From contig NZ_CABDUX010000001.1 of assembly GCF_901411515.1 (NCBI RefSeq), positions 682,001 through 746,000 of the forward strand: a DNA stretch of 64,000 nt. The letters run 5' to 3'. Position 1 is the first letter of the stretch. Each line of letters starts with the position of its first letter. A program made the translations under genes and the position numbers. The stretch is from Raoultibacter phocaeensis. Lineage in GTDB: Bacteria > Actinomycetota > Coriobacteriia > Coriobacteriales > Eggerthellaceae. This document shows positions 1 through 64,000 of this stretch, piece by piece. The notes beneath the pieces are model-generated. The model was given only the letters and a program-made list of their open reading frames with translations. It did no database searches and was not told the origin of the DNA.

Positions 1-755
1 AGAAAGCTCGGATCGGGTGTTGTGAGCGCGGAAGCGGTCCAAAAACGCATTGCCTGGAGTTCCCACACCATGGCTTCGTGCGTTTGCGCACAGCCTTTGC
101 TGACCCCCGTCGTCCCGCCGGTAAAAAGCAGGATGGCGTCGTCGTGCGGCGAAACGTCAATTGCCGGCTCCAGATCGCTCGCCGTGCGCAGCAAGGGTTC
201 GTACCCGTGCAGCTCTAAACAACCGCCCGCATCCGCCCACGCATCGTCGTTGTCGATCACGACGATGCAGCTGAGATCAGGGCATTTGCCCGCTCCGATG
301 GCAGAAAGCACCTTGGACACGTGCTCTTGCTCGATGATCAGCGCCGACGCTTCGACTCCCTCGAGAGCGCCGACGATTTCCCGCGCCGTACATCGCTGGT
401 TGTACGCAGCGGCAACAAACCCTGCCTTGTAGCACGCCATAAACGATATGACATTCTCGGGCCTGTTCGAAACGACGATGCCGACGCGGTCTCCTGGCAC
501 GACTCCGCAATCGAGCAGCGCGTTTGCGAGCCTGCACGCTTCCTTATCGGCTTGAGAGCGCGATATCCATGTATCCTTGTATCGAATAAGCGGCAGCGCA
601 CCGCCCGCCCCCGAAAGATGCGAGAGCATGGCTTCTTTGATAGTCCGATGAGTCGATTCGAACGTGCGCGATACACACTCGTCATACGCTTCGCTCCAAA
701 GCCGTCCGTATTCCCGTGCAGCCCTGTCGAGATCCGCACGCTTACCCTCACTCAT
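1..755 (-). CDS. AMP-binding acyl-CoA ligase, partial (N-terminal 251 residues)
   Basis: Runs off the left edge, so the C-terminal half is missing. The translation starts MSEGKRADLD behind a GAGGAG ribosome binding site. It has the ANL-superfamily fold signature: a RxQADxEACRLANALLDCG segment, then the phosphate-binding loop LFTGGTTGVSKG near residues 213-224. Such enzymes adenylate a carboxylic acid and transfer it to CoA. It starts 12 bases after the stop of the MFS gene at 768-2093, so the two are co-transcribed. With the CoA-transferase and two carriers upstream, the likely role is activation of an imported organic acid. The substrate cannot be told from this half. Confidence 0.88.
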   Translation of the reverse strand, partial: MSEGKRADLDRAAREYGRLWSEAYDECVSRTFESTHRTIKEAMLSHLSGAGGALPLIRYKDTWISRSQADKEACRLANALLDCGVVPGDRVGIVVSNRPENVISFMACYKAGFVAAAYNQRCTAREIVGALEGVEASALIIEQEHVSKVLSAIGAGKCPDLSCIVVIDNDDAWADAGGCLELHGYEPLLRTASDLEPAIDVSPHDDAILLFTGGTTGVSKGCAQTHEAMVWELQAMRFWTASALTTPDPSF

Positions 756-767
756 ACCACAAGCTCC

Positions 768-2093
768 TCACAAAGAAACGTCGTCGACGGCTGAAACCTC
801 AGAGCCCTCTGCCTTAACCGTCTGCTCGGCAGCGCACGATCCGTTCACCCAAGGAGATCGCTTTCCCATGGCAAGCGCAGCGAAACCGATTATGTACACG
901 ATGAACATGACGCCCAATCCCCCATAGAGCATGGCGTAGTATCCACCCGTTGCCTCGATCAGGGCACCCCAGATCGCAGAGCTGAATGCGGAGCTCAAAC
1001 TCGCCACCGTAGCAACCACGGAGAAGATGCGCCCGTAATCGCGGCTTCCGAAGATCCCGCGCGTCATAAGCGATGTCGTAACCGTCGTGCTCGCAAAGAA
1101 CACGCCGAACAGAAACGCTCCCACGTACAAAGCGATCAGGCCCGTGCCTCCGAGAAACGTCATGATGCCGATGCCGAGGATACCGCTTGTGACAGCCGCG
1201 AATACGCCCGCCTTTACGCTGATGTCGTTGATGAAGCCGAGCAGAAGCTTGCCGAGCAGTTGGCCGACCAAAACCGCCGATGCGATGCTCGACACCACCA
1301 GCACCGAATACCCAAGCGTAGTCGCATAGGCCGGAAGATAGTAGTTGAGGGTAAGCCCTATGTCGGCTACGCCCGCATAGAGGGCGACCATGTACAGGAC
1401 GGGTGTCCGTAGAGCTTGACTGAACGTCGCGCCCTCAAGAACGGTATCCCCGCTTTTGCCTAGTCGAGCGCTTGCCTTCTCGCCATACCGCACAAGGCCC
1501 TTGTCGGCAGGTGCGTTTCTTATGAGGAAAGCAGCACACGGAAACCCGATGCAGGCCGAGATAAGACCGAATGCAAGATACCCGGCTCGCCATCCGAAAC
1601 TATCGATGAAAAAACCTCCGATAGGATTGAAGATAATGGCGCCGATACCCGTAAAGCACAACGCTACGCCCACGAAAAAACCGACGCGCTCTTTAAACCA
1701 ACGGTCGATCATCGTCGGAACCATCAGGTATAAGAGGATCGAGTTTGCCGCTCCTATAATTGCTCCAGCGCAGTAGAACTGCCAAAGAGCGGTAAACGTC
1801 GACATGCTCAGAAGCCCTAGAGAAACCATGGCGACGCATACCGAAAGTACCACACGCGCGTTAAACCGGTACAGCACCTTTCCCCCGAAAATCATGGCAA
1901 GGCTCATTGCAAGGTACTGGACCGAGATGTACGTGCCGAATCGACCCGCATCAATTCCCAGTTCGGCGCTTGCGGGAACGTAGAAGATGCCTACCGTGTT
2001 AAACGACAGCGTCACCGTTGAAAAACAGATGGCGCAGCAGGCGAACAGAACGAAGAATCCGAAGTGGACGCGTTTTTTAGCATTGCTTCCCAT
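768..2093 (-). CDS. MFS transporter, OFA-like (oxalate/formate antiporter type)
   Basis: This 441-residue protein has about 12 predicted membrane segments. Its organisation, including the short basic loop after helix 2 (residues near RFNARVV), resembles OFA-type major facilitator carriers of organic anions. The start ATG at 2093 follows AGGA at a suitable distance. It is paralogous to the neighbouring carrier at 2251-3528, sharing for example a GRIFSVV/AQIYSYV segment near the last helices. A hairpin with a T-rich side lies just upstream at 2202-2233, so it may form its own unit with the acyl-CoA ligase. It is likely an importer or exchanger of the acid handled by the adjacent CoA enzymes (inference). 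Confidence 0.85.
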   Translation of the reverse strand: MGSNAKKRVHFGFFVLFACCAICFSTVTLSFNTVGIFYVPASAELGIDAGRFGTYISVQYLAMSLAMIFGGKVLYRFNARVVLSVCVAMVSLGLLSMSTFTALWQFYCAGAIIGAANSILLYLMVPTMIDRWFKERVGFFVGVALCFTGIGAIIFNPIGGFFIDSFGWRAGYLAFGLISACIGFPCAAFLIRNAPADKGLVRYGEKASARLGKSGDTVLEGATFSQALRTPVLYMVALYAGVADIGLTLNYYLPAYATTLGYSVLVVSSIASAVLVGQLLGKLLLGFINDISVKAGVFAAVTSGILGIGIMTFLGGTGLIALYVGAFLFGVFFASTTVTTSLMTRGIFGSRDYGRIFSVVATVASLSSAFSSAIWGALIEATGGYYAMLYGGLGVMFIVYIIGFAALAMGKRSPWVNGSCAAEQTVKAEGSEVSAVDDVSL

Positions 2094-2201
2094 GTTATAT
2101 TCCTAACCAGAGAGAAACCTGCTTTCGCATGCTTTTCCGAGTACAACATCCGCTCATACATCGGATTCGGCTGGAAAAACATGCTTGGAAAATCTTCGAA
2201 A

Positions 2202-2233
2202 CGCCCGAGGGTAGCGTTTGTTGCCCTCGGGCG
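2202..2233 (-). terminator. Hairpin terminator between the two MFS genes
   Basis: Ten-base perfect arms CGCCCGAGGG and CCCTCGGGCG are separated by 12 bases. On the minus strand they are followed by a T-containing run (TTTCGAAGATTTT). It sits 18 bases after the stop of the 2251-3528 gene, so it probably ends or attenuates transcription from the CoA-transferase promoter. Confidence 0.65.
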
Positions 2234-2250
2234 CATTCGAAGCCGAACGG

Positions 2251-3528
2251 CTATTCGCGCGGAAGCTTTTTACCGACGGCCATGCCGGCAAAAGCGAGTA
2301 CGAAGCACAAGGCCATGAGCCCCATGTCGATTGCGAACGTCGCGAAGAAAGACCCCGTAAAGTCGTAGATGAATCCCCAAATGGCGGAGCCGAACGCAGC
2401 TAAGAACGCACACACGGCCGTCACATAAGAGTAAATCTGCGCGTAATCTTTGTTGCCGAACACCTTCCGGGTGAGTTGGGGTGTTGTGGTGGTAGCGGAG
2501 GCGAAGAACACGCCGAACAGAGCGCCGCCCGCATACACCAGGTATACGGAGATGTTGACGCCGAACAGTACAAGCAGAAGACCGATGATGCCCGATGCCA
2601 GGCCGAAGATGACCGAACCGGGAACGCTCCGGTCGTTCGTCCAACCAAGCACGACTTTACCGATGAGCGAGCCGAACATGACTACCGACGCAAGCGTCGC
2701 ACCGATGATGGCAGCGCTTGCGGCGTCTCCGAATACGGTAAGCGAATTGATGTAGGTGGGCAGATAGAAATTCATGGTCAGCCCAAGATTGACAAGGCCG
2801 GCATACAAGGCGATCAGTATGAGCGCCGCCGGTTGCTTACGGGCGGTTTGAACCGAAACGCCCTCTACAGCTGTGGAAGCGGCAACTTCTTGGGCGGCCG
2901 CCTCTGCAGCAGCGTCATAGCCGAGCGGCTCGAGCCCTTTATCGCTCGGGCGACTACGAATGATGAACAATGCGCACGGAATCCCAACAACAGCCGAGAG
3001 GACTGCGTACATGAGGTAGGCGGTTTGATAGCCACTCGACAAAATGATAGACGTGGCAACAGGGCTCCACAGCATGCCGCCGATGCCGGTCATGGCCATG
3101 CCGATGCCGATCAAGAGGCCGACGTTCTTCTTGAACCAGCGCCCGATAAGCACAGGGACCATGAGATAGAGAACGACCGCGTTGCCGAGTCCAAGCAAAA
3201 CGCCTGCCCCGTAAAACCCGAAAATCGTCGGCGTAACTGCCATGATGAGAAAGGCGACGGCGATGCATATGACCGAAAACGTCAGAACGGCACGAGCATC
3301 TTTCTTTTCGAATAGTTTGCCAATGAACAAAAGCGCTACGAACATGGTGATGTACACGATGGAAATGTACAGACCAACCTGGCCGGTACCCACCCCCATC
3401 GCCTCGGCCACCGAGCTGTAGAACACCGATGCCGCATTGAAGGTGAAGCAGCACGGCATGAACATGATGAGACAACACGCCACCATAACCAACCAGCCAT
3501 AGTGGAGCTTCTTAGTTGATGCAGCCAT
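2251..3528 (-). CDS. MFS transporter, OFA-like
   Basis: This 425-residue carrier has about 12 hydrophobic helices and starts MAASTKKLHYGWLVM behind AAGGGG. It shares the opening pattern (short basic N terminus, then a helix containing CC and F residues) and the C-terminal region with the MFS at 768-2093, pointing to a local duplication or a pair of related carriers. It lies 142 bases downstream of the CoA-transferase on the same strand. The substrate is unknown; an organic anion matching the CoA-transferase and ligase is the best guess from context. Confidence 0.85.
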   Translation of the reverse strand: MAASTKKLHYGWLVMVACCLIMFMPCCFTFNAASVFYSSVAEAMGVGTGQVGLYISIVYITMFVALLFIGKLFEKKDARAVLTFSVICIAVAFLIMAVTPTIFGFYGAGVLLGLGNAVVLYLMVPVLIGRWFKKNVGLLIGIGMAMTGIGGMLWSPVATSIILSSGYQTAYLMYAVLSAVVGIPCALFIIRSRPSDKGLEPLGYDAAAEAAAQEVAASTAVEGVSVQTARKQPAALILIALYAGLVNLGLTMNFYLPTYINSLTVFGDAASAAIIGATLASVVMFGSLIGKVVLGWTNDRSVPGSVIFGLASGIIGLLLVLFGVNISVYLVYAGGALFGVFFASATTTTPQLTRKVFGNKDYAQIYSYVTAVCAFLAAFGSAIWGFIYDFTGSFFATFAIDMGLMALCFVLAFAGMAVGKKLPRE

Positions 3529-3670
3529 TGATACCCCTTTTTAAAGTAGTTGCAGGTCAAAGCAATACCACACAGAAACTCATCCCAAAGCCTTCGAGCG
3601 GTATCCCCCGAGCGATACGGTGCGTGCAGCGGCGCTGCCGATCGGGGGAACCGACAGCGCATACGCCAAT

Positions 3671-4903
3671 CTAGCGGGATAGTTTGAGATCGAAATCCTT
3701 ATTGATGATTCCTTGATCGTAGAAATCGGCGATCTGCTCTTGCGAATAGCCGAGCTCGCTTAATATCTCCTCGTTGTTCTCGCCGAAACTCGGTGCGGGA
3801 CGCCATACGCGACCAGGATGTTTTTTAAATTTGGGCAGCGGCCCTACGGCACGGAGCTTCGTGCCCTTGACCGTTTCCCACTCCTCGATCACGCCACGCG
3901 CCTGAACATGTGGATTGTTCTCGACGTCTTCCCAGCTGTTGACCTTCGATACGGGCAGTCCGGCAGCGAGCATTTCGGCTTCGGCCTCGTCAACGGTTTT
4001 GCTTGCAAGATAGTCTACAACGGCCCGTTCAAACGCTTTACCTGATTCGGTTTCAACATTGTACAGACCGACCTCTGCCGGGAACAAATCCGAACCGTAA
4101 TCGAGACCGAGCAACTCGCACACCTTTTTGAGCACGCTCGCTCCCGAGAAGCAGCAGTACAGGATCTTACCGTCCTTGCAGGGGAAACCTCCCCAGCCTG
4201 CGATCATCGACTTCTCTCCCGTTTTCGGGAATTCCTTGTGGAAGGTGAAGTAGTCGACCGAAAAGATGGATGCGCGCATCATAAGCTCGTACTGAGCGAT
4301 GTCGAGGCTGTCGCCCACACCGGTTTCGTCGGCCTTGCGCACTGCCGCAAGCACGGCGAGCGCCGTCCAGAGCGCCGTAATGTAGTCGGCCACATACGGA
4401 CCTACCGCATACGGCGGTGTAGCCCCTCCGTTCGTGTTCTCCCACATGTATCCCGAGAAGGCCTGAGCCGTCGCATCGAAGCCTCCGCGACTGACGTATT
4501 CGGGCAGGCCGGTTTGTCCGTACCCGGATATATGGGCGATAACCAACTTGGGGTTGACCTCCCACATCACATCGTCCGACAGGTTAAAGCGCTCAAACTG
4601 CCCGCCCTTCGAAGACTCAATGAACACATCGGCGTCCCTGACGAGATCAAGCACGATTTGCCGACCTTCAGGAGACCCTATCTTGATGCCCACGGCACGT
4701 TGGTTGCGGCGCTCCGATTCGGGTTGAATGTTGTGCAGCGTACGCGTGTAATCGGGCGCTTGTGCGTTCTCGATCCATACGACGTCGGCACCGTACTCCG
4801 CAAAAATCGTCGGTCCCAGCGGACCTGCTAGCGAAGATGAAGCATGGACTACCTTGAGACCGGAAAGCACTCCGAACTCCGGCAACGCTTCGTTATGCCA
4901 CAT
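3671..4903 (-). CDS. CaiB/BaiF family (family III) CoA-transferase
   Basis: This 410-residue protein moves CoA between carboxylic acids, in the family of CaiB, formyl-CoA transferase and BaiF. Features seen are the N-terminal GLKVVHASSSLAGP segment, NQRAVGIKI, the ISGYGQTG strand-loop, and the segment VADYITALWTALAVLAA. D173 in that last segment falls where the family's catalytic aspartate sits. The start chosen is the ATG at 4903 (MWHNEALPEF), preceded by AAAGGGGA; an in-frame upstream ATG would add 36 unsupported residues. It is the first gene of a minus-strand cluster with two MFS carriers and an AMP-ligase, a combination also seen in bile-acid and carnitine degradation operons. Confidence 0.9.
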   Translation of the reverse strand: MWHNEALPEFGVLSGLKVVHASSSLAGPLGPTIFAEYGADVVWIENAQAPDYTRTLHNIQPESERRNQRAVGIKIGSPEGRQIVLDLVRDADVFIESSKGGQFERFNLSDDVMWEVNPKLVIAHISGYGQTGLPEYVSRGGFDATAQAFSGYMWENTNGGATPPYAVGPYVADYITALWTALAVLAAVRKADETGVGDSLDIAQYELMMRASIFSVDYFTFHKEFPKTGEKSMIAGWGGFPCKDGKILYCCFSGASVLKKVCELLGLDYGSDLFPAEVGLYNVETESGKAFERAVVDYLASKTVDEAEAEMLAAGLPVSKVNSWEDVENNPHVQARGVIEEWETVKGTKLRAVGPLPKFKKHPGRVWRPAPSFGENNEEILSELGYSQEQIADFYDQGIINKDFDLKLSR

Positions 4904-5137
4904 GCGTTCCCCTTTCTGATTCAGTTGCCTCGTTGACATAATGAATTCAGTACAGCCGACGTCAGGCTTAGCACGAAAGATAAACCCCCAAGGAGCTTGA
5001 GGGTCAAGCATGTTTTACGAATTTTTTCCCGCTTACCGAAAAAAGGAGTCCGTCTTCCAGAATAGAAAGCTTCCTTCGCATTCCGGCATTCGATCCTCGA
5101 GGGAGATTCTGCGACTTTTATAGCATCGGCAGCACGT

Positions 5138-5533
5138 CTAGTACCCCATCTCGTGAAGTCGTGCATCGTCGATGCCGAAATAGTGCCCTATCTCGTGGAT
5201 GACGGTTTTCCCGATCTCTTCGACCACCTGTTCGCGCGAGCCGAAGCAGCGCTCATGAGGGCCTTTGAACACAGTGATGACATCGGGAATGTCCCCGTCG
5301 TAGTATTCTCCCCGCTCAGTAAGAGGAATGCCATCGTACAGGCCTAAAAGCTCGTCGTCACAATAGGACGCTCCCAAAGAATCGGGGGATTCGAGCGTTT
5401 CGAGGTGGTAGTCGTCGGGCTCGTCTTCCATGACGATCGCCACGTTCTCGAGCGCCTCGATGAACTTTTCGGGGATCGAATCGAGCGCTTCTTCGATGAC
5501 GGCTTCGAACTCTTCGTCGCTCATTCGATACAT
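5138..5533 (-). CDS. Small zincin-type metallopeptidase family protein
   Basis: A 131-residue cytosolic protein ending in the zinc-protease motif HEIGH (residues 113-117) followed by YFGIDD, which gives the HExxHxxGxxD pattern of small metzincin-like families. The N-terminal half is acidic and helical (EEFEAVIEEALDSIPEKF). There is no signal peptide. The start at 5533 has GGGAG eight bases upstream. It is monocistronic, transcribed away from the YacP-like gene. The substrate is unknown for this family. Confidence 0.8.
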   Translation of the reverse strand: MYRMSDEEFEAVIEEALDSIPEKFIEALENVAIVMEDEPDDYHLETLESPDSLGASYCDDELLGLYDGIPLTERGEYYDGDIPDVITVFKGPHERCFGSREQVVEEIGKTVIHEIGHYFGIDDARLHEMGY

Positions 5534-5681
5534 CAGATCGTCTCCCGTCGAATAGACTCCCGCCCTACATTAGCTGCGGCACGTTTTGTTGCATGATACC
5601 ATGGTACGCAAGCCTTGACCTGTTTGCAGCCTTTCCCTACTGGAACCGATGCGCGCGCACGAACCGACGAACGGACACAGC

Positions 5682-6170
5682 ATGCACTACCTTATAGACG
5701 GCTACAACGTTACTCGCCGCGATCCCGCCACCAAAAACCTTCTCCTTGAAGAACAGCGGCTCGAACTCGAAAGCCGCCTACGCATCAAAAGCTCCGTGCT
5801 TCTCGGGAAAGCAACGTACACGATCATCTGGGACGCCTCCGGGGGAATCGGTACCGTGAACCCCACCGGAGCAGCGCATCGGGATTCCGAGTATACGCGC
5901 CTTCCCACCGCCGACGATGCGATCGTTGCGAAGGTGCGCCGCGCAACCGAGCGCATCGGCATTGTGACCTCAGACAATGAGCTTGCAAACCGCTGCCGTT
6001 CTGCCGCCCCTCACGGGGTGGACATCCTTCCCGCCGAGCGCCTGTTTGCAGACGCCAAGCCCAAGAAAGCGCGCGACAAGAAAGCGCCTCTGCCCCGCGA
6101 CGTCGGCATACCTCCGAACGCAAACGAAATCAACCGTGAGCTGAAAAAGATTTGGGGCATCGAGGATTAG
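5682..6170 (+). CDS. YacP-like NYN-domain ribonuclease
   Basis: A 162-residue protein starting MHYLIDGYNV, with the acidic residues typical of NYN/PIN-like nucleases: D in LIDGYN, D in IIWDASGG, DD in TADDAIV and D in IVTSDNEL. The B. subtilis relative (YacP/Rae1) is a ribosome-associated endoribonuclease. The C terminus is Lys-rich and ends near INRELKKIWG. An in-frame ATG at 5649 would add 11 residues, but neither start has a strong ribosome binding site; 5682 puts the conserved strand at the N terminus as in homologues. Its stop codon overlaps the stop of the convergent MFS gene by four bases. Confidence 0.82.
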   Translation: MHYLIDGYNVTRRDPATKNLLLEEQRLELESRLRIKSSVLLGKATYTIIWDASGGIGTVNPTGAAHRDSEYTRLPTADDAIVAKVRRATERIGIVTSDNELANRCRSAAPHGVDILPAERLFADAKPKKARDKKAPLPRDVGIPPNANEINRELKKIWGIED

Positions 6171-7573
6171 CGCCCTGGCTTCTTCCTCAATGCGTGCGCA
6201 TAGAAAAGCGCGATAATCAAACCGACCAGCGAGATGCCGATCGCAATCGTGAGCGTATGCGAAAAACCCAGCGCATACGCGTGGGCCTTAGACAAACCCG
6301 CCGCAGTTTCCCGCAGCACGTCCGCGGACAGGACTCCGACGAACAGCGATGGACCGAGTGCCGAAGCGATTTGCACGAACGTCGAATTGATAGAGGCGCC
6401 GTGCGCGTACAGCTCGGCGGGCAGGTGATCGAGCGCCGCCGTTTTCGCAGGCGTGACCACGAACCCGAGACCTGCGTACGAAACGGCGCTTGCCGCAACA
6501 ACCAGATCAACCCGCATGTGTTCTGCCGAGACGAACACTCCGGCCAACCCCGCAAGCACCAAACCCAACCCCATCGGAAGCATCGGCCAAACACCGCGAC
6601 GATCGAACAGCCTCCCACCCAAAAGCGAGCACACCGCGTTGACCAGCACAGGGCCGAGCAAAAGCAAGCCGGCAAAAAAGGCCGTGTGCCCGATTGCCCC
6701 CTCGAAGTACAAAGGAAGCAGTACGCTCAGCGAAAACGAGGTCATGGTGCCGACCATAACCATCAGAAGCCCCACTGCAAACCTCGGATGTCCGAGCGGG
6801 CGAAGATTCAAAAGCGGTGATCGAGAAGCAAGCTGACGCCAAACGAACAGGGCTATCGCAACGGCGGCGATGCCAAGAGCAATGACGGACGGAACAACAT
6901 CATGGGTAAACTCGCTCAGTCCGTACATGAGCGCACCCAACCCGACAAGGCTGAGCGCTGCGCTCAAAACGTCGATGCGGGCGCGCTCGCCTTTTTCGGC
7001 GTCTCGCAGCACGTAAAACCCGAGGGGCAGCAACACGGCAGCCAACGCAAGCGGGACGGCAAACATAGCCCGCCACCCAACGTAGGTGAGCAGCAACCCC
7101 GATACGACAGGGCAGATAGCCAAGCCGAAGGCGATAATCCCGCTGTTCATGGCCAAGTGCAACCCGAGTCGATCCTTGCGCGACGTTGCCATGATGGTGC
7201 CGGTAACGAGCGGGAAGAACAGGCCCGTGCAAACCGCCTGGATAAGACGGCACGCGAAGAGCGTTGGGAAATCGGAGGCGAGCATGGCCAATCCGCTTCC
7301 GATAGCCAGCGCTCCGATTCCGATGAAGAAAACGACGCGAAGCCCTAGCCTTTTGAGCAGGAACGCTGCAAGCGTAACTGTCGTAGCCGCAACGACGAGG
7401 TATCCTGTGACAAGCCAGTTCGCCATAGAGAGGGTAAGGGAAAACGTGTCCGCCACTTCGGGCAGCGCGATGCTCATCATGCTTTCCCCAAACGAAGCGA
7501 CGAACGAACAGCCAAGCAGCACGGGAAACATCGCCCTACTCTTCTCCGAAGTCTTCTGTGATTTTGCGTTCAC
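6167..7573 (-). CDS. DHA2-type MFS multidrug exporter
   Basis: A 468-residue protein with about 14 hydrophobic segments. The first helix region contains FGESMMSIALPEVADTF, followed by WLVTGYLVVAATTVTLAAFL and RLIQAVCTGLFFPLV, all hallmarks of drug:proton antiporters of the 14-helix DHA2 group. The start is a GTG at 7573 with AGAAGG upstream. It is a single gene convergent with the YacP-like gene. It probably exports toxic compounds; the substrate range is unknown. Confidence 0.86.
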   Translation of the reverse strand: MNAKSQKTSEKSRAMFPVLLGCSFVASFGESMMSIALPEVADTFSLTLSMANWLVTGYLVVAATTVTLAAFLLKRLGLRVVFFIGIGALAIGSGLAMLASDFPTLFACRLIQAVCTGLFFPLVTGTIMATSRKDRLGLHLAMNSGIIAFGLAICPVVSGLLLTYVGWRAMFAVPLALAAVLLPLGFYVLRDAEKGERARIDVLSAALSLVGLGALMYGLSEFTHDVVPSVIALGIAAVAIALFVWRQLASRSPLLNLRPLGHPRFAVGLLMVMVGTMTSFSLSVLLPLYFEGAIGHTAFFAGLLLLGPVLVNAVCSLLGGRLFDRRGVWPMLPMGLGLVLAGLAGVFVSAEHMRVDLVVAASAVSYAGLGFVVTPAKTAALDHLPAELYAHGASINSTFVQIASALGPSLFVGVLSADVLRETAAGLSKAHAYALGFSHTLTIAIGISLVGLIIALFYAHALRKKPGR

Positions 7574-7949
7574 TCTCGCGCCTTCTCGCTTTATGCACTG
7601 CTTTCAACCGTTTGATAGTACCTTACTGTTCTGCTCAATCTGAATCTGTGCAGCCTTCGTTAGGATCACGCAACGCATCGGTTGCCGAACCGATGAATGA
7701 GATTTCTGAACTTACCGCAGAGACCCGCTACCTTAAAATCCGTGCGCTCGCTACCGCCTCCTCGCCCAGCAGCACCATCTTTGCCACCTGAAGCGCGCCG
7801 CCAAAGGTTACAGTACCGTGACAAGAAACCCACGGTACAGAGCAACCCTTGTAGTTCTACACGCTCATCTGCAAAAATAGGAGCTACGCTTACTGATCCC
7901 CAACAGATCGGTCTACTCAGCCATCGTCATCGACAAAAGGAGCTTTACC
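7574..7949. other. Intergenic region with an inverted repeat upstream of bacterioferritin
   Basis: No open frame longer than about 60 residues on the minus strand and no convincing gene on the plus strand. It holds a perfect inverted repeat, GTACCGTG (7813-7820) and CACGGTAC (7831-7838), with a 10-base spacer and no T-run, so more like a protein-binding site than a terminator. A clean ribosome binding site AAAGGAG precedes the bacterioferritin ATG. Confidence 0.5.
7813..7838. promoter_or_regulatory. Inverted repeat, candidate operator for bfr
   Basis: Two perfect 8-base arms centred 125 bases before the bfr start codon. The dyad has no terminator-like tail. A regulator cannot be named. Confidence 0.4.
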
Positions 7950-8414
7950 ATGAAGGGAAACGACAAACTCATCGACACGCTTAACGACTTGCTCGCAGGC
8001 GAACTGACCGGCATCAACCAGTACTTCGTGCATGCGGAAATGTGCGAGGATTGGGGCTATAGCAAACTGAGCGCAAACTTCAAGACCCGCGCGATCACCG
8101 AGATGAAGCATGCCGAGAAACTCATCGAGCGCATCCTGTTCCTTGAGGGCACGCCCATCGTTTCCAACCTCAACGACATCAACATCGGCGAAGCCATTCC
8201 CGAGCAGGTTCAAAACGACCATGCGCTCGAAATGGACACCGTACGGGACTACAACGAGGCAATCGTGCTCGCTGGAGAAGTGCTCGACTACGCCACCCGC
8301 GACGTCCTCGTGCAAATTCTCAACGACGAGGACCAGCATCTCGACGAGCTCGAAGAGCTCCAGGACCAGATCGAGCAGATGACGCTGCAGACCTTCCTCT
8401 CGACACAGAACTAG
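7950..8414 (+). CDS. bfr: Bacterioferritin
   Basis: A 154-residue ferritin with all ferroxidase-centre ligands of E. coli Bfr at identical positions: E18, E51, H54, E94, E127 and H130, plus Y25. M52, the axial haem ligand at the subunit interface, is also present (EMKHAEK), so it should bind haem and is a true Bfr rather than a Dps or ferritin. It forms a 24-mer iron store and detoxifies iron and peroxide. The start has AAAGGAG upstream, and a hairpin follows at 8456-8486. In a strict anaerobe it fits with the rubredoxin operon at 40-41 kb as oxygen defence. Confidence 0.96.
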   Translation: MKGNDKLIDTLNDLLAGELTGINQYFVHAEMCEDWGYSKLSANFKTRAITEMKHAEKLIERILFLEGTPIVSNLNDINIGEAIPEQVQNDHALEMDTVRDYNEAIVLAGEVLDYATRDVLVQILNDEDQHLDELEELQDQIEQMTLQTFLSTQN

Positions 8415-8455
8415 CTTTTATCAAAACCTTAAATCGCGCTTCTGATAGCCCGAGT

Positions 8456-8486
8456 AATACCCGTATGCCATTGGTGTGCGGGTATT
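8456..8486 (+). terminator. Hairpin terminator after bfr
   Basis: Arms AATACCCG and CGGGTATT are perfect and followed by the T-rich CTTATAGG. It lies 42 bases after the bfr stop. Confidence 0.6.
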
Positions 8487-8570
8487 CTTATAGGCACTTT
8501 CTCTACCTTTGTTTGAATAATAATGTGTTAAAATGCGGTCAATCTGTCCGAATAAAATCCCAGAGGTTTC

Positions 8571-9749
8571 ATGAATGCTTCAGTTTTAATTAAAGAAAAA
8601 AGAGAAGAACTTGGCCTTACCCAACGGCAATTTGCACAAATATTACGACTTGGGCGAAACGGAGAGCGAAGCGTCCGTCGCTGGGAAACGGGAGAATCGA
8701 CACCGGCAGATATCTACCTGTACGCCGTTCAGGATCTTGAACCCGAAGCCCCTTTCGCACAGGCGGACAATGGCGAATATGCGTTTGACTTCATCGATCT
8801 ATTCGCCGGAATAGGCGGTATGCATCTTGCATTCTCAGAAGCTGGCGGAAGATGCGTATATTCTTCCGAGTGGGATAAGTACTGCCAAATACAGTATCGG
8901 CATAATTTCGGTATAACACCTCACGGCGACATAACAAAAGTCCTCGAAACTGAAATACCGAATCACGATATTTTGGTCGCAGGATTTCCTTGCCAACCTT
9001 TCTCCATTGCAGGAGTATCCAAGAAAAAAAGCCTTGGAAAAGAAACGGGCTTCCTCGACAAGACCCAAGGTACCTTGTTCTTCGACGTCGCGCGCATCAT
9101 TGAAGCCAAAAGACCGAAATCATTTATGCTAGAAAACGTTAAGAATCTCAGAAGTCATGACAAAGGGACCACATGGTGCATCATCGAGCAGACGCTTCGG
9201 AACCTTGATTATGAACTGTTCGTTGATGTCATCGACGGAAAGGGACTCGTTCCCCAACACAGAGAAAGAATCCTCATCGTGGGCTTCGACAAAAGGCGCT
9301 ACGGGGACAGCATCGAGTTTACGTTTAATATTAGTCGCCCAAAAAAAGCACCTGTTCTCAAAGACATATTAGAAACCACCGATGTAGATCGGTACACACT
9401 CTCAGACAAATTGTGGTGTTACCTACAAAACTATGCGGAAAAGCACAGAGCGAAAGGTAACGGGTTTGGCTACGGAATGCCCAATCTTGAAGGAACTACG
9501 AGGACTTTGAGCGCACGATACTATAAGGACGGATCAGAAATCCTCATTCCCCAAGAAGGGAAGAACCCACGAAAACTTACTCCGAGAGAATGTGCACGAC
9601 TCCAGGGGTATCCTGATGAATACAGAATCGTCGTTTCGGATACGCAAGCCTACAAGCAGTTTGGAAACTCGGTAGTCGTTCCCCTTATTGCCCAAGTGGC
9701 AAAGCTTATCAGCGCCAAGCTCAAGGAGTTGGAGAACACCGGTGAATAA
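8571..9749 (+). CDS. HTH-fused C5-cytosine DNA methyltransferase (EcoRII/Dcm type)
   Basis: A 392-residue protein. Residues 1-55 form an XRE-like helix-turn-helix (LTQRQFAQILRLGRNGERSVRRWE). The rest is a complete m5C methyltransferase: motif I DLFAGIGGMH (77-86), motif IV GFPCQPFS with catalytic C141, motif VI ENV (188-190), motif VIII QHRER (229-233), and the RECARLQGYP and QFGNSVVVP motifs IX-X. In M.EcoRII and M.SsoII relatives the N-terminal HTH represses the gene's own promoter, so autoregulation is likely. It overlaps the endonuclease start by 8 bases. The local sequence is AT-richer than its neighbours, consistent with transfer. An upstream TAAAAT at 8529-8534 is a possible -10. Confidence 0.95.
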   Translation: MNASVLIKEKREELGLTQRQFAQILRLGRNGERSVRRWETGESTPADIYLYAVQDLEPEAPFAQADNGEYAFDFIDLFAGIGGMHLAFSEAGGRCVYSSEWDKYCQIQYRHNFGITPHGDITKVLETEIPNHDILVAGFPCQPFSIAGVSKKKSLGKETGFLDKTQGTLFFDVARIIEAKRPKSFMLENVKNLRSHDKGTTWCIIEQTLRNLDYELFVDVIDGKGLVPQHRERILIVGFDKRRYGDSIEFTFNISRPKKAPVLKDILETTDVDRYTLSDKLWCYLQNYAEKHRAKGNGFGYGMPNLEGTTRTLSARYYKDGSEILIPQEGKNPRKLTPRECARLQGYPDEYRIVVSDTQAYKQFGNSVVVPLIAQVAKLISAKLKELENTGE

Positions 9750-10908
9750 CGATCTTCTCGCTCTGGCAATCGATAGGACGGTGCTATCGAGCATCGTATT
9801 TGCAAAATTCTTGTCTCCCAACGATACAGGGCTCACTGGCGGTCATCAGTGCGGCATCTATATCCCAAAATCAAGTGTGCCGTTGATCTTCGACGAGCTT
9901 TTCGAAAAGGGAACGAATCGGGATCGCAAAGCGGAGATCTTATGGAATGAAGAATCCAGCACTAAAAGCCGTTTCATCTACTATGGGCAGGGAACCCGAA
10001 ACGAATATCGAATAACGAAATTCGGTCGTGGCTTCACGCTACTAAAGCCCGATCACACAGGCGACCTTCTCGTCATTTGTAAGGAAAACGACGAGAAGTA
10101 CTACGCATATGTTCTATCGGATGACGACAGCATCCAAGGTTTTCTTGATGCTTTTTCGATTTCTCCTACTGAAGTTAATTGCTTGATAAAAAACGAGGCA
10201 GCAAAAGATGGCGAAGGCTCAAAAGATCCGTTTACCGTTTACATCAAGGCTTTTGGCACCGATTTTCCCGATACACAGACCATGGCTCGTTCAGCCCAAG
10301 AAATTGAAGCGATACTTCGGGGGGAAGACGTTTGCCTCACTGCTGATGAAACGATCATCAGATGGATCGATGCGGAATACAAGCTGTTCCGCCGAATCGA
10401 AGAGGTTCATTACGAATTTCTCTTGCTTGAGCCTACGGAAAGCCTTGAGGCCTTCGTCAAAATCGGCTTGGAAATAACTAATCGACGCAAGTCTCGTGCA
10501 GGAAAATCGCTTGAACATCATTTGAAAGCCATTTTTAACGATAGGTGCATCAAATTCAAAGAGCAAGCTGTCACGGAGCTGAACAAAAGACCGGATTTCA
10601 TTTTTCCTTCAGAGGAGGCATATCACGATCCTGAGTTCCCTGCCGAACGACTGACGTTTCTTGGAGCAAAAACCACCTGCAAGGATCGATGGAGACAGGT
10701 GATCAACGAAGCCGATAGGATCGAAGAGAAGTATTTGTTTACCCTTCAGCAAGGGGTGTCGCCCAATCAGCTCAAGGAAATGCACGAACATCATTTGACC
10801 TTGGTCGTTCCCGAACCGTATCACAAAGACTATCCTCGGACCGATTTCGTCGGCGTCATCACCTTCGAGGAATTCCTTTCCATCGTGCTCGAAAAACAAG
10901 GGTTTTGA
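9742..10908 (+). CDS. EcoRII-like type II restriction endonuclease
   Basis: A 388-residue protein, close to the 404 of EcoRII. The N-terminal domain contains GGHQCGIYIPK and resembles the EcoRII effector-binding domain; the C-terminal domain has a PD-(D/E)XK-type core with RPDFIFPS (D285) and LGAKTTCKDRWRQV (K310, K314). The expected target is CCWGG, and enzymes of this type (IIE) need two sites. The start is a GTG at 9742 behind GGAGTTGGAG, overlapping the methyltransferase stop, so the pair is translationally coupled. An upstream ATG at 9688 lies inside the methyltransferase and lacks a binding site. Target specificity is inferred from family similarity only. Confidence 0.92.
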   Translation: MNNDLLALAIDRTVLSSIVFAKFLSPNDTGLTGGHQCGIYIPKSSVPLIFDELFEKGTNRDRKAEILWNEESSTKSRFIYYGQGTRNEYRITKFGRGFTLLKPDHTGDLLVICKENDEKYYAYVLSDDDSIQGFLDAFSISPTEVNCLIKNEAAKDGEGSKDPFTVYIKAFGTDFPDTQTMARSAQEIEAILRGEDVCLTADETIIRWIDAEYKLFRRIEEVHYEFLLLEPTESLEAFVKIGLEITNRRKSRAGKSLEHHLKAIFNDRCIKFKEQAVTELNKRPDFIFPSEEAYHDPEFPAERLTFLGAKTTCKDRWRQVINEADRIEEKYLFTLQQGVSPNQLKEMHEHHLTLVVPEPYHKDYPRTDFVGVITFEEFLSIVLEKQGF

Positions 10909-10915
10909 TCTTCGC

Positions 10916-11254
10916 TTAGTACTCCTCGTCCTCCGCAATGCCTTCTCCTTCGATATCGAGGATATCTTCGAACGCCATGCGCTTTTTCACCACGGTGAGC
11001 GTGCGGAAAACGGTATCGATGTCCGTCACGATCCCTCGCGTAGTCAAGTAAGCGTCCTTGTCGTAGTGCGTGACGGCAACCATAGAGCCTTTACGCACCT
11101 GTGCGAGCTTACGCGACAACCGCAGCGCATGCTCTTCGGTTTGCTCGCGCCGCGGTTCAGGCGTGCGTTCACGTTGGCGTACAAGATCGTAGTAGCCCTT
11201 CAATGCGGCGAACGGTATGAATTGCTGGGCGCGGTCGGCGCGGTCGTCACGCAT
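10916..11254 (-). CDS. YolD-like protein
   Basis: A 112-residue basic protein starting MRDDRADRAQQFIPFAALKGYYDLVRQ, the conserved opening of the YolD-like family, which accompanies Y-family DNA polymerases in Gram-positive bacteria. The C-terminal part reads GIVTDIDTVFRTLTV and IEFEDI-like strands. The start codon overlaps the last 8 bases of the polymerase gene, so it is translated from the same transcript. The function is not established; a role in translesion synthesis is inferred from the constant pairing. Confidence 0.85.
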   Translation of the reverse strand: MRDDRADRAQQFIPFAALKGYYDLVRQRERTPEPRREQTEEHALRLSRKLAQVRKGSMVAVTHYDKDAYLTTRGIVTDIDTVFRTLTVVKKRMAFEDILDIEGEGIAEDEEY

Positions 11255-12575
11255 GATGACCTCCCACCTGCTCGTTGCGCTCGCGCGCAGTTGCTTTCTC
11301 GGTAAGGCTCGTACCCCGCACAAGCGCGTTCTTGCCGAAACGGTCTTTGACGGCGAGAACCGTGTTCTGCAAGCTTCGCTCCTGCGCCTCGGCTTCGATG
11401 TCGGTGAACAGATCGACCGTAGCGAAATCTTCGGACAGAATCGACCCGAATCCCACATGGATACGACGAATGGGCTTCGCACGATCGGTCGTATCGGCAA
11501 ACAGCTCTTCAAAACGAGGAAGAAGCCGTTTCAGGGAATTCGTTCGCTCATGGAGTTTGCGCGTACCGCCTGTCCGCGAACCAGCGCCCCATCCTGTTCG
11601 TTTGCCATGCTCGCCCTGGAAGGCCTGTTCTTCTCCGCGATCCTCCGATGCGGTCTCGCGTGCGTAACCGACCGAAAGCGAGATCGATTCGGCAACAAGA
11701 CTCTTTTCTACCAGTTCGAGCACAAGCTGATCAACCATCTCTTTCAGCACCACGAGCGCTTCATCGTAGGTGTAGTCGCCAGGTAGAACCTGCCCGTTCG
11801 ACATCGATCGCCCCTGCGGCTCGTAGGCCTTGATCTGGGCGATGGTGCACGGCTCGATGCCGTGAGCGTGATCGATCAGATACTCGGCGTTTACGCCGAA
11901 CTCCGAGTACAGAACGCTTTCGTCGAGCCGACATACGCCGCGTAGATCGTGCACCCCGAACTTTGCGAGGCGCTTCGCGGTGCCAGGGCCTATATTCCAG
12001 ATATCCGTAATCGGCTGATGATCCCAAATGAGCCGCTCGAATTCAGCCTGATCGAGATACCCGATGTTGTCGCTTGCGTGCTTTGCCGTGATGTCGAGCG
12101 CGACCTTCGCCAGAAACAGGTTCGTTCCCACCCCTGCCGTCGCGCAAATGCCCGTTTCGGTGAAGACTGCGTTCATGAGCATGCCAGCGAACTCCCGCGC
12201 CGTCACGTCATATAGCGAGAGGTACGGGGTCGCATCGATGAAGCATTCGTCGATCGAATACACGTGTATGTCTTCGGCGCTGACGTAGCGCAGATAGATG
12301 CCGTAAATGTCGGCCGAGACCTCCATGTAGTGGCGCATGCGCGGCTTGGCCGTGATGTAGCGCACGCCTTCGGGGATTTCGAACAACCTGCAGCGGTTGC
12401 GAATTCCGAGGTCTTTCATGGCAGGAGTGATAGCGAGGCAGATGGTGGTTTGCGTGCGTTCAGGATCGGCTACGACGAGGTTGGTGGCAAAAGGATCGAG
12501 TCCGCGCGCAACGCACTCTACCGAAGCGTAAAACGTCTTCAGGTCGATGCATACATAGGTGCGGTCCTCGCTCAT
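11247..12575 (-). CDS. Y-family DNA polymerase (DinB/UmuC type)
   Basis: A 442-residue translesion polymerase. The palm motif DLKTFYASVE (11-20) supplies the first metal-binding aspartate, and YSIDECFIDAT (SIDE at 107-110) supplies the catalytic D109/E110 pair. The helix-hairpin-helix thumb (IWNIGPGTAKRLAKFGV) and a little-finger domain follow. An inserted charged stretch near residues 320-350 (GEEQAFQGEHGKRTG region) links palm and C-terminal parts. It is followed by yolD, which points to the UvrX/YqjW group rather than housekeeping DinB. It probably acts in error-prone bypass. No obvious SOS box was found just upstream. Confidence 0.93.
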   Translation of the reverse strand: MSEDRTYVCIDLKTFYASVECVARGLDPFATNLVVADPERTQTTICLAITPAMKDLGIRNRCRLFEIPEGVRYITAKPRMRHYMEVSADIYGIYLRYVSAEDIHVYSIDECFIDATPYLSLYDVTAREFAGMLMNAVFTETGICATAGVGTNLFLAKVALDITAKHASDNIGYLDQAEFERLIWDHQPITDIWNIGPGTAKRLAKFGVHDLRGVCRLDESVLYSEFGVNAEYLIDHAHGIEPCTIAQIKAYEPQGRSMSNGQVLPGDYTYDEALVVLKEMVDQLVLELVEKSLVAESISLSVGYARETASEDRGEEQAFQGEHGKRTGWGAGSRTGGTRKLHERTNSLKRLLPRFEELFADTTDRAKPIRRIHVGFGSILSEDFATVDLFTDIEAEAQERSLQNTVLAVKDRFGKNALVRGTSLTEKATARERNEQVGGHHA

Positions 12576-12768
12576 GGCTTCCTGTCATTCGATAGCGGCC
12601 TTAGCCTTCGAGCATAGCACAAAAAGGATCATATGTTCGCATAAGCGTTCAACGGACGTGAAACGGATGCGCCCGCTTCGCTGCACCGAAACTCACAGGA
12701 GCTTCGCAAAGCGTGCCCGCCGCGGCTGCGGGCTAAACGAATTTATCGAAGCGTTTCCGCATGAGCGT

Positions 12769-13455
12769 TTAGTTCCCGAAACGATACCCTGAGCGCCACG
12801 CGGTTTGCAGATACACCGGATGCGAGGGGTCCTCTTCGATTTTCTCCCGGATTTTGCGTATGAACACGGGCAAGCTCGATGTCTCGCCGACAAACTCCTC
12901 CCCCCACACCGCCTCGATGAGCTGTTCGCGGGTAAACACTTCGCCCGGATGGCTCGCGAGCAAGAACAGAATCTGGAATTCCTTGGGCGTGAAGTCAATG
13001 CGCTTCCCCTCGATGGTTACGCGAGATCGCTTGGTATCGAATTCAAGCCCCTCAAGCATCACGCAGTCGCCTTGCTGTTTGGGCATGATGCGCTCGTTGC
13101 GTTTGAGATGGGCATCGATGCGCAGCAGCAGTTCCTCCGGATCGAACGGTTTTACGAGATAATCATCGCCGCCGACGTTGAAACCCGCCCCTTTGTCGAC
13201 GATATCTCCCTTCGCCGTCAAGAACACGATCGGAATGATGGCACCTTCGCTTCGCAGCGCTTGGCATACTTGGAATCCGTCGAGCTTCGGCATCATGACG
13301 TCGAGGATGACGAGATCGGGCTGCTCTTGCCGATACACCTCGATCGCCTCGTCCCCATCGGCTGCATAGCAGAACTCGTATCCGCCCCCCACCACAATAC
13401 GGCGGATCAGATTCAGCATGCTCGGCTCGTCATCGGCTAAAAGGATCTTTGCCAC
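12769..13455 (-). CDS. OmpR/PhoB-family response regulator
   Basis: A 228-residue protein with receiver domain (acidic pocket D8/D9, phospho-acceptor D52 in LDVMMPKLDG, T in LTAKG, K in VKPF) and a C-terminal winged helix (FTPKEFQILFLLASHPGEVFTREQLIEAVWG). It starts three bases after the stop of the haem-motif kinase, its obvious partner. The same kinase/regulator pairing recurs at 61763-64000, including the phrase FLTAKGD(I/L)VDKG. It likely controls the preceding molybdoenzyme operon (inference). Confidence 0.94.
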   Translation of the reverse strand: MAKILLADDEPSMLNLIRRIVVGGGYEFCYAADGDEAIEVYRQEQPDLVILDVMMPKLDGFQVCQALRSEGAIIPIVFLTAKGDIVDKGAGFNVGGDDYLVKPFDPEELLLRIDAHLKRNERIMPKQQGDCVMLEGLEFDTKRSRVTIEGKRIDFTPKEFQILFLLASHPGEVFTREQLIEAVWGEEFVGETSSLPVFIRKIREKIEEDPSHPVYLQTAWRSGYRFGN

Positions 13456-13458
13456 GCG

Positions 13459-15117
13459 CTACTCCTTTTCGTTGCCCGTCGGGATGAACACGGTGAACGT
13501 GCTCCCTTTTTTGTACACGCTGTGCACCTCGATGCTCCCGTGGTGCATCTCTACGAGCTCCTTGACAACTGCCAGTCCAAGCCCGCTGCCGCCGTAGCGG
13601 CGATACGACGATTTGTCGCTTTGCGTAAACCGTTCGAAAATATCCGAAAGGTGCTCTTCCTTGATGCCGACGCCATCGTCGGATACCTCGATGGAAAGCT
13701 GCTCACGCACCCGATCGTACTTCACTTCGATGCGAACATGGCCACCCTTGCGTGTGAACTTGATGGCGTTCGAAACAAGGTTCTCCACGATTCGCCTGAT
13801 CTTTTCCCAGTCGGCATTGATGATCGGAACGTCGGGGCGCACGACGGCGGTCAGCTCGATCGAACGCTGTTCGGCAAGGAATCCGAGGCTCCGCTCCACA
13901 AGGCCGATCAGATCCATCATGTCGAACGGTTCGACGATCAGCTCCGTTCGGCCCGCCTCGACCCGTGCCATCTCAAGTATGTTATTCACCATCTGCAACA
14001 GTAGCTGGCCGTTCTCCTTGACCTCTCTCACCGCTGCCGCTTCGTCGTCACTGCGTGCGGCATTCGCGCTCTGCCATATCTCCGTGAATGCGATGATCGA
14101 AGTGAGCGGGGTGCGCAGCTCGTGGCTCATGATCGCAAGGAAGTCGGACTGGTACTGGTTTTCCGCTTGCAGCTCTTCGTTGACTTTCGCAAGCTGGCTT
14201 CGTTGCTCTTCGAGCATTTCGTTGGCAGATTCGAGCTGAGCGGTACGTACTTCGACCTGCCGCTCGAGGTTGCTGTACAGATCGCGCAGTTCGGCAGCCA
14301 TGAAATCGAATTTCATCGCAAGGTCTTTGATCTCGCCGTTCGCCTGAATGCTTTCGAGGTTTACCTCGAAGTTGCCGCCTTCGATCTGTTCGACGGCATC
14401 CTCGACCTGCGTGAGCGGATGCGTGATCATGCGGGTGATGAGGAAATACACGGCAAGGATCACCATGATTATAATGAATGAGAAATACCCGATCTGGCGG
14501 GTAACGTTATCCTGGATTCCCGACATGTAGATATCGATCGGCATGATGATGCTCGTGACGCCGATAAGATCGCCGACATCCATACCCTCCTTAGGATAGC
14601 CCGTCACATCGAGCTCGCCCGCAGGGTCACCATGGCAATCGAGACACGATTCTTCGAGGTAGATTGGAGAAACGTAGCGAAACACCTCTTGGCCTTCGAA
14701 CGTTTCGATGCCGTACTTCTCGCTCGCTGTGCCGTCCTTGAACATACGGATGGCATCGGCTTCGTACTCGTCGGACATCGAGGCTTTCTTGCGCGGGTCC
14801 TGATTGGTGTAACGGATGACGTAGTTCGTATCGCGCTCGAGAATCTTGGCGATGCTCTTGCCTGCAATGGCGCAGTACAGCCCTTTGAAATTGTAGGTCC
14901 CGTCGGAATCGGTGTCGATGCGCGCCTGATTCATGTCCATGAACTCCCAGACAGCATCCATCTCGCTACCAAGGATGCGCGCCTTTTCGAGCATCTCGGC
15001 CTCAGCCTGTTCGCGTTGGGTCATATCGCTCCAGGCAACGTTGAGGGCAACGGACACCACCAGAAGCACGATCAGCACGATCGTAGTCTTCCCGCGAAGC
15101 TTCATGTTCTTCATCAC
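13459..15117 (-). CDS. Haem-motif (DUF3365) sensor histidine kinase
   Basis: A 552-residue membrane kinase. Helix 1 is at about 11-29, then an extracytoplasmic DUF3365-like domain with CLDCH at 158-162, a c-type haem attachment motif in the same place as Tll0287-like proteins. Helix 2 is at about 208-227, followed by HAMP, a coiled coil (about 272-325), HisKA with H332 in SHELRTP, and an ATPase domain (NLVSNAIKF, DDGVGI, GSGLGLAVV). The start is GTG at 15117 or ATG at 15114. It follows the TorD gene of operon A and precedes its response regulator. It probably senses redox state or a ligand through haem (inference). Confidence 0.92.
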   Translation of the reverse strand: MMKNMKLRGKTTIVLIVLLVVSVALNVAWSDMTQREQAEAEMLEKARILGSEMDAVWEFMDMNQARIDTDSDGTYNFKGLYCAIAGKSIAKILERDTNYVIRYTNQDPRKKASMSDEYEADAIRMFKDGTASEKYGIETFEGQEVFRYVSPIYLEESCLDCHGDPAGELDVTGYPKEGMDVGDLIGVTSIIMPIDIYMSGIQDNVTRQIGYFSFIIIMVILAVYFLITRMITHPLTQVEDAVEQIEGGNFEVNLESIQANGEIKDLAMKFDFMAAELRDLYSNLERQVEVRTAQLESANEMLEEQRSQLAKVNEELQAENQYQSDFLAIMSHELRTPLTSIIAFTEIWQSANAARSDDEAAAVREVKENGQLLLQMVNNILEMARVEAGRTELIVEPFDMMDLIGLVERSLGFLAEQRSIELTAVVRPDVPIINADWEKIRRIVENLVSNAIKFTRKGGHVRIEVKYDRVREQLSIEVSDDGVGIKEEHLSDIFERFTQSDKSSYRRYGGSGLGLAVVKELVEMHHGSIEVHSVYKKGSTFTVFIPTGNEKE

Positions 15118-15185
15118 GAATCACCCGCTTTGCTCATGCGAACCCACCCGAAACGAACCACTGTTCGATCATCTAACCGAAACGA

Positions 15186-15878
15186 TTACCCGCAAGCCTC
15201 ATCATCGAGCAGTTCGCCGAGCACCTGGTCATCAACTGGGAGAAACGCCGCCATGAGCGAACCTGCGCAGGCGTACAGCGATCCCGGTGCGTCTTCGGCA
15301 ACATCCGCAGCATAGGCGCTCACCCATGCAAGCAGATGCTCGCGGACAAACGAGCGCTGGACGGCAAGCAGCCTTTGGCATTCTTCCCGATCTTTCGCCT
15401 CGAGCGCCGTACAGCTCTTTTCGGAAAGCTTCGCCATGAAGTCGAGTTCGATGGCGATGTGGTCGTCGGACACGCGCGGATACTGGCTCGGCAGCATATT
15501 CTCGCTGCGATACGCCTCGCGAACTTTCAGCGTGGCCTCTTGGAACAGCACCCGTTCTTTCGTTAGGTACACGCACTCCCACGGGGGTGCCTTCAGCTCG
15601 TGAGGCCCTACGAGCACATGGGCAAAGTCGCGCTTCGCCCTCTCAAGGAATCCGGCCTTATCGCGCTCGAACCGATTCTTCAGCTCACCGAGATCGCATA
15701 TCGCGCTTTCGAGCGCTCCCGATTCGGCACCCCTGAAACAGTCGAGGGCATCATCGGTTACATCCGAGAACAGCGTCTCGAGCAACGCTTCGGTCGGTTC
15801 GTCGCCGAACACGGTCTGAAACGCACGGTAGAGATACATCCGCGCAACAAACACCACGTCCCATACGGTAGCTTCCAT
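15186..15878 (-). CDS. TorD/DmsD-family molybdoenzyme chaperone
   Basis: A 230-residue, largely helical protein with the family landmarks: an N-terminal LYRAF helix, the loop APPWECVYLTKERVLFQ (compare PPxxSVYLD in DmsD/TorD) and HIAIELDFMAKL (D/HLxxELxFM). Such chaperones bind the Tat signal of the catalytic subunit and hold it until the molybdenum cofactor is inserted. The start at 15878 has GGGAGTGAG upstream; the longer frame is unsupported. It directly follows the ferredoxin subunit gene, so its client is the enzyme at 16598-19228. Confidence 0.88.
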   Translation of the reverse strand: MEATVWDVVFVARMYLYRAFQTVFGDEPTEALLETLFSDVTDDALDCFRGAESGALESAICDLGELKNRFERDKAGFLERAKRDFAHVLVGPHELKAPPWECVYLTKERVLFQEATLKVREAYRSENMLPSQYPRVSDDHIAIELDFMAKLSEKSCTALEAKDREECQRLLAVQRSFVREHLLAWVSAYAADVAEDAPGSLYACAGSLMAAFLPVDDQVLGELLDDEACG

Positions 15879-16018
15879 CGTCTCACTCCCATCGATTACC
15901 TGCATCCCGAAGATGCTCGTTTGCAGGATCGTCTTCGGTCCCCTCATGCAGCAAAGCCCCCTGACCCCGTGGCTATGATACAACACGGGCGGATCAGGGG
16001 GCTGCTTGATTTTACGGT

Positions 16019-16579
16019 TTACTGCACCGCGATATCGCGCGGACTTATGAGCAGGCTCGGTGTGGTCTGCGAAGAATCGGGAAGCCCGTTGACGTCGGAT
16101 ACGAGATCGTTGCCGTATTTCGCTTTCAGCTCCTCTAGGTCGCCGAAGTCAAGCGCACGCATAGGACATGCCGCTACGCACGCCGGGCTCTCGCCTTTCG
16201 CGCGAAGCGCATAGCACGAATCGCACTTGCTCACGATGCCCTCGTCTTCCATATACACCGGCTCGCTGTACGGGCATGCGCTCACGCACGTTTCGCAACC
16301 GATGCACATGTCGTCGTCGTGAAGCACGACGCCCGTTTCCTCATCTTTGTACATCGCCCCCGACGGACAATTTGCCACGCAAGCCGGCATCGCACAATGA
16401 TTGCATGAAACCGAAACGCTATAGTAGCGGACCGAGGGGTATTGGCCCACTTCGACCGTGTCGACAGTGCGAAAGATCTCGCCGGTCTTGTACAGGGCGT
16501 TTTTATCCCTGCATGCGATCTGACACGTCTTGCAGCCGATGCAGGCGGTCTGATCGAAATAAAATCCCATCTGTGCCAT
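16019..16579 (-). CDS. Four-cluster ferredoxin subunit, DmsB-like (operon A)
   Basis: A 186-residue protein with four Cys-rich motifs that match four [4Fe-4S] clusters: CIGCKTCQIAC near 13-23, CNHCxxPACVANCP, CIGCETCVSACP and CDSCxxxxxxxxxPACVAACP. It has no signal peptide, so it would leave the cytoplasm bound to the Tat-exported catalytic subunit. It passes electrons from the quinone pool or another donor to the molybdenum site. It lies 18 bases after the catalytic subunit gene. No DmsC/NrfD membrane subunit follows, which is unusual for classical DMSO reductase operons. Confidence 0.93.
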   Translation of the reverse strand: MAQMGFYFDQTACIGCKTCQIACRDKNALYKTGEIFRTVDTVEVGQYPSVRYYSVSVSCNHCAMPACVANCPSGAMYKDEETGVVLHDDDMCIGCETCVSACPYSEPVYMEDEGIVSKCDSCYALRAKGESPACVAACPMRALDFGDLEELKAKYGNDLVSDVNGLPDSSQTTPSLLISPRDIAVQ

Positions 16580-16597
16580 GGTTGTACTCCTCCCGGC

Positions 16598-19228
16598 CTA
16601 TTCGAAGATGACTCGCTGCGGCCATTCGCAGTCGGGGTCAAGCTCGCCTGTGTACTTTTCGATGATGCAGTTGTTCGAATTGAATCCGGTGTGGCCTTGG
16701 CCGGTCGGAATCGGCGAAGAGAGCGTATTGGTGGCTCCTGCGATGTCGTCGCCGTCTGCATTCAGTTCGGCCCAAGCGCCCTCCCCGAGACCGATCGTCT
16801 TCGGCATGATGCGCTGCGTAACGAACGCCGGACGCACGACCGAGCCATAGGGGCTCGAGAGCCGCACCGGATCGTCGTTTTCGATACCGAGCTCGGCAGC
16901 ATCGGAGGCGTTGATCCACAGTTCCTGCGGCCATGCCTCGCGCAGCCAGTTCACGTTATCGAACACGTGATGCGAACGGCGCTGGTAATGTTGAGTGAGC
17001 AGCTGGTAGGGACGGTCGTTCTCGATGCCGTCTTCGTAGCCCTCGGTCACACGGACGTACTTCGGCAGCGGATCCTTCTCGCTGAAGCCCACATGATCGA
17101 TGTAAGCCGAAAGCGATTGGCAGCAGATCTCGAACTTCCCGCTTGCCGTGGCAACCGGATTGGCCGCAGGATCTTCGATGAACTTGGCGAACGGGAGGTT
17201 CGTGTACGCATCGCCATCGGTTCGTTCGACCTGGTAGATACCGCGCTCCGTGAACTCCGCGAGCGTGATCTTGCCCTCTTGCGGCTCGCCGGTCACGCCC
17301 ATGCTTTCGATGTCCTCTTGGGTGATGGTGAGGAGCGGCTCCTTCGTTGCACCGTCAGACCCGAGCACCGTGCAGCCTGCAAGCTTGTTGAACAGCTGCT
17401 GCGTCTCGTCGATATCGTACACTTCTTCGGCCTTGAAGCCGAGTTTCTCGGCAATGCCGATGGCGATTTCCTGGTCGCTTTTAGCCTCGTACAAAGGATC
17501 GGTGATGTGCTGGCCGTAGATGAGGATTTCACGGTTGCCCGTAAGTAGGGTGCCAGGGCGTTCCCATTCGGTCGTAACCGGCAGTACGACATCGGCGTAC
17601 TTGGCGCTCGTGTTGAGCACGTAGTTCATCGTCAGCACGAACTCTACCTTTTTGTGAGCTTCGATGCCCTGGGTCATGGCTTGACGCTGGTTGAGTGCGC
17701 CGCCCATGCCCTGATAGATCATCTGGATGTTCACATCGCGCGTTTCGCCCTTATACATCGTATGCGAACCGTTGAGGATGGCGTTCCACATCTCACCGTT
17801 GTTGAGTGCATACTGCTTTTGGGGAAACGGATTAGCCGGGAGTTCGACCTTGACGCCCGCACCGCCCGGCGACACAAGCGCGCCGCCGCCGTTGGAGGCG
17901 GAATTGTGCATGGTTCCGCTGACCGATGCGCCGTCGCGACCGATCTGGCCGCATACCATGCCGAGTGCGAGCATCGCATGGGGCAAGCATTCGCCCTCGT
18001 TGATGCGTGCGGGGGCGCCGCCGGCGAAGATCGTCGCGGGCTTGGTGGTCGCGTATTCCTCGGCAAGCTGTTTGATCGTCTCGGCATCGACGCCGCAGAT
18101 TTCGGCAGCCCATTCGGGTGTTTTGGCGCCTTCCGCCGCAAACGCGCCCTCGCCCATCACGTAATCGCGGAAGTTCTGGGAGGGATCTGCAGGCTCGGAG
18201 GCGAAGGTGAACTCGTTGCGCTCAAGCGGCTTGTACGTGTACTCGGGGTACTCGCCTGTGGGCATATGCTCGCTGTCGAAACCGACGCAGTATGTGTCGA
18301 GGTACTCCTGGTCGTGAAGCCCCTGCGAGATGATGTGGTTGATCATGCCGAGGATCATCGCCGTATCGGTTGAGGGACGGATCGGAATCCACTGGGCATC
18401 GAGCGCTTCGGCGGTTTCGTTGTACCGCGGATCGATGACGACGAACTTTGTGCCCGCCTTTTTAGCCTGCAGGTAGTTGTACGTGGGATTGCCTGCACTC
18501 GAGTTGGCGGGGTTCGCTCCCCAAAGGATGACGAGCTTCTGCTTGCGCAGCGTCAGGCGGTCGGGAGCATCCGACGAATACCCGGGGCTGCCGGTTACCA
18601 TCGCGTACGCATCGGGCCATGCGCCCCAGGATACTTGGCCCCACCTTGGGGTGTAGCCTCCCATGAGCTGGAACACGCGCGGAAGCTCAGAGCCGCCGAG
18701 CACGAACACCGATTCGGGTCCGTAGGTATCGTAGATACGCTTGATCTCGGTGGCGACGAGCTCGTAGGCTTCGTCCCAGCTGATGCGCTCCCACTCGTCT
18801 TCACCGCGAAGCTCGCCATGGGGCTCTTCGGGGCTCCAGTTCTTTCGCTTCATGGGGTACTTCAAACGATCGGCGCCGAACACCTGCATGCGCTGCGAAC
18901 GGCCGCGCTGGCATGCTCGCTGCTGCGGGTAGTCCGGGCTGTCCTCGTGCGTGTCGTCGGTTTTCTGGCGCAGAACCACGCCGTCTTTTACGAGCGCCTT
19001 GTTCAGGCATCGACCGCCACAATTATGCCAGCAGGCGGCGGTCACCCACGTAGCGCCCTCTTCGGCGTCGATGGGATCGGTGTGCTCGGTCACCGTCGTT
19101 TCGCTTTCCTTCTTCGGGCTGCATCCCGCAAGACCCGTCCCGGCTAGGGCCGCCGCTCCTGCGGAGATCGCCAAGAATTTCCTTCGGCTGATATCGCCGC
19201 CGATGGTGGAATCGAGAATCTTCCCCAT
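16598..19228 (-). CDS. Tat-exported DMSO-reductase-family molybdopterin oxidoreductase (operon A)
   Basis: An 876-residue catalytic subunit. The Tat motif SRRKFL (14-19) is followed by a hydrophobic stretch and LAGC (C36), a lipobox. A [4Fe-4S] motif comes next: C66, C70, C74 and C106. The bis-MGD regions follow, for example VILWGANPANSSAG, FVVIDPRY and IRPSTDTAMILGM, with a C-terminal cofactor domain (GHTGFNSN). The protein is of the DmsA type. The electron acceptor cannot be read from sequence, and I cannot assign the molybdenum ligand with certainty. The operon continues with the ferredoxin subunit, chaperone, kinase and regulator. Confidence 0.92.
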   Translation of the reverse strand: MGKILDSTIGGDISRRKFLAISAGAAALAGTGLAGCSPKKESETTVTEHTDPIDAEEGATWVTAACWHNCGGRCLNKALVKDGVVLRQKTDDTHEDSPDYPQQRACQRGRSQRMQVFGADRLKYPMKRKNWSPEEPHGELRGEDEWERISWDEAYELVATEIKRIYDTYGPESVFVLGGSELPRVFQLMGGYTPRWGQVSWGAWPDAYAMVTGSPGYSSDAPDRLTLRKQKLVILWGANPANSSAGNPTYNYLQAKKAGTKFVVIDPRYNETAEALDAQWIPIRPSTDTAMILGMINHIISQGLHDQEYLDTYCVGFDSEHMPTGEYPEYTYKPLERNEFTFASEPADPSQNFRDYVMGEGAFAAEGAKTPEWAAEICGVDAETIKQLAEEYATTKPATIFAGGAPARINEGECLPHAMLALGMVCGQIGRDGASVSGTMHNSASNGGGALVSPGGAGVKVELPANPFPQKQYALNNGEMWNAILNGSHTMYKGETRDVNIQMIYQGMGGALNQRQAMTQGIEAHKKVEFVLTMNYVLNTSAKYADVVLPVTTEWERPGTLLTGNREILIYGQHITDPLYEAKSDQEIAIGIAEKLGFKAEEVYDIDETQQLFNKLAGCTVLGSDGATKEPLLTITQEDIESMGVTGEPQEGKITLAEFTERGIYQVERTDGDAYTNLPFAKFIEDPAANPVATASGKFEICCQSLSAYIDHVGFSEKDPLPKYVRVTEGYEDGIENDRPYQLLTQHYQRRSHHVFDNVNWLREAWPQELWINASDAAELGIENDDPVRLSSPYGSVVRPAFVTQRIMPKTIGLGEGAWAELNADGDDIAGATNTLSSPIPTGQGHTGFNSNNCIIEKYTGELDPDCEWPQRVIFE

Positions 19229-19447
19229 AATTCCTCCCTGTTTCGTTTCTCGTCTTGTTGTGCATCGAAGGCCCGCTACCCGGGCGAGCTCAGCACGATT
19301 GCGCGATTTATTATGCGAGGGCTTTGGGAGGTTTTCAATTCATGGGACGCTTAAGATTGCTGAAACAGAATTAAGAAAAGTTAACAACATCGATTCGCTT
19401 ATATCGAACGCATGACTTCATTGCAGGCGGGATGACACAAAAGGAGA

Positions 19448-19498
19448 ACACAAAAGGACCGTCCCTCTGTGCTCTCCTTACCTCTGTGCTCTCCTTAC
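19448..19498. repeat. Dispersed repeat core with a 17-base tandem duplication
   Basis: Positions 19448-19471 (ACACAAAAGGACCGTCCCTC followed by TGTG) match the core of the palindrome at 41.4-41.6 kb. Immediately after comes a perfect tandem repeat of CTCTGTGCTCTCCTTAC (19465-19481 and 19482-19498). The second unit contains the stop codon of the MATE gene on the minus strand. Confidence 0.8.
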
Positions 19499-20955
19499 AG
19501 CCGTGCGGCAACCGCCTGCACCGCATCCCTTGCTTCGTCGCGCTTGCGTCTGAGCTTCTTCACTTCGCGCGCCACGAAGAACACTGTGGTGATGAACGCG
19601 AGGAAATCGGCCGTCGGCACGGCAACGACGATCGCCACGAGCGCCGATATGCCCCAGCCCAGCCCCGGCAACACCATCGGGAAGATGATGTAGAGTGGAA
19701 TCAGGTAGATCACCTGGCGGGTCATTTCGAGAATGGCCGATTTCAGCGGCTGGCCGCTCGATTGGAAGTAGCTCGAGCCGACGATCTGGAAGCCCACCAC
19801 GGGAAGCACGAGCGTGTCGAGTTTGAGTACGGTGATCGCGAATTCCTCGAGGTCGCCCGAAATGCCGAACACGCCGATGATGGGGCCGGGTATCACGTGC
19901 ACGAGCACCCAGAAGAAGATCGTGAGGCCCGTCGCCCACACGCTCGCCCACTTGAGCGTATCGAGCACGCGCTGCCAGTTCTTGGCACCGTAGTTGTACC
20001 CGATAATCGGCTGCGAACCCATGATGAGGCCGATAACCGGCATGATGGCGAACATGATCGCTTTGTTAGCAGCGCCAATGGCCGCAAGTGCACCTTCCGC
20101 CCCCAGCGGATCCTGTGCGCCGTAAATCGCAAGCAGCTGGTTGAGCACGACGGTTACCGCGGTAGCTGCAACCTGCATGACAAACGATGCGAGGCCGAGC
20201 GAGAGGATTTTGCCCATGAGCCGCACGTCGGGCACCATGCACGAAAGACGCAGCTTGAAAGCGGCGTTCTTATTCATGATGAAGTACCAGATGACTGGCA
20301 CCATGCCGCATCCCTGGCCGAGGATCGTGGCGACCGCGCTTCCCTCGACGCCCCAGCCGAACAGCATGACGAAGAAGTAGTTGAGCACGATGCACATGGT
20401 CGTGCCGAACACCATCGTATACAGGGCGAGGTTAGGCTTGCCCGCAGTACGCAGGAAGTTGTTGAGGCCCATACCGAGCGATTGGAAGATGAACCCGAAA
20501 CAGATGATCTGCACGAACGCCTTCGTCGGACCGACAAGGTCGGAAGGAGTGCCGATCACCATCAAGAGCGGATCGATGAAGACGATCGCCGATACCGCAA
20601 CAATAGCAGCGATGCCGATGAGCAGCGTGGCCGAATTGCCAAGCGTCTTCTCGGCCAGATCTTTGCGGCCTTCGCCGAGCTGAATGGCCGTGAGCGCGTT
20701 GCCGCCTTGACCGGCGAGCATCGAAAAGCCCATGAGGATGGTCATGACAGGCAGCGCGAGCGTGGTGACCGCGATGCCCACATCGCCGACGGCATGGCCC
20801 AAAAACGCCGTGTCGACGACGTTGTACAGCGAGTTGAATATCATCGAGATGATCGCCGGAATGGAGAACTCCAGCAGAAGTTTTCCGATCTTCATCGTGC
20901 CGAGGCGGTCGGGTGATTGCTTGGCTTGTTGTTGTATGCTTTCTGGTTCTGACAT
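19495..20955 (-). CDS. MATE-family multidrug efflux protein
   Basis: A 486-residue protein with 12 hydrophobic helices and MATE hallmarks: SLYNVVDTAFLGH, LAGQGGNALTAIQLGEGR, NNFLRTAGKP and the repeat-half counterpart GLIMGSQPIIGYNYGAKNW. It exports cationic drugs using a sodium or proton gradient. The start at 20955 (MSEPES) has AGGA seven bases upstream; an upstream GTG at 20991 lacks one. Its stop codon lies inside the tandem repeat at 19465-19498. It is divergent from the cytidylate-kinase-like gene. Confidence 0.9.
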   Translation of the reverse strand: MSEPESIQQQAKQSPDRLGTMKIGKLLLEFSIPAIISMIFNSLYNVVDTAFLGHAVGDVGIAVTTLALPVMTILMGFSMLAGQGGNALTAIQLGEGRKDLAEKTLGNSATLLIGIAAIVAVSAIVFIDPLLMVIGTPSDLVGPTKAFVQIICFGFIFQSLGMGLNNFLRTAGKPNLALYTMVFGTTMCIVLNYFFVMLFGWGVEGSAVATILGQGCGMVPVIWYFIMNKNAAFKLRLSCMVPDVRLMGKILSLGLASFVMQVAATAVTVVLNQLLAIYGAQDPLGAEGALAAIGAANKAIMFAIMPVIGLIMGSQPIIGYNYGAKNWQRVLDTLKWASVWATGLTIFFWVLVHVIPGPIIGVFGISGDLEEFAITVLKLDTLVLPVVGFQIVGSSYFQSSGQPLKSAILEMTRQVIYLIPLYIIFPMVLPGLGWGISALVAIVVAVPTADFLAFITTVFFVAREVKKLRRKRDEARDAVQAVAARL

Positions 20956-21172
20956 GCTGTCCTGCTTCGCGTCGCTTTCGGAAACTATCACGCAAACTGA
21001 AATGAGTGCGACGCGCTATAGTATCACATGAACGGCCGCACTGCATTGCTTTTGCGATCCGCAGCCGCAAAAGGCACATCAACGGGTTCAGGGCGCAACG
21101 GGTGCATGACAACCATGCGCTTGCTTGACAACTGCGGTATCCTAATACGATCACATCGGAAGGATATCGATT

Positions 21173-21778
21173 ATGAACGACAACCTCGTCATTGCCATCA
21201 GCCGCGAATACGGAAGCGGCGGCCGCGAGATAGGCGAGAATCTCGCGGCAACGCTTGGCATCGCGTACTACGACAAAGAACTCATCAACCGCATCGTGCA
21301 GAAGAGCGGCCTTTCGGATGACGTGGTGAAAGCCCACGATGAGAAGGTCGTCAACCGTTTCCTGTTCACGCCGAACCGGTTTCTTACCGGCGCCGATCTC
21401 GATCAACCCATTGCAGCGGCCATCCACGCTGCCGAGATCGAGTCGATCCGAACCGCAGCCGATGAAGGCCCGTGCGTGATCGTGGGACGTAGCGCCGATT
21501 CGATCCTCGCAGCATACCCCGGCCTCGTGAGCGTGTTCGTCTGCGCCCCGATGGAAAACCGCATCGCACGCGTCATGCGCCGCAACGCCATCGACGAGCA
21601 CGAGGCTAAAGCGCGCATCGCGAAGATCGACAAGGACCGCGCGCACTACTACCGCTACTTCACCGATAAGAAATGGGGCGGTGCAAACAACTACGACCTC
21701 TGCATCAACAGCGGCAAGATGGCCGTTGCCGACGATGCTGTAGCCGTCATCACCGCCTACATCGAGCGGATGCAATAA
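21173..21778 (+). CDS. Cytidylate-kinase-like protein
   Basis: A 201-residue protein starting with a P-loop-like segment ISREYGSGGREIGENLA, typical of the cytidylate kinase-like family (the GSGGR loop replaces the classical GxxGxGKS), followed by YYDKELI and a lid containing RRNAIDEHEAKARI with Arg residues. Homologues are common in anaerobes beside transporters, where the real substrate is not known. The start follows GGAAGG. The gene stands alone, divergent from the MATE gene. Confidence 0.85.
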   Translation: MNDNLVIAISREYGSGGREIGENLAATLGIAYYDKELINRIVQKSGLSDDVVKAHDEKVVNRFLFTPNRFLTGADLDQPIAAAIHAAEIESIRTAADEGPCVIVGRSADSILAAYPGLVSVFVCAPMENRIARVMRRNAIDEHEAKARIAKIDKDRAHYYRYFTDKKWGGANNYDLCINSGKMAVADDAVAVITAYIERMQ

Positions 21779-21895
21779 AGAGCGGCGCACGGGACAGCTA
21801 CCGTACATTTTTGGGTGATTGCTGTCCAGTGCGGTCAGGACACCATGGAATGGTTCGGGGACTCTACGAGCAGGCAGGGGCTTTGGCCTCGTAGC

Positions 21896-22264
21896 CTACC
21901 CCAGCCGCACGCCATCGGGGACCTCGCGCTCGGGGACAGCGAGCGCGGGTAGGATACCGTCTTCATAGCCGATATCGTAGATCATGCCCTCCGACACCTC
22001 CCCAGCCATCTTACGCGGAGCGAGGTTCACCACGAACAGCGCCTGTTTTCCCGTCAGCTCCGCCTTCGGATCTTCACGTTCCTCTTTCATGCCCGAGAGG
22101 ATTGTTCGGGTGAAGCCCCCGAAATCGACCGTCATCTTGATGAGCTTGTTCGACTTCTCAACGTCTTCGACCTGCACGATGCGCCCTACGCGCACATCGA
22201 TCTTATCGAGATCGTCGATCGTGATGGTCGGTTTGACGGGAGCGGTTTCGATTGCATCGGACAC
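21896..22264 (-). CDS. tRNA-binding OB-fold protein (CsaA/MetG C-terminal-like)
   Basis: A 122-residue single-domain protein. TITIDDLDKIDVRVGRIV and ALFVVNLAPRKMAGEVSEGM are the characteristic strands of the tRNA-binding domain found in CsaA and at the C terminus of methionyl-tRNA synthetase. It may act as a free tRNA-binding or dimerisation module. It lies 76 bases downstream of the shikimate-kinase-like gene on the same strand. Confidence 0.85.
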   Translation of the reverse strand: MSDAIETAPVKPTITIDDLDKIDVRVGRIVQVEDVEKSNKLIKMTVDFGGFTRTILSGMKEEREDPKAELTGKQALFVVNLAPRKMAGEVSEGMIYDIGYEDGILPALAVPEREVPDGVRLG

Positions 22265-22340
22265 AGGCGGCCTCCTTCATGCGGATTGCCCGAGCGAACC
22301 GCCCATGCTACGGGCATCGTCGGACTTGTTCAAGGGAATG

Positions 22341-22856
22341 CTACTTGAGCGCGTCGGCAACTTTGCGCGCCGCAGCGGTGATGGACAGATGGTCTACATT
22401 GACGGTGATATCGGCATACCGTTCGTACAGCGGCTTTCGCTCGTCGTACAGATCGCGCAGGCTCATGGTAATGCCCCCCTTGAGCACAACACCACGCTCC
22501 TGCAGATCATGCAGGCGGTTTACGAGCTCCTCGAACGATATCTGCAAATAGACCACGCGCCCGATCGATGAGAGGTGCTTCATGGCCTCATCGGAGTACA
22601 CAGCCGAACCCCCGGTTGCGATGATGGTCTTCGTGGCTTCAATGTCTTGGAGGATCTGATTCTCCACTTCGATGAAGCCCTCGGGGCCGCAAGCGTCGAT
22701 AAGCTTTTGCAGCGTCTTGTCGCACTGGTTCTGGATGACCAGGTCGGCATCCATGAAATCGTAATTGAGGATCTTCGCGAGCACGATGCCGAGCGTCGAT
22801 TTGCCGGCACCCGGCATGCCGATCAAAATGATGTTGTCTTTTCTTTCTTCTGCCAT
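22341..22856 (-). CDS. aroK: Shikimate kinase-like P-loop kinase
   Basis: A 171-residue protein with Walker A GMPGAGKST (13-21), MDADLVI (D36, D38) and TGGS (81-84), matching the shikimate kinase fold and length. The start has AAGGG upstream. Two points differ from classical AroK: the FRxxE segment that holds the shikimate-binding arginine reads FIEVE (61-65), and the lid region reads GVVLKGGI without the usual arginine. The late ERKPLYERYAD segment is kept. It could be a divergent AroK or a kinase with another substrate; the gene symbol is tentative. Confidence 0.75.
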   Translation of the reverse strand: MAEERKDNIILIGMPGAGKSTLGIVLAKILNYDFMDADLVIQNQCDKTLQKLIDACGPEGFIEVENQILQDIEATKTIIATGGSAVYSDEAMKHLSSIGRVVYLQISFEELVNRLHDLQERGVVLKGGITMSLRDLYDERKPLYERYADITVNVDHLSITAAARKVADALK

Positions 22857-23049
22857 GGTTATCCCTTCGATCGATCGGATGCGCGTTTTCGCTGTCGGAT
22901 GTTTGGCAGCGACTGTGCTGTTCTGCAGTGGGCAGCATCCATCGGAGCAGTGAGATTATAGCAGGGGAAGCGTCCTTACCGGCGATTCGTAAAGGGGATG
23001 AAACGCAGACGGGCTCGCTCGTTAGGGCCCAGGCCTTCGCGAACGGTGT

Positions 23050-24036
23050 TTACGCCTCTTGCAACTCGCGCTCGAGCACCACATCGATGTCGCCGACGGT
23101 TTCGCTGCCGCACCCTTTACGCTTGAGCGGAAACGTCTCGCTCAACACGATGCCTGCAAAGATCAGCACGAACCCGACCGCGAGCTTGAGCGTGAGCTCT
23201 TCGCCGTAGAGCAAAACGGAGAAGAGCACGCCGAACACGGATTCGAGGCTCAAAAGCAACGAGCCCTGCGCAGGTGGCACGTGCGCAAGCGCGACGTTTT
23301 GGAACACGAGAGCCACGCACGAAGCGAAGACGACGAGGTAGGCCATGTTGAACAGAAACGCCGGATCGGCGAGAGCCTCAACGGGCGGAAACACCTCGAA
23401 CGCACCGCCGACCGCGAATCCGCATGCGCCCCCGAACAAGAACTGCCACACCGTGAGCGTGAGAATATCGCGACCCTTCGATACCTTCGCCACATACACG
23501 ATATGAACGGCGAACAGCACCGCGCACAGAAGCGTCATGTAATCGCCGAAGCGCATGGCAAGCGACCCCTGCAGCGAGACGAGCCCGACGCCTGCCACGC
23601 ACAGCACCGCAGCGACGATATTGTACGCCGTCGGACGCTTGCGAGCCGTAAACCACCAGATGAACGGAACGAGCACGCAATACGTTGCCGTGAGAAACGC
23701 GTTTTTACCCGGTGTGGTATCGGTAAGCCCGATCGTCTGCACCCAAAACGCGAGGAAGATAAGCAGGCCGAGCACACAGCCGTTCACGATGTGGGCGCGA
23801 TCGAAGTTCGCGCGCATCCGCTTAAAGAAGATAGCGCAAAGAATAATGCCGCACGCGAAAAAGCGCATGCCGATCAGGTATGCGGGCGGCACCACATCGA
23901 CTGCGTCTTTCATGACGACGAAGCTCAAGCCCCAGATGACGGTAGCCGCCACGATCATGAGCTTGTACACAAAGCTCGGCACCGCGCGCTTACCTTGAGG
24001 GGACACCCCGTTGTTTCTGTTCTCCGAACTACTCAT
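23050..24036 (-). CDS. DMT-superfamily (EamA) transporter
   Basis: A 328-residue protein with ten hydrophobic helices in two EamA repeats: IWGLSFVVMKDAV and RFFACGIILC in the first, QGSLLLSLESVFGVLFSVLLYGEELT in the second. Members export amino acids, nucleosides or metabolites. A soluble acidic tail (SETVGDIDVVLEREL) ends the protein. No operon partner is evident and the substrate is unknown. Confidence 0.87.
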   Translation of the reverse strand: MSSSENRNNGVSPQGKRAVPSFVYKLMIVAATVIWGLSFVVMKDAVDVVPPAYLIGMRFFACGIILCAIFFKRMRANFDRAHIVNGCVLGLLIFLAFWVQTIGLTDTTPGKNAFLTATYCVLVPFIWWFTARKRPTAYNIVAAVLCVAGVGLVSLQGSLAMRFGDYMTLLCAVLFAVHIVYVAKVSKGRDILTLTVWQFLFGGACGFAVGGAFEVFPPVEALADPAFLFNMAYLVVFASCVALVFQNVALAHVPPAQGSLLLSLESVFGVLFSVLLYGEELTLKLAVGFVLIFAGIVLSETFPLKRKGCGSETVGDIDVVLERELQEA

Positions 24037-24152
24037 AGAGCGGCATTATAACGGGGCGGCTGCACGAATGCATGCACGATGCCCAATCCACGGCAAAATC
24101 GAGCGATCGAACGCATCCGAGCGTACGCCGTCCGCGCACGGCGAGCCGAACC

Positions 24153-24950
24153 CTAAATCGACAGATCGCGCTTGCAGAAGACGACGATGCCGACCCCGAA
24201 GAACACGACGCCCATCGCGCCCAAGCTCACCGCGCCCGCGATCGCCGAAGCTTCCCCTGCCGCAAGACCGTACGAGTCGAACAGCGTCAGGGGCGTGGCG
24301 TACTTCAAGAATTCGAGCTTCTCGCCTACCTGCGATACCGCCTGCAGCAGATACGCAAGGATGCACACGCCGCCTCCCGCCCACAGCGCGACGGAGGCAT
24401 TCGAGAACGCACAAGCCGAGAGGAAGCAGAGACCCGCCATGAAGAGCCACAATCCGAACAAACCTGCGTTGGCCTGCATGAGCCCCGCCCTATCGAGCTC
24501 CCCGGGGAACAGCGCTTCTGAAGATCCGATCTCAAGTGCCGCCACGACCACCATGAGCACGGCGAGCAATGCTACGAGCACGCCCGCTAACGTGAGGATG
24601 ATCTTCGCGCGGCTGTTGGGCGTCGCCAGCAGATACGACATCGTACCGCGATCGAGATAGCGCACCACGAGCTTGTTGACCATGATGAGAATAAGCACAA
24701 GCGGAAACAGTACGAGCAAAAAGCCGTAGAGATAGTTCAGCAGGAATTCGATCATCGTCGAACCCTGCGTTGCCATACCGAACGCTGCGAACAGCTCGGG
24801 CATGCTTTCCATCATCATATCGAGGCTCTTTCCCAGTTCGGGATCGAACATGCTCACGATGACGGCAACGTACATGGCCAGCAACGCAGTTATGACGACG
24901 AACACGAACAGGTTCGCCCTGACCTCCTTGGCAAAAAGCGTCCTATTCAT
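24153..24950 (-). CDS. ABC transporter permease (ABC-2 type)
   Basis: A 265-residue protein with six hydrophobic segments, organised like ABC-2 permeases (N-terminal helix, large loop, then five helices). The start at 24950 (MNRTLFAKEV) is eight bases from AAGAAGG; the ATG six bases upstream sits too close to it. It overlaps the ATPase gene end by 8 bases, so the two form a translationally coupled exporter pair under the TetR regulator at 25971-26600. Confidence 0.88.
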   Translation of the reverse strand: MNRTLFAKEVRANLFVFVVITALLAMYVAVIVSMFDPELGKSLDMMMESMPELFAAFGMATQGSTMIEFLLNYLYGFLLVLFPLVLILIMVNKLVVRYLDRGTMSYLLATPNSRAKIILTLAGVLVALLAVLMVVVAALEIGSSEALFPGELDRAGLMQANAGLFGLWLFMAGLCFLSACAFSNASVALWAGGGVCILAYLLQAVSQVGEKLEFLKYATPLTLFDSYGLAAGEASAIAGAVSLGAMGVVFFGVGIVVFCKRDLSI

Positions 24951-25974
24951 GGCCATTCCCTTCTTCGCGGGGGGCCGGTTGTGCAAAGCGCCCCTCACCC
25001 GCCGACTGCCCGGGGCGCCCCGCGGCCGCCGTAACGATACCTTCGACCGTAGCCCTCTCGAGGCAACGCTCGCCCGACGCCGCACCGTCTTGTTCCCCGA
25101 TGCCGTACAGGTGCAAGAACAGCTCTTCGAGCGTTTGCTCGCGCGCAGTCAGGTCGGCGACTCCGTACCCTGCGAGATCCTTCACAAACCCATCCATGTC
25201 GCCCGCAACCGTCGTTTCGAGCGCCTGCCCCACCTGCCTCGCCTCGGGGTGCGCCGCACGGTAGTGCGCGAGTTCGGTTTCGTTCGAGAACGTGATCGCA
25301 AGCACGCGCTTGCGCGAGGCGCGCACATCGTCCATACGCTCTACGGCAGCGATCTTCCCCGCACGGATGAATGCAACACGGTCGCACGTGCGCTCCACCT
25401 CTTCGAACAGATGCGATGAAAGCATGATCGTTGCACCCCGCTTCTTCTCGGCAAGCACGAGGTCGATGAAACGGTTTTGCATGAGCGGATCGAGCCCGCT
25501 TGTGGGCTCGTCGAGCAGGATGATGGCAGGCCGCGTCATGAACGCGCACACAAGCCCCACCTTTTGCTTTGTGCCCTTCGACATCTTGCGAATCCTGGCT
25601 GACGGATCAAGCTCGAACATCTCGATGAGCTCACGTGCGCGCGAACGATCTTCGAGCCGTTTCATGCGTGCCATGAACTCGAGGAAGGCACGCCCCGTCA
25701 TATCGTCCATAATCGCGATTTCTCCTGGAAGATACCCAAGCCTGTCTTGGATGCACGCGCGGTCGTTAAAGCAATCCATCCCCTTGATTGTGGCGTTGCC
25801 CGCATCGGGCCGCACGAATCCCATAAGATTGCGCATGGTAACTGTTTTGCCAGCCCCGTTCGGCCCGAGGAATCCGAACACCTCGCCTTCCTCAACCGCA
25901 AACGAGACGTCGAACACGCCGCGCCCGCCGCCGTAATCTTTCGTGAGCCTCCGTAACTCCAGTACCGCACTCAT
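24943..25974 (-). CDS. ABC transporter ATP-binding protein
   Basis: A 343-residue ATPase. Walker A GPNGAGKT, the signature region KMSKGTKQKVGL (a variant LSGGQ), Walker B IILLDEPTSGLD and the switch histidine in SSHLFEEVE are present, so it should hydrolyse ATP. A long C-terminal extension (about residues 215-343) contains an accessory domain typical of drug and lantibiotic-type exporters, with a low-complexity tail that overlaps the permease start. The start at 25974 has a strong AAGGAGG. It overlaps the TetR stop by four bases (ATGA). Confidence 0.93.
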   Translation of the reverse strand: MSAVLELRRLTKDYGGGRGVFDVSFAVEEGEVFGFLGPNGAGKTVTMRNLMGFVRPDAGNATIKGMDCFNDRACIQDRLGYLPGEIAIMDDMTGRAFLEFMARMKRLEDRSRARELIEMFELDPSARIRKMSKGTKQKVGLVCAFMTRPAIILLDEPTSGLDPLMQNRFIDLVLAEKKRGATIMLSSHLFEEVERTCDRVAFIRAGKIAAVERMDDVRASRKRVLAITFSNETELAHYRAAHPEARQVGQALETTVAGDMDGFVKDLAGYGVADLTAREQTLEELFLHLYGIGEQDGAASGERCLERATVEGIVTAAAGRPGQSAGEGRFAQPAPREEGNGHE

Positions 25975-26600
25975 AGGTATTCCTCCTTGTAGGCATAGAG
26001 CCGAAACATTTCGCACCATCGGTTGAGTTCGTCCATCAAATCGTCGATATCCACCGGTCTGCGCTGGCTGCGCCGCTGGTGCATGTAGCCGTCGGCCATC
26101 CAGATCAGCATGTTGAGCACGTATTTCGGATCGACCTCGTCTTTGAACTTGTCGAACCGTACGTTTTTGAAGTACGTTTTGAACATGTAGTCGATCTGGC
26201 GCTGCGTCCAATCGTCCATCGTGTCTTTGATGTCTTTGTGTTCGGGGTAGTATGCCCTGATGGAGAAATCGAGCACATGGGGTATTTTTTCGAGCACCGC
26301 GCGCTTGCTGTTCGCAGCGTAGGCGAGCAGCTCGAAGAAATCGTCGATCTCGTAGAACGCTTCATCAACAACAAGCTTGGTCATCATATCTGTGAGCCGC
26401 TCGATCAGATAGACGTAGAGCTCTTTCTTGTTTTTGAAGTAAAAGAACAAAAGACCCTTCGAGATACCCGCCTTGCGTGCTATTTCCTCAGTCGAAGCGC
26501 CTTTGTACTCGCTTTTGCCGAACGCCTCGACAGCGGCATTGACGATCGCCTCCTGACGCTCTTCGGACAAGCTTTCAAATTTTTCATAGCGGTCGTCCAT
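25971..26600 (-). CDS. TetR-family transcriptional regulator
   Basis: A 209-residue protein. The N-terminal helix-turn-helix reads EEIARKAGISKGLLFFYFKNKKELY (about residues 38-62), typical TetR; the C-terminal ligand domain is helical. It is the first gene of a tightly overlapping operon with the ABC ATPase and permease, so it likely represses its own operon and responds to an exported drug. A 12-base perfect dyad at 26649-26684, 49 bases upstream of the start, is a candidate operator. Confidence 0.92.
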   Translation of the reverse strand: MDDRYEKFESLSEERQEAIVNAAVEAFGKSEYKGASTEEIARKAGISKGLLFFYFKNKKELYVYLIERLTDMMTKLVVDEAFYEIDDFFELLAYAANSKRAVLEKIPHVLDFSIRAYYPEHKDIKDTMDDWTQRQIDYMFKTYFKNVRFDKFKDEVDPKYVLNMLIWMADGYMHQRRSQRRPVDIDDLMDELNRWCEMFRLYAYKEEYL

Positions 26601-26648
26601 GGCACATCCTCGTCGCGTGCGCTCGCAGCTTCCGCGCGAACCCGTCTA

Positions 26649-26684
26649 TTCGCCCCGATTGACCATGCGGTTAATCGGGGCGAA
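26649..26684. promoter_or_regulatory. Perfect 12-base inverted repeat upstream of the TetR-ABC operon
   Basis: TTCGCCCCGATT (26649-26660) and AATCGGGGCGAA (26673-26684) are exact reverse complements with a 12-base spacer. There is no T-run on either side. It could be the TetR operator or a terminator for the M23 gene downstream. Confidence 0.5.
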
Positions 26685-26782
26685 GCCCATACTATGCCAT
26701 TGACTATTTTTTTGAAGACCCCTCGCGAAGTTATTTCGGATGAGATGCAAGCCCTCAGTACGCTTCGCAAACAGCGCAGAGA

Positions 26783-27907
26783 CTAGAATTTCACAAAGAG
26801 CCGCGGATTGACGGGAGTGCCGTTGTATTCAACCTGAAAATGCAGATGAGGACCTGTAGAATAGCCAGTAGACCCCACGTATCCGATCACATCGCCGGCC
26901 GAAACCTGCTGCCCTATCGAAGCCGCCTGACTGCTCATGTGCATGTAGATGGTCACGAGCCCGCTGCCATGGTTGATTTTCACGGCCTTTCCGCCGCTTC
27001 CGTAATCACCGACATAGCTCACGGTGCCCGACGCGGCGGCTACGATGGGGGTACCTTCCGAAGCGCCGAGATCGATGCCGTTATGGTATTCACCGTCCCA
27101 CGCACCAGCCCAGCCGAATTCGTTCGTCACTGCAGGGCCTGACGGGCACGGATGCGTCCATCCCGCTATCGTGCCGAGCGAGCCGCCGATGTTATCGGCC
27201 TCCTGCAAACGGCGCACCGCCTCTTCTGCTGCAAGGCGCTCCGTCTCTTCGGTCGCTTTCATCATCACGAGCTCTTCGTTCACGCTTGCAAGCTGCCCAT
27301 CGAGCTCTTCTTTTGCTGCCTCTATCTCGTCGCGGGCGGCTTTCGCGGCAACGGCCTCTTCTTCTGCCTTCGTTTTTTCCGCCGAAAGCGTTGCCTCGGC
27401 TTTTTCCGCCCGAGCACGCGCATCCTTGCTCTCTTGCACGAGTTCGGCTTCGTTTGCGGTAATCTTCTCGCACGAATCCCACATAGTAATGAAATCGTCG
27501 AACGACTCCGCGCCGAGCAGCACGTTGAGAAAAGAAAGCGTGCCTCCGCTCTTGTACATGCCCGCTGCGCATTCCGAAAGCTTTTCCTGGAGTGCTTCGA
27601 CTTCCTTGTTCGCCTCTTCGAGGCGAGTGGTTGCGGCTTCGGCTGCCGCAGTGGCCCTTTCGTATTCTTCGGTAGCGCGATCGTACTCGTCGTTGGCTTC
27701 ATTCAGCTGCGTCTGCAGCGCATCGATGGAACTCATGAGCTCGCTTGCCTGGAGCTCTTTTACAGCAAGGGCGCCGGAGCTGGAAGCTGCATCGACATCG
27801 GCGTAAGCCGGCTGCACGGATAACGCCATACCTCCCGCCAGCACAGAAAAACAGAGCATCATGCCGAGCAAAGCCCTCGACACGCGCCCTTCGGTTGCAT
27901 GTGTCAT
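26783..27907 (-). CDS. M23-family murein hydrolase with coiled-coil domain
   Basis: A 374-residue secreted protein. The start (MTHATEGRV, with GAGG upstream) leads a signal peptide that ends at AYA-DVDA. A long coiled coil (about 50-240, with repeated EEANKEVEALQEK patterns) follows, then the M23 zinc peptidase domain: H and D in YHNGIDLG, H in MHMSS, and the HLHF motif. The C terminus ends near RLFVKF. This architecture matches EnvC- and NlpD-like amidase activators and the PcsB/Spr group, acting at the cell wall during division. Confidence 0.9.
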   Translation of the reverse strand: MTHATEGRVSRALLGMMLCFSVLAGGMALSVQPAYADVDAASSSGALAVKELQASELMSSIDALQTQLNEANDEYDRATEEYERATAAAEAATTRLEEANKEVEALQEKLSECAAGMYKSGGTLSFLNVLLGAESFDDFITMWDSCEKITANEAELVQESKDARARAEKAEATLSAEKTKAEEEAVAAKAARDEIEAAKEELDGQLASVNEELVMMKATEETERLAAEEAVRRLQEADNIGGSLGTIAGWTHPCPSGPAVTNEFGWAGAWDGEYHNGIDLGASEGTPIVAAASGTVSYVGDYGSGGKAVKINHGSGLVTIYMHMSSQAASIGQQVSAGDVIGYVGSTGYSTGPHLHFQVEYNGTPVNPRLFVKF

Positions 27908-28161
27908 ATATAACCTCAACTCACCTCTAGCAGGCTGATCGCCTGGAATTGTATGCAAGCTGGTTTGATAATGCCACTCAAACCGTAGCAGATGATGAGT
28001 ATACCGTACGTAAACGAATTATGTAATATATTGACATAAAGTGCAGAACTTCAGGTGGGGGAACCTGCGCCTGTCACCTACGCCGCTAAACCGAGATTGA
28101 CACGACTCAGCACGGCGCGCGACGACGCCGGCGCATCGGCTCCCGAACGCACGTCGAAGCC

Positions 28162-30165
28162 TTATCTCGCGCCGCCGCCTCCGCCGCCGAAACCGCCTCC
28201 GCCGCCGCCCGAGAAGCCGCCGCCGAAACCGCCGCCGCTCGAGAAGTTGCCCTGAGCGGCCGACATTGCAGCTTGCGCGGTGTTCACCGTGTTGGCAAGC
28301 GACGCTTGGAACAGATCGCTCGCGGCTGGCATGGCCGATCCATGAACACCGTACGATGTGCTGTACCAGAACCACCAAGGCACGTATCCGGCCGAGTACA
28401 TCATGCCGTCGTCCTGGAACAGCTCGGGCACCTTCAGTTCAAGCGCCTTGATAACCTCGCGCGCGATACCGAAGATGAACGCGTAGACCATGAATTCGCC
28501 CCACACCTTCACATCGGTGGGCGGGCGCTCGTCGAGAGCCGAAAAGTCTTTGAGCCAAGCACGCAGCGCCTTGCACTTCGCGTCGAGCGTGCTTCCTTCC
28601 TGGCTTCTGCGCGGCATGTAGTTGGCGATCACCAGAAGCGCTATCACCGTGGGTACCACGAACACGAGCGGGATGAAGTTCCCCGTCACGATTGAAAGCC
28701 CGACGCCTATCACACCGAATGCGATGGCAACGCCGAGGATGATCCACTGGTAGCGCTCGCCCTTCGCTTCGAAGAAGTCACGCCTGTTTACAGCAGCTGT
28801 CACGATACCTTGCCAGGTGCTCAGAGCATCCACGAACTCCTCGGCGTGATCTTTGCCGTACTGTTCGATGGTTCTGAACCACAGCGAATCAGCACCGCCT
28901 GCCACCTTGTTGAACAAAAGATCCATCGCCGCCGTGTCGATCGGATCAGTAAGCGTAGAAGCCACGGCGGAAACGCGCGTCAGGTAGTAGTCCTCGACGA
29001 TTTTCGTGCGCCCGAAAGATGCCGGCTGCTCATAGCTTCCTTTGTTGATCTGGATCGCACCCTTATGCGAGAGGTACATGAGCGTGGCCGTGAGATCGTC
29101 GTTGCTCTCCTTATTCCAGCGCCACAAACGCGCCATCACTACCGGGTGATCCTGCTTTGAAGGCACATCGCGCCAATACTCGTCGGTGAATTCAGGCTTA
29201 TGTTCGCGTCCGTACTTGAAGTAGAGACGCAACGCCCATGCGATGAGCAGCACCGCCGCGATGCCGCACGCAATAACGAAACCGAGAGAGAATACACGCA
29301 TGCGGTTCGCCTGATCGGACCACGATTGCTCTTCCTTGAGAATGGTATCGAGACCGTTTTGGTCGCGCGTGGCGGTTGATTGTTCGCTGCCGAGATTCGT
29401 AAGCCACGCAGTGGGAAACGCCACGCGCGCTTCGGCGTACTGGCCCGCGTTCACTTTGGGAACGGTGTAGACGACCGAGCCGTCGCCGTTGATCTCCACC
29501 ACGCCGTCAAGCGGGCCGTGTCCCCATGCGCGCACGGTTTCCCCCGCCACGACCGATGCGTCCGCTGGAACCGGAAGATAAAGCGTCATCGTGACGTTTT
29601 CCGAGGCTACTTCCCACTGATCGCCCACGTACTGCCAGTACACATCGGCGACGTCCTGGTAGGCTAGTATCTCGTTTACGATCGTGTAATCGAGCGTAAC
29701 CACCATCTTTTCATCGGACGCGTTGAAGAACACGTATACGCTGTTCTTAGGCGAGTCGACCGAGTACGCATCGGTGCCGGGGCCGCCGGCCTCCCGCCAT
29801 TCGAGATTGAACGAAGTCTCTTTAAGCTGAACGGTTTCACCCGAAGGCATACCGTCTGCGCCGAGCTTGGTAAGGCTCACGCCGTTGATTTTGAGATGGG
29901 CGTCGCTCGGAAGAGCGCTGAACGTCCACCAGAGCGCCGTGAAATCGCCGTCGAAATCGAACGTGCGCTGTTCGACGACATCGAGCGAACCGTCGGTGGT
30001 CGCGTTGGCGGTTATATCGACCTTCGGGCACGTATAGCTTTTCGCAAAAGCCTGCTCGGGCACCACCGAAATCACCGCTAGAGCAGCGAACAGACACAGC
30101 GCAAACACCGCAGCTACGGCAGGAAACATCCTTCCTCCCATTTGCGGACGGCTCATGTTTTGCAC
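28162..30165 (-). CDS. DUF2207 membrane protein with glycine-rich tail
   Basis: A 667-residue protein. The start chosen is the GTG at 30165, six bases after AAGGAGG; the ATG at 30169-30171 abuts that site. It has a signal peptide ending around QAFA-KSYT, an extracytoplasmic DUF2207 domain (FDGDFTALWWTFSALP), a membrane helix at about 300-320, a cytoplasmic segment, then two helices (about 480-525). The C terminus is a run of Gly-Gly-Phe repeats. Its function is not established. Confidence 0.8.
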   Translation of the reverse strand: MQNMSRPQMGGRMFPAVAAVFALCLFAALAVISVVPEQAFAKSYTCPKVDITANATTDGSLDVVEQRTFDFDGDFTALWWTFSALPSDAHLKINGVSLTKLGADGMPSGETVQLKETSFNLEWREAGGPGTDAYSVDSPKNSVYVFFNASDEKMVVTLDYTIVNEILAYQDVADVYWQYVGDQWEVASENVTMTLYLPVPADASVVAGETVRAWGHGPLDGVVEINGDGSVVYTVPKVNAGQYAEARVAFPTAWLTNLGSEQSTATRDQNGLDTILKEEQSWSDQANRMRVFSLGFVIACGIAAVLLIAWALRLYFKYGREHKPEFTDEYWRDVPSKQDHPVVMARLWRWNKESNDDLTATLMYLSHKGAIQINKGSYEQPASFGRTKIVEDYYLTRVSAVASTLTDPIDTAAMDLLFNKVAGGADSLWFRTIEQYGKDHAEEFVDALSTWQGIVTAAVNRRDFFEAKGERYQWIILGVAIAFGVIGVGLSIVTGNFIPLVFVVPTVIALLVIANYMPRRSQEGSTLDAKCKALRAWLKDFSALDERPPTDVKVWGEFMVYAFIFGIAREVIKALELKVPELFQDDGMMYSAGYVPWWFWYSTSYGVHGSAMPAASDLFQASLANTVNTAQAAMSAAQGNFSSGGGFGGGFSGGGGGGFGGGGGGAR

Positions 30166-30228
30166 GTTCATCCTCCTTGCCAGATGATGGCCCAAACGGT
30201 ATCATTGCAAACCGCACCTTTATTTCGC

Positions 30229-30319
30229 GGAGAGCTGACCGAGAGGCCGAAGGTGCTCGCCTGCTAAGCGAGTACACGCCACAAGCGTGTCCGGGGTTCG
30301 AATCCCCGGCTCTCCGCCA
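30229..30319 (+). tRNA. tRNA-Ser (anticodon GCU)
   Basis: The acceptor stem GGAGAGC pairs with GCTCTCC before G and an encoded CCA. The anticodon loop CTGCTAA gives GCU. A long variable arm (TACACGCCACAAGCGTGT) and the T-loop GGTTCGAATCC identify a class II serine tRNA. Confidence 0.95.
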
Positions 30320-30333
30320 CGTTTGCCATTGTA

Positions 30334-30371
30334 CCGTATATGCCGGAAGGCGCCGCGTTCGGCATATACGG
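30334..30371. repeat. Perfect 12-base inverted repeat after tRNA-Ser
   Basis: CCGTATATGCCG (30334-30345) and CGGCATATACGG (30360-30371) flank a 14-base loop. No T-run follows. A second hairpin CCGAACC/GGTTCGG lies at 30457-30479. These could be processing or termination elements for the tRNA. Confidence 0.45.
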
Positions 30372-30577
30372 CGTTACACATCTGCCACATCCCAATCGCC
30401 GCATCATACCCGTGCAACGCGCCGTTCGTACCTACTGGCTGTCTAGCAAATACTCACCGAACCGTTCTTTATGGTTCGGCAACAGATCCTTGCCAACGCA
30501 TCCCCAAGCGAAGTTCAGTCGACGCCGATCGGCTATCATCGGGCGAGAAAACACCGCTCACGACCCGAGGAGCTCGC

Positions 30578-31579
30578 ATGGATATGAAAGCCATCGTCGT
30601 TTCTGAATTCGGCGACGAAACCGTTTTGGTTGAACAAAGCATATCTCTCCCCCATCCCGAACAAGGCGAGGTGCGCATCAAGCTGTTCGCAGCGGGGGTG
30701 AACCCCGTGGAAACCTACATCAGGTCGGGAGACTATCCGGGACTTCCTTCCCTGCCCTACACACCCGGCAACGACGGCGCAGGCGTTGTCGACGCCGTCG
30801 GCGAGGGGGTGGAATCGCTCGAAAAAGGCGAGCGCGTATTCGTCGCTGCCGCTCTTGCGAAGCGGAACACGGGCACCTACGCAGAATACGTCGTATGCGA
30901 CGCGTCGGCCGTACAGGCGCTTCCCGATGCTCTTTCGTTCGAAGCGGGCGCAGGGCTCGGCACCCCGGGTCTTGCGGCAGGTGATGCCCTCTTCGTTCGG
31001 GCAGCCATAAAGCCCGGCGAGATCGTACTCGTCCATGGAGCCAGCGGCGGTGTCGGCATGCTTGCGGTGCAGCTCGCGCGCAGACGCGGCGCGATTGTTT
31101 TCGGCACAGCAGGCGATAGGGAAGGCCTCGCCCTCGTCGCCCGGCTTGGCGCCCACCGCACGTTCAACCATCGAGAGGAAGGCTACATCGACGACATCGT
31201 AGCGGCCACCCACGGCCGCGGAGTCGACGCGATCCTTGAAACCAACGCCCATATCAATCTTATGAAAGACCTTTCGATGACGGGCCATCGGGGTCGTATC
31301 GTCGTAGTCGGAAGCCGCGGCACAATCGAATTCGATCCCCGGGCAACGATGCGCACCGACACCTCCGTGCTCGGCATGGGAGCCGCAAACATGAGTGAAG
31401 CTGAACTCTCTCAGGTCATGCACGCGCTCGGTGCGGCCCTGGAAACCGGTATGGAAGTTGTGGTCGATCGGGCTTTCGCACTCGAAGATGCCAGCAAAGC
31501 CCATGAGGCGGTCACCGAACACGGGAAAAATGGCAAGATCGTGCTTACGATTCGCCATGCTCCCGATACCGCAGATTAG
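30578..31579 (+). CDS. NADPH:quinone reductase / zinc-free alcohol dehydrogenase family
   Basis: A 333-residue medium-chain reductase. The start at 30578 (MDMKAIVVSEFG) follows GAGGAG. The GroES-like half reads RIKLFAAGVNPVETY and PYTPGNDGAGVVDAVG; the nucleotide-binding half has the glycine-rich loop VHGASGGVGMLAVQLA. Zinc-binding cysteines of alcohol dehydrogenases are absent, as in quinone oxidoreductases of the QOR type. It is convergent with the hybrid kinase, the stops overlapping by four bases. Confidence 0.88.
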   Translation: MDMKAIVVSEFGDETVLVEQSISLPHPEQGEVRIKLFAAGVNPVETYIRSGDYPGLPSLPYTPGNDGAGVVDAVGEGVESLEKGERVFVAAALAKRNTGTYAEYVVCDASAVQALPDALSFEAGAGLGTPGLAAGDALFVRAAIKPGEIVLVHGASGGVGMLAVQLARRRGAIVFGTAGDREGLALVARLGAHRTFNHREEGYIDDIVAATHGRGVDAILETNAHINLMKDLSMTGHRGRIVVVGSRGTIEFDPRATMRTDTSVLGMGAANMSEAELSQVMHALGAALETGMEVVVDRAFALEDASKAHEAVTEHGKNGKIVLTIRHAPDTAD

Positions 31580-33855
31580 AGCAGCGCCCGCTTAAGGATG
31601 CGCTCTACCTCAGTAAAATCGATGGGCTTGGTAAGGTAGCCGTCCATACCCGCCTCCATCGCTTGGCGCCTGTCTTCGGTGAAAGCGTTCGCCGACATGG
31701 CAACGATGGGCGGTCTCGCACGCCCGTCCCGTTTTGCCTCGTCGCAGATCGTGCGGGCAGCTTCCAGGCCGTCCATGCGAGGCATCTGGACGTCCATGAA
31801 GATGAGCTGGTAGTATCCGACTGGAGCCTCGCGAACCTTCTCGACTGCCTCGACTCCGTCCCATGCGCAGTCCACCTCTGCGCCTGTTCTCCCGATCACT
31901 TCCAGGGCAATTTCCACATTGAGCTCGTTATCTTCGACAAGCAGAACCCGTTTGCCCGAGCAATCGGGAGCCTGTTCGTGCTCCATGATGTAGTCGATCG
32001 GCTCGCCTTCGCCGCACACGCTTTTCATGGCGAAGTATAGCTTCGATTTGAAAAGCGGCTTCGAAAGGAAAGCCGTCACACCCGCCTCAAGCGCCTCCTC
32101 TTCCACTTCCGACCAATCGTAGGCGCTCAACAACACGATGGGCGTCTCGTCGCCGATGGCTTCACGGATGCGACGCACCGTTTCAACCCCATCCATGCCG
32201 GGCATGACCCAGTCGACGATAATCGTGTGGTAATCGCGGCCCGCACGGTGGGCTCCCACGACAAGCTCTACCGCCTCTTCACCCGACAGCGCCTGATCAC
32301 CCGAGATGCCTATGCTCGCAAGCATGTCGAGCGTGCTTTCGCAGATATCCGGATCGTCATCGACGAGCAGCACCCTCGCTTCGGCAAGATCGATGGGTGC
32401 AAACTCTTCGTCATCCGTCTTCGCAACCATCAGCGGCACCTCGACAGTGAATTTCGAACCGACTCCCACCTTGCTTTCAACTTCGATGGTGCCACCCATC
32501 ATGTCGACGATGTTCTTTGTGATCGACATCCCCAAACCTGCACCTTCGACTCTGCTGGTCATGGAGTTTTTCTCGCGTTCGAACGGATCGAATATCTTGT
32601 TGGCGAATTCCTGTGTCATGCCGATGCCGTCGTCTTCGACAGCGAACCTGAATGTGAGCTTATCCTCTTCATCGGTGGGAAGCTCGGCGATCTTCACTCG
32701 CACGGTTCCCCCTGCCGGGGTGTATTTGATTGCATTGCCCACCAGATTGAGCAGTATTTGATTGACCCGCATGGGATCGCCGATCACGGTTTCCTTGTCT
32801 ACATTGCCGACTACTACATCGAGCGTAAGCTGTTTCGCCTTCGCTTGCGGCTGAATGATCGTGACGAATCCGTTTACCAGTTCGGGAAACGAAAACGTTT
32901 CACAGTTGAGCGCAATGCGGCCGTTCTCGATCATGCTCATATCGAGCACGTCGTTGATGAGGCCGAGCAGATGCCTTGACGATACGGTTATCTTCCCCAG
33001 ACACTCCTTCACCCTCAGCGGATCTTCGAGGTGAGTGCCTGCGATAGCCGTGAGTCCGATGATCGCATTGAGCGGCGTGCGGATATCGTGTGACATGTTC
33101 GATAGGAACTGCGTTTTAGCGGCGTTTGCCTCCTGGGCCGATGCGAGCGCCTCTTCGAGATTGCGCTGCAGCTTAAGGCGGAGCAGGCGCTTTCTCCGCA
33201 GCACCGCAAGATAGATACCCAACGCCACCAACACAGCTGCCATGATAATGCTCGCGGACATGATGGTCTTGAAGATAACGCTGCCAACGACGTCGTAGAG
33301 CGTATCGAACATGCTTGACGCGCCGTCCAGAACCGCGTTGTTCCACCCGAGCAAATCAGCGATAAGGGGATCGATGCGCTTTTCGACGAAAGCGTCGATG
33401 CTTTCGTCGGATACCGTCTCGTCGCGGCACAGGGATAAAAGCTCAGCCTGCGCCACCCTCAGCTCGTCATAGCCGTTTCGCAGCTCATCGGCGTAGTCGC
33501 TGCCGGTCAGCGTCCGATCTTTAATGAAGGCGATCCTCTCGGATAGGTCGCCGTCGATTGCGTCGAACGACCGCTCGACGCTATCGATCGCCTGGTCGGT
33601 TCGCACGTAGGCAAGCCGTTCGGCAAGCGTTTGCAGTTGACCGAGCGAAGTTTCGACTTGACCTGCGGCAACCGTAACTGGATAAGGGTGATCTTTGATC
33701 AGGTCGATTTGCTGCCCGATTTCCCTCATATTGAGCAACGTCGTAGCGTAGAAGGCGGCGAGGAGAAGGATGAGCACCGTCGCGGTGACGGCCGACAACG
33801 TTCTTGTTTTGTCCCAGTGCTCCTCGTGCCCGTTCGGTTCGGCTGCATTGCGCAT
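31576..33855 (-). CDS. Hybrid sensor histidine kinase with two receiver domains
   Basis: A 759-residue protein. Helices at about 23-43 and 196-219 frame a helical extracytoplasmic sensor. HisKA has H256 in SHDIRTPLNAI, then the ATPase domain (NLVGNAIKY, DDGIGM, GAGLGMSI). Two receivers follow: the first with D548 in VDWVMPGMDG, the second with D688 in MDVQMPRMDG. There is no Hpt or output domain. The start at 33855 has only a weak binding site. The transcript begins at a good promoter (34051-34079) and carries a cyclic-di-GMP-I riboswitch (33951-34027), so expression should follow the second messenger. Confidence 0.93.
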   Translation of the reverse strand: MRNAAEPNGHEEHWDKTRTLSAVTATVLILLLAAFYATTLLNMREIGQQIDLIKDHPYPVTVAAGQVETSLGQLQTLAERLAYVRTDQAIDSVERSFDAIDGDLSERIAFIKDRTLTGSDYADELRNGYDELRVAQAELLSLCRDETVSDESIDAFVEKRIDPLIADLLGWNNAVLDGASSMFDTLYDVVGSVIFKTIMSASIIMAAVLVALGIYLAVLRRKRLLRLKLQRNLEEALASAQEANAAKTQFLSNMSHDIRTPLNAIIGLTAIAGTHLEDPLRVKECLGKITVSSRHLLGLINDVLDMSMIENGRIALNCETFSFPELVNGFVTIIQPQAKAKQLTLDVVVGNVDKETVIGDPMRVNQILLNLVGNAIKYTPAGGTVRVKIAELPTDEEDKLTFRFAVEDDGIGMTQEFANKIFDPFEREKNSMTSRVEGAGLGMSITKNIVDMMGGTIEVESKVGVGSKFTVEVPLMVAKTDDEEFAPIDLAEARVLLVDDDPDICESTLDMLASIGISGDQALSGEEAVELVVGAHRAGRDYHTIIVDWVMPGMDGVETVRRIREAIGDETPIVLLSAYDWSEVEEEALEAGVTAFLSKPLFKSKLYFAMKSVCGEGEPIDYIMEHEQAPDCSGKRVLLVEDNELNVEIALEVIGRTGAEVDCAWDGVEAVEKVREAPVGYYQLIFMDVQMPRMDGLEAARTICDEAKRDGRARPPIVAMSANAFTEDRRQAMEAGMDGYLTKPIDFTEVERILKRALL

Positions 33856-33950
33856 ACGGCGGCACCGCTTTCGTCGATGGTCTTCGCAATCGGCACTACC
33901 GCGCAGCACGACACGCAAACAGCCGAGTAATACCCGGCTGCAAAAACGTT

Positions 33951-34027
33951 TGCAACTGGCTAGCCGCCATTTCTGGTGAGGCCCCTGTAGCTTTGCGTCG
34001 CCGGCTTTCGCCGGGTTTGCCGATTAG
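33951..34027 (-). ncRNA. Cyclic-di-GMP-I (GEMM) riboswitch
   Basis: Read on the minus strand: GCAAACC, then a stem closed by a GAAA tetraloop (CGGC GAAA GCCGG), then CGACGCAAAGCTAC, then a second stem containing GGGGCCT and ending GGCTAGCCAGTTGC. GACGCAAAGC together with the GAAA loop and the ...TAGCC.. GTTGC end is the GEMM-I signature. It lies between the promoter at 34051-34079 and the hybrid kinase start, 96 bases upstream of it. Hairpins after the aptamer (CAGCCG/CGGCTG near 33920-33940) may be the expression platform; no clear T-run was seen, so the on/off sense is unknown. Confidence 0.85.
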
Positions 34028-34050
34028 TCCTATTTTGTTATCGGGTAACT

Positions 34051-34079
34051 AATATATAACGATTAATTTTAATTATCAA
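34051..34079 (-). promoter_or_regulatory. Sigma-70-type promoter for riboswitch and hybrid kinase
   Basis: On the minus strand, TTGATA (34074-34079) and TATATT (34051-34056) are separated by exactly 17 bases in an AT-rich stretch. The start site would be near 34044, just before the riboswitch. Confidence 0.75.
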
Positions 34080-34233
34080 GCATTAACCCGAAGAATTCTA
34101 GCCGAGCGGCGAACGGACCGGAATGCACCCCTGTGCCGACCGCCGCGATCGGTCACGACAGCCCATCCGGCGGCAAGCGTCGGGTCGCCCCAAAAAACAT
34201 TCCCCGACTTAATGCGCTGCGCGAAGCCACTAA

Positions 34234-34263
34234 AAGGCCCGCTTGCCTAAGCAAACGGGCCTT
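34234..34263 (-). terminator. Rho-independent terminator of molybdoenzyme operon B
   Basis: Arms AAGGCCCGCTTG and CAAACGGGCCTT pair with one mismatch around a 6-base loop. On the minus strand the stem is followed by TTTTAG. It lies about 60 bases after the TorD stop. Confidence 0.8.
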
Positions 34264-34325
34264 GGTTCGGATGCTACCTTGAAGTCCGCTGCAATGGGTT
34301 TTGCTTCATTACCCTGTACGGACCG

Positions 34326-34925
34326 TTAAGCTGCAACCGCATCTTCGACGAAACACCGCAGACCGCCAGCGACCAAACAGGCCAATGAACGATAGTAGTC
34401 TGTTTGAGCATGAGCTTGCACTTTTTGCATCCATGCATCAACCCAAGGATGCATATAGGTTTCGACAAACTCTCGGGCAGCCACCATCTTGTTTTCTTCG
34501 AGAAGCCGGGATACGAACTCAAGCTCCAAACCGAGATGGTCATCGGGCTCATGGTGCTTCTTCTTCAGTTCGAAGCCATAGTGCTCGTAATACCTTCGGA
34601 CAAACAAAGTGTGCTCGGTAAAAAGAAGATTCTCCTTATCGAGGTACACAGACCCCCAAGGGGGGGCAATCACGTCGTCTATGCCCATCATCATCCGCAG
34701 CCAATCGCTTTTGGCAGCACGGGTCAGTTCGTCCGCAGACGCACGACCAAGCCAGTCGTTCATAAGCTTTTGTCCTTGGATGACACGTTCGTCACAGGCT
34801 GCATACGGCAGTTCCTCGAAAAGTCTCTGGTTTTGCAGCATTCCCATATCCTGAGAGTTTGGTTCGCAGTAGACAAGCTCGCCGAGCAGTCGAAAGAAAA
34901 CCGATGCAGCCTGGGTATCCATCAT
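34326..34925 (-). CDS. TorD/DmsD-family molybdoenzyme chaperone (operon B)
   Basis: A 199-residue helical protein with APPWGSVYLDKENLLF and DDHLGLELEFVSRLL, the two landmark segments of TorD-type chaperones. The start overlaps the ferredoxin subunit stop (ATGA). Its client should be the enzyme at 35568-38462. It is paralogous to the chaperone at 15186-15878 (APPWECVYLTKERVLF). A terminator follows at 34234-34263. Confidence 0.9.
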   Translation of the reverse strand: MMDTQAASVFFRLLGELVYCEPNSQDMGMLQNQRLFEELPYAACDERVIQGQKLMNDWLGRASADELTRAAKSDWLRMMMGIDDVIAPPWGSVYLDKENLLFTEHTLFVRRYYEHYGFELKKKHHEPDDHLGLELEFVSRLLEENKMVAAREFVETYMHPWVDAWMQKVQAHAQTDYYRSLACLVAGGLRCFVEDAVAA

Positions 34926-35554
34926 TCGCTTGCCTTGATCTCTTCGGGCATGTTAAAGTTTATTGTTTCCATGCCGTCTTTATAGCCTCGTCGCGGGGCG
35001 ATAAGCAGGGATGGTTGGCTTTCGGAGGGAGAAGGCAAAGGATCAACCTGCTGTACGGCTTCGGGATGTTTCTGCATAAGCTCGTCAAGTTCGCCGAATT
35101 CCAGAGCCTGCATCGAACAGGCCCGAACGCATGCAGGAGTATCTCCCGAATCGATGAGATCCCTGCACAGGTCGCATTTGCCCATCACGCCCGTTTCGGC
35201 ATTGAACGAAGGTGCATCGTACGGGCAGGCTTCGGAGCAAGCTTTGCAGCCCGTACACAGTTCTTGGTCGATGTAAACAATCCCATTGTCGCGTTTGACG
35301 ATCGCCTGCACAGGACATGCGCCGAGGCAGAGAGGCATTGCGCAATGATTGCATGCGAGCGAGATGGAGTAGGAGAATACATCGATCGGGGTTGCTACTC
35401 CGACGTCGTCAACGCTCCAGCTGCCGGCGCTCTGAGAATACACCTTGCGAAACTTGCGACCAGGCGCCAGATCGTTTTTGTCTTTGCATGCCAAGCCGCA
35501 AGCTTTGCAGGTGATGCATGTGTCCGAATCGACAAAAAAAGCCAACTGACTCAT
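34922..35554 (-). CDS. Four-cluster ferredoxin subunit, DmsB-like (operon B)
   Basis: A 210-residue protein with four cysteine motifs for [4Fe-4S] clusters: CITCKACGLAC, CNHCxxPLCLGACP, CTGCKACSEACP and CDLCxxxxxxxxxPACVRAC. It has no signal peptide, so export with the Tat subunit is expected. It is adjacent to the catalytic subunit gene (13 bases) and overlaps the chaperone gene. As in operon A, no membrane anchor gene is present. Confidence 0.93.
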   Translation of the reverse strand: MSQLAFFVDSDTCITCKACGLACKDKNDLAPGRKFRKVYSQSAGSWSVDDVGVATPIDVFSYSISLACNHCAMPLCLGACPVQAIVKRDNGIVYIDQELCTGCKACSEACPYDAPSFNAETGVMGKCDLCRDLIDSGDTPACVRACSMQALEFGELDELMQKHPEAVQQVDPLPSPSESQPSLLIAPRRGYKDGMETINFNMPEEIKASE

Positions 35555-35567
35555 GATTGCCTCCTTC

Positions 35568-38462
35568 CTATTCGAAATCTACGACGTCGAGCTGCCACTG
35601 GTAGTTTGGCTTCAAGGGTTCGCCGGTCCACTTCTCAACGTTCACGATGATGCTGTTGTAGGCCTGATGACCCTGCCCCACGAGATACGTAGGAGCAAGT
35701 ACGTTTGAAGCTCCTCCGTAGTCGATGACTTCATCCCAATCGGTGTCGTCCTTCGTCTTCTCGTCGTCGAGCAGACGTGCCGTCGCGCCCTCGATACCGA
35801 CGATAACTCCAGGCATAACCGTCGTTGTAACCGTCACGCGACGAAGATGCCTTCCGGCCTCGCTCGTAAGCAATGCCGTATCGTCGTTTTCCAGTCCGAT
35901 CGCCTCGGCATCGAGCGGATTGACGAACAACACGTCATCGAAGAATTCGAGTACTTCGGGGCAATCGAGCCTCGATGAATGCACTCGATGATGCGGATGC
36001 ACGTTTATGTATTGATATGGGTATTCTCCTCGCGTTGATTCTTCATAGCTGCCTTGGCCCGAGGCTGCATAGGTAGGCGTAGCCTTGACGGCATGGTCGA
36101 AGCCGAAAACCTGATAGTAGTTTTCCAAGTTCATGCTGTATATCTCCAAGTAGCCCGTTTGGGTGGAAAGTTTGTTTTCGGGCTTGGTGGGATCTTCCAT
36201 CAGCTTGGTGAATTGGCTGACGTATCGTTTGAGACCGTCATTCATCTCTATCTTGTAAAAACCCTGCTCCTTGAATTCTTGGTACGTGATACGACCGTCG
36301 GCGAGCACCGCAGCATCAACACCTTCTATGCCGATTTCATCAAGGTCTTCCTGGGTAAAACTGATAAGCGGATCATGGCTTTGGCCGTCGGAACCGATCA
36401 CCCATGCGTTCGCGATTCCTGTAAAATTGTTCTCTTTGTAAGACAGGCCATTCGGATAAGCACCCACAGGATCGACCTCGAACAGCTCGCACAGCGCAGC
36501 ATCGACATCAAAGGAGGCTTTGCTTTCGAACAGAGGCTCGACGATGCGCTTTGCGTTTCCCAAGAACATCTCTGGATTGAGCATGTTATAGTTGCCATCT
36601 ACTTCCCACCAGCTCGTACAGGGAAGCACGATGTCGGCATAGCGCGTAGTGGTGTTCATGAACATATCCATAGCCAAGACGAACTCGACAGCGCGATGCG
36701 CCTGAATCGCCTTGAATGTGTTGACATTCTGGTTGCTTGAGTTTCCGTTGAAAAGCTTCACGATCGCCTTGATGTTCTGATCTTTCATGCCGTGCACGAA
36801 GTTATGTGACTTCCCTTCGAGAATAGCATCCCATGCTTCGGCAAACGCGATGCCGTAATAGCGCTCTTCTTCGTAGTTGCTCTGAATGTCCCATGGATAA
36901 CCGATCGCACCGTAGGATACATCTGCCTTAGGATTGGGAGGCTGCATCATAAACCCTTCGGGCGCAAGGTTGACGCGCGCTTCTTCACCGGCCGAGATTC
37001 CGAAATAGAAATTCGAACCAGGATAGAAACCCCCGATGAAACCGCTGTATCCACCACCGGCAAAACCGCCGCCATTCGTGACGATTGCCCCTGGTTTTCC
37101 GTAATTGCCCGTCATCCATCCCATCGCGAAGAAACATTGCGCAACGTTTGCTCCGTAGTAGTGCCTGCCCATAGCCTGCTGAGCAATCAGGCTCATAGGC
37201 TTGATGGTTCCCATGTCGGTTGCCAGAGACTTGATCCGGTCAACTGGCGTGCCGCATATCTGCGACGCCCACTCCGCCGATTTGGGAGTCCCGTCATAGG
37301 TGCCCAGCACGTAATCCTTGAAATTGTCCTTTGCAAACTTATGGCGCTCTTGGCCGTCGACAACCTCGATGACCGATTCCTCATCCCATATAACCTTGCC
37401 CTCGGCATCGTATTCTCCACGACGGAGGGTGCGCTTCATTATGGGATTGCCTTCCTTGTCGTAAAGCCCTTTGCTGTGCATGCTCTCTTCGTCGTAGCCG
37501 ACCACGTACTTGTCTAAGAACTCCTGATCCACAAGATCCTGCATGATAAGCTCATGGCAGACGGCAAGCATCAAGGCCGCATCGGTTCCCGGGCGGCAGG
37601 GAATCCACTCATCGGCGTACGCATTGTTTCCTGGATTGAACCACGGATCGATTGCGATGATTTTTGCCCCACGCTCTTTAGCGTACCGAAACGCCATAGG
37701 AGCCGCACCGTACTGCGACCAGCCGTGATTGCAACCCCAAAGCACAATGAGCTGCGAATCTTTCATGGTGGTATACCGATCGGTCGCGATAACTCCGTCT
37801 CCGACCATCTTGTTGGTGGGCACCGGCCAACCGCCGGTGGAATTCTGACCCCAAATCGGATTGACGCCGATGCCCGCCTGGTTGAGGCAGCGCATTTCGA
37901 CACCCACCGAATAGCAGAGATCGAGAATAGGCAAGCCGTTTCCGTAATCGTCCGACCCAGTGCCGTATTCCTCGGCGATCCGCTTAAGCTCGTTAGCGGC
38001 GGTTTGCAGCGCCTCGTCCCAAGAGATGCGCTCCCATTCATCCTTGCCGCGAAGATGTCCGTTCACGCCATCGCCACCACCGGGGCTCCAACTTTTTCGT
38101 TTCATGGGGAATTTAATTCGTGCCGGACTCAAGAAAGCCCAGCGCCCAGCACGCGCCTTGATGCAGGAACGCCATTGGGGCTGTTCAGGCGAATTGGGTC
38201 CCACTTCGTCGGTCATTCCCCGAATAGGAATACCGTCCACTACGTATACCCTGTTGACACATTGGAATTCCGCACATCCCGGACAGGTTACGGTAACCCA
38301 TTCGCCCCCCGACAAGCTGCTGACATCAGGCGGTGTTTCGGGCTCCTCCCCACCCGAAGGTGCACATGCGGTGAGTCCGCCTGCCACACCTGCAGCAGCC
38401 GCCGTCGCAGTGACCCATTTGACAAAAGAACGTCGTGAGATCATGCTGCTTTCGTTATTCAT
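35568..38462 (-). CDS. Tat-exported DMSO-reductase-family molybdopterin oxidoreductase (operon B)
   Basis: A 964-residue catalytic subunit. The start at 38462 (MNNESSMISRRSFVK) follows GAGGAGAG. The Tat motif SRRSFVK (9-15) is followed by LTAC (C33), a lipobox-like site. [4Fe-4S] cysteines are C60, C63, C68 and C100. Cofactor-binding regions are recognisable (IVLWGCNHGWSQ, IIAIDPWFNPGN, CRPGTDAALMLA, and a C-terminal domain ending GQGHQAYNSI). The spacing C-x2-C-x4-C-x31-C differs from operon A, so the two enzymes are not close copies. Relatives in gut Eggerthellaceae include catechol dehydroxylases, but the substrate here is not inferable. Confidence 0.92.
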   Translation of the reverse strand: MNNESSMISRRSFVKWVTATAAAAGVAGGLTACAPSGGEEPETPPDVSSLSGGEWVTVTCPGCAEFQCVNRVYVVDGIPIRGMTDEVGPNSPEQPQWRSCIKARAGRWAFLSPARIKFPMKRKSWSPGGGDGVNGHLRGKDEWERISWDEALQTAANELKRIAEEYGTGSDDYGNGLPILDLCYSVGVEMRCLNQAGIGVNPIWGQNSTGGWPVPTNKMVGDGVIATDRYTTMKDSQLIVLWGCNHGWSQYGAAPMAFRYAKERGAKIIAIDPWFNPGNNAYADEWIPCRPGTDAALMLAVCHELIMQDLVDQEFLDKYVVGYDEESMHSKGLYDKEGNPIMKRTLRRGEYDAEGKVIWDEESVIEVVDGQERHKFAKDNFKDYVLGTYDGTPKSAEWASQICGTPVDRIKSLATDMGTIKPMSLIAQQAMGRHYYGANVAQCFFAMGWMTGNYGKPGAIVTNGGGFAGGGYSGFIGGFYPGSNFYFGISAGEEARVNLAPEGFMMQPPNPKADVSYGAIGYPWDIQSNYEEERYYGIAFAEAWDAILEGKSHNFVHGMKDQNIKAIVKLFNGNSSNQNVNTFKAIQAHRAVEFVLAMDMFMNTTTRYADIVLPCTSWWEVDGNYNMLNPEMFLGNAKRIVEPLFESKASFDVDAALCELFEVDPVGAYPNGLSYKENNFTGIANAWVIGSDGQSHDPLISFTQEDLDEIGIEGVDAAVLADGRITYQEFKEQGFYKIEMNDGLKRYVSQFTKLMEDPTKPENKLSTQTGYLEIYSMNLENYYQVFGFDHAVKATPTYAASGQGSYEESTRGEYPYQYINVHPHHRVHSSRLDCPEVLEFFDDVLFVNPLDAEAIGLENDDTALLTSEAGRHLRRVTVTTTVMPGVIVGIEGATARLLDDEKTKDDTDWDEVIDYGGASNVLAPTYLVGQGHQAYNSIIVNVEKWTGEPLKPNYQWQLDVVDFE

Positions 38463-38581
38463 CTCTCCTCCTCTTTTTGGATTTACCCAAAAAGATTTAT
38501 GGCAGATAATAATGACCGGTTCAATTTCCAAAAAAGGACACGGTGTAACCTGTTCTTTACGAACCGAGGGGGAATGAACCA

Positions 38582-38616
38582 ATCCCGAAACGGAAAGACG
38601 CTCGTCGTTTCGGGAT
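38582..38616. promoter_or_regulatory. Perfect 11-base inverted repeat between operon B and its TetR regulator
   Basis: ATCCCGAAACG (38582-38592) and CGTTTCGGGAT (38606-38616) are exact reverse complements with a 13-base spacer. It lies in the divergent intergenic region of 228 bases, so it is a candidate operator for the TetR protein. Confidence 0.5.
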
Positions 38617-38690
38617 CGAAACGATTGCGGCACGTATGTCGACTCGTTTCGTATGCGCTTCTGGGGGCAGCGTGCTATACGGGAGGAACA

Positions 38691-39260
38691 ATGGAAGACA
38701 GCAAAGATGCGCTGAAGCAAGCATTGAAGGAACTGACGAAAAGCAAACCTTACAAAAAGATTACCGTATCCGATATCTGCACTAGAGCGAAGGTCTCAAG
38801 GAGAACGTTTTACAAGCATTTTGAAAATATCGATGAAATGGTCGATCAGATAATCGACGATGACATAATAGTTCCGTCGTGCAGCGTACGAGAACTCTTA
38901 CCCGTCGATGAAACCGAATCCCTCAGGCCGATCATGATGGAAATGACGACGAAAACGCTTCACGAAAATCGAGAATTCTACCGTGCGGTAATGCATTACA
39001 AAGGACACTACTCTCTCTTGAAAACCTTTTTGGATCACGTGAGACCCTTCAATGAAAAGGTTTACGAAGGCTATCTTGGCGACACCGAAGAAAACGACTT
39101 CGTTTCGTATCTCTACGCATGGTACCCCTTCATAATGTTGTTATGGTGGACGGAATACGAAGGCACAACCGATCCGAAAACGATGACCCAGTACATCAAT
39201 CGCTGGGCTTTCGCATCTTGGGATGTTTTAAAAAACCAGCTCGACGAACAGAACGGTTAA
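38691..39260 (+). CDS. TetR-family transcriptional regulator
   Basis: A 189-residue protein starting MEDSKDALKQALKELT at 38691 behind GGGAGGA. The helix-turn-helix reads ITVSDICTRAKVSRRTFYKHFENIDEM, and the C-terminal region contains LYAWYPFIMLLWWTEYEG, as in TetR proteins of the DhaS-like C-terminal group. Upstream in-frame ATGs are not supported by a ribosome binding site. It is divergent from molybdoenzyme operon B, so it is the probable local regulator. Confidence 0.92.
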   Translation: MEDSKDALKQALKELTKSKPYKKITVSDICTRAKVSRRTFYKHFENIDEMVDQIIDDDIIVPSCSVRELLPVDETESLRPIMMEMTTKTLHENREFYRAVMHYKGHYSLLKTFLDHVRPFNEKVYEGYLGDTEENDFVSYLYAWYPFIMLLWWTEYEGTTDPKTMTQYINRWAFASWDVLKNQLDEQNG

Positions 39261-39390
39261 TAGAAAGCTTTTGCCGTGCACCTTGATGCTAAGGGCAACC
39301 GAAAAGAGCAGAGGGCAAAGCTCGTTTTACATCTGCAGGATTGTGCGGCCCTCGGTCGAACAGCTTACCTGGTTCGGTCCCAGCCGCGAA

Positions 39391-39420
39391 AAAGCCCGCT
39401 CACCTTTGGAAAGCGGGCCC
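39391..39420 (-). terminator. Rho-independent terminator of lemA
   Basis: GCCCGCT and AGCGGGC flank a 10-base loop. On the minus strand the stem is followed by TTTTTCGC, so it ends transcription from the LemA gene. Confidence 0.75.
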
Positions 39421-39444
39421 TGTACTGCGCGAAAATAACCGTGT

Positions 39445-39999
39445 TTAGAACTGCACCTGCGGTGCGGTTTCGGCGCCGGCAACCGCATCGAAGCTGTCGC
39501 GTGCCTGAAATCCCATCATGCCCGCGAAGATGACCGCCGGGAACGTTTGGATGGCCGTGTTGTACTTCATAACGGTATCGTTGTAGCTCTGACGCATATA
39601 CGAAATCTTGTCCTCGGTGTTCGAAAGCTCGCTTTGCAGCTGTTGGAAATTGACGTTGGCCTTGAGGTCAGGGTAAGCCTCGGCGACGGCGAACAGGCTC
39701 TTGAGCGCTCCCGTGAGCATGTTGTCGGCCTGCATCTTGCCTTCGCGGCTCGTGGCGCCCATAACAGCGCTGCGTGCTTGGGTAACCTGATCGAGCGTAC
39801 CCTGCTCGTGCGTTGCATATCCCTTGACCGTTTCCACCAGATTCGGGATGAGGTCGAGACGGCGCTGCAGCTGCACGTCGATCTGCGCCCAAGCGTTATC
39901 GACCATATTGCGCATCTTCACCAGGTTGTTGTACAGGGCGATGGCCGCAATCACGAGGATAACGATGATCGCCACGATGACAATCAATACGATTTCCAT
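39445..39999 (-). CDS. lemA: LemA family protein
   Basis: A 184-residue protein with one N-terminal membrane helix (IVLIVIVAIIVILVIAAIALYN) and a helical domain containing RNMVDNAWAQIDVQLQRR and the strongly conserved RLDLIPNLVETVKGY. The C-terminal part ends in FPAVIFAGMMGFQARDSFDA. The molecular function is not established. LemA is often encoded with DUF2207 proteins, but here the DUF2207 gene is about 10 kb away. Confidence 0.93.
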   Translation of the reverse strand: MEIVLIVIVAIIVILVIAAIALYNNLVKMRNMVDNAWAQIDVQLQRRLDLIPNLVETVKGYATHEQGTLDQVTQARSAVMGATSREGKMQADNMLTGALKSLFAVAEAYPDLKANVNFQQLQSELSNTEDKISYMRQSYNDTVMKYNTAIQTFPAVIFAGMMGFQARDSFDAVAGAETAPQVQF

Positions 40000-40046
40000 G
40001 GTTCTCCTAACTGATCGGATAGCGCCATTCTACCACGCACGCACAC

Positions 40047-40078
40047 GCTCCCTCGCGGTCCGAACGCCACGAGGGAGC
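40047..40078 (-). terminator. Hairpin after the ferredoxin operon
   Basis: GCTCCCTCG (40047-40055) and CGAGGGAGC (40070-40078) are perfect arms. No T-run follows on the minus strand, so termination is tentative. Confidence 0.4.
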
Positions 40079-40115
40079 GATCACAGGAAACCGTCACCTG
40101 GTTGTAACCAAAGGA

Positions 40116-40613
40116 TTAAAGCGTGGCAAGGAGCGCCTCGGCAGCTTCTTTCGGAAAGTCTGCGCCCGTTTCCTCATCGAGCATCAATCTGAGCAAATCC
40201 TTCGCCCCATCGCTTTGAGGAAGCATATACCGTGCCTCGCGGTAAAGGTCTTCCGCTGAAATGCGCGCAGAAAGGGCGATCGCTTTTGCAAGCGTTCGCT
40301 GTTCGGCTGACTCGGCTGATTCGGCAAGGGTGCGGGCGGTTCCCTCGAGTGCAACCTTGCTATTCGCAAGAGCCATAAGCTTCTCTACGACCCTGTCGGT
40401 TTTCTCCTGCTGAGCTGGGTAGCTGCGATACATGAGCGAAAGCGCGTGCGAGGGACACGCGTCAACGCACAGACGGCAGCCGCTCATGCATTTCGAAGCA
40501 TCCACCTGACCGTTCTCGGTGTCGGTTGCACCAGTTGGGCAAACGAACAAACACAGGCAATCCTTGGTGCACAACGCGATGTTGCGGGACGCGTACGTTT
40601 CGGGTGCGTACAT
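40116..40613 (-). CDS. 4Fe-4S ferredoxin-type protein with unusual first cluster
   Basis: A 165-residue protein. The second motif CMSGCRLCVDACP binds a [4Fe-4S] cluster. The first is atypical: C15-x3-C19-x-C21-x3-C25-P. A helical C-terminal half (about 70-165) has no recognised domain. It is the third gene of an operon with the rubredoxin-domain protein (2-base gap) and rubredoxin. It probably shuttles electrons within that oxygen-defence set (inference). Confidence 0.8.
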   Translation of the reverse strand: MYAPETYASRNIALCTKDCLCLFVCPTGATDTENGQVDASKCMSGCRLCVDACPSHALSLMYRSYPAQQEKTDRVVEKLMALANSKVALEGTARTLAESAESAEQRTLAKAIALSARISAEDLYREARYMLPQSDGAKDLLRLMLDEETGADFPKEAAEALLATL

Positions 40614-40615
40614 GG

Positions 40616-41074
40616 CTACCCCCTCACCTTGATGATTTTGGATTTCGGTACCTTGCAGATGGGGCAGATATCGGGCGGATTATCCCCGACGAAGATGAAG
40701 CCGCAGATCTCGCATACGTACACGCTCGTACCCGCAACAAGCGCATCACCCTTGCTGTCGTAACGTTTGAGCAGGGAATCGAGCAGCGCGGTGGCTTTTT
40801 GCGACCACGTAAGCGCACGCAATGCGCCCCTATCGTGATCGGCATGCGCTTGGTCGAAAGCAGGCCCGAAACCTGATTCGAGATCGCCCTTGACGAGCGT
40901 TTTGACGGCTTCGATGCTTGCATCGCTAACCGGTTCGGCGTGCCCGACATAATAGTCGGCAAGCTCGAGAAAACGTTTCTGCTGCTCGAAGAGCTGCTGC
41001 TTCTCGCAAGCTTTCGCTAAATTAGAGCACAGAGCACTTAGCTCTCCGTACGAGAGCTCCTTCATTGCATCCAT
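40616..41074 (-). CDS. Rubrerythrin-like protein with C-terminal rubredoxin domain
   Basis: A 152-residue protein. The start at 41074 (MDAMKELSYGELS) has AGGAG six bases upstream. Residues 118-145 hold a rubredoxin site, CEICGF and CPICKVPKSKI, as at the end of rubrerythrins. The N-terminal 110 residues are helical but I see no ExxH diiron motifs, so it may lack the oxo-diiron centre. It sits between rubredoxin and the ferredoxin-like gene. Confidence 0.75.
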   Translation of the reverse strand: MDAMKELSYGELSALCSNLAKACEKQQLFEQQKRFLELADYYVGHAEPVSDASIEAVKTLVKGDLESGFGPAFDQAHADHDRGALRALTWSQKATALLDSLLKRYDSKGDALVAGTSVYVCEICGFIFVGDNPPDICPICKVPKSKIIKVRG

Positions 41075-41097
41075 GGCATTCTCCTGAGTGAGCTTGC

Positions 41098-41256
41098 TTA
41101 TTCTTCCTCGAACATGTCTTTGCCGGCGCCGCACAACGGGCATGCCCAATCTTCGGGCAGATCTTCCCACTTCGTACCGGGTTCGATGCCGTTATCGGGA
41201 TCCCCCGCCTCTTCGTCGTACACGTATCCGCAAACCGAGCATACGTATTTCTTCAT
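41098..41256 (-). CDS. Rubredoxin
   Basis: A 52-residue protein, the normal rubredoxin length, with CSVCGY and [13 protein letters not shown] iron ligands around [19 protein letters not shown]. The start at 41256 follows GAGGTG. It carries electrons to oxygen- and peroxide-reducing enzymes. It heads the three-gene operon and is transcribed from the promoter at 41309-41337. Confidence 0.97.
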
Positions 41257-41308
41257 GTGAGCACCTCGTTTTCGATTTGTTCTCGTCTTATGATAGCCGC
41301 TAAGATAC

Positions 41309-41341
41309 AGTATATACTTATTGAGACCTAATATCAATAAG
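41309..41341 (-). promoter_or_regulatory. Promoter of the rubredoxin operon with overlapping inverted repeat
   Basis: On the minus strand, TTGATA (41332-41337) and TATACT (41309-41314) are separated by exactly 17 bases. A perfect dyad CTTATTGA (41317-41324) / TCAATAAG (41334-41341) covers the -35 box and spacer, so a bound regulator would block polymerase. The rubredoxin start lies 53 bases downstream. Confidence 0.75.
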
Positions 41342-41410
41342 CCGTTTCGGGCGGGCGAATATATGCGGGCAGCGGCATGAAAGCGAGAATGCGAACCGAA
41401 GCTTTGGGAT

Positions 41411-41609
41411 GCAAGACACAGAAGACACAGAGGAGACACAGAGACACAGAGGGACGGTCCTTTTGTGTTGCACTTTTGTGTTGCAGTACACAGGTTACTT
41501 TTCGGCAAAGATCCGCCTCGGAGAAAGCAAATCCGCAACACAAAAGGACCGTCCCTCTGTGTCTTCCCTCTGTGTCTTCTGTGTCTCCTCTGTGTCTTGC
41601 GTGTCTTGC
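41411..41609. repeat. Large imperfect palindrome with short tandem repeats (REP-like element)
   Basis: The left arm (41411-41471) is built of AGACACAG-type units followed by GGGACGGTCCTTTTGTGTTG. The right arm (41535-41609) is its reverse complement with a different number of units. A 30-base core is exact: 41442-41471 against 41535-41564. The middle (41472-41534) repeats CTTTTGTGTTGCA once more. The same core occurs at 19448-19471. As RNA it would fold into a very long hairpin. Confidence 0.85.
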
Positions 41610-41729
41610 TTCCCACCTTCAAAACCAGGATGCTAGTATGATGCACCATCTTGCGGGAGCCCGTGCGGCCAGAATGGGAGCGCGGTGTTCGGCAAGCAAT
41701 ACCGACGCGCGCAAGGAGGAGCAACGCCC

Positions 41730-42338
41730 ATGACCGAGGTTCGATCGATCAAAGAGCTACGCAGCCAGAGCAACGCAGGGAAGCTTTCGATTGTCGCTTT
41801 GCTCGTATTGCCACTGCTCGGGCTTCTCTGCTTATTCTGGCCGGAAGAATCTGCCGACTTTCTTCCCTACGCGCTCGGCGGTGTCATGGTGCTCTCGGGA
41901 ATCGGCGGTATTATCGTCGAAGTCAGCAGGGCACGCAAGGAAGGCGACGGCAACGCCGATGCGCAGAGCGGCAGCGAAGACGGTCGCAAAGACCACAAGA
42001 CGGCGGGAACCTCGATCGTCATGTGCGTGCTCGGCGCAGTCATTCTCGTGCACGGCGCCTCGTCGATCAGCTTCGTCGGCGTCATGTGGGGACTGCTCGG
42101 TCTCTTCAAAGCTGCAGGCGAGTTCGACGAGATCATCCATCGCATCAAGAACGGTCGCCGATTCGTGCTCAAGCTCGCGTTCTCCATCTTCGAACTCGTG
42201 CTTTCGGTGCTGCTCATCCTGCACCCGTTCTCCAGCATCGACCACCACATGATTCTGCTCGGTCTAGAACTCATCACCTACCCGTTCAAGATCGACCGAA
42301 CTGACAATGGCAAATTCACGCTCGAAGCGGAAGCGTAA
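41730..42338 (+). CDS. DUF308 (HdeD-like) membrane protein
   Basis: A 202-residue protein with about five hydrophobic helices arranged as pairs ([47 protein letters not shown], then [12 protein letters not shown] and [18 protein letters not shown]). A charged cytoplasmic loop ([19 protein letters not shown]) separates the first two from the rest. The start at 41730 follows AAGGAGGAGC. The family function is unclear, though HdeD is linked to acid resistance in E. coli. Confidence 0.8.
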
Positions 42339-42350
42339 CAACCGCCTTTC

Positions 42351-43409
42351 TTATCGCGGAAGAGCCATGGCACGGGCAGAGCTGAACGCGGTCGTCCGTG
42401 CCCACCAGCCGCGGTTGCGGGCGGCAGCGACGATGCGACAGGCGTCATCGAACGTCGCGCACACGGCAAAAGCGGACGATCCGCTCCCTGACATGAGCGA
42501 TTTTTCAACGCCGCTTTGCTGCGCAAGCCACGAAAGCAGATCAGCGAGCTCGGGCATGAGCGATTTTGAGGCGGCCACGAGGTTGTTCGCAAGCGGCACC
42601 TCTTCGGCATGCTTCGCTACAAGCGCGGCGTTGCGCGTTTCGGAATCGATGAGCACCGGGCTCCTGTCGAACGCCGCATAGGCCGCCGAAGTAGATACAC
42701 CCCCTTCGGGCTTCACGAGCACGGCAGTTTTCTTCATGGGTTCGAGCGCATGGTCGAACACTTCTCCCGTACCCGTCAAGCAAGCGCAGCCTCCGAACAA
42801 AAAGAACGCCACATCGGCACCTAGTTCGCCTGCCGCCTCCAGAAGCTCGGGAGCCCGCTCGTCGATGCCCCAGAGCGCCGCCGCGCCGACAAGCGCAGCC
42901 GCAGCATTGGATGACCCTCCCCCAAGGCCCGCCTCGTGAGGAATATGCTTTTCGATGCGCACGGTGATGCGCTCGTTCTCAGTGCGGCCGATCTTTTGAG
43001 CGAGAAGGCTGATCGCCTTGTAAGCGATGTTTTCCTCAGAAGGGATGGCAAGCGATTCGAGCCCCTCGCGCGCGTAGCAGAGCACTTCGATCTGCAAACC
43101 ACCCTCACTCGTCGCCTCGATATCCATGTGCAGGATATCGTGCAGGGCAAGCGAATGCATGACGGTGACCACCTCGTGGTAGCCGTCGGATCGCTTGGCG
43201 CCGATGTCGAGGTAGAGGTTCACCTTCGCAGGGGAAACGAGCTTGACCATACCGTCGCGCTCAAAGGCTGCAAGCGGATCGGAAACAACCATGGGAGCTG
43301 AGGTGCTTGCGGCGTGCGCAGATAGATTGGAGCTAGTGCTCGGTGCAGAAGCGCGTGCCGACTGCTCGGGGGCACACGCTGAGGGATTCGGACTGGCGTG
43401 TTCTGTCAT
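42351..43409 (-). CDS. ispE: 4-diphosphocytidyl-2-C-methyl-D-erythritol kinase
   Basis: A 352-residue GHMP kinase of the MEP isoprenoid pathway. The core starts at VKLVSPAKVNLYLDI (about residue 56), then RSDGYHEVVTVMHSL, the ATP loop PHEAGLGGGSSNAAAAL and a C-terminal MSGSGSSAFA. The start at 43409 overlaps the tadA stop (ATGA), giving a 50-odd-residue Ser/Ala/Pro-rich N-terminal extension beyond the usual family length of about 300. Starts nearer the core (VVSDP or VKLVS) are possible. It is probably translationally coupled to tadA. Confidence 0.9.
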   Translation of the reverse strand: MTEHASPNPSACAPEQSARASAPSTSSNLSAHAASTSAPMVVSDPLAAFERDGMVKLVSPAKVNLYLDIGAKRSDGYHEVVTVMHSLALHDILHMDIEATSEGGLQIEVLCYAREGLESLAIPSEENIAYKAISLLAQKIGRTENERITVRIEKHIPHEAGLGGGSSNAAAALVGAAALWGIDERAPELLEAAGELGADVAFFLFGGCACLTGTGEVFDHALEPMKKTAVLVKPEGGVSTSAAYAAFDRSPVLIDSETRNAALVAKHAEEVPLANNLVAASKSLMPELADLLSWLAQQSGVEKSLMSGSGSSAFAVCATFDDACRIVAAARNRGWWARTTAFSSARAMALPR

Positions 43410-43906
43410 TGCGGTTTGCTCTTCTTCCTTTTGTTTGCAAAAAACGAGCTCAGCAGGTTCGCGCATTCCTCTTCGCACACGCCTGCTTGCACTTCGAAGG
43501 TATGGTTGAGACGCTCGTCTTCGTTGATGCGGTACAGCGTGCCGAGCGCACCCGCTTTCGGATCGGGCGCACCGTATACGCAGCGGTCGATGCGTGCTTG
43601 ATGCATGAGCCCCGCGCACATGATGCACGGCTCAAGCGTTACGTACACCGTGCAACCGGTCAGCCGCCATACGCCAAGCGTATCGGCGGCGGCCTTCAGG
43701 GCAAGGAACTCGGCGTGGCCGGCGGGATCCTGCGTGCTTTCGCGCAGGTTGCATGCTCGGGCGATCACGCGCGGCTCGGCAAGGGGCCGGCGGGTTGCCG
43801 GATCGATGGGCGCATAGACGACTACGGCCCCGATGGGCACCTCGTCGAGCGCCTCGGCCGCGCGCGCTTGTTCGATTGCGAGTTCCATGTAGTCTTCGTC
43901 GGTCAT
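43406..43906 (-). CDS. tadA: tRNA-specific adenosine deaminase
   Basis: A 166-residue deaminase that makes inosine at the wobble position of tRNA-Arg(ACG), which is present in this window at 60194-60270. Zinc ligands and catalytic residues are H64 and E66 in HAEF, and C94 and C97 in PCIMCAG. The start at 43906 lacks a clear ribosome binding site, and TATACT lies just upstream, so a leaderless transcript is possible. A GTG at 43930 would add eight residues. Confidence 0.92.
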   Translation of the reverse strand: MTDEDYMELAIEQARAAEALDEVPIGAVVVYAPIDPATRRPLAEPRVIARACNLRESTQDPAGHAEFLALKAAADTLGVWRLTGCTVYVTLEPCIMCAGLMHQARIDRCVYGAPDPKAGALGTLYRINEDERLNHTFEVQAGVCEEECANLLSSFFANKRKKSKPQ

Positions 43907-44064
43907 GAGTACAGTATACGGCAAGCGCACTCCCGACGCCTAGCCGAGAGATAAGCAGATGGTCGCCATTCGCTCGACGCGTGCCTTCTGCGCATAAACG
44001 ATTCTTCGCCCCAAAGGCATTCTGTGCTATCCTAATGCAGCGCTTTTGCGCAATCGCAACGCGC

Positions 44065-44152
44065 GGAGGAATGGCCGAGTGGTTGAAGGCGGCAGTCTTG
44101 AAAACTGTTAACGTTCACGCGTTCGTGGGTTCGAATCCTACTTCCTCCGCCA
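44065..44152 (+). tRNA. tRNA-Ser (anticodon UGA)
   Basis: Acceptor GGAGGAA pairs with TTCCTCC, followed by G and an encoded CCA. The anticodon loop CTTGAAA gives UGA. A long variable arm and the T-loop GGTTCGAATCC mark a class II serine tRNA. Confidence 0.95.
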
Positions 44153-44205
44153 TAATGCGTTTATCTTGTACCTGAGGCCCGAACGCACGGGCAGGAGACG
44201 ATCCA

Positions 44206-44847
44206 TGGATACCAAAGCCTATCGGTATTTGAAATGGGCCGATGATGTCGTCGGCATCGTGCATCGCGATCTGTCAGTCTCCTTCGAACAGCCCGACTAC
44301 AACCCGACGCTATCGCTCTATACGCACGGATCGACTTCATGGAGCGCAAACGATTTTCTCGATTTTCTTTCCGAGCGCATCATGAGCCCTGAGCGACGCG
44401 ACATCGAAAAAGCTTCTGTTCAGATGCGGCCTTTCCGAGTACGATGCGTTTAAAATCGCCTACCGCATGGTGCTCCTGGATTTCGTCACACGGCAAGACG
44501 ATCGCCATCTGTCGAACACAGCGTTGAAGATAGCCGGACAGGGTGAATCGTTTTATCCGCTGTACGACAATGGCCGCAGCCTGTTCTACGAAGACACCGA
44601 GGATACGGTGCTCGCCGCCATCGCCGATCCCATCGAACATGCGACGACGTTTGGGCCCGTCGGCACGTACTGGGATCACATCCAGGACATCGCCGCACGC
44701 GGGATAGGCTTTCGCACCTTCGCGAACCTCGACGTATCCGAAGGCACTGTCGAGACTCTCTTAGTGGAAGCAGGATTCACGGGCTATCGGCTTTCCGGAG
44801 CACGCGAGTGGATCATGCAAACCCTAGATCTGGTCAAAGGACTGTAG
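44206..44847 (+). pseudogene. HipA-like kinase, frameshifted
   Basis: Two overlapping frames form one protein. Frame 1 (44206-44453) reads MDTKAYRYLKWADDVVGI and ends out of frame after DIEKAS. The second frame continues LLFRCGLSEYDAFKIAYRM into VLLDFVTRQDDRHLSNTALK, with the DRHxxN catalytic loop and PLYDNGRSLF metal-binding segment of HipA-like kinases. Removing one A from the five-A run at 44407-44411 restores the frame. The N-terminal lobe of HipA is largely missing, so it is also shortened. It starts 54 bases after tRNA-Ser(UGA), a position typical of mobile-element remnants. Confidence 0.75.
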
Positions 44848-44905
44848 AAATCCGCCCGTCAACGTATCTCAAGTAAGTCTAATACACCGAGCGTTTTAAA
44901 AACGC

Positions 44906-46411
44906 ATGCCTGCAAACAACAATGGACGAACCGTCCCAGAAAACCCCTATGCTACAATGCCGAACAGTCGCCAAGCAGACACGTGGACAGGAGAAGCCAT
45001 CCAGCTGCTTTCAAAGAACAAGCACCTTGCATCCCTCTACTGCGCCCTCGGGTTCAGCATCTACTGGACGTGGCTTCTGTTTGTGTTGCTCACGGGGTTT
45101 TTCTCGAAGGCCCACTCTTCCCCCGTCTTCGACAGCGCTTGGTTTTGGTCGACGCTCGGCCATATGGCGGCCCTGACCCTTCTCGGTGCGCTGGCGAAAC
45201 AGTATTCCCCGTATTCGAACAACAAAGCTATCCTGTTCGGCTCGCCGCTCGTATCCATGCTCGGATTCGCAATGATCCTGTACGCAAACGCGCTTGGCGG
45301 CGGATTGAATGGGGCTTTGATGTTCGGTGCAATTACCGTTGGGGTCGGAACGAGCGGACAGCTCGTCTGTTGGTGCGAGCTCTATTCGTCGCTCTACAGC
45401 AGCAACAAGGAGCGGCTTGTCCTCTCGGTCGGCATCATCGTGTCCGAACTCGTCTTTCTCGCTATCGCCGTTCTGCCGCGCCCGGCAATGATCGCCGTGC
45501 TCTTCGCCTTGCCGTTGCTTTCGGTGCTCTGCGTATACCTCGGCCTGAAGAGAACCGTTGTCGAACCGCAAGCGGGAAGTACCGACGAGGGAAAGCTCTC
45601 GCCACGGTTTGCGCTGTTCTGCCTCGTGTACTCCATTCCCCTCGGCTTCTTCCAGGTAAGGTTTCTCTTCGGGTCGAACGACACGGCAGCAAGCTGGATC
45701 ACGACCATCGGCTTCTCGTTCGCATTTCTTCTGGTCATTGTGGCAATCGACGGCTACATGACAAGCAAGCGCGACACCTCGCTTATCCCGAAAGCAGTCA
45801 TCCCCATCGCAATCGGAGGACTGCTCCTCATCGCCACATTCGGCGATGAGCGAGCTGCGATCTCGGGGATCCTCGTGTACTCGGCGCAGCAGCTTCTCAC
45901 TATCCTGCTCTATTCCGAGTTCGCCAAGCTCGCCCACAACGGCCGCACGAGTCCGGCGAAGATCTTCGCGCTCGGCGTGTGCCTCACCGATGGCGGCTTC
46001 ATCCTCGGAATGCTCGTCGGCGAACTATCCGTCACCCTCCTCGGAGGCTTCTACCTCGAAGTGACGCTCGGCGTCGTCTATGTTGTCGCCTTGGCCGGCT
46101 TCCTGCTGCTATCGCGGTTTCCCACGGAATCGATTTTGAACGAAGGCGGCAAAGGAGGCGGTGCAAAAACGCCTTCGGGCTTATCGGCTACCATGCAGCA
46201 GAAAATCGACCGAGCCGTAACGGACTATTCGCTTACCGCTCGCGAAACGGAAATGCTCCAGTACATTCTGCGCGGCAGAAGCGTTCCCGCAATCGCTTCG
46301 GAGACCTATCTTTCCCGCAATACGGTCAAAACCCATATCGTGCACATCTACCAGAAGCTTGATGTGCACAGTCGCGACGAGCTTATCTCGTTTATCGAGA
46401 ACCTTACGTGA
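44906..46411 (+). CDS. LuxR-family regulator with a 12-helix membrane domain
   Basis: A 501-residue protein. Residues 30-410 form about 12 hydrophobic helices (LYCALGFSIYWTWLLFVLLTGF, etc.), MFS-like in appearance. The C terminus is a LuxR helix-turn-helix: LTARETEMLQYILRGRSVPAIA and SRNTVKTHIVHIYQKL. This membrane-bound LuxR architecture is frequent in Eggerthellaceae. The start at 44906 is uncertain (ATG at 44957 is possible). It lies 191 bases before the Tat FAD reductase, which it probably regulates. Confidence 0.88.
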   Translation: MPANNNGRTVPENPYATMPNSRQADTWTGEAIQLLSKNKHLASLYCALGFSIYWTWLLFVLLTGFFSKAHSSPVFDSAWFWSTLGHMAALTLLGALAKQYSPYSNNKAILFGSPLVSMLGFAMILYANALGGGLNGALMFGAITVGVGTSGQLVCWCELYSSLYSSNKERLVLSVGIIVSELVFLAIAVLPRPAMIAVLFALPLLSVLCVYLGLKRTVVEPQAGSTDEGKLSPRFALFCLVYSIPLGFFQVRFLFGSNDTAASWITTIGFSFAFLLVIVAIDGYMTSKRDTSLIPKAVIPIAIGGLLLIATFGDERAAISGILVYSAQQLLTILLYSEFAKLAHNGRTSPAKIFALGVCLTDGGFILGMLVGELSVTLLGGFYLEVTLGVVYVVALAGFLLLSRFPTESILNEGGKGGGAKTPSGLSATMQQKIDRAVTDYSLTARETEMLQYILRGRSVPAIASETYLSRNTVKTHIVHIYQKLDVHSRDELISFIENLT

Positions 46412-46447
46412 GCAACCGCCTTAAATGAGCAGGTCACAATAGCCTCA

Positions 46448-46463
46448 CCTCATTTGTATGAGG
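46448..46463 (+). terminator. Small hairpin after the LuxR gene
   Basis: CCTCAT and ATGAGG flank four bases and are followed by CAAAAACG. The stem is short, so its strength is doubtful. Confidence 0.3.
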
Positions 46464-46602
46464 CAAAAACGCCTCGATTGTATGAATACAGCGCCTCTCG
46501 TTTCCCCCATAGTTCTTTTCGGAATCCCAAGCAATCGGCTAAGCCGCGAAAGGCTCGGCGCATTGCACAGCGGGGGGACAACACCAAGGGATAGGAGAGA
46601 AC

Positions 46603-48153
46603 ATGAAAGCAGGAATCAATCGTAGGCAGTTCATCGGAGGAGCCGGCATTCTTGCCGCTGCGGGAATGGCAGGCATGCTTGCAGGCTGCTCGCAACCGCA
46701 AGCAAACGAAACCAGCGAGAACGGTGAAGCCAACGCACAAGAAGAAGCGCACAATGTCAGCGAGACCAAAGAGTGCGACGTCCTCGTTATCGGGTCGGGC
46801 GCATCGGGACTTGCTGCTGCCGTTCAGGCGAGCGAGGTGGGCGCAAACACGATCTGCATCGAGAGCCAATCAGTTGCCGGGGGCAATATGAACGGCGTCG
46901 AAGGATGCTTCGGTGTCGGGTCGCGCATGCAAAAGGAAGAGGGCATCGACGTCGATCCCGGCGAAGTGATTCGCCTCGAAATCGAGCAGAGTCAGTACCG
47001 GTGCAGCGGACCCGGGTACGTGGACATGGTGCACAACTCGGGCGAGAACATCGACTGGCTCTTGGACAACGGCGTCACTTTCGGCCAGGTCGATGTCGAC
47101 AAAGGCGATATCCTGGTATTCCATCGCTTCGCAGCAGGGTCGGGCGGAAAGGACTACGTACCGGCGATGGTGGCAGCAGCCGAGAAGAATGGCGTTACCT
47201 TCTTGTACGAAACCGAAGGCACGGGACTAGTCAAAGCGGAGGACGGCTCGGTTGCCGGAGCGTACGCCCAAACGAAGAGCGGCGATACGATCCAGATCAA
47301 CGCGAAAAGCGTCATTATCGCCACAGGAGGCTTCGCCGACAACGAAACGTACATGGCAGCATGCGGGCTTGAGCCTCAAAGCTACGTGATCGGCGGCGTA
47401 CCCGGCCACGACGGCCTCGGACACCAGATGGGCATCGATGCCGGCGTGCGCGACAACCGCGGCAATACGGCGATGCTTGCCGCATTCAAGGTGCCCACGA
47501 CTCCCGGTTACTACGACAACGGAAAGTTCGACTTCGTCATCGGTGTTGCAGCTCCGTTTGCCGTATGGGTCAATGAAAAAGGAGAGCGTTTCATCAATGA
47601 GGATTTCACCGCGACGAACGCCATGTCCATGACGCTTCCTACCTGGCGAAACGAGCTTACCTACATCGTGATGGATACGCCGATGATAGAGATGTTCCTG
47701 AACGGCGATGCCGATGCCCAAAAGCAGCTCGAAGACGCCATCGGCGAAGGCGAGATTTTCAAAGCCGATACGCTTGAAGAACTCGCATCGCAGTCTGGCA
47801 TCGACGGTGCATCTTTCAAGGAAACTGTCGAGCGCTACAACGGGTTCGCCGAATCGGGGGCCGATCTCGATTACGGCAAATCGTCCGAGGTCATGATGCC
47901 CCTTGCAAGCGGTCCGTTTTATGCGATCCACGTGATCCCGCAGGTGAACACATCCATCGGCTCTCTGCAAACCGATCGCACCTTCCACGCGATCGACGAA
48001 AACTACGAGCCGATCAAAGGCCTCTACGTGGTGGGCGTCGAGGGGGCCATGCTCTGGAACAACATCTACACCATCAACGTTTCGGGTGGATGCAACGCCA
48101 ATAACGTGAACTCCGGACGTGTTGCGGCACGCGATGCGGTTGCAAACCTGTAA
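46603..48153 (+). CDS. Tat-exported FAD-dependent reductase (fumarate reductase/flavocytochrome c type)
   Basis: A 516-residue protein. NRRQFIG (6-12) is a Tat motif, followed by LAGC (C29), a lipobox. The FAD-binding loop is GSGASG (64-69) and the capping domain is present. The C terminus carries SGGCNANNVNSGR near the FAD site. No haem motif or FMN-binding domain is present, so it needs a separate electron donor. Relatives reduce fumarate, urocanate, cinnamates and drugs such as digoxin; the substrate here is unknown. A terminator follows at 48175-48204. Confidence 0.9.
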   Translation: MKAGINRRQFIGGAGILAAAGMAGMLAGCSQPQANETSENGEANAQEEAHNVSETKECDVLVIGSGASGLAAAVQASEVGANTICIESQSVAGGNMNGVEGCFGVGSRMQKEEGIDVDPGEVIRLEIEQSQYRCSGPGYVDMVHNSGENIDWLLDNGVTFGQVDVDKGDILVFHRFAAGSGGKDYVPAMVAAAEKNGVTFLYETEGTGLVKAEDGSVAGAYAQTKSGDTIQINAKSVIIATGGFADNETYMAACGLEPQSYVIGGVPGHDGLGHQMGIDAGVRDNRGNTAMLAAFKVPTTPGYYDNGKFDFVIGVAAPFAVWVNEKGERFINEDFTATNAMSMTLPTWRNELTYIVMDTPMIEMFLNGDADAQKQLEDAIGEGEIFKADTLEELASQSGIDGASFKETVERYNGFAESGADLDYGKSSEVMMPLASGPFYAIHVIPQVNTSIGSLQTDRTFHAIDENYEPIKGLYVVGVEGAMLWNNIYTINVSGGCNANNVNSGRVAARDAVANL

Positions 48154-48174
48154 GCACGCTCGAACTTCAATCTC

Positions 48175-48204
48175 GCGGGCTATCGTGCTTATGCGATAGC
48201 CCGC
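48175..48204 (+). terminator. Hairpin terminator after the FAD reductase
   Basis: GCGGGCTATCG and CGATAGCCCGC are perfect 11-base arms around 8 bases, followed by TGTTGTG. Confidence 0.7.
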
Positions 48205-48333
48205 TGTTGTGCTGAACAACATGAACTACCAGGCCGCGAAACAGGCCGTTCCTGAAAAACTAACAATCTCCTTCGGGGGTATCCGAAAACAGCACGGTCG
48301 CGTCCCATGGTAGCCTGATCTGCGATCGGCCGC

Positions 48334-49551
48334 CTATCCTCGTCCCGCTATACCGGTGCTGCTCTCGGCTATCTTACCCTCGATGCGCGTCTTGTCGGCC
48401 CCCTCGGCTATAGCGGGCTGGTAGTTGTTGCGCTCGCTGTCCGAAGAGATGAGACACGGGATCACCTCGGCCGCAGCGTCGAGTTCAACGCCGTCCTCCC
48501 CCATCGTGAACGTCTGCTGGAAGATATAGCAATCGGGATCTCCGAGCGTTCGGCTGCCGCCATAGCAGAAATTGCCCAAACCGTACACGATGGAACGCCC
48601 GTTGTACGTCTCGTAGCCCTGCAGCACATGCTGATGCGAGCCTACAACTATCGTTGCGCCCGCATCGACGGCGGCATGCGCAAGCTTAATCTGGTCGTCG
48701 GTTGGATCGTATTCCCTCATGGTGCCCCAGTGCATAAACACGACGATGATCTGCGCGCCTGCATCCTGAGCGGCGCGAATGTTCGCCGTCATACTGTCTT
48801 GGATGCCAAGGCCCAAGCTGAGCATGTTCGCCCCGATGAGGGCGATCTTGACGCCCTTCGCCTCCCGATACGCCACGATTTCATCGCCGAACGCAGAAAC
48901 GCCCGCCTCGGTAAGCGCATTGATCGTATCGCCTCGGCTGTTCCATCCGTAATCATAGATGTGGTTGTTCGAAACCGAAGCGGCCTCGATGCTGCTGCGG
49001 GCGAATATGTCTGCGTAGGCTGGATCGCCCTTATAGGCGTATTCCTTATCCTCGCGCGAGGTGGAATCGGTAAGCACGCCTTCGCAATTCACCACGGTAA
49101 GGTCATCCTGCTCGAACAGGCTTTTGACGTTGGCAAAGAAGTAATCGGGGCCCTGCGCATCGTAGACACCCGTGAAGCTCGATTCGTAGTCGAAGCTTTC
49201 CTCGGTGCCGAGCGTGCAATCGCCCGCAAACGTCATGGTGATGCGCGTCGGCTCCGCCTCTGGTTCGGGAGGCACGAACGTGCTCTCGGATACCGCAAAC
49301 GGATCCGTGCCCGCAGAAGCGCCGCCCCCATGCGGCGCAGCGCTTTGCACCAATACGTACGTGCCGACAGCTCCCCCCGCTAAGAGTACGCTTAGAATAA
49401 GAAGGGCTATCACCATCGGGGAACGGCGCGAGGACGCGTTTCGTACGCGATACGGCCGTGGCACCCGAAAGTCCTCAGCCGTCGGACGGCTCGCCCGATA
49501 GTCGGCTCGACGAGAAGTGGGGCGCTTTGCGGGACGCTGCGTAGTCGGCAT
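48334..49551 (-). CDS. CapA-family protein (metallophosphatase-like, poly-gamma-glutamate type)
   Basis: A 405-residue protein starting MPTTQRPAKRPTS at 49551 (GAGG upstream). A basic N terminus and one membrane helix (VIALLILSVLLAGGAVGTYVLV) anchor an extracytoplasmic CapA domain: TMTFAGDCTLG, NVNCEG-like VVNCEGVL, AASVSNNHIYDYGWN and VVGSHQHVLQGYE, matching the family metal-binding motifs (D, N, H residues). CapA-like proteins act in capsule or cell-wall polymer metabolism. It is a single gene. Confidence 0.88.
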   Translation of the reverse strand: MPTTQRPAKRPTSRRADYRASRPTAEDFRVPRPYRVRNASSRRSPMVIALLILSVLLAGGAVGTYVLVQSAAPHGGGASAGTDPFAVSESTFVPPEPEAEPTRITMTFAGDCTLGTEESFDYESSFTGVYDAQGPDYFFANVKSLFEQDDLTVVNCEGVLTDSTSREDKEYAYKGDPAYADIFARSSIEAASVSNNHIYDYGWNSRGDTINALTEAGVSAFGDEIVAYREAKGVKIALIGANMLSLGLGIQDSMTANIRAAQDAGAQIIVVFMHWGTMREYDPTDDQIKLAHAAVDAGATIVVGSHQHVLQGYETYNGRSIVYGLGNFCYGGSRTLGDPDCYIFQQTFTMGEDGVELDAAAEVIPCLISSDSERNNYQPAIAEGADKTRIEGKIAESSTGIAGRG

Positions 49552-49959
49552 AGGCAACCTCGAATAGCTTCCTCGTATCAACTTCCTTCGATGTAGAACA
49601 CTGCGTAAGGGGGAATGCTTCTTACGACTCCATCATATCCGAAGTTCTTCGCAGACAACCGGATAGCTTGAACGAGTTAAAAAATGTTCCATAGTGCATT
49701 TTTTTTTGGTTCCAAAAAATGCTTCAGAATACACTTTTTGGAACATATCAGAAACTCTTTCGCAGGCTACGACACTGAACGGCGCTTTGCGATGTTTGAC
49801 ATCGATCTCGTCCAACCTGCATCTTCTGTTTCGCCCAAACGAATGCCTACCTCAGACATTGTACGTCGGGCAGGCATTCGATTTGAGCCTCTTTTCAGTC
49901 GCCGAACTGCTGGAAGGTCGTGAACAGTACGGGCTTTCGCCGCGTGCCGAAGCGCCTGC
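49552..49959. other. Intergenic region with AT-rich repeats
   Basis: No supported gene; a 60-codon frame at 49633-49815 (minus) has no binding site or recognisable motifs. Around 49684-49746 three GTTCCA/TGGAAC motifs occur, including the dyad ATGTTCCA (49684-49691) / TGGAACAT (49739-49746) and an internal hairpin GCATTTTTT...GGTTCC...AAAAAATGC. The AT content is far above the neighbourhood. Confidence 0.5.
49684..49746. repeat. AT-rich inverted-repeat cluster (GTTCCA motifs)
   Basis: An outer dyad with perfect 8-base arms encloses an inner stem-loop. This could be a regulator-binding site or a terminator for the SDR gene on the minus strand, which ends at 49960. Confidence 0.4.
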
Positions 49960-50757
<798 letters not shown>

Positions 50758-51016
50758 TCAACGAATTATCATCTGGACCTGATTGCGGTGGTTCGTTTCG
50801 TTGTACCACCTCGGGCAAGCACGACCGTGCGGCACCAAGCGACCTTTGACAAGCGATTGACGAACCGTAGCCGTTCGGTTCACTTTGCGACGTCTCAGCA
50901 TGGGAGGACTGATCAGCATCGATACCGAATGTATTACGTATCGTTGCCGTTTCGAAGCCAGGGAACGTACCGCGGCTTTTACCATGGGGAAACGACCGAA
51001 GCGAGGAGACAAATAG

Positions 51017-53734
51017 ATGAAGCCCTGGTACAGCACGCCTGCGAAAACCGCTCTCGAGGAGTTAAACGCCAATCCCGATACCGGATTAACCGAAAGCGAA
51101 GTACGCGCGCGGTACGAGCAGTACGGACCGAACGAGTATGCAAAGCCCGAGCAGGATGGCATCGTAAAGATGGTGCTCACCCAGTTCAAAGATCTTGCGA
51201 ACGTGATCCTTCTGCTCGCCGGCTTCCTCTCGCTCGCCCTTGCCATTCGCGAAGGTCACGGCTACCTCGAACCCATAGTCATCTTCGCCATCATCGTCAT
51301 GAACATCGCCCTCGCCGTCTCACAGGAGCGCGGAGCCGAAAAGGCTCTCGAAGCGTTGCAAAGCCTGAGCAATCCGACGTGTTACGTGCTGCGCGACGGA
51401 TCGCGCGTCGAGATCGAAACCGCAAGCGCGGTCCCCGGAGACATCCTCATACTCCGCACGGGCGACTTCGTCGCCGCCGATGCGCGCATCGTGTCAAGCA
51501 CGGGGCTCTTCGTCGATGAATCATCGCTCACGGGCGAAAGCGAACCCGCTGAGAAGAGCAGTGCGCCGATCGATGAAGACGAAGCGCCGCTCGGCGATCA
51601 GACCTCGATGGTTTTCGCTGGGTGCCTGGTTACCGCCGGAAACGCGATCGCCGTCATTACCGCCACGGGTATGGATACCGAAATGGGCAGGATCGCAGGG
51701 TTCCTCAACAATTCCCAGAAGATCCAAACCCCCTTGCAGAAACGCCTCAACCGCGTGAGCCGCATGATCACGATCGTCGCCATCGTATCGGCGATCGTGC
51801 TCGTAGTGGTCGGACTTCGGCAAGGCGAAGAGTTCTGGATGCTCATGCTTGCCGCTGTATCGTTGGCCGTTGCCGCCGTCCCCGAAACGCTGCAGCTCAT
51901 CGTCACGCTTTCGCTCACCCATAGCGTGCGCAAGATGGTCGACCAGCACGCGCTCGTACGAAAGCTTCCCGCTGTCGAGACGCTCGGCAATACCTCGATC
52001 ATCTGCTCGGACAAAACGGGGACGCTTACCCAAAACCGCATGACCGTCCAAAGGCTTTGGATTCCGGGAGCCGATCCGTTCGCCGCAGAAGATCCTCTTT
52101 CCGACGAACAAGCGCGTTTTCTTGAACGCCTTGCCCTCGCAAGCAACGCAACGATCGAGCCCGTCGAGCCAGGTAGCGAAGATGCCGAGGAAGGAAAACC
52201 CTACCGTATCGTCGGCGATGCCACCGAAAGCGCCATTATTCGCCTGCTGATCGAGAAGGGTATCGACCTCAGCGAGCTGCGTCGTGCCTGGCCGCGCATC
52301 GGCGAGGTGCCGTTCTCGTCAGATCGCAAGATGATGTCGAGCATTCACGAATGCCCTTCGGGGGGATACCTCGTCATCACCAAGGGCGCCTTCGACCGAC
52401 TGCCGTTTGCCGACGATGGAGCCGAAGCCGCCGCCAAACGCACGGCGATGCACGATGCTTTCGCCGACGACGCCCTTCGGCTCATCGCACTCGGAAGCGC
52501 TCATGTCGAGAAGCTGCCCGAAGACGGCTCCTTCGAAGAACTCGAGCGCAACCTGACGTTCGGCGGCCTCATAGGCCTCATCGATCCACCGCGCCCTGAA
52601 GCGGCAGAGGCCATCGCCGTAGCGAAGCGGGCCGGCATCCGCACGATCATGATCACAGGCGACCACGCGGCAACCGCAGGCGCGATCGCGCACGAGCTGG
52701 GGCTGATCGGCGCGAACGACAAGGTGGTCACCGGCCGCGAACTCTCCGCCATGAGCGACGAGACGCTCACTGAAAACATCGGCGATTATTCGGTGTACGC
52801 CCGCGTGTCACCCGAGGACAAGATACGTATCGTCGAAGCATGGCAGGAGCATGACGAAGTGGTCGCCATGACCGGCGACGGCGTGAACGACGCCCCCGCC
52901 CTCAAGGCAGCCGACGTGGGCGTTGCCATGGGCCAGGCCGGCACCGAGGTGGCGAAAAGCGCCTCCGACATCGTGCTTACCGATGACAACTTCGCCACGA
53001 TCGTTGCCGCCGTCAAAGAAGGCAGAAACGTGTTCGACAACATCCGTAAAACGCTGTACTTCCTTCTCGTGTGCAATATGTCGGAAATCGCCATCATCCT
53101 GGGAGCCCAGCTTGCAGGTTGGGGCATCGCGCTCACCCCCGTCATGCTGCTGCTCATAAACGTACTTGGCGACGGCATACCAGGCTTGAGCCTCGCCCGC
53201 GAAGAGGGCGATGACCGTCTCATGTGCCGCAAGCCCATCGCACGTGACGAAAGCTTCTTCAGCGGCGGTCTTACGAAGGTCATCGTGCAGCAGGCGCTTG
53301 CATTTGCCGTGGTGGGCCTTGTCGCGTACTACCTCGGCTCGTTCGTGCACCTTCCCGGCGGCACTGCCCCCTCCCAAGAGGTTGGCCAGACGATGGCGTT
53401 TCTCGTGATCGCGTTCACGAGCATCCTGCACATCTTCACGGTTCGCACGCGCCGCTCGGTGTTTCGCCGCACGATCCGCGACAACATGACGATGCTCTAT
53501 AGCGCTCTTGCCATGATCGCGCTGTTCACCCTCATGGCGCTTATCCCGCCGTTCGGTGCGATATTCGGCATCCTGCCCATCGGGCCCGTAGATTGGCTCG
53601 TGGTTATCGTATTGAGCGTGGTGCCCACAATCGTGGCCGAGCTGTTCAAGCTCTGGGATAACCGCTGCGAGTCAGCAGCATACCGCCGTCGCGTCGTGAA
53701 GCACGACATCGACGACGAGCGCTTCTGCTTGTAG
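51017..53734 (+). CDS. P-type cation-transporting ATPase (P2, Ca2+-type)
   Basis: A 905-residue pump with TGES (172-175), the phosphorylated D332 in DKTGTLT, and later GDGVNDAPALKAADVG. Helix M4 reads VAAVPETLQL (PETL 289-292; PEGL in SERCA), M5 CNMSE and M6 INVLGDGIPG, which place acidic and amide residues near the calcium sites of SERCA. It probably exports calcium or manganese. The N-terminal cation-ATPase domain is present. Confidence 0.93.
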   Translation: MKPWYSTPAKTALEELNANPDTGLTESEVRARYEQYGPNEYAKPEQDGIVKMVLTQFKDLANVILLLAGFLSLALAIREGHGYLEPIVIFAIIVMNIALAVSQERGAEKALEALQSLSNPTCYVLRDGSRVEIETASAVPGDILILRTGDFVAADARIVSSTGLFVDESSLTGESEPAEKSSAPIDEDEAPLGDQTSMVFAGCLVTAGNAIAVITATGMDTEMGRIAGFLNNSQKIQTPLQKRLNRVSRMITIVAIVSAIVLVVVGLRQGEEFWMLMLAAVSLAVAAVPETLQLIVTLSLTHSVRKMVDQHALVRKLPAVETLGNTSIICSDKTGTLTQNRMTVQRLWIPGADPFAAEDPLSDEQARFLERLALASNATIEPVEPGSEDAEEGKPYRIVGDATESAIIRLLIEKGIDLSELRRAWPRIGEVPFSSDRKMMSSIHECPSGGYLVITKGAFDRLPFADDGAEAAAKRTAMHDAFADDALRLIALGSAHVEKLPEDGSFEELERNLTFGGLIGLIDPPRPEAAEAIAVAKRAGIRTIMITGDHAATAGAIAHELGLIGANDKVVTGRELSAMSDETLTENIGDYSVYARVSPEDKIRIVEAWQEHDEVVAMTGDGVNDAPALKAADVGVAMGQAGTEVAKSASDIVLTDDNFATIVAAVKEGRNVFDNIRKTLYFLLVCNMSEIAIILGAQLAGWGIALTPVMLLLINVLGDGIPGLSLAREEGDDRLMCRKPIARDESFFSGGLTKVIVQQALAFAVVGLVAYYLGSFVHLPGGTAPSQEVGQTMAFLVIAFTSILHIFTVRTRRSVFRRTIRDNMTMLYSALAMIALFTLMALIPPFGAIFGILPIGPVDWLVVIVLSVVPTIVAELFKLWDNRCESAAYRRRVVKHDIDDERFCL

Positions 53735-53737
53735 GTG

Positions 53738-54622
53738 CTATTCCCTCTCTTTCGGAAGGCGGGCGCGATAGGCAACGAACACCAAACCAACGACCACCGC
53801 CGCGCTCGCTAGGGCCACAAACGGCAGCGTCGCCCCGACGAGGAACCCGCGGCCGACAACCGCCGTCAGCACCACCGTCGAATTGACGCCCGCATGCAGA
53901 AGAAACGGAGCCCAGAACGTTTTGAACTTCTCGTACACGAACGCGAGTGCAAGGCCGTAGAAAAACGCGGTGACCCCCTGGATCTCGTTGCCATGAGCAA
54001 GCGTGAACACGAGGGCCGAAAGTAAGCCAGCCGACACGGGGCCCATCCATTCGCGAAGCCTTCCGAATAAGAGAACGCGAAACACCAGCTCTTCAACTGC
54101 GGGGCCTATAAGCCCGATCACAAGAATGGAAACAAAGGGGTGCGAGGCGAACATGACCACTTGCGTTCCGTCGTCTCCGAGCCCGATCAGCTCGAACAGG
54201 CACAAGGCCAGAAGCGCCATGCCGATTCCGATCCCCAAGCACAACGCGAGGTAGCCGAAGTTCGGCAGCCGGTAGCGCTTCCACACGCCCTTTGCCCGAA
54301 GCCGATTTTCGTCCATGATGCGAAACGCGACGAGAAACGGGACCGCTGCAATCTGCGAAGCAACCGTGGCCACGAGAACGAGCCAAAGGAGGTCGAAGTC
54401 GCTCGTCATGCGGTACAGCTGAGGATTCGCGGCGATCAGCATGCCGAGCACGAACCCCGCAACCGCTTGCACGCCGAGCACGAGCAGCACAGGATACGCC
54501 GCCCGCCACAGCCTGATGCCGATGCCCTCCCGTTTTTGAGGAACGGATGCGGGCGGGAAGGGGGTCTGCATCTGCGGCACGTGCGCCGTTTGTTCGGGTA
54601 TACCAAAGTCCCTCGTACTCAT
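53738..54622 (-). CDS. CPBP-family intramembrane metalloprotease
   Basis: A 294-residue membrane protein with about eight helices. Motif 1 EELVFR, motif 2 TLAHG and motif 3 HAGVNS are the Glu/His catalytic residues of the CPBP (Abi) protease family, related to eukaryotic CAAX proteases. The N-terminal 35 residues are cytoplasmic and proline-rich. The start at 54622 has AGGGGC upstream. It is convergent with the P-type ATPase, only three bases apart. The substrate is unknown. Confidence 0.9.
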   Translation of the reverse strand: MSTRDFGIPEQTAHVPQMQTPFPPASVPQKREGIGIRLWRAAYPVLLVLGVQAVAGFVLGMLIAANPQLYRMTSDFDLLWLVLVATVASQIAAVPFLVAFRIMDENRLRAKGVWKRYRLPNFGYLALCLGIGIGMALLALCLFELIGLGDDGTQVVMFASHPFVSILVIGLIGPAVEELVFRVLLFGRLREWMGPVSAGLLSALVFTLAHGNEIQGVTAFFYGLALAFVYEKFKTFWAPFLLHAGVNSTVVLTAVVGRGFLVGATLPFVALASAAVVVGLVFVAYRARLPKERE

Positions 54623-54788
54623 GAAGATCAGCCCCTGTCGTCGATTGGTATCAGTATACCTGACTCATCCGTCCGCCCATAAATGAACCTAGAACACAAA
54701 CATATTCGGCACGGCAGGGATCTCGGATCGGAATTGCTCTCGCCAGCATTCCTTTTGCCGACCGCATCCTATATCCCAATGCCAAACA

Positions 54789-55697
54789 TCACATGAGATA
54801 CCGCGCAAGCTTTCTTTGCTGCTCGTCAGTTTTGCTCAGGCAGGCTAAAAAGCGATCGAACGGTACGTACTCGATCACCAAATCGAACCCGCGTTTTTCA
54901 AACAAAGCGAGTACGGGCAACGCCGCCCGGGCAAATTCCGAGAACTCGCGCCGTTCGATGGCCAGCCAGCTTTCGTACTTGCGCTCGTAGGGGGCCAATA
55001 CAGACGTATCGCGCACCTCCCATATACAGGTTATCAGCTTGATCGAAGAAGCTTCTTCGGCATCGAGGTTGCTGTAGATCGCAAGCAGGTGCTTTGCCAT
55101 CTGCAGCGCGTCGAACCGGGAAAACCGCGTCTTGCGCGAGCCTTTCCTGTTCGGATGCCCGGCAACGAGCTGCTCGAACAGATCGATGAACACCTGTGCT
55201 TCGCACCGCGGTATCAGATACCGAGCAGGATCGAGATACGATGCGCGAAGCATTTTCATCCATCCGAGCATCCATTCGGCCATCTTCATCTCGCAGTACA
55301 CGACCGTACTCCGATCTTCGGCGAGCAGCCGCGCATCGAGGTTCGCCTTGTTCGGATTGCTTCGCAAGGTGGAAAGCTGGTACTCGTAGTTCACCTCGTA
55401 GCGGCCGACGGGCGCGAGCAGCGGATCGGACACCTCGACACGATGGTTTCCCAGCAGATTGAACGTCATCGCCGAGGATGATCTGAGCGCACGCATCTTC
55501 TCATCGAGCTCGATCCCAGCACCGAGCGCGTACTCTTCGCGATGGCACGGGGCCATGGGTTCGATAAGGTTGTCTTCGAGATGCATAACGTAGTACGGGG
55601 CCATAGCCTCGCTTGCGCATCCGCCGAACGCCCTGCACGTGCTCGTTGCCTCGTATTGTCTCTTGATCGCTTCGACTACCGTTGTAGGAAAATCCAT
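54789..55697 (-). CDS. PGN_0703-like putative PD-(D/E)XK nuclease
   Basis: A 302-residue protein of no certain function. Residues AMTFNLLGN and a YCEMKMAEW segment (E-x-K) resemble the core of restriction-nuclease-like folds, and the FNLLG phrase recalls the PGN_0703 family. I rate this assignment as weak. The start at 55697 (MDFPTTVVEA) is preferred because a TATAAT box (55784-55789 on the minus strand) overlaps the further upstream ATG at 55784, so that one would not be in the transcript. It is a single gene. Confidence 0.5.
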   Translation of the reverse strand: MDFPTTVVEAIKRQYEATSTCRAFGGCASEAMAPYYVMHLEDNLIEPMAPCHREEYALGAGIELDEKMRALRSSSAMTFNLLGNHRVEVSDPLLAPVGRYEVNYEYQLSTLRSNPNKANLDARLLAEDRSTVVYCEMKMAEWMLGWMKMLRASYLDPARYLIPRCEAQVFIDLFEQLVAGHPNRKGSRKTRFSRFDALQMAKHLLAIYSNLDAEEASSIKLITCIWEVRDTSVLAPYERKYESWLAIERREFSEFARAALPVLALFEKRGFDLVIEYVPFDRFLACLSKTDEQQRKLARYLM

Positions 55698-56056
55698 AAC
55701 CCCGCACCCGTACATGCACCGATGCAACCGATTGCACCCGATGCCGCCTGATTTGTGTACGTACCCACCAGCGTACCAGTCCAATTATAGTGAAGTCCTT
55801 ACAATGATCCGTAAACGCATCGGCGAAAACCACAAGGCTCTCAGCAGCACGGAAAGGCGCTCGGATGGCTTCGCAAGGCACCTACGCATCCCCACGTCCC
55901 TACCTTTCGCAGAGACGCCTCGTATCTATCCCGAAAGAAGATTAATACCGTTCGTTTCCCTACGGCGAAAGCCCGGTCTTTTTGTGACTATTCAGGTTAT
56001 ACTTTACGCTATTTCTGCTATGCAGGTCGGAACGTCCATTCGACAAAGGCGGGACC
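55698..56056. other. Intergenic region between divergent genes
   Basis: No gene seen. It holds the candidate -10 at 55784-55789 for the nuclease-like gene, and TATACT at 55998-56003, a possible -10 for the phosphodiesterase gene. Confidence 0.5.
55784..55789 (-). promoter_or_regulatory. Candidate -10 box (TATAAT) of the nuclease-like gene
   Basis: A perfect TATAAT on the minus strand, 87 bases upstream of the 55697 start. No good -35 was found, so this is tentative. Confidence 0.4.
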
Positions 56057-56716
56057 ATGCTCGAGCAATCAAACGACGGCGCGCGTACACCTAAGACAGC
56101 TGCTGCCGACAGCGTTTTTCAAAACGGGTCGCGAAGCGCTCAGGAACTTGCGTGCATAACCGAAGACTCGCTGCTTGAAGAATACAACATGCTCATGAGC
56201 GCCCTGCACGTATCGGTAAGCAAGCATCTGTTCACCGAGCGTTTCGAAGTCGTATGGGCGAACGATTTCTATTACGCGATGACGGGATACACGCGAGAAG
56301 AGTACGAGCGCCTCTTCGAAAACTGCTGCGGGATGTACTTTCAGAACGATCCCGAAGAATACGCAAAGCTTTCTGCCAAAGTCATGAAAGCGTTTGAAGC
56401 GGGCGAGCCTGGATACGAATGCCTCTTGCATATGCGCCAAAAGGGCGATTCGTTTACCTGGATCCATGTGGTCGGCAAGTTCACGAATGAGCTGATCGAC
56501 GGCATGCCCGTCATTTACTCCACCTTTACCAACGTCGACGATGTCGTGCAGATAGAACGAGAGCGCTCCATCGCATACGACAACATACCGGGCTTCATCG
56601 CCCGCTACCGCGTCGGCGAACACGGTCTTTCGCTTTTGTACGGCAACGATCGGTTCGCCGAGTTTTCGGCCCCATCGGTACGCCCGAGATGCAACGACTG
56701 CTGCAAAGCAACGTGA
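56057..56716 (+). CDS. Cyclic-di-GMP phosphodiesterase, 5' fragment (PAS domains)
   Basis: The first 219 residues of a sensor protein split by a frameshift. A PAS domain (VVWANDFYYAMTGYTREEYERL to FTWIHVVGKF) is followed by a second PAS-like segment (IPGFIARYRVGEHGLSLLYGNDRFAEF). The frame then goes astray after RFAEF and stops at 56716. Adding one T to the TTTT run at 56663-56666 gives FFGPIGTPEMQRLL and continues into the second fragment. Confidence 0.8.
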   Translation: MLEQSNDGARTPKTAAADSVFQNGSRSAQELACITEDSLLEEYNMLMSALHVSVSKHLFTERFEVVWANDFYYAMTGYTREEYERLFENCCGMYFQNDPEEYAKLSAKVMKAFEAGEPGYECLLHMRQKGDSFTWIHVVGKFTNELIDGMPVIYSTFTNVDDVVQIERERSIAYDNIPGFIARYRVGEHGLSLLYGNDRFAEFSAPSVRPRCNDCCKAT

Positions 56717-58242
56717 TGCTCAACGATGAAGTCATTTCAGAGCACTACCCCGCTATGCGCGAGGGAGCCTCGCTTTCGTTCGAGGCCGAAGCGATCAGCA
56801 TCCGCGGCGAGCACGCCTTCTTCCGCATATTCGCTGACTGCGTTTCCTATATCGAAGGCGATCCTGTGTACCTTGTACTCTATCTCGACACAACCGAAGC
56901 CATCGAACAGCGCAATCGCGCCGAAAAGACTGCGCTCGAACTGCGCGACCTCGCGTTCGTCGATCCTGTCACCGGCGGGCGCAACCGCACGAGCTTCGAG
57001 GCAGATGCCGGGGCCGCCATACAGGCAGCTCCCCCGAATTCCTATGCGCTTGTGGCCATCGATATCGACAAATTCAAGGTAGTAAACGATCAGTTCGGCC
57101 TCGCCCAAGGCGATGCGGTGCTGAAAACACTCTACGAGCAGCTCTCCGGATGCATCGGCGAAGGCGAGTTCGCCGGGCGTATCTCTGCCGACGTATTTAA
57201 CCTCCTGATCAGAGCCGAGTCCAATGACCGTCTCGAGGCGCGCATCGAGAGCATGGTCGCCGATGCGAACCGGCATATGGTGATCGACACCGCTCACGCC
57301 TACCTGCTTACCGTAACCGCCGGAGTCTATCTGATCGACGAACCGGATCTGCCCATGATGCAGATACAGGATCGCGCGAACGTCGCGCGCAAGAAGGCAG
57401 GCGACAAGCGCGTCAACAAACTCTGCCTGTTCCACTACTACAGCAACGACGATCGCATCAAGCTTGCGAAGGACAAGGACATCGAGAGCAGGATGCATAC
57501 AGCGCTCGCAAACAGGGAGTTCGTGGCCTACCTGCAACCGAAGCTCGATTTGCAGACCAACACCGTTGCCGGAGCCGAAGCGCTTGTGCGCTGGAACGAT
57601 CCCGAAAACGGCCTTATTCCCCCGAACGATTTCATCCCGCTGTTTGAGCGCAACGGCTTCATTGTCGAACTCGACCTCTACATGTTCGAGCAGACGTGCT
57701 CGCTGCTCAAGTCATGGCACGATGACGGAAAACGCGCCATCCCGATTTCAGTGAACCTCTCGCGCATGCACCTGAGGGATCCCCACTTCCTCGATAGCTT
57801 CGAAGCCATACGGCAGCGATACGCCGTACCTGCTTCGCTCATCGAATTCGAGCTGACCGAAACGCTCGTGTTCGAGAATCCCCAGATGCTCTCGGGGGTC
57901 ATCGACGACATCCACGCGGCGGGCTATACCTGTTCGATGGATGATTTCGGCAGCGGGTACTCCTCGCTCAACGTGCTGAAGAACCTCACCGTCGACACGC
58001 TCAAGCTCGACCGCGTCTTCTTCGACGAGCCGAATATGGAAGACAGCCGCGGTGCAGACATCGTAGGCATAGCAATCGAACTCGCAAAGCGGCTCGGGAT
58101 GAAAACCGTCGCCGAAGGCGTCGAAACCGAACGGCAGCGCGCGTTTCTCGCCGAAGCAGGATGCGACATGATCCAGGGCTATCTGTACTCGCGGCCCGCC
58201 CCCCTCGAGGAGTTCGAAAAACTCGCGTTCGGCACCGCGTAA
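56689..58242 (+). CDS. Cyclic-di-GMP phosphodiesterase, 3' fragment (degenerate GGDEF + EAL)
   Basis: A 517-residue fragment read from the ATG at 56689. The GGDEF region (FVDPVTGGRNRTSFEAD, DIDKFKVVNDQFG) has ISADVF where GGDEF should be, so no cyclase activity is expected. The EAL domain is complete: EALVRW, VNLSR, ELTET, DDFGSGYSSL, LKLDR, AEGVET and QGYLYSRP. In the assembled full-length protein it sits after two PAS domains. It hydrolyses cyclic di-GMP if made. Confidence 0.9.
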   Translation: MQRLLQSNVMLNDEVISEHYPAMREGASLSFEAEAISIRGEHAFFRIFADCVSYIEGDPVYLVLYLDTTEAIEQRNRAEKTALELRDLAFVDPVTGGRNRTSFEADAGAAIQAAPPNSYALVAIDIDKFKVVNDQFGLAQGDAVLKTLYEQLSGCIGEGEFAGRISADVFNLLIRAESNDRLEARIESMVADANRHMVIDTAHAYLLTVTAGVYLIDEPDLPMMQIQDRANVARKKAGDKRVNKLCLFHYYSNDDRIKLAKDKDIESRMHTALANREFVAYLQPKLDLQTNTVAGAEALVRWNDPENGLIPPNDFIPLFERNGFIVELDLYMFEQTCSLLKSWHDDGKRAIPISVNLSRMHLRDPHFLDSFEAIRQRYAVPASLIEFELTETLVFENPQMLSGVIDDIHAAGYTCSMDDFGSGYSSLNVLKNLTVDTLKLDRVFFDEPNMEDSRGADIVGIAIELAKRLGMKTVAEGVETERQRAFLAEAGCDMIQGYLYSRPAPLEEFEKLAFGTA

Positions 58243-58428
58243 ACGGCACCTGGCATGCTGCGCAAACAAAAGGCGGCGCACCGACTCTCGCAATCGACGC
58301 GCCGCTTTGTCTAAAAGAGTTGCACTGCGTATAAGCGACCTTCTCAGTCACGCATATCGGCGAGCTGATAAGATCCGAAGATTCGGTGAGCAGAAAAGCT
58401 CGCCGCTGCGCAGTAACGCAGGAACGCC

Positions 58429-59778
58429 TTACCGCTCCCCGATCACCTTGTACGCGCGCTTGCCGGAGTGCGTGGTCTTGTACGCAGGGCGGATGATGCG
58501 CTTGCCCGACACGATCTCTTCGAACCGATGCGCCGCCCAACCCGACATGCGGGCGCAGGCGAACAGCGGCGTGAACAGATCTTCAGGGATGCCCATCATC
58601 GAGTACACGAACCCGGAATACATATCCACGTTCGCACACATATCCTTGCTCGTGCCCTTCTCCTTCAAAATGACCTCAGGCGCCAAGCGCTCGATGCTCT
58701 TGAGCAGATTGAACTCCGCCTCGAACTCGGTGCCTTCGGCCAAACGCTCGGCGAACTTCTTGCAGATGATCGCACGCGGATCGGAGATGGTGTACACCGC
58801 ATGGCCCATACCGTACACGAGGCCCGTCTTGTCGAACGCCTCTTTGTTGACGATTTTCGCGAGGTAGTCGGCAACCTGTCCGTCATCCGACCAATCGGCC
58901 ACGTGCTCCTTGATCTCCTTCTGCATGGCGAGCACTTGATGGTTCGCTCCGCCGTGCTTCCAGCCCTTGAGCGATCCGATGGCGGCCGCATAGGTGGAGT
59001 AGGCATCGGTGTCGGCGGACGTGATGACGCGCGTGGTGAAGGTGGAGTTGTTACCGCCGCCATGCTCGGCATGCAAGCACAACATGATGTCGAGCATGCG
59101 CGCCTCGTCGGGTGTAAACGAGCGGTCGGGACGAAGCATCGAGAGGATGGTTTCGGCAGTGGATTGGCCGGGAACGAAGCGGTGCATGATCATCGATTCG
59201 TTGTAATATTTCGCACGCTGCGCGTAGTATGCGAGCACCATGATGCGTGGCAGACGCGAGATGAGCGAGATAGCCGTATGGATTTCATGCTGCGGCGAAC
59301 GATCTTCGGCATCCTCGTCGAACGCATACAGCAAAAGGATGGAGCGGGAAAGAATGTTCATGATGTCAGGCGGCGTATTGCGCATGATGAGCGAAGCGGT
59401 GAATCCGTCGGGCAGCTCGCGCTGACTGTCGATCACCGAGACGAAGCGGTCGAGCTGCTCTTGCGTAGGTAGCTCGCCCATCAAGAGCAGATAGGCAACT
59501 TCCTCGAAGCTGAATCGGCGCTCACTCGAATCGTCTTCAAGCAGATCGTACAGATCATAGCCTCGGTAGCGCAACTGCCCCTCATCGGGAGTCTTCACGC
59601 CATCGGAAACCACGTAGCCGTGCACGTTAGCTATGTTCGTAACGCCGGCAACGACGCCCGTGCCGTCGGGATTGCGCAGACCGCGCTTTACCTGATACTG
59701 TTCGAAAAATTCCGGATCGATGGAATTGACCTTCTGAAAGTTCTGATAGAGCGCGAATTTTTTCTCTTCTTCGTTCAT
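58429..59778 (-). CDS. gltA: Citrate synthase
   Basis: A 449-residue citrate synthase of the type II-like group. The start at 59778 (MNEEEKKFALYQ) follows AAAGGGG. Active-site regions are present: HAEHGGGNNSTFT (first histidine), GMGHAVYTISDPRA (second histidine) and VDMYSGFVYSMMGIP (aspartate). It condenses oxaloacetate and acetyl-CoA, feeding the incomplete TCA or glutamate branch of an anaerobe. It is a single gene. Confidence 0.95.
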   Translation of the reverse strand: MNEEEKKFALYQNFQKVNSIDPEFFEQYQVKRGLRNPDGTGVVAGVTNIANVHGYVVSDGVKTPDEGQLRYRGYDLYDLLEDDSSERRFSFEEVAYLLLMGELPTQEQLDRFVSVIDSQRELPDGFTASLIMRNTPPDIMNILSRSILLLYAFDEDAEDRSPQHEIHTAISLISRLPRIMVLAYYAQRAKYYNESMIMHRFVPGQSTAETILSMLRPDRSFTPDEARMLDIMLCLHAEHGGGNNSTFTTRVITSADTDAYSTYAAAIGSLKGWKHGGANHQVLAMQKEIKEHVADWSDDGQVADYLAKIVNKEAFDKTGLVYGMGHAVYTISDPRAIICKKFAERLAEGTEFEAEFNLLKSIERLAPEVILKEKGTSKDMCANVDMYSGFVYSMMGIPEDLFTPLFACARMSGWAAHRFEEIVSGKRIIRPAYKTTHSGKRAYKVIGER

Positions 59779-60193
59779 CCAAACCCCTTTCTGACTGCAT
59801 GCGCAGGGTGTTCCCGCATATGCGCGACCGTTCGCATTCGCATAATGCCCGGCTCGATGGCGAACTGCGTGCTCGCCGATTCCGGCTGCGCTTCCTCGAG
59901 CGCCGCATGCGGCGCCTCCCTGTGGTGACACGTTGATCGGTGAGCAGTGGGAGTCCTCGAGATATATCGGGTTATTGTAGCGCGTCGAGAACGCCCCGCC
60001 TATACGAAACTGCCGTTTTTCGATAAGCGTCCTGCGGTTTTGCGTTTGCAACCCCGCTCGCTACACCCAAGAGCGGCTAATTCTGCCCTCTGAAAGGGGC
60101 AAATAGCAAAAGCAAACATTTTGCATCATTTTACAAAAACCCTTTGACAATCAACGGCAATACTGGGAGAATAATCGAGCTGTCGAATTACGT
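59779..60193. other. Intergenic region upstream of citrate synthase and tRNA-Arg
   Basis: No gene. The right part holds a tRNA promoter (60144-60172). The remainder has the citrate synthase leader and no recognisable structure. Confidence 0.6.
60144..60172 (+). promoter_or_regulatory. Promoter of tRNA-Arg
   Basis: A consensus -35 TTGACA (60144-60149) is 17 bases from GAGAAT (60167-60172), followed by the tRNA 22 bases later. Confidence 0.65.
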
Positions 60194-60270
60194 GCGCCGT
60201 TACCTCAGCTGGATAGAGGGACTGACTACGAATCAGTACGTCGGGGGTTCGAATCCCTCACGGCGCACCA
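60194..60270 (+). tRNA. tRNA-Arg (anticodon ACG)
   Basis: Acceptor GCGCCGT pairs with ACGGCGC, followed by A and an encoded CCA. The anticodon arm ACTGA/TCAGT has loop CTACGAA, giving ACG (read as ICG after TadA). The T-loop GGTTCGAATCC is standard. Confidence 0.96.
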
Positions 60271-60283
60271 CTTACACCATCTA

Positions 60284-60306
60284 CGAACCTCCGGGTTCGT
60301 TTTTTA
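60284..60306 (+). terminator. Rho-independent terminator of tRNA-Arg
   Basis: CGAACC and GGTTCG form a stem around TCCG, followed by TTTTTTATT. It ends the tRNA transcript before the insertion sequence. Confidence 0.85.
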
Positions 60307-60332
60307 TTCTCCTAGGCAAAACTAGGGTTATA

Positions 60333-61642
60333 GGACAAAACGTGTACCCTAATTTGCTGTGTTTTACCAGATAAGAAGTTGAATTTTGCTGTCTAGGGTT
60401 GATAGGCATCAACTTTGCGGTCGGACAAAACGTGTACCCTAAAATCCCTTGACACCGCAGGTCAAGGGGTAGAGTTGAGCTATATGCTTCAATTTGGGGC
60501 ATGGCTGCTAAACGATGCCCTGTGTGCGGGGGCAAGATGAAGGGTCACGGCAAGACGGCAAAAGGCACGAAGCGCTGGCAGTGCGTGTCGTGCGCCGCGA
60601 CCACAACGCACAAGGTGAATACCACCGCGAAAAAGCTCAAGGGCTTTCTCGCCTGGCTGCTCTCACCGTCTCGTCAAGCCGATATGCCGGGGGCGGGGCG
60701 CTCTTTTAGGCGCTCATCGGAAAGATTTTGGCGTATATGGCCCGTCGCGCCGGTTTGCGACGAGATGCATCACGTCGTCCACGTTGACGGCATCTGGCTT
60801 GGGCGCAAGGCGGTCGTGCTCATCGCCTGCACGAAGGACTGCGTTGTGGGCTGGCATCTGGCGAGAAGCGAGCACTCGCAGGCATGGGCGGCTCTCATGG
60901 CGCGCATTGCCCCTCCCGATGTCGTGGTGAGCGACGGTGGCAGCGGCTTTGAGAAGGCAAGGCGCGCCGTATGGCCGACAACGCGCGTGCAGAGGTGCAC
61001 CTTCCACGCATTCGAGCAAGTGAAGCGTTGCACGACGACAAGACCCAAGCTCCAGGCAGGAGCCGAGCTCTACGGGATAGCCAAAGACCTCCTTCATGTG
61101 GAAAGCCCCAATGAGGCAGCGGAGTGGCTGGCCGCCTTCGCGGGCTGGTGCAACAAGTGGGACGCCTTCCTCAAGGAGAAGGCGGTCATCGACGGCAGGG
61201 TGCAGTTCAAGCACGAGCGGCTGAGAAAGGCGCGCCGCAGCCTCGAAAAGCTTGCCCGCGCCGGCACGTTGTTTACCTACCTCGATGAGAAGCTGCTGGA
61301 AGGCGGAGCTGTTCCCGCCACGAACAATCGGATAGAAGGCGGCGTGAACGCCCAGCTGCGCGAAATGCTCAGGCGCCATCGGGGTATGAGGCTAGAGCGA
61401 CGCATCAAAGCGATATCGTGGTGGTGCTACTTGCATACCGAGCGCCCGCTTCCCGCAGCCGCCATATTGCAGACGATGCCCACCGACGAAAGCATAGCAG
61501 CGCTTTACCGAGAAGCGGAAAACGCCAAAGAAAGCGAAGTCGCTGTAGCCAGATGGGGTCGCGCAGTCGCTTGGAGCGATTTGCATACGAGCGGTACTTG
61601 GAGAAGTGACTGGGATTAGAGCCTAGGGTACACGTTTTGTCC
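60333..61642 (+). mobile_element. IS1249-like (IS256 family) insertion sequence
   Basis: The end repeat GGACAAAACGTGTACCCTA is present at 60333-60351 and 60423-60441 (same orientation) and inverted at 61624-61642. The transposase lies between. The left side therefore has two copies 90 bases apart, so the element is 1220 or 1310 bases long depending on the true end. No clear target duplication was found. A perfect 7-base hairpin (CCTTGAC/GTCAAGG, near 60448-60468) precedes the transposase. Confidence 0.85.
60501..61619 (+). CDS. IS1249-family transposase
   Basis: A 372-residue transposase. The N terminus MAAKRCPVCGGKMKGHGKTAKG is the zinc-finger-like module of this group. The DDE triad is D in VDGIWLG, D in VSDGGSGF and E in NNRIEGGVNAQLRE. 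Apparently intact, so it may be active. Confidence 0.92.
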   Translation: MAAKRCPVCGGKMKGHGKTAKGTKRWQCVSCAATTTHKVNTTAKKLKGFLAWLLSPSRQADMPGAGRSFRRSSERFWRIWPVAPVCDEMHHVVHVDGIWLGRKAVVLIACTKDCVVGWHLARSEHSQAWAALMARIAPPDVVVSDGGSGFEKARRAVWPTTRVQRCTFHAFEQVKRCTTTRPKLQAGAELYGIAKDLLHVESPNEAAEWLAAFAGWCNKWDAFLKEKAVIDGRVQFKHERLRKARRSLEKLARAGTLFTYLDEKLLEGGAVPATNNRIEGGVNAQLREMLRRHRGMRLERRIKAISWWCYLHTERPLPAAAILQTMPTDESIAALYREAENAKESEVAVARWGRAVAWSDLHTSGTWRSDWD

Positions 61643-61762
61643 TTTAAGCCCAAAACTATCTGTAAGTACTTCACGACCGATATGCTTTTTTCTTGACCTC
61701 TCATTCCATGTCTGTCATTCTGCGTGCAGGGGTAAAGGGGCAAAGGGAGCGGGGTCGCTCAG

Positions 61763-63457
61763 TTGAAGAAACACAGACTTCATTACCATTTGGCGCTACC
61801 GGTTACAGCAATCATCGTAGTATTGCTGCTGGTGAACATCGCACTCAGCTCGTCTCTTCAGCGAAAACAGGCCGAAGACACCATGCGGGATCAGGCCTAT
61901 ATTCTCTCTCAGAACATGAGTGCCATCTGGGATTTCATCTCAGTCAATCAGAGCAGGATCAACTATGACAGGGATGGCGTCTACAACCAGAAAGGGCTCT
62001 ATTGCTCCAAAGCGGGCTTGTCCGTCGGCGCGCTGTTCTCAAAACGCACCGATTACGTCATCAGCTATGCTGCACTGAATCCGAGAAGCGAACAGAACCG
62101 CGCCGACGGCTTCGAGACAGAGGCGCTCGCTGCCTTTGCAAACGATCCGAGCATCGAAGAGTATACGGCTTTCGGGGAAATGCAAGGCGAGGAGGGCCGC
62201 TATTTCCGATACGCCGCCCCATTGCGTATGGATGATACCTGCGAGAGCTGCCATGGAGGCGTTGCCGGTGAAATCGACGAGACGGGATATCCGAAAGAAG
62301 GCTTCGTCGACGGGGATCTCGTTGGCATCATCAGCATCGCCACGCCTACGAGGCAGTTCGAGCAAAACTACTTCGACAATGCACTGTTGCAGGGTGTGTT
62401 TCTCGTGGTGCTGTCGGCAGGATGCATACTCGCAAGCTACTGGTTCATCCAGAAATACGTATCGAAGCCATTAGGCAGGCTGGAGCGCGCAATCGAGCGA
62501 TACGGCACCGATCAGTCGTATGAGCAGCTCAACGCCGATGCAATCGGTGCCAAGGGGGAAATAAACAGCTTGGTCTCCTTCTTCAACGACGCCTCGAAGA
62601 AGCTCGAGGCTGTTCATCTAGGGCTCGAATCAGAGGTCTCGAGGAGAACCCTCGATTTGGAATCCGCAAACATGCTACTGGTCTCGCAGGCCGAGGAGCT
62701 GGAGGCTCTGAACGGGCGTCTGAAGGCGGACAACCGATACAAATCGCATTACTTCACCATGATGAGCCATGAACTCAAGACGCCCCTTACGGCGATCATC
62801 GCGTATGCGAATATTCTTCGCGAGGCGAATGCTTCGGGAGATGACCTTGATGCGGATGCGATAGAAGCCATCGCCTGTAACTCACGTGACCTGCTAAGGC
62901 TTATCGAGAATATTTTGGAATCAGCGAAGCTCGAGGCGGGCAGGGCTTCGCTCGAAATGCAAGTAGTTGATACCGATGAGGTGTTCTATCATCTGGAATC
63001 CTCTTTGGCATCATTAGCTGCGGAGCGCAATCTTACTCTATCGTTCTTCAGATCGAAGCAAATGCCGTTGTTTCTTGCGGATTCGATCAAGCTATCCCAT
63101 ATCTTGGAAAACCTGATCAGCAACGCCATCAAGCATACGCCCGGCAATGGCTGCGTCGTCATCGAAGCGTATCACCACAAGAAGGACGAAACCATACGAT
63201 TCCGCGTTATCGATAATGGAACGGGCATACCGGAAGAGGAACAGCGCACAATCTTCGAGGAGTTCGTGCAGGCAAGCGATCATATGGACAAACCTACAAG
63301 CGGAAGTGGCCTAGGGCTTGCTTTGGCAAAGGAATACGCAGAGCTGCATGGCGGCTCCATCCATGTAAAGAGCACGGTCGGTGAAGGAAGCTTCTTCACG
63401 GTCATCCTTCCCTATATCGCTGTGGTATCCGAGGAGGAAGGGGAAGGCGATGCCTAG
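61763..63457 (+). CDS. Haem-motif (DUF3365) sensor histidine kinase, second copy
   Basis: A 564-residue kinase paralogous to 13459-15117. A TTG start at 61763 is needed (MKKHRLHYHL follows). Helix 1 is at about 11-30, CESCH (160-164) is the haem motif, helix 2 at about 208-229, H336 lies in SHELKTP, and the ATPase domain is complete (NLISNAIKH, DNGTGI, GSGLGLALA). It overlaps the response regulator by 8 bases. Confidence 0.92.
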   Translation: MKKHRLHYHLALPVTAIIVVLLLVNIALSSSLQRKQAEDTMRDQAYILSQNMSAIWDFISVNQSRINYDRDGVYNQKGLYCSKAGLSVGALFSKRTDYVISYAALNPRSEQNRADGFETEALAAFANDPSIEEYTAFGEMQGEEGRYFRYAAPLRMDDTCESCHGGVAGEIDETGYPKEGFVDGDLVGIISIATPTRQFEQNYFDNALLQGVFLVVLSAGCILASYWFIQKYVSKPLGRLERAIERYGTDQSYEQLNADAIGAKGEINSLVSFFNDASKKLEAVHLGLESEVSRRTLDLESANMLLVSQAEELEALNGRLKADNRYKSHYFTMMSHELKTPLTAIIAYANILREANASGDDLDADAIEAIACNSRDLLRLIENILESAKLEAGRASLEMQVVDTDEVFYHLESSLASLAAERNLTLSFFRSKQMPLFLADSIKLSHILENLISNAIKHTPGNGCVVIEAYHHKKDETIRFRVIDNGTGIPEEEQRTIFEEFVQASDHMDKPTSGSGLGLALAKEYAELHGGSIHVKSTVGEGSFFTVILPYIAVVSEEEGEGDA

Positions 63458-64000
63458 CAAGATCCTTGTGGCTGACGATGAGCTCAGCGTGCTCAAGATA
63501 GTCAAGTACTATGCGGAGAAGAACGGCTATCAAGTCGATACCGCCTCCGATGGCGAGGCGGCCCTGCGCATATTCCGGGAAGCATCTCCCGATCTGGTCG
63601 TCTTGGATGTCATGATGCCAGGACTCAACGGTTTCGAGGTTTGCGAGGCAATCCGCGATGTTGATATGAGGGTTCCCGTGATCTTCCTTACGGCGAAGGG
63701 CGATCTGGTCGATAAGGGCATGGGGTTCAAGCTAGGGGCAGACGATTACGTGACAAAGCCTTTCGAACCCGAAGAGCTGATCATGAGGATAAGGACCTGC
63801 CTGCGCAGACGCGATGCGTTTCCTGCGAAAAGGAAGGATTCGAATGTAATCGATTTAGGCGATCTCTCCGTTGACCTGAGCTCGAAAACCGTGGTCGTAC
63901 GTGGTGCGGAAGTACCTCTGACGGCAAAGGAGTTTGATTTGCTGGCATTTCTTGCACGGCATCCGACAGAAGCAATCTCACGCGTACGCCTTCTGCAAGG
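63450..64000 (+). CDS. OmpR/PhoB-family response regulator, partial
   Basis: The start at 63450 (MPSKILVADDEL) lies within the kinase's last codons, so the two are coupled. D53 in LDVMMPGLNG is the phospho-acceptor; TAKGDLVDKG and VTKPF follow; the winged helix begins at about 145 (LTAKEFDLLAFLARHPTEAIS). The window ends inside the DNA-binding domain. Confidence 0.93.
   Translation, partial: MPSKILVADDELSVLKIVKYYAEKNGYQVDTASDGEAALRIFREASPDLVVLDVMMPGLNGFEVCEAIRDVDMRVPVIFLTAKGDLVDKGMGFKLGADDYVTKPFEPEELIMRIRTCLRRRDAFPAKRKDSNVIDLGDLSVDLSSKTVVVRGAEVPLTAKEFDLLAFLARHPTEAISRVRLLQ

Follow-up and report, generated by a model that had tools for sequence, protein, structure and literature searches.

Riboswitch leader and kinase gene at the locus

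The 64,000-nucleotide stretch of DNA analysed here (the window) carries a hybrid histidine kinase gene with a c-di-GMP-I (GEMM-I) riboswitch in its 5′ leader, on the same strand (Table 1). An earlier note, made from the sequence alone, had claimed such an aptamer and named a covariance search with RF01051 as its check. A cmscan run over the whole window found one c-di-GMP-I riboswitch, a significant minus-strand match spanning model positions 1-87 (54.9 bits against a gathering score of 35; E-value of 5.4e-8, calculated for the window). The span originally proposed (33951-34079) covers most of the aptamer, but falls 3 nt short of the full model match and takes in the promoter. A covariance model built from class relatives scores the window aptamer at 77.3 bits, the window sequence being one of its 24 members.

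Table 1. Features of the riboswitch-kinase locus and of the adjoining DNA, in window coordinates
Feature	Position	Strand	Remarks
Hybrid histidine kinase, 759 aa	31576..33855	-	HisKA, HATPase_c, two receivers, no output domain
10-bp hairpin GCAGCCGGGU-AUU-ACUCGGCUGU, possible weak terminator	33919..33941	-	-16.4 kcal/mol in 48-nt fold, z -2.2
c-di-GMP-I (GEMM-I) aptamer	33948..34031	-	RF01051, 54.9 bits; contact-residue equivalents kept
Sigma-70-like promoter TTGATA-17-TATATT	34051..34079	-	10/12 matches
Terminator-like site after upstream TorD-like gene	34237..34256	-	Parts riboswitch unit from upstream operon
Block between LemA and kinase	34326..39260		Absent at same place in relatives, including G333
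TorD-like chaperone	34326-34925	-	In LemA-kinase block
Fe-S protein	34922-35554	-	In LemA-kinase block
Molybdopterin oxidoreductase	35568-38720	-	In LemA-kinase block
Regulator, divergent	38499-39260	+	In LemA-kinase block
LemA-like gene (named by eye)	39445..39999	-	Adjoins kinase upstream in relatives; 85-95% identity

The ligand contacts of c-di-GMP-I aptamers are G20, A47 and C92 (PMC9049102, PMC4744006), and their equivalents in the window (G11, A38 and C80 of the aptamer) are all intact; this numbering was transferred via pairing logic (the G21-C46 pair) and alignment position rather than from a structure. Across the 24 aligned class aptamers, the A47 and C92 equivalents are invariant and that of G20 is nearly so (G is lacking there in seven of 85 class aptamers). 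Judged by score, core residues and position, the element is a genuine RF01051 member, and c-di-GMP binding is predicted from this membership. It shares with RF01051 at large the full-length match, the conserved core, the contact residues and the 5′-leader place behind a promoter-like site. It differs in its target, a hybrid histidine kinase instead of the surface proteins, pilins and c-di-GMP enzymes found at most loci here, and in an expression platform that is not recognisable.

The promoter described earlier was located ahead of the aptamer; it ranks first among three promoter-like sites within 4 kb (1.5 expected by chance, from shuffles), and transcription is expected to start at about 34046-34041 (-). 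The spacing is 20 nt from this site to the aptamer and 93 nt from the aptamer to the kinase start. The kinase is the sole downstream gene, the next one (30287-31579, +) being convergent. Aptamer, promoter-like site and kinase are thereby established at the level of sequence.

Pfam and the open reading frame agree with the earlier description of the kinase, including its length, its two receivers, the lack of an output domain and its place as the only downstream gene; apart from HisKA, HATPase_c and two Response_reg matches, no further Pfam domain was found. The translation contains the phosphoacceptor motifs (SHDIRTPLN, and the acidic pair, aspartate and lysine in both receivers), so that all the features of a hybrid histidine kinase (HisKA, HATPase_c, receivers and phosphoacceptor residues) are present. 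The N-terminal part shows two probable membrane helices on either side of an extracytoplasmic sensor (judged by eye). The frame comprises 759 aa if it starts at ATG 33855, or 780 aa if at TTG 33918; inspection of the leader revealed no clear Shine-Dalgarno sequence ahead of the start codon, which is therefore uncertain.

The kinase also matches PDB chain 6qrj (E-value of 2.3e-52), which we take, from its residue numbering, to be ShkA of Caulobacter crescentus. ShkA is a HisKA-HATPase-REC-REC hybrid kinase tied to c-di-GMP, as is the window kinase, and it binds the messenger directly via a pseudo-receiver, with REC1 Y338 and the DDR linker as key residues (PMC7010744). The window kinase, in contrast, carries F in place of Y338, lacks DDR in its linker and has a complete first receiver; direct c-di-GMP binding in the manner of ShkA was therefore rejected.

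The ligand is probably both made and degraded in the host, since the genome contains 33 GGDEF and about 19 EAL matches. Among these, a GGDEF-EAL protein within the window (about 56689-58242, +) accords with the earlier claim of a c-di-GMP phosphodiesterase there. One HPt match lies over the cut-off in the genome, making a phosphorelay partner possible (a candidate only). The genome holds two GEMM-I aptamers, the other of which (L033, G000:C1:1311524-1311606) precedes a 2671-residue secreted-looking frame. At the position equivalent to G20, this aptamer has U and its ortholog in G333 (L110, G333:C1:2549971-2550054) has A, which could change ligand preference.

Leader folding and possible direction of switching

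The hairpin between aptamer and kinase lies outside the aptamer without overlapping it, and the U-tract after it is poor (UUGCGUGU). In computed ensembles its probability is equal with or without a formed aptamer; given this and the U-tract, the leader shows no clear switch. In about seven or eight relatives from the order, the 3′ strand of the aptamer serves as the 5′ arm of a terminator, so the ligand-bound aptamer would prevent termination (an ON layout). The window leader is unlike these relatives, as its hairpin makes no use of that strand. Hairpins in the window leader and in some relatives were judged by eye as well as by the automatic terminator scan. A long-range pairing between AAUCGGCA (aptamer) and UGCCGAUU (leader) appeared switch-like in the minimum-energy fold, yet a match of at least 8 bp occurs in ~19% of shuffled leaders; this pairing was dropped, the 8-bp complement being no better than chance.

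Clostridioides difficile already offers a published case of a c-di-GMP riboswitch governing two-component genes: its Cdi-2-2 drives the cmrRST operon and raises its expression (PMC6837544, PMC6200980). As in the window, a two-component signalling gene stands behind the riboswitch, and the conserved target lacks the riboswitch in some genomes. In contrast to the window, the aptamer is of class II (structurally unrelated to class I), the operon encodes two DNA-binding response regulators together with the kinase, and expression is also phase-variable. For a class I aptamer ahead of a hybrid kinase, no description was found in the open-licence papers searched.

The layout in the order relatives and the cmrRST precedent weakly favour ON at high c-di-GMP as the likeliest direction. 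The opposite direction, in which the bound aptamer favours the downstream hairpin and ends transcription so that c-di-GMP lowers the kinase, is less probable but a serious contender. It draws on the hairpin's independence of the aptamer 3′ strand, and is kept alive by the class I switches of C. difficile, which, where a gene has been measured, lower expression with one exception (PMC6200980). It further draws on the complementarity of the aptamer segment ACCCGGC to the hairpin arm GCCGGGU, a possible antiterminator; this pairing was rejected, however, having a probability of 0 in computed ensembles, and the poor U-tract likewise speaks against termination at the hairpin.

Origin and frequency of the riboswitch-kinase pairing

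Of 138 family genomes, 38 have orthologs of the kinase, with orthology assessed on the sensor region. The class-aptamer model detected no riboswitch beside these orthologs at the fetched family loci except in this genome, nor beside 80 kinase homologs from other, mostly clostridial, genomes; inheritance of the riboswitch together with the kinase was accordingly rejected. Four relatives, G333 of the same genus and G074, G154 and G090 of another, have LemA as the immediate upstream neighbour of the kinase. DUF2207 lies beyond LemA in all of them but G154, whose contig stops before that point. Here, a block of ~5.3 kb (its genes named from reading translations, not by family search) parts LemA from the kinase, with the promoter and riboswitch at its kinase end. 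The single aptamer of G333 is the ortholog of the other riboswitch of this genome.

Since relatives keep LemA and the kinase together without a riboswitch and a block intervenes here, the pairing looks lineage-specific on gene order. It appears to have arisen once, and recently, when a DNA block landed beside a conserved kinase. Insertion in this lineage is the simplest reading of how the kinase came under the riboswitch; loss of the riboswitch in other lineages is possible instead, but needs more events.

Within the host class, which is probably Coriobacteriia (the family being Eggerthellaceae-like), 73 of 298 genomes have GEMM-I aptamers above the cut-off, as do 152 of 396 sampled genomes of the phylum, making the riboswitch class ordinary in the phylum. 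A histidine kinase lies 3′ of the aptamer at two of 85 class loci, the window and one in G338 (some loci end at contig ends). Among about 90 further phylum loci, some of them incomplete, no kinase came up as the first gene. The kinases were searched for with a profile of the window kinase and its orthologs, which could miss very distant ones. The genome (3.86 Mb) has 31 HisKA matches, and two kinases in 85 loci are not a clear excess, being close to the number expected from the proportion of kinase genes. The view that the pairing is unusual for Actinobacteria consequently stands as regards the rarity of kinase targets, but not as regards the riboswitch, which is common, or this kind of control, for which cmrRST was already published.

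Other GEMM-I targets in the order include diguanylate cyclases and one GGDEF-EAL protein, and many resemble secreted proteins or pilins. In G054, G074 and G202, GEMM-I aptamers (L035, L036 and L042) precede signal-peptidase-like genes (motif VLSGSMEPAIQTGDLI) whose products gave no Pfam match at 0.001. At one of the further phylum loci, L262 (206-2458) from another class, the genes behind the aptamer encode a pair of receiver proteins and a GGDEF-EAL protein.

The G338 locus (L154, 3377-8999), from the same host family, likewise places a GEMM-I aptamer (66.5 bits) directly ahead of a hybrid histidine kinase. It differs from the window in a strong terminator, an unrelated sensor, a single receiver (648-residue frame with HisKA and HATPase_c) and a diguanylate cyclase that follows. 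A divergent gene there has a product resembling a GGDEF-histidine kinase fusion. With a completeness of 84% and about 180 contigs, this genome could carry an assembly error at the locus. The closest family sensors are only 21-36% identical to that of the G338 kinase, so conservation of this pairing in the family was rejected and it, too, is a single case.

These observations bear on a further alternative, namely that a true aptamer affects the kinase barely or not at all, the leader having been brought in by rearrangement and its platform lost or decaying. The lineage-specific junction, the other orthologs without an upstream riboswitch, the weak terminator and the near-background frequency of kinase targets all fit such a relic. 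The promoter-like site, spacing, aptamer stems and ligand contacts are nevertheless intact and, barring a very recent event, would have decayed in the absence of selection; we consider this explanation rather unlikely.

Proposed control of kinase dose by c-di-GMP

On balance, the locus is probably a genuine c-di-GMP-I leader of a single-gene kinase mRNA through which c-di-GMP sets the kinase dose, and which arose by insertion of a block in this lineage. The riboswitch would form the 5′ leader of the transcript of a conserved membrane hybrid histidine kinase, and c-di-GMP binding to it would alter the amount of full-length kinase mRNA (or protein). The second messenger may thereby set the dose of a two-component sensor, under a control whose existence and direction we infer; the block ending in the riboswitch would have come between LemA and the kinase. 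This explanation is supported by the aptamer, the promoter- and terminator-like sites, the kinase domains, the GGDEF/EAL set, the G338 case, the ON-type relatives, the synteny break and cmrRST. It is weakened by the aptamer-independent hairpin, the lack of a clear Shine-Dalgarno sequence, the orthologs without a riboswitch and the background-level kinase share.

G at position 20 is the c-di-GMP state of GEMM-I aptamers. Sensing of another cyclic dinucleotide (cGAMP, as in the Geobacter GEMM-I group) is known for some members (PMC8835794) and would suit the U and A of the genome's other aptamer and its G333 ortholog, but is highly improbable for the window aptamer, which retains G20 along with the A47 and C92 equivalents.

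Should the leader work as a c-di-GMP switch of kinase dose, no earlier class I c-di-GMP riboswitch acting on a histidine kinase would be on record in the open-licence papers searched, and the case would stand beside the class II example of C. difficile. A broader and distinctly speculative idea is that c-di-GMP riboswitches have repeatedly been joined to unrelated hybrid histidine kinases of the host family via ready-made leaders, the messenger then setting which sensor kinases are present and providing a gene-dose link to the phosphorelay. A single genus thus has this conserved kinase both behind a riboswitch and free of one, a natural comparison that would test the effect of riboswitch capture on a signalling pathway.
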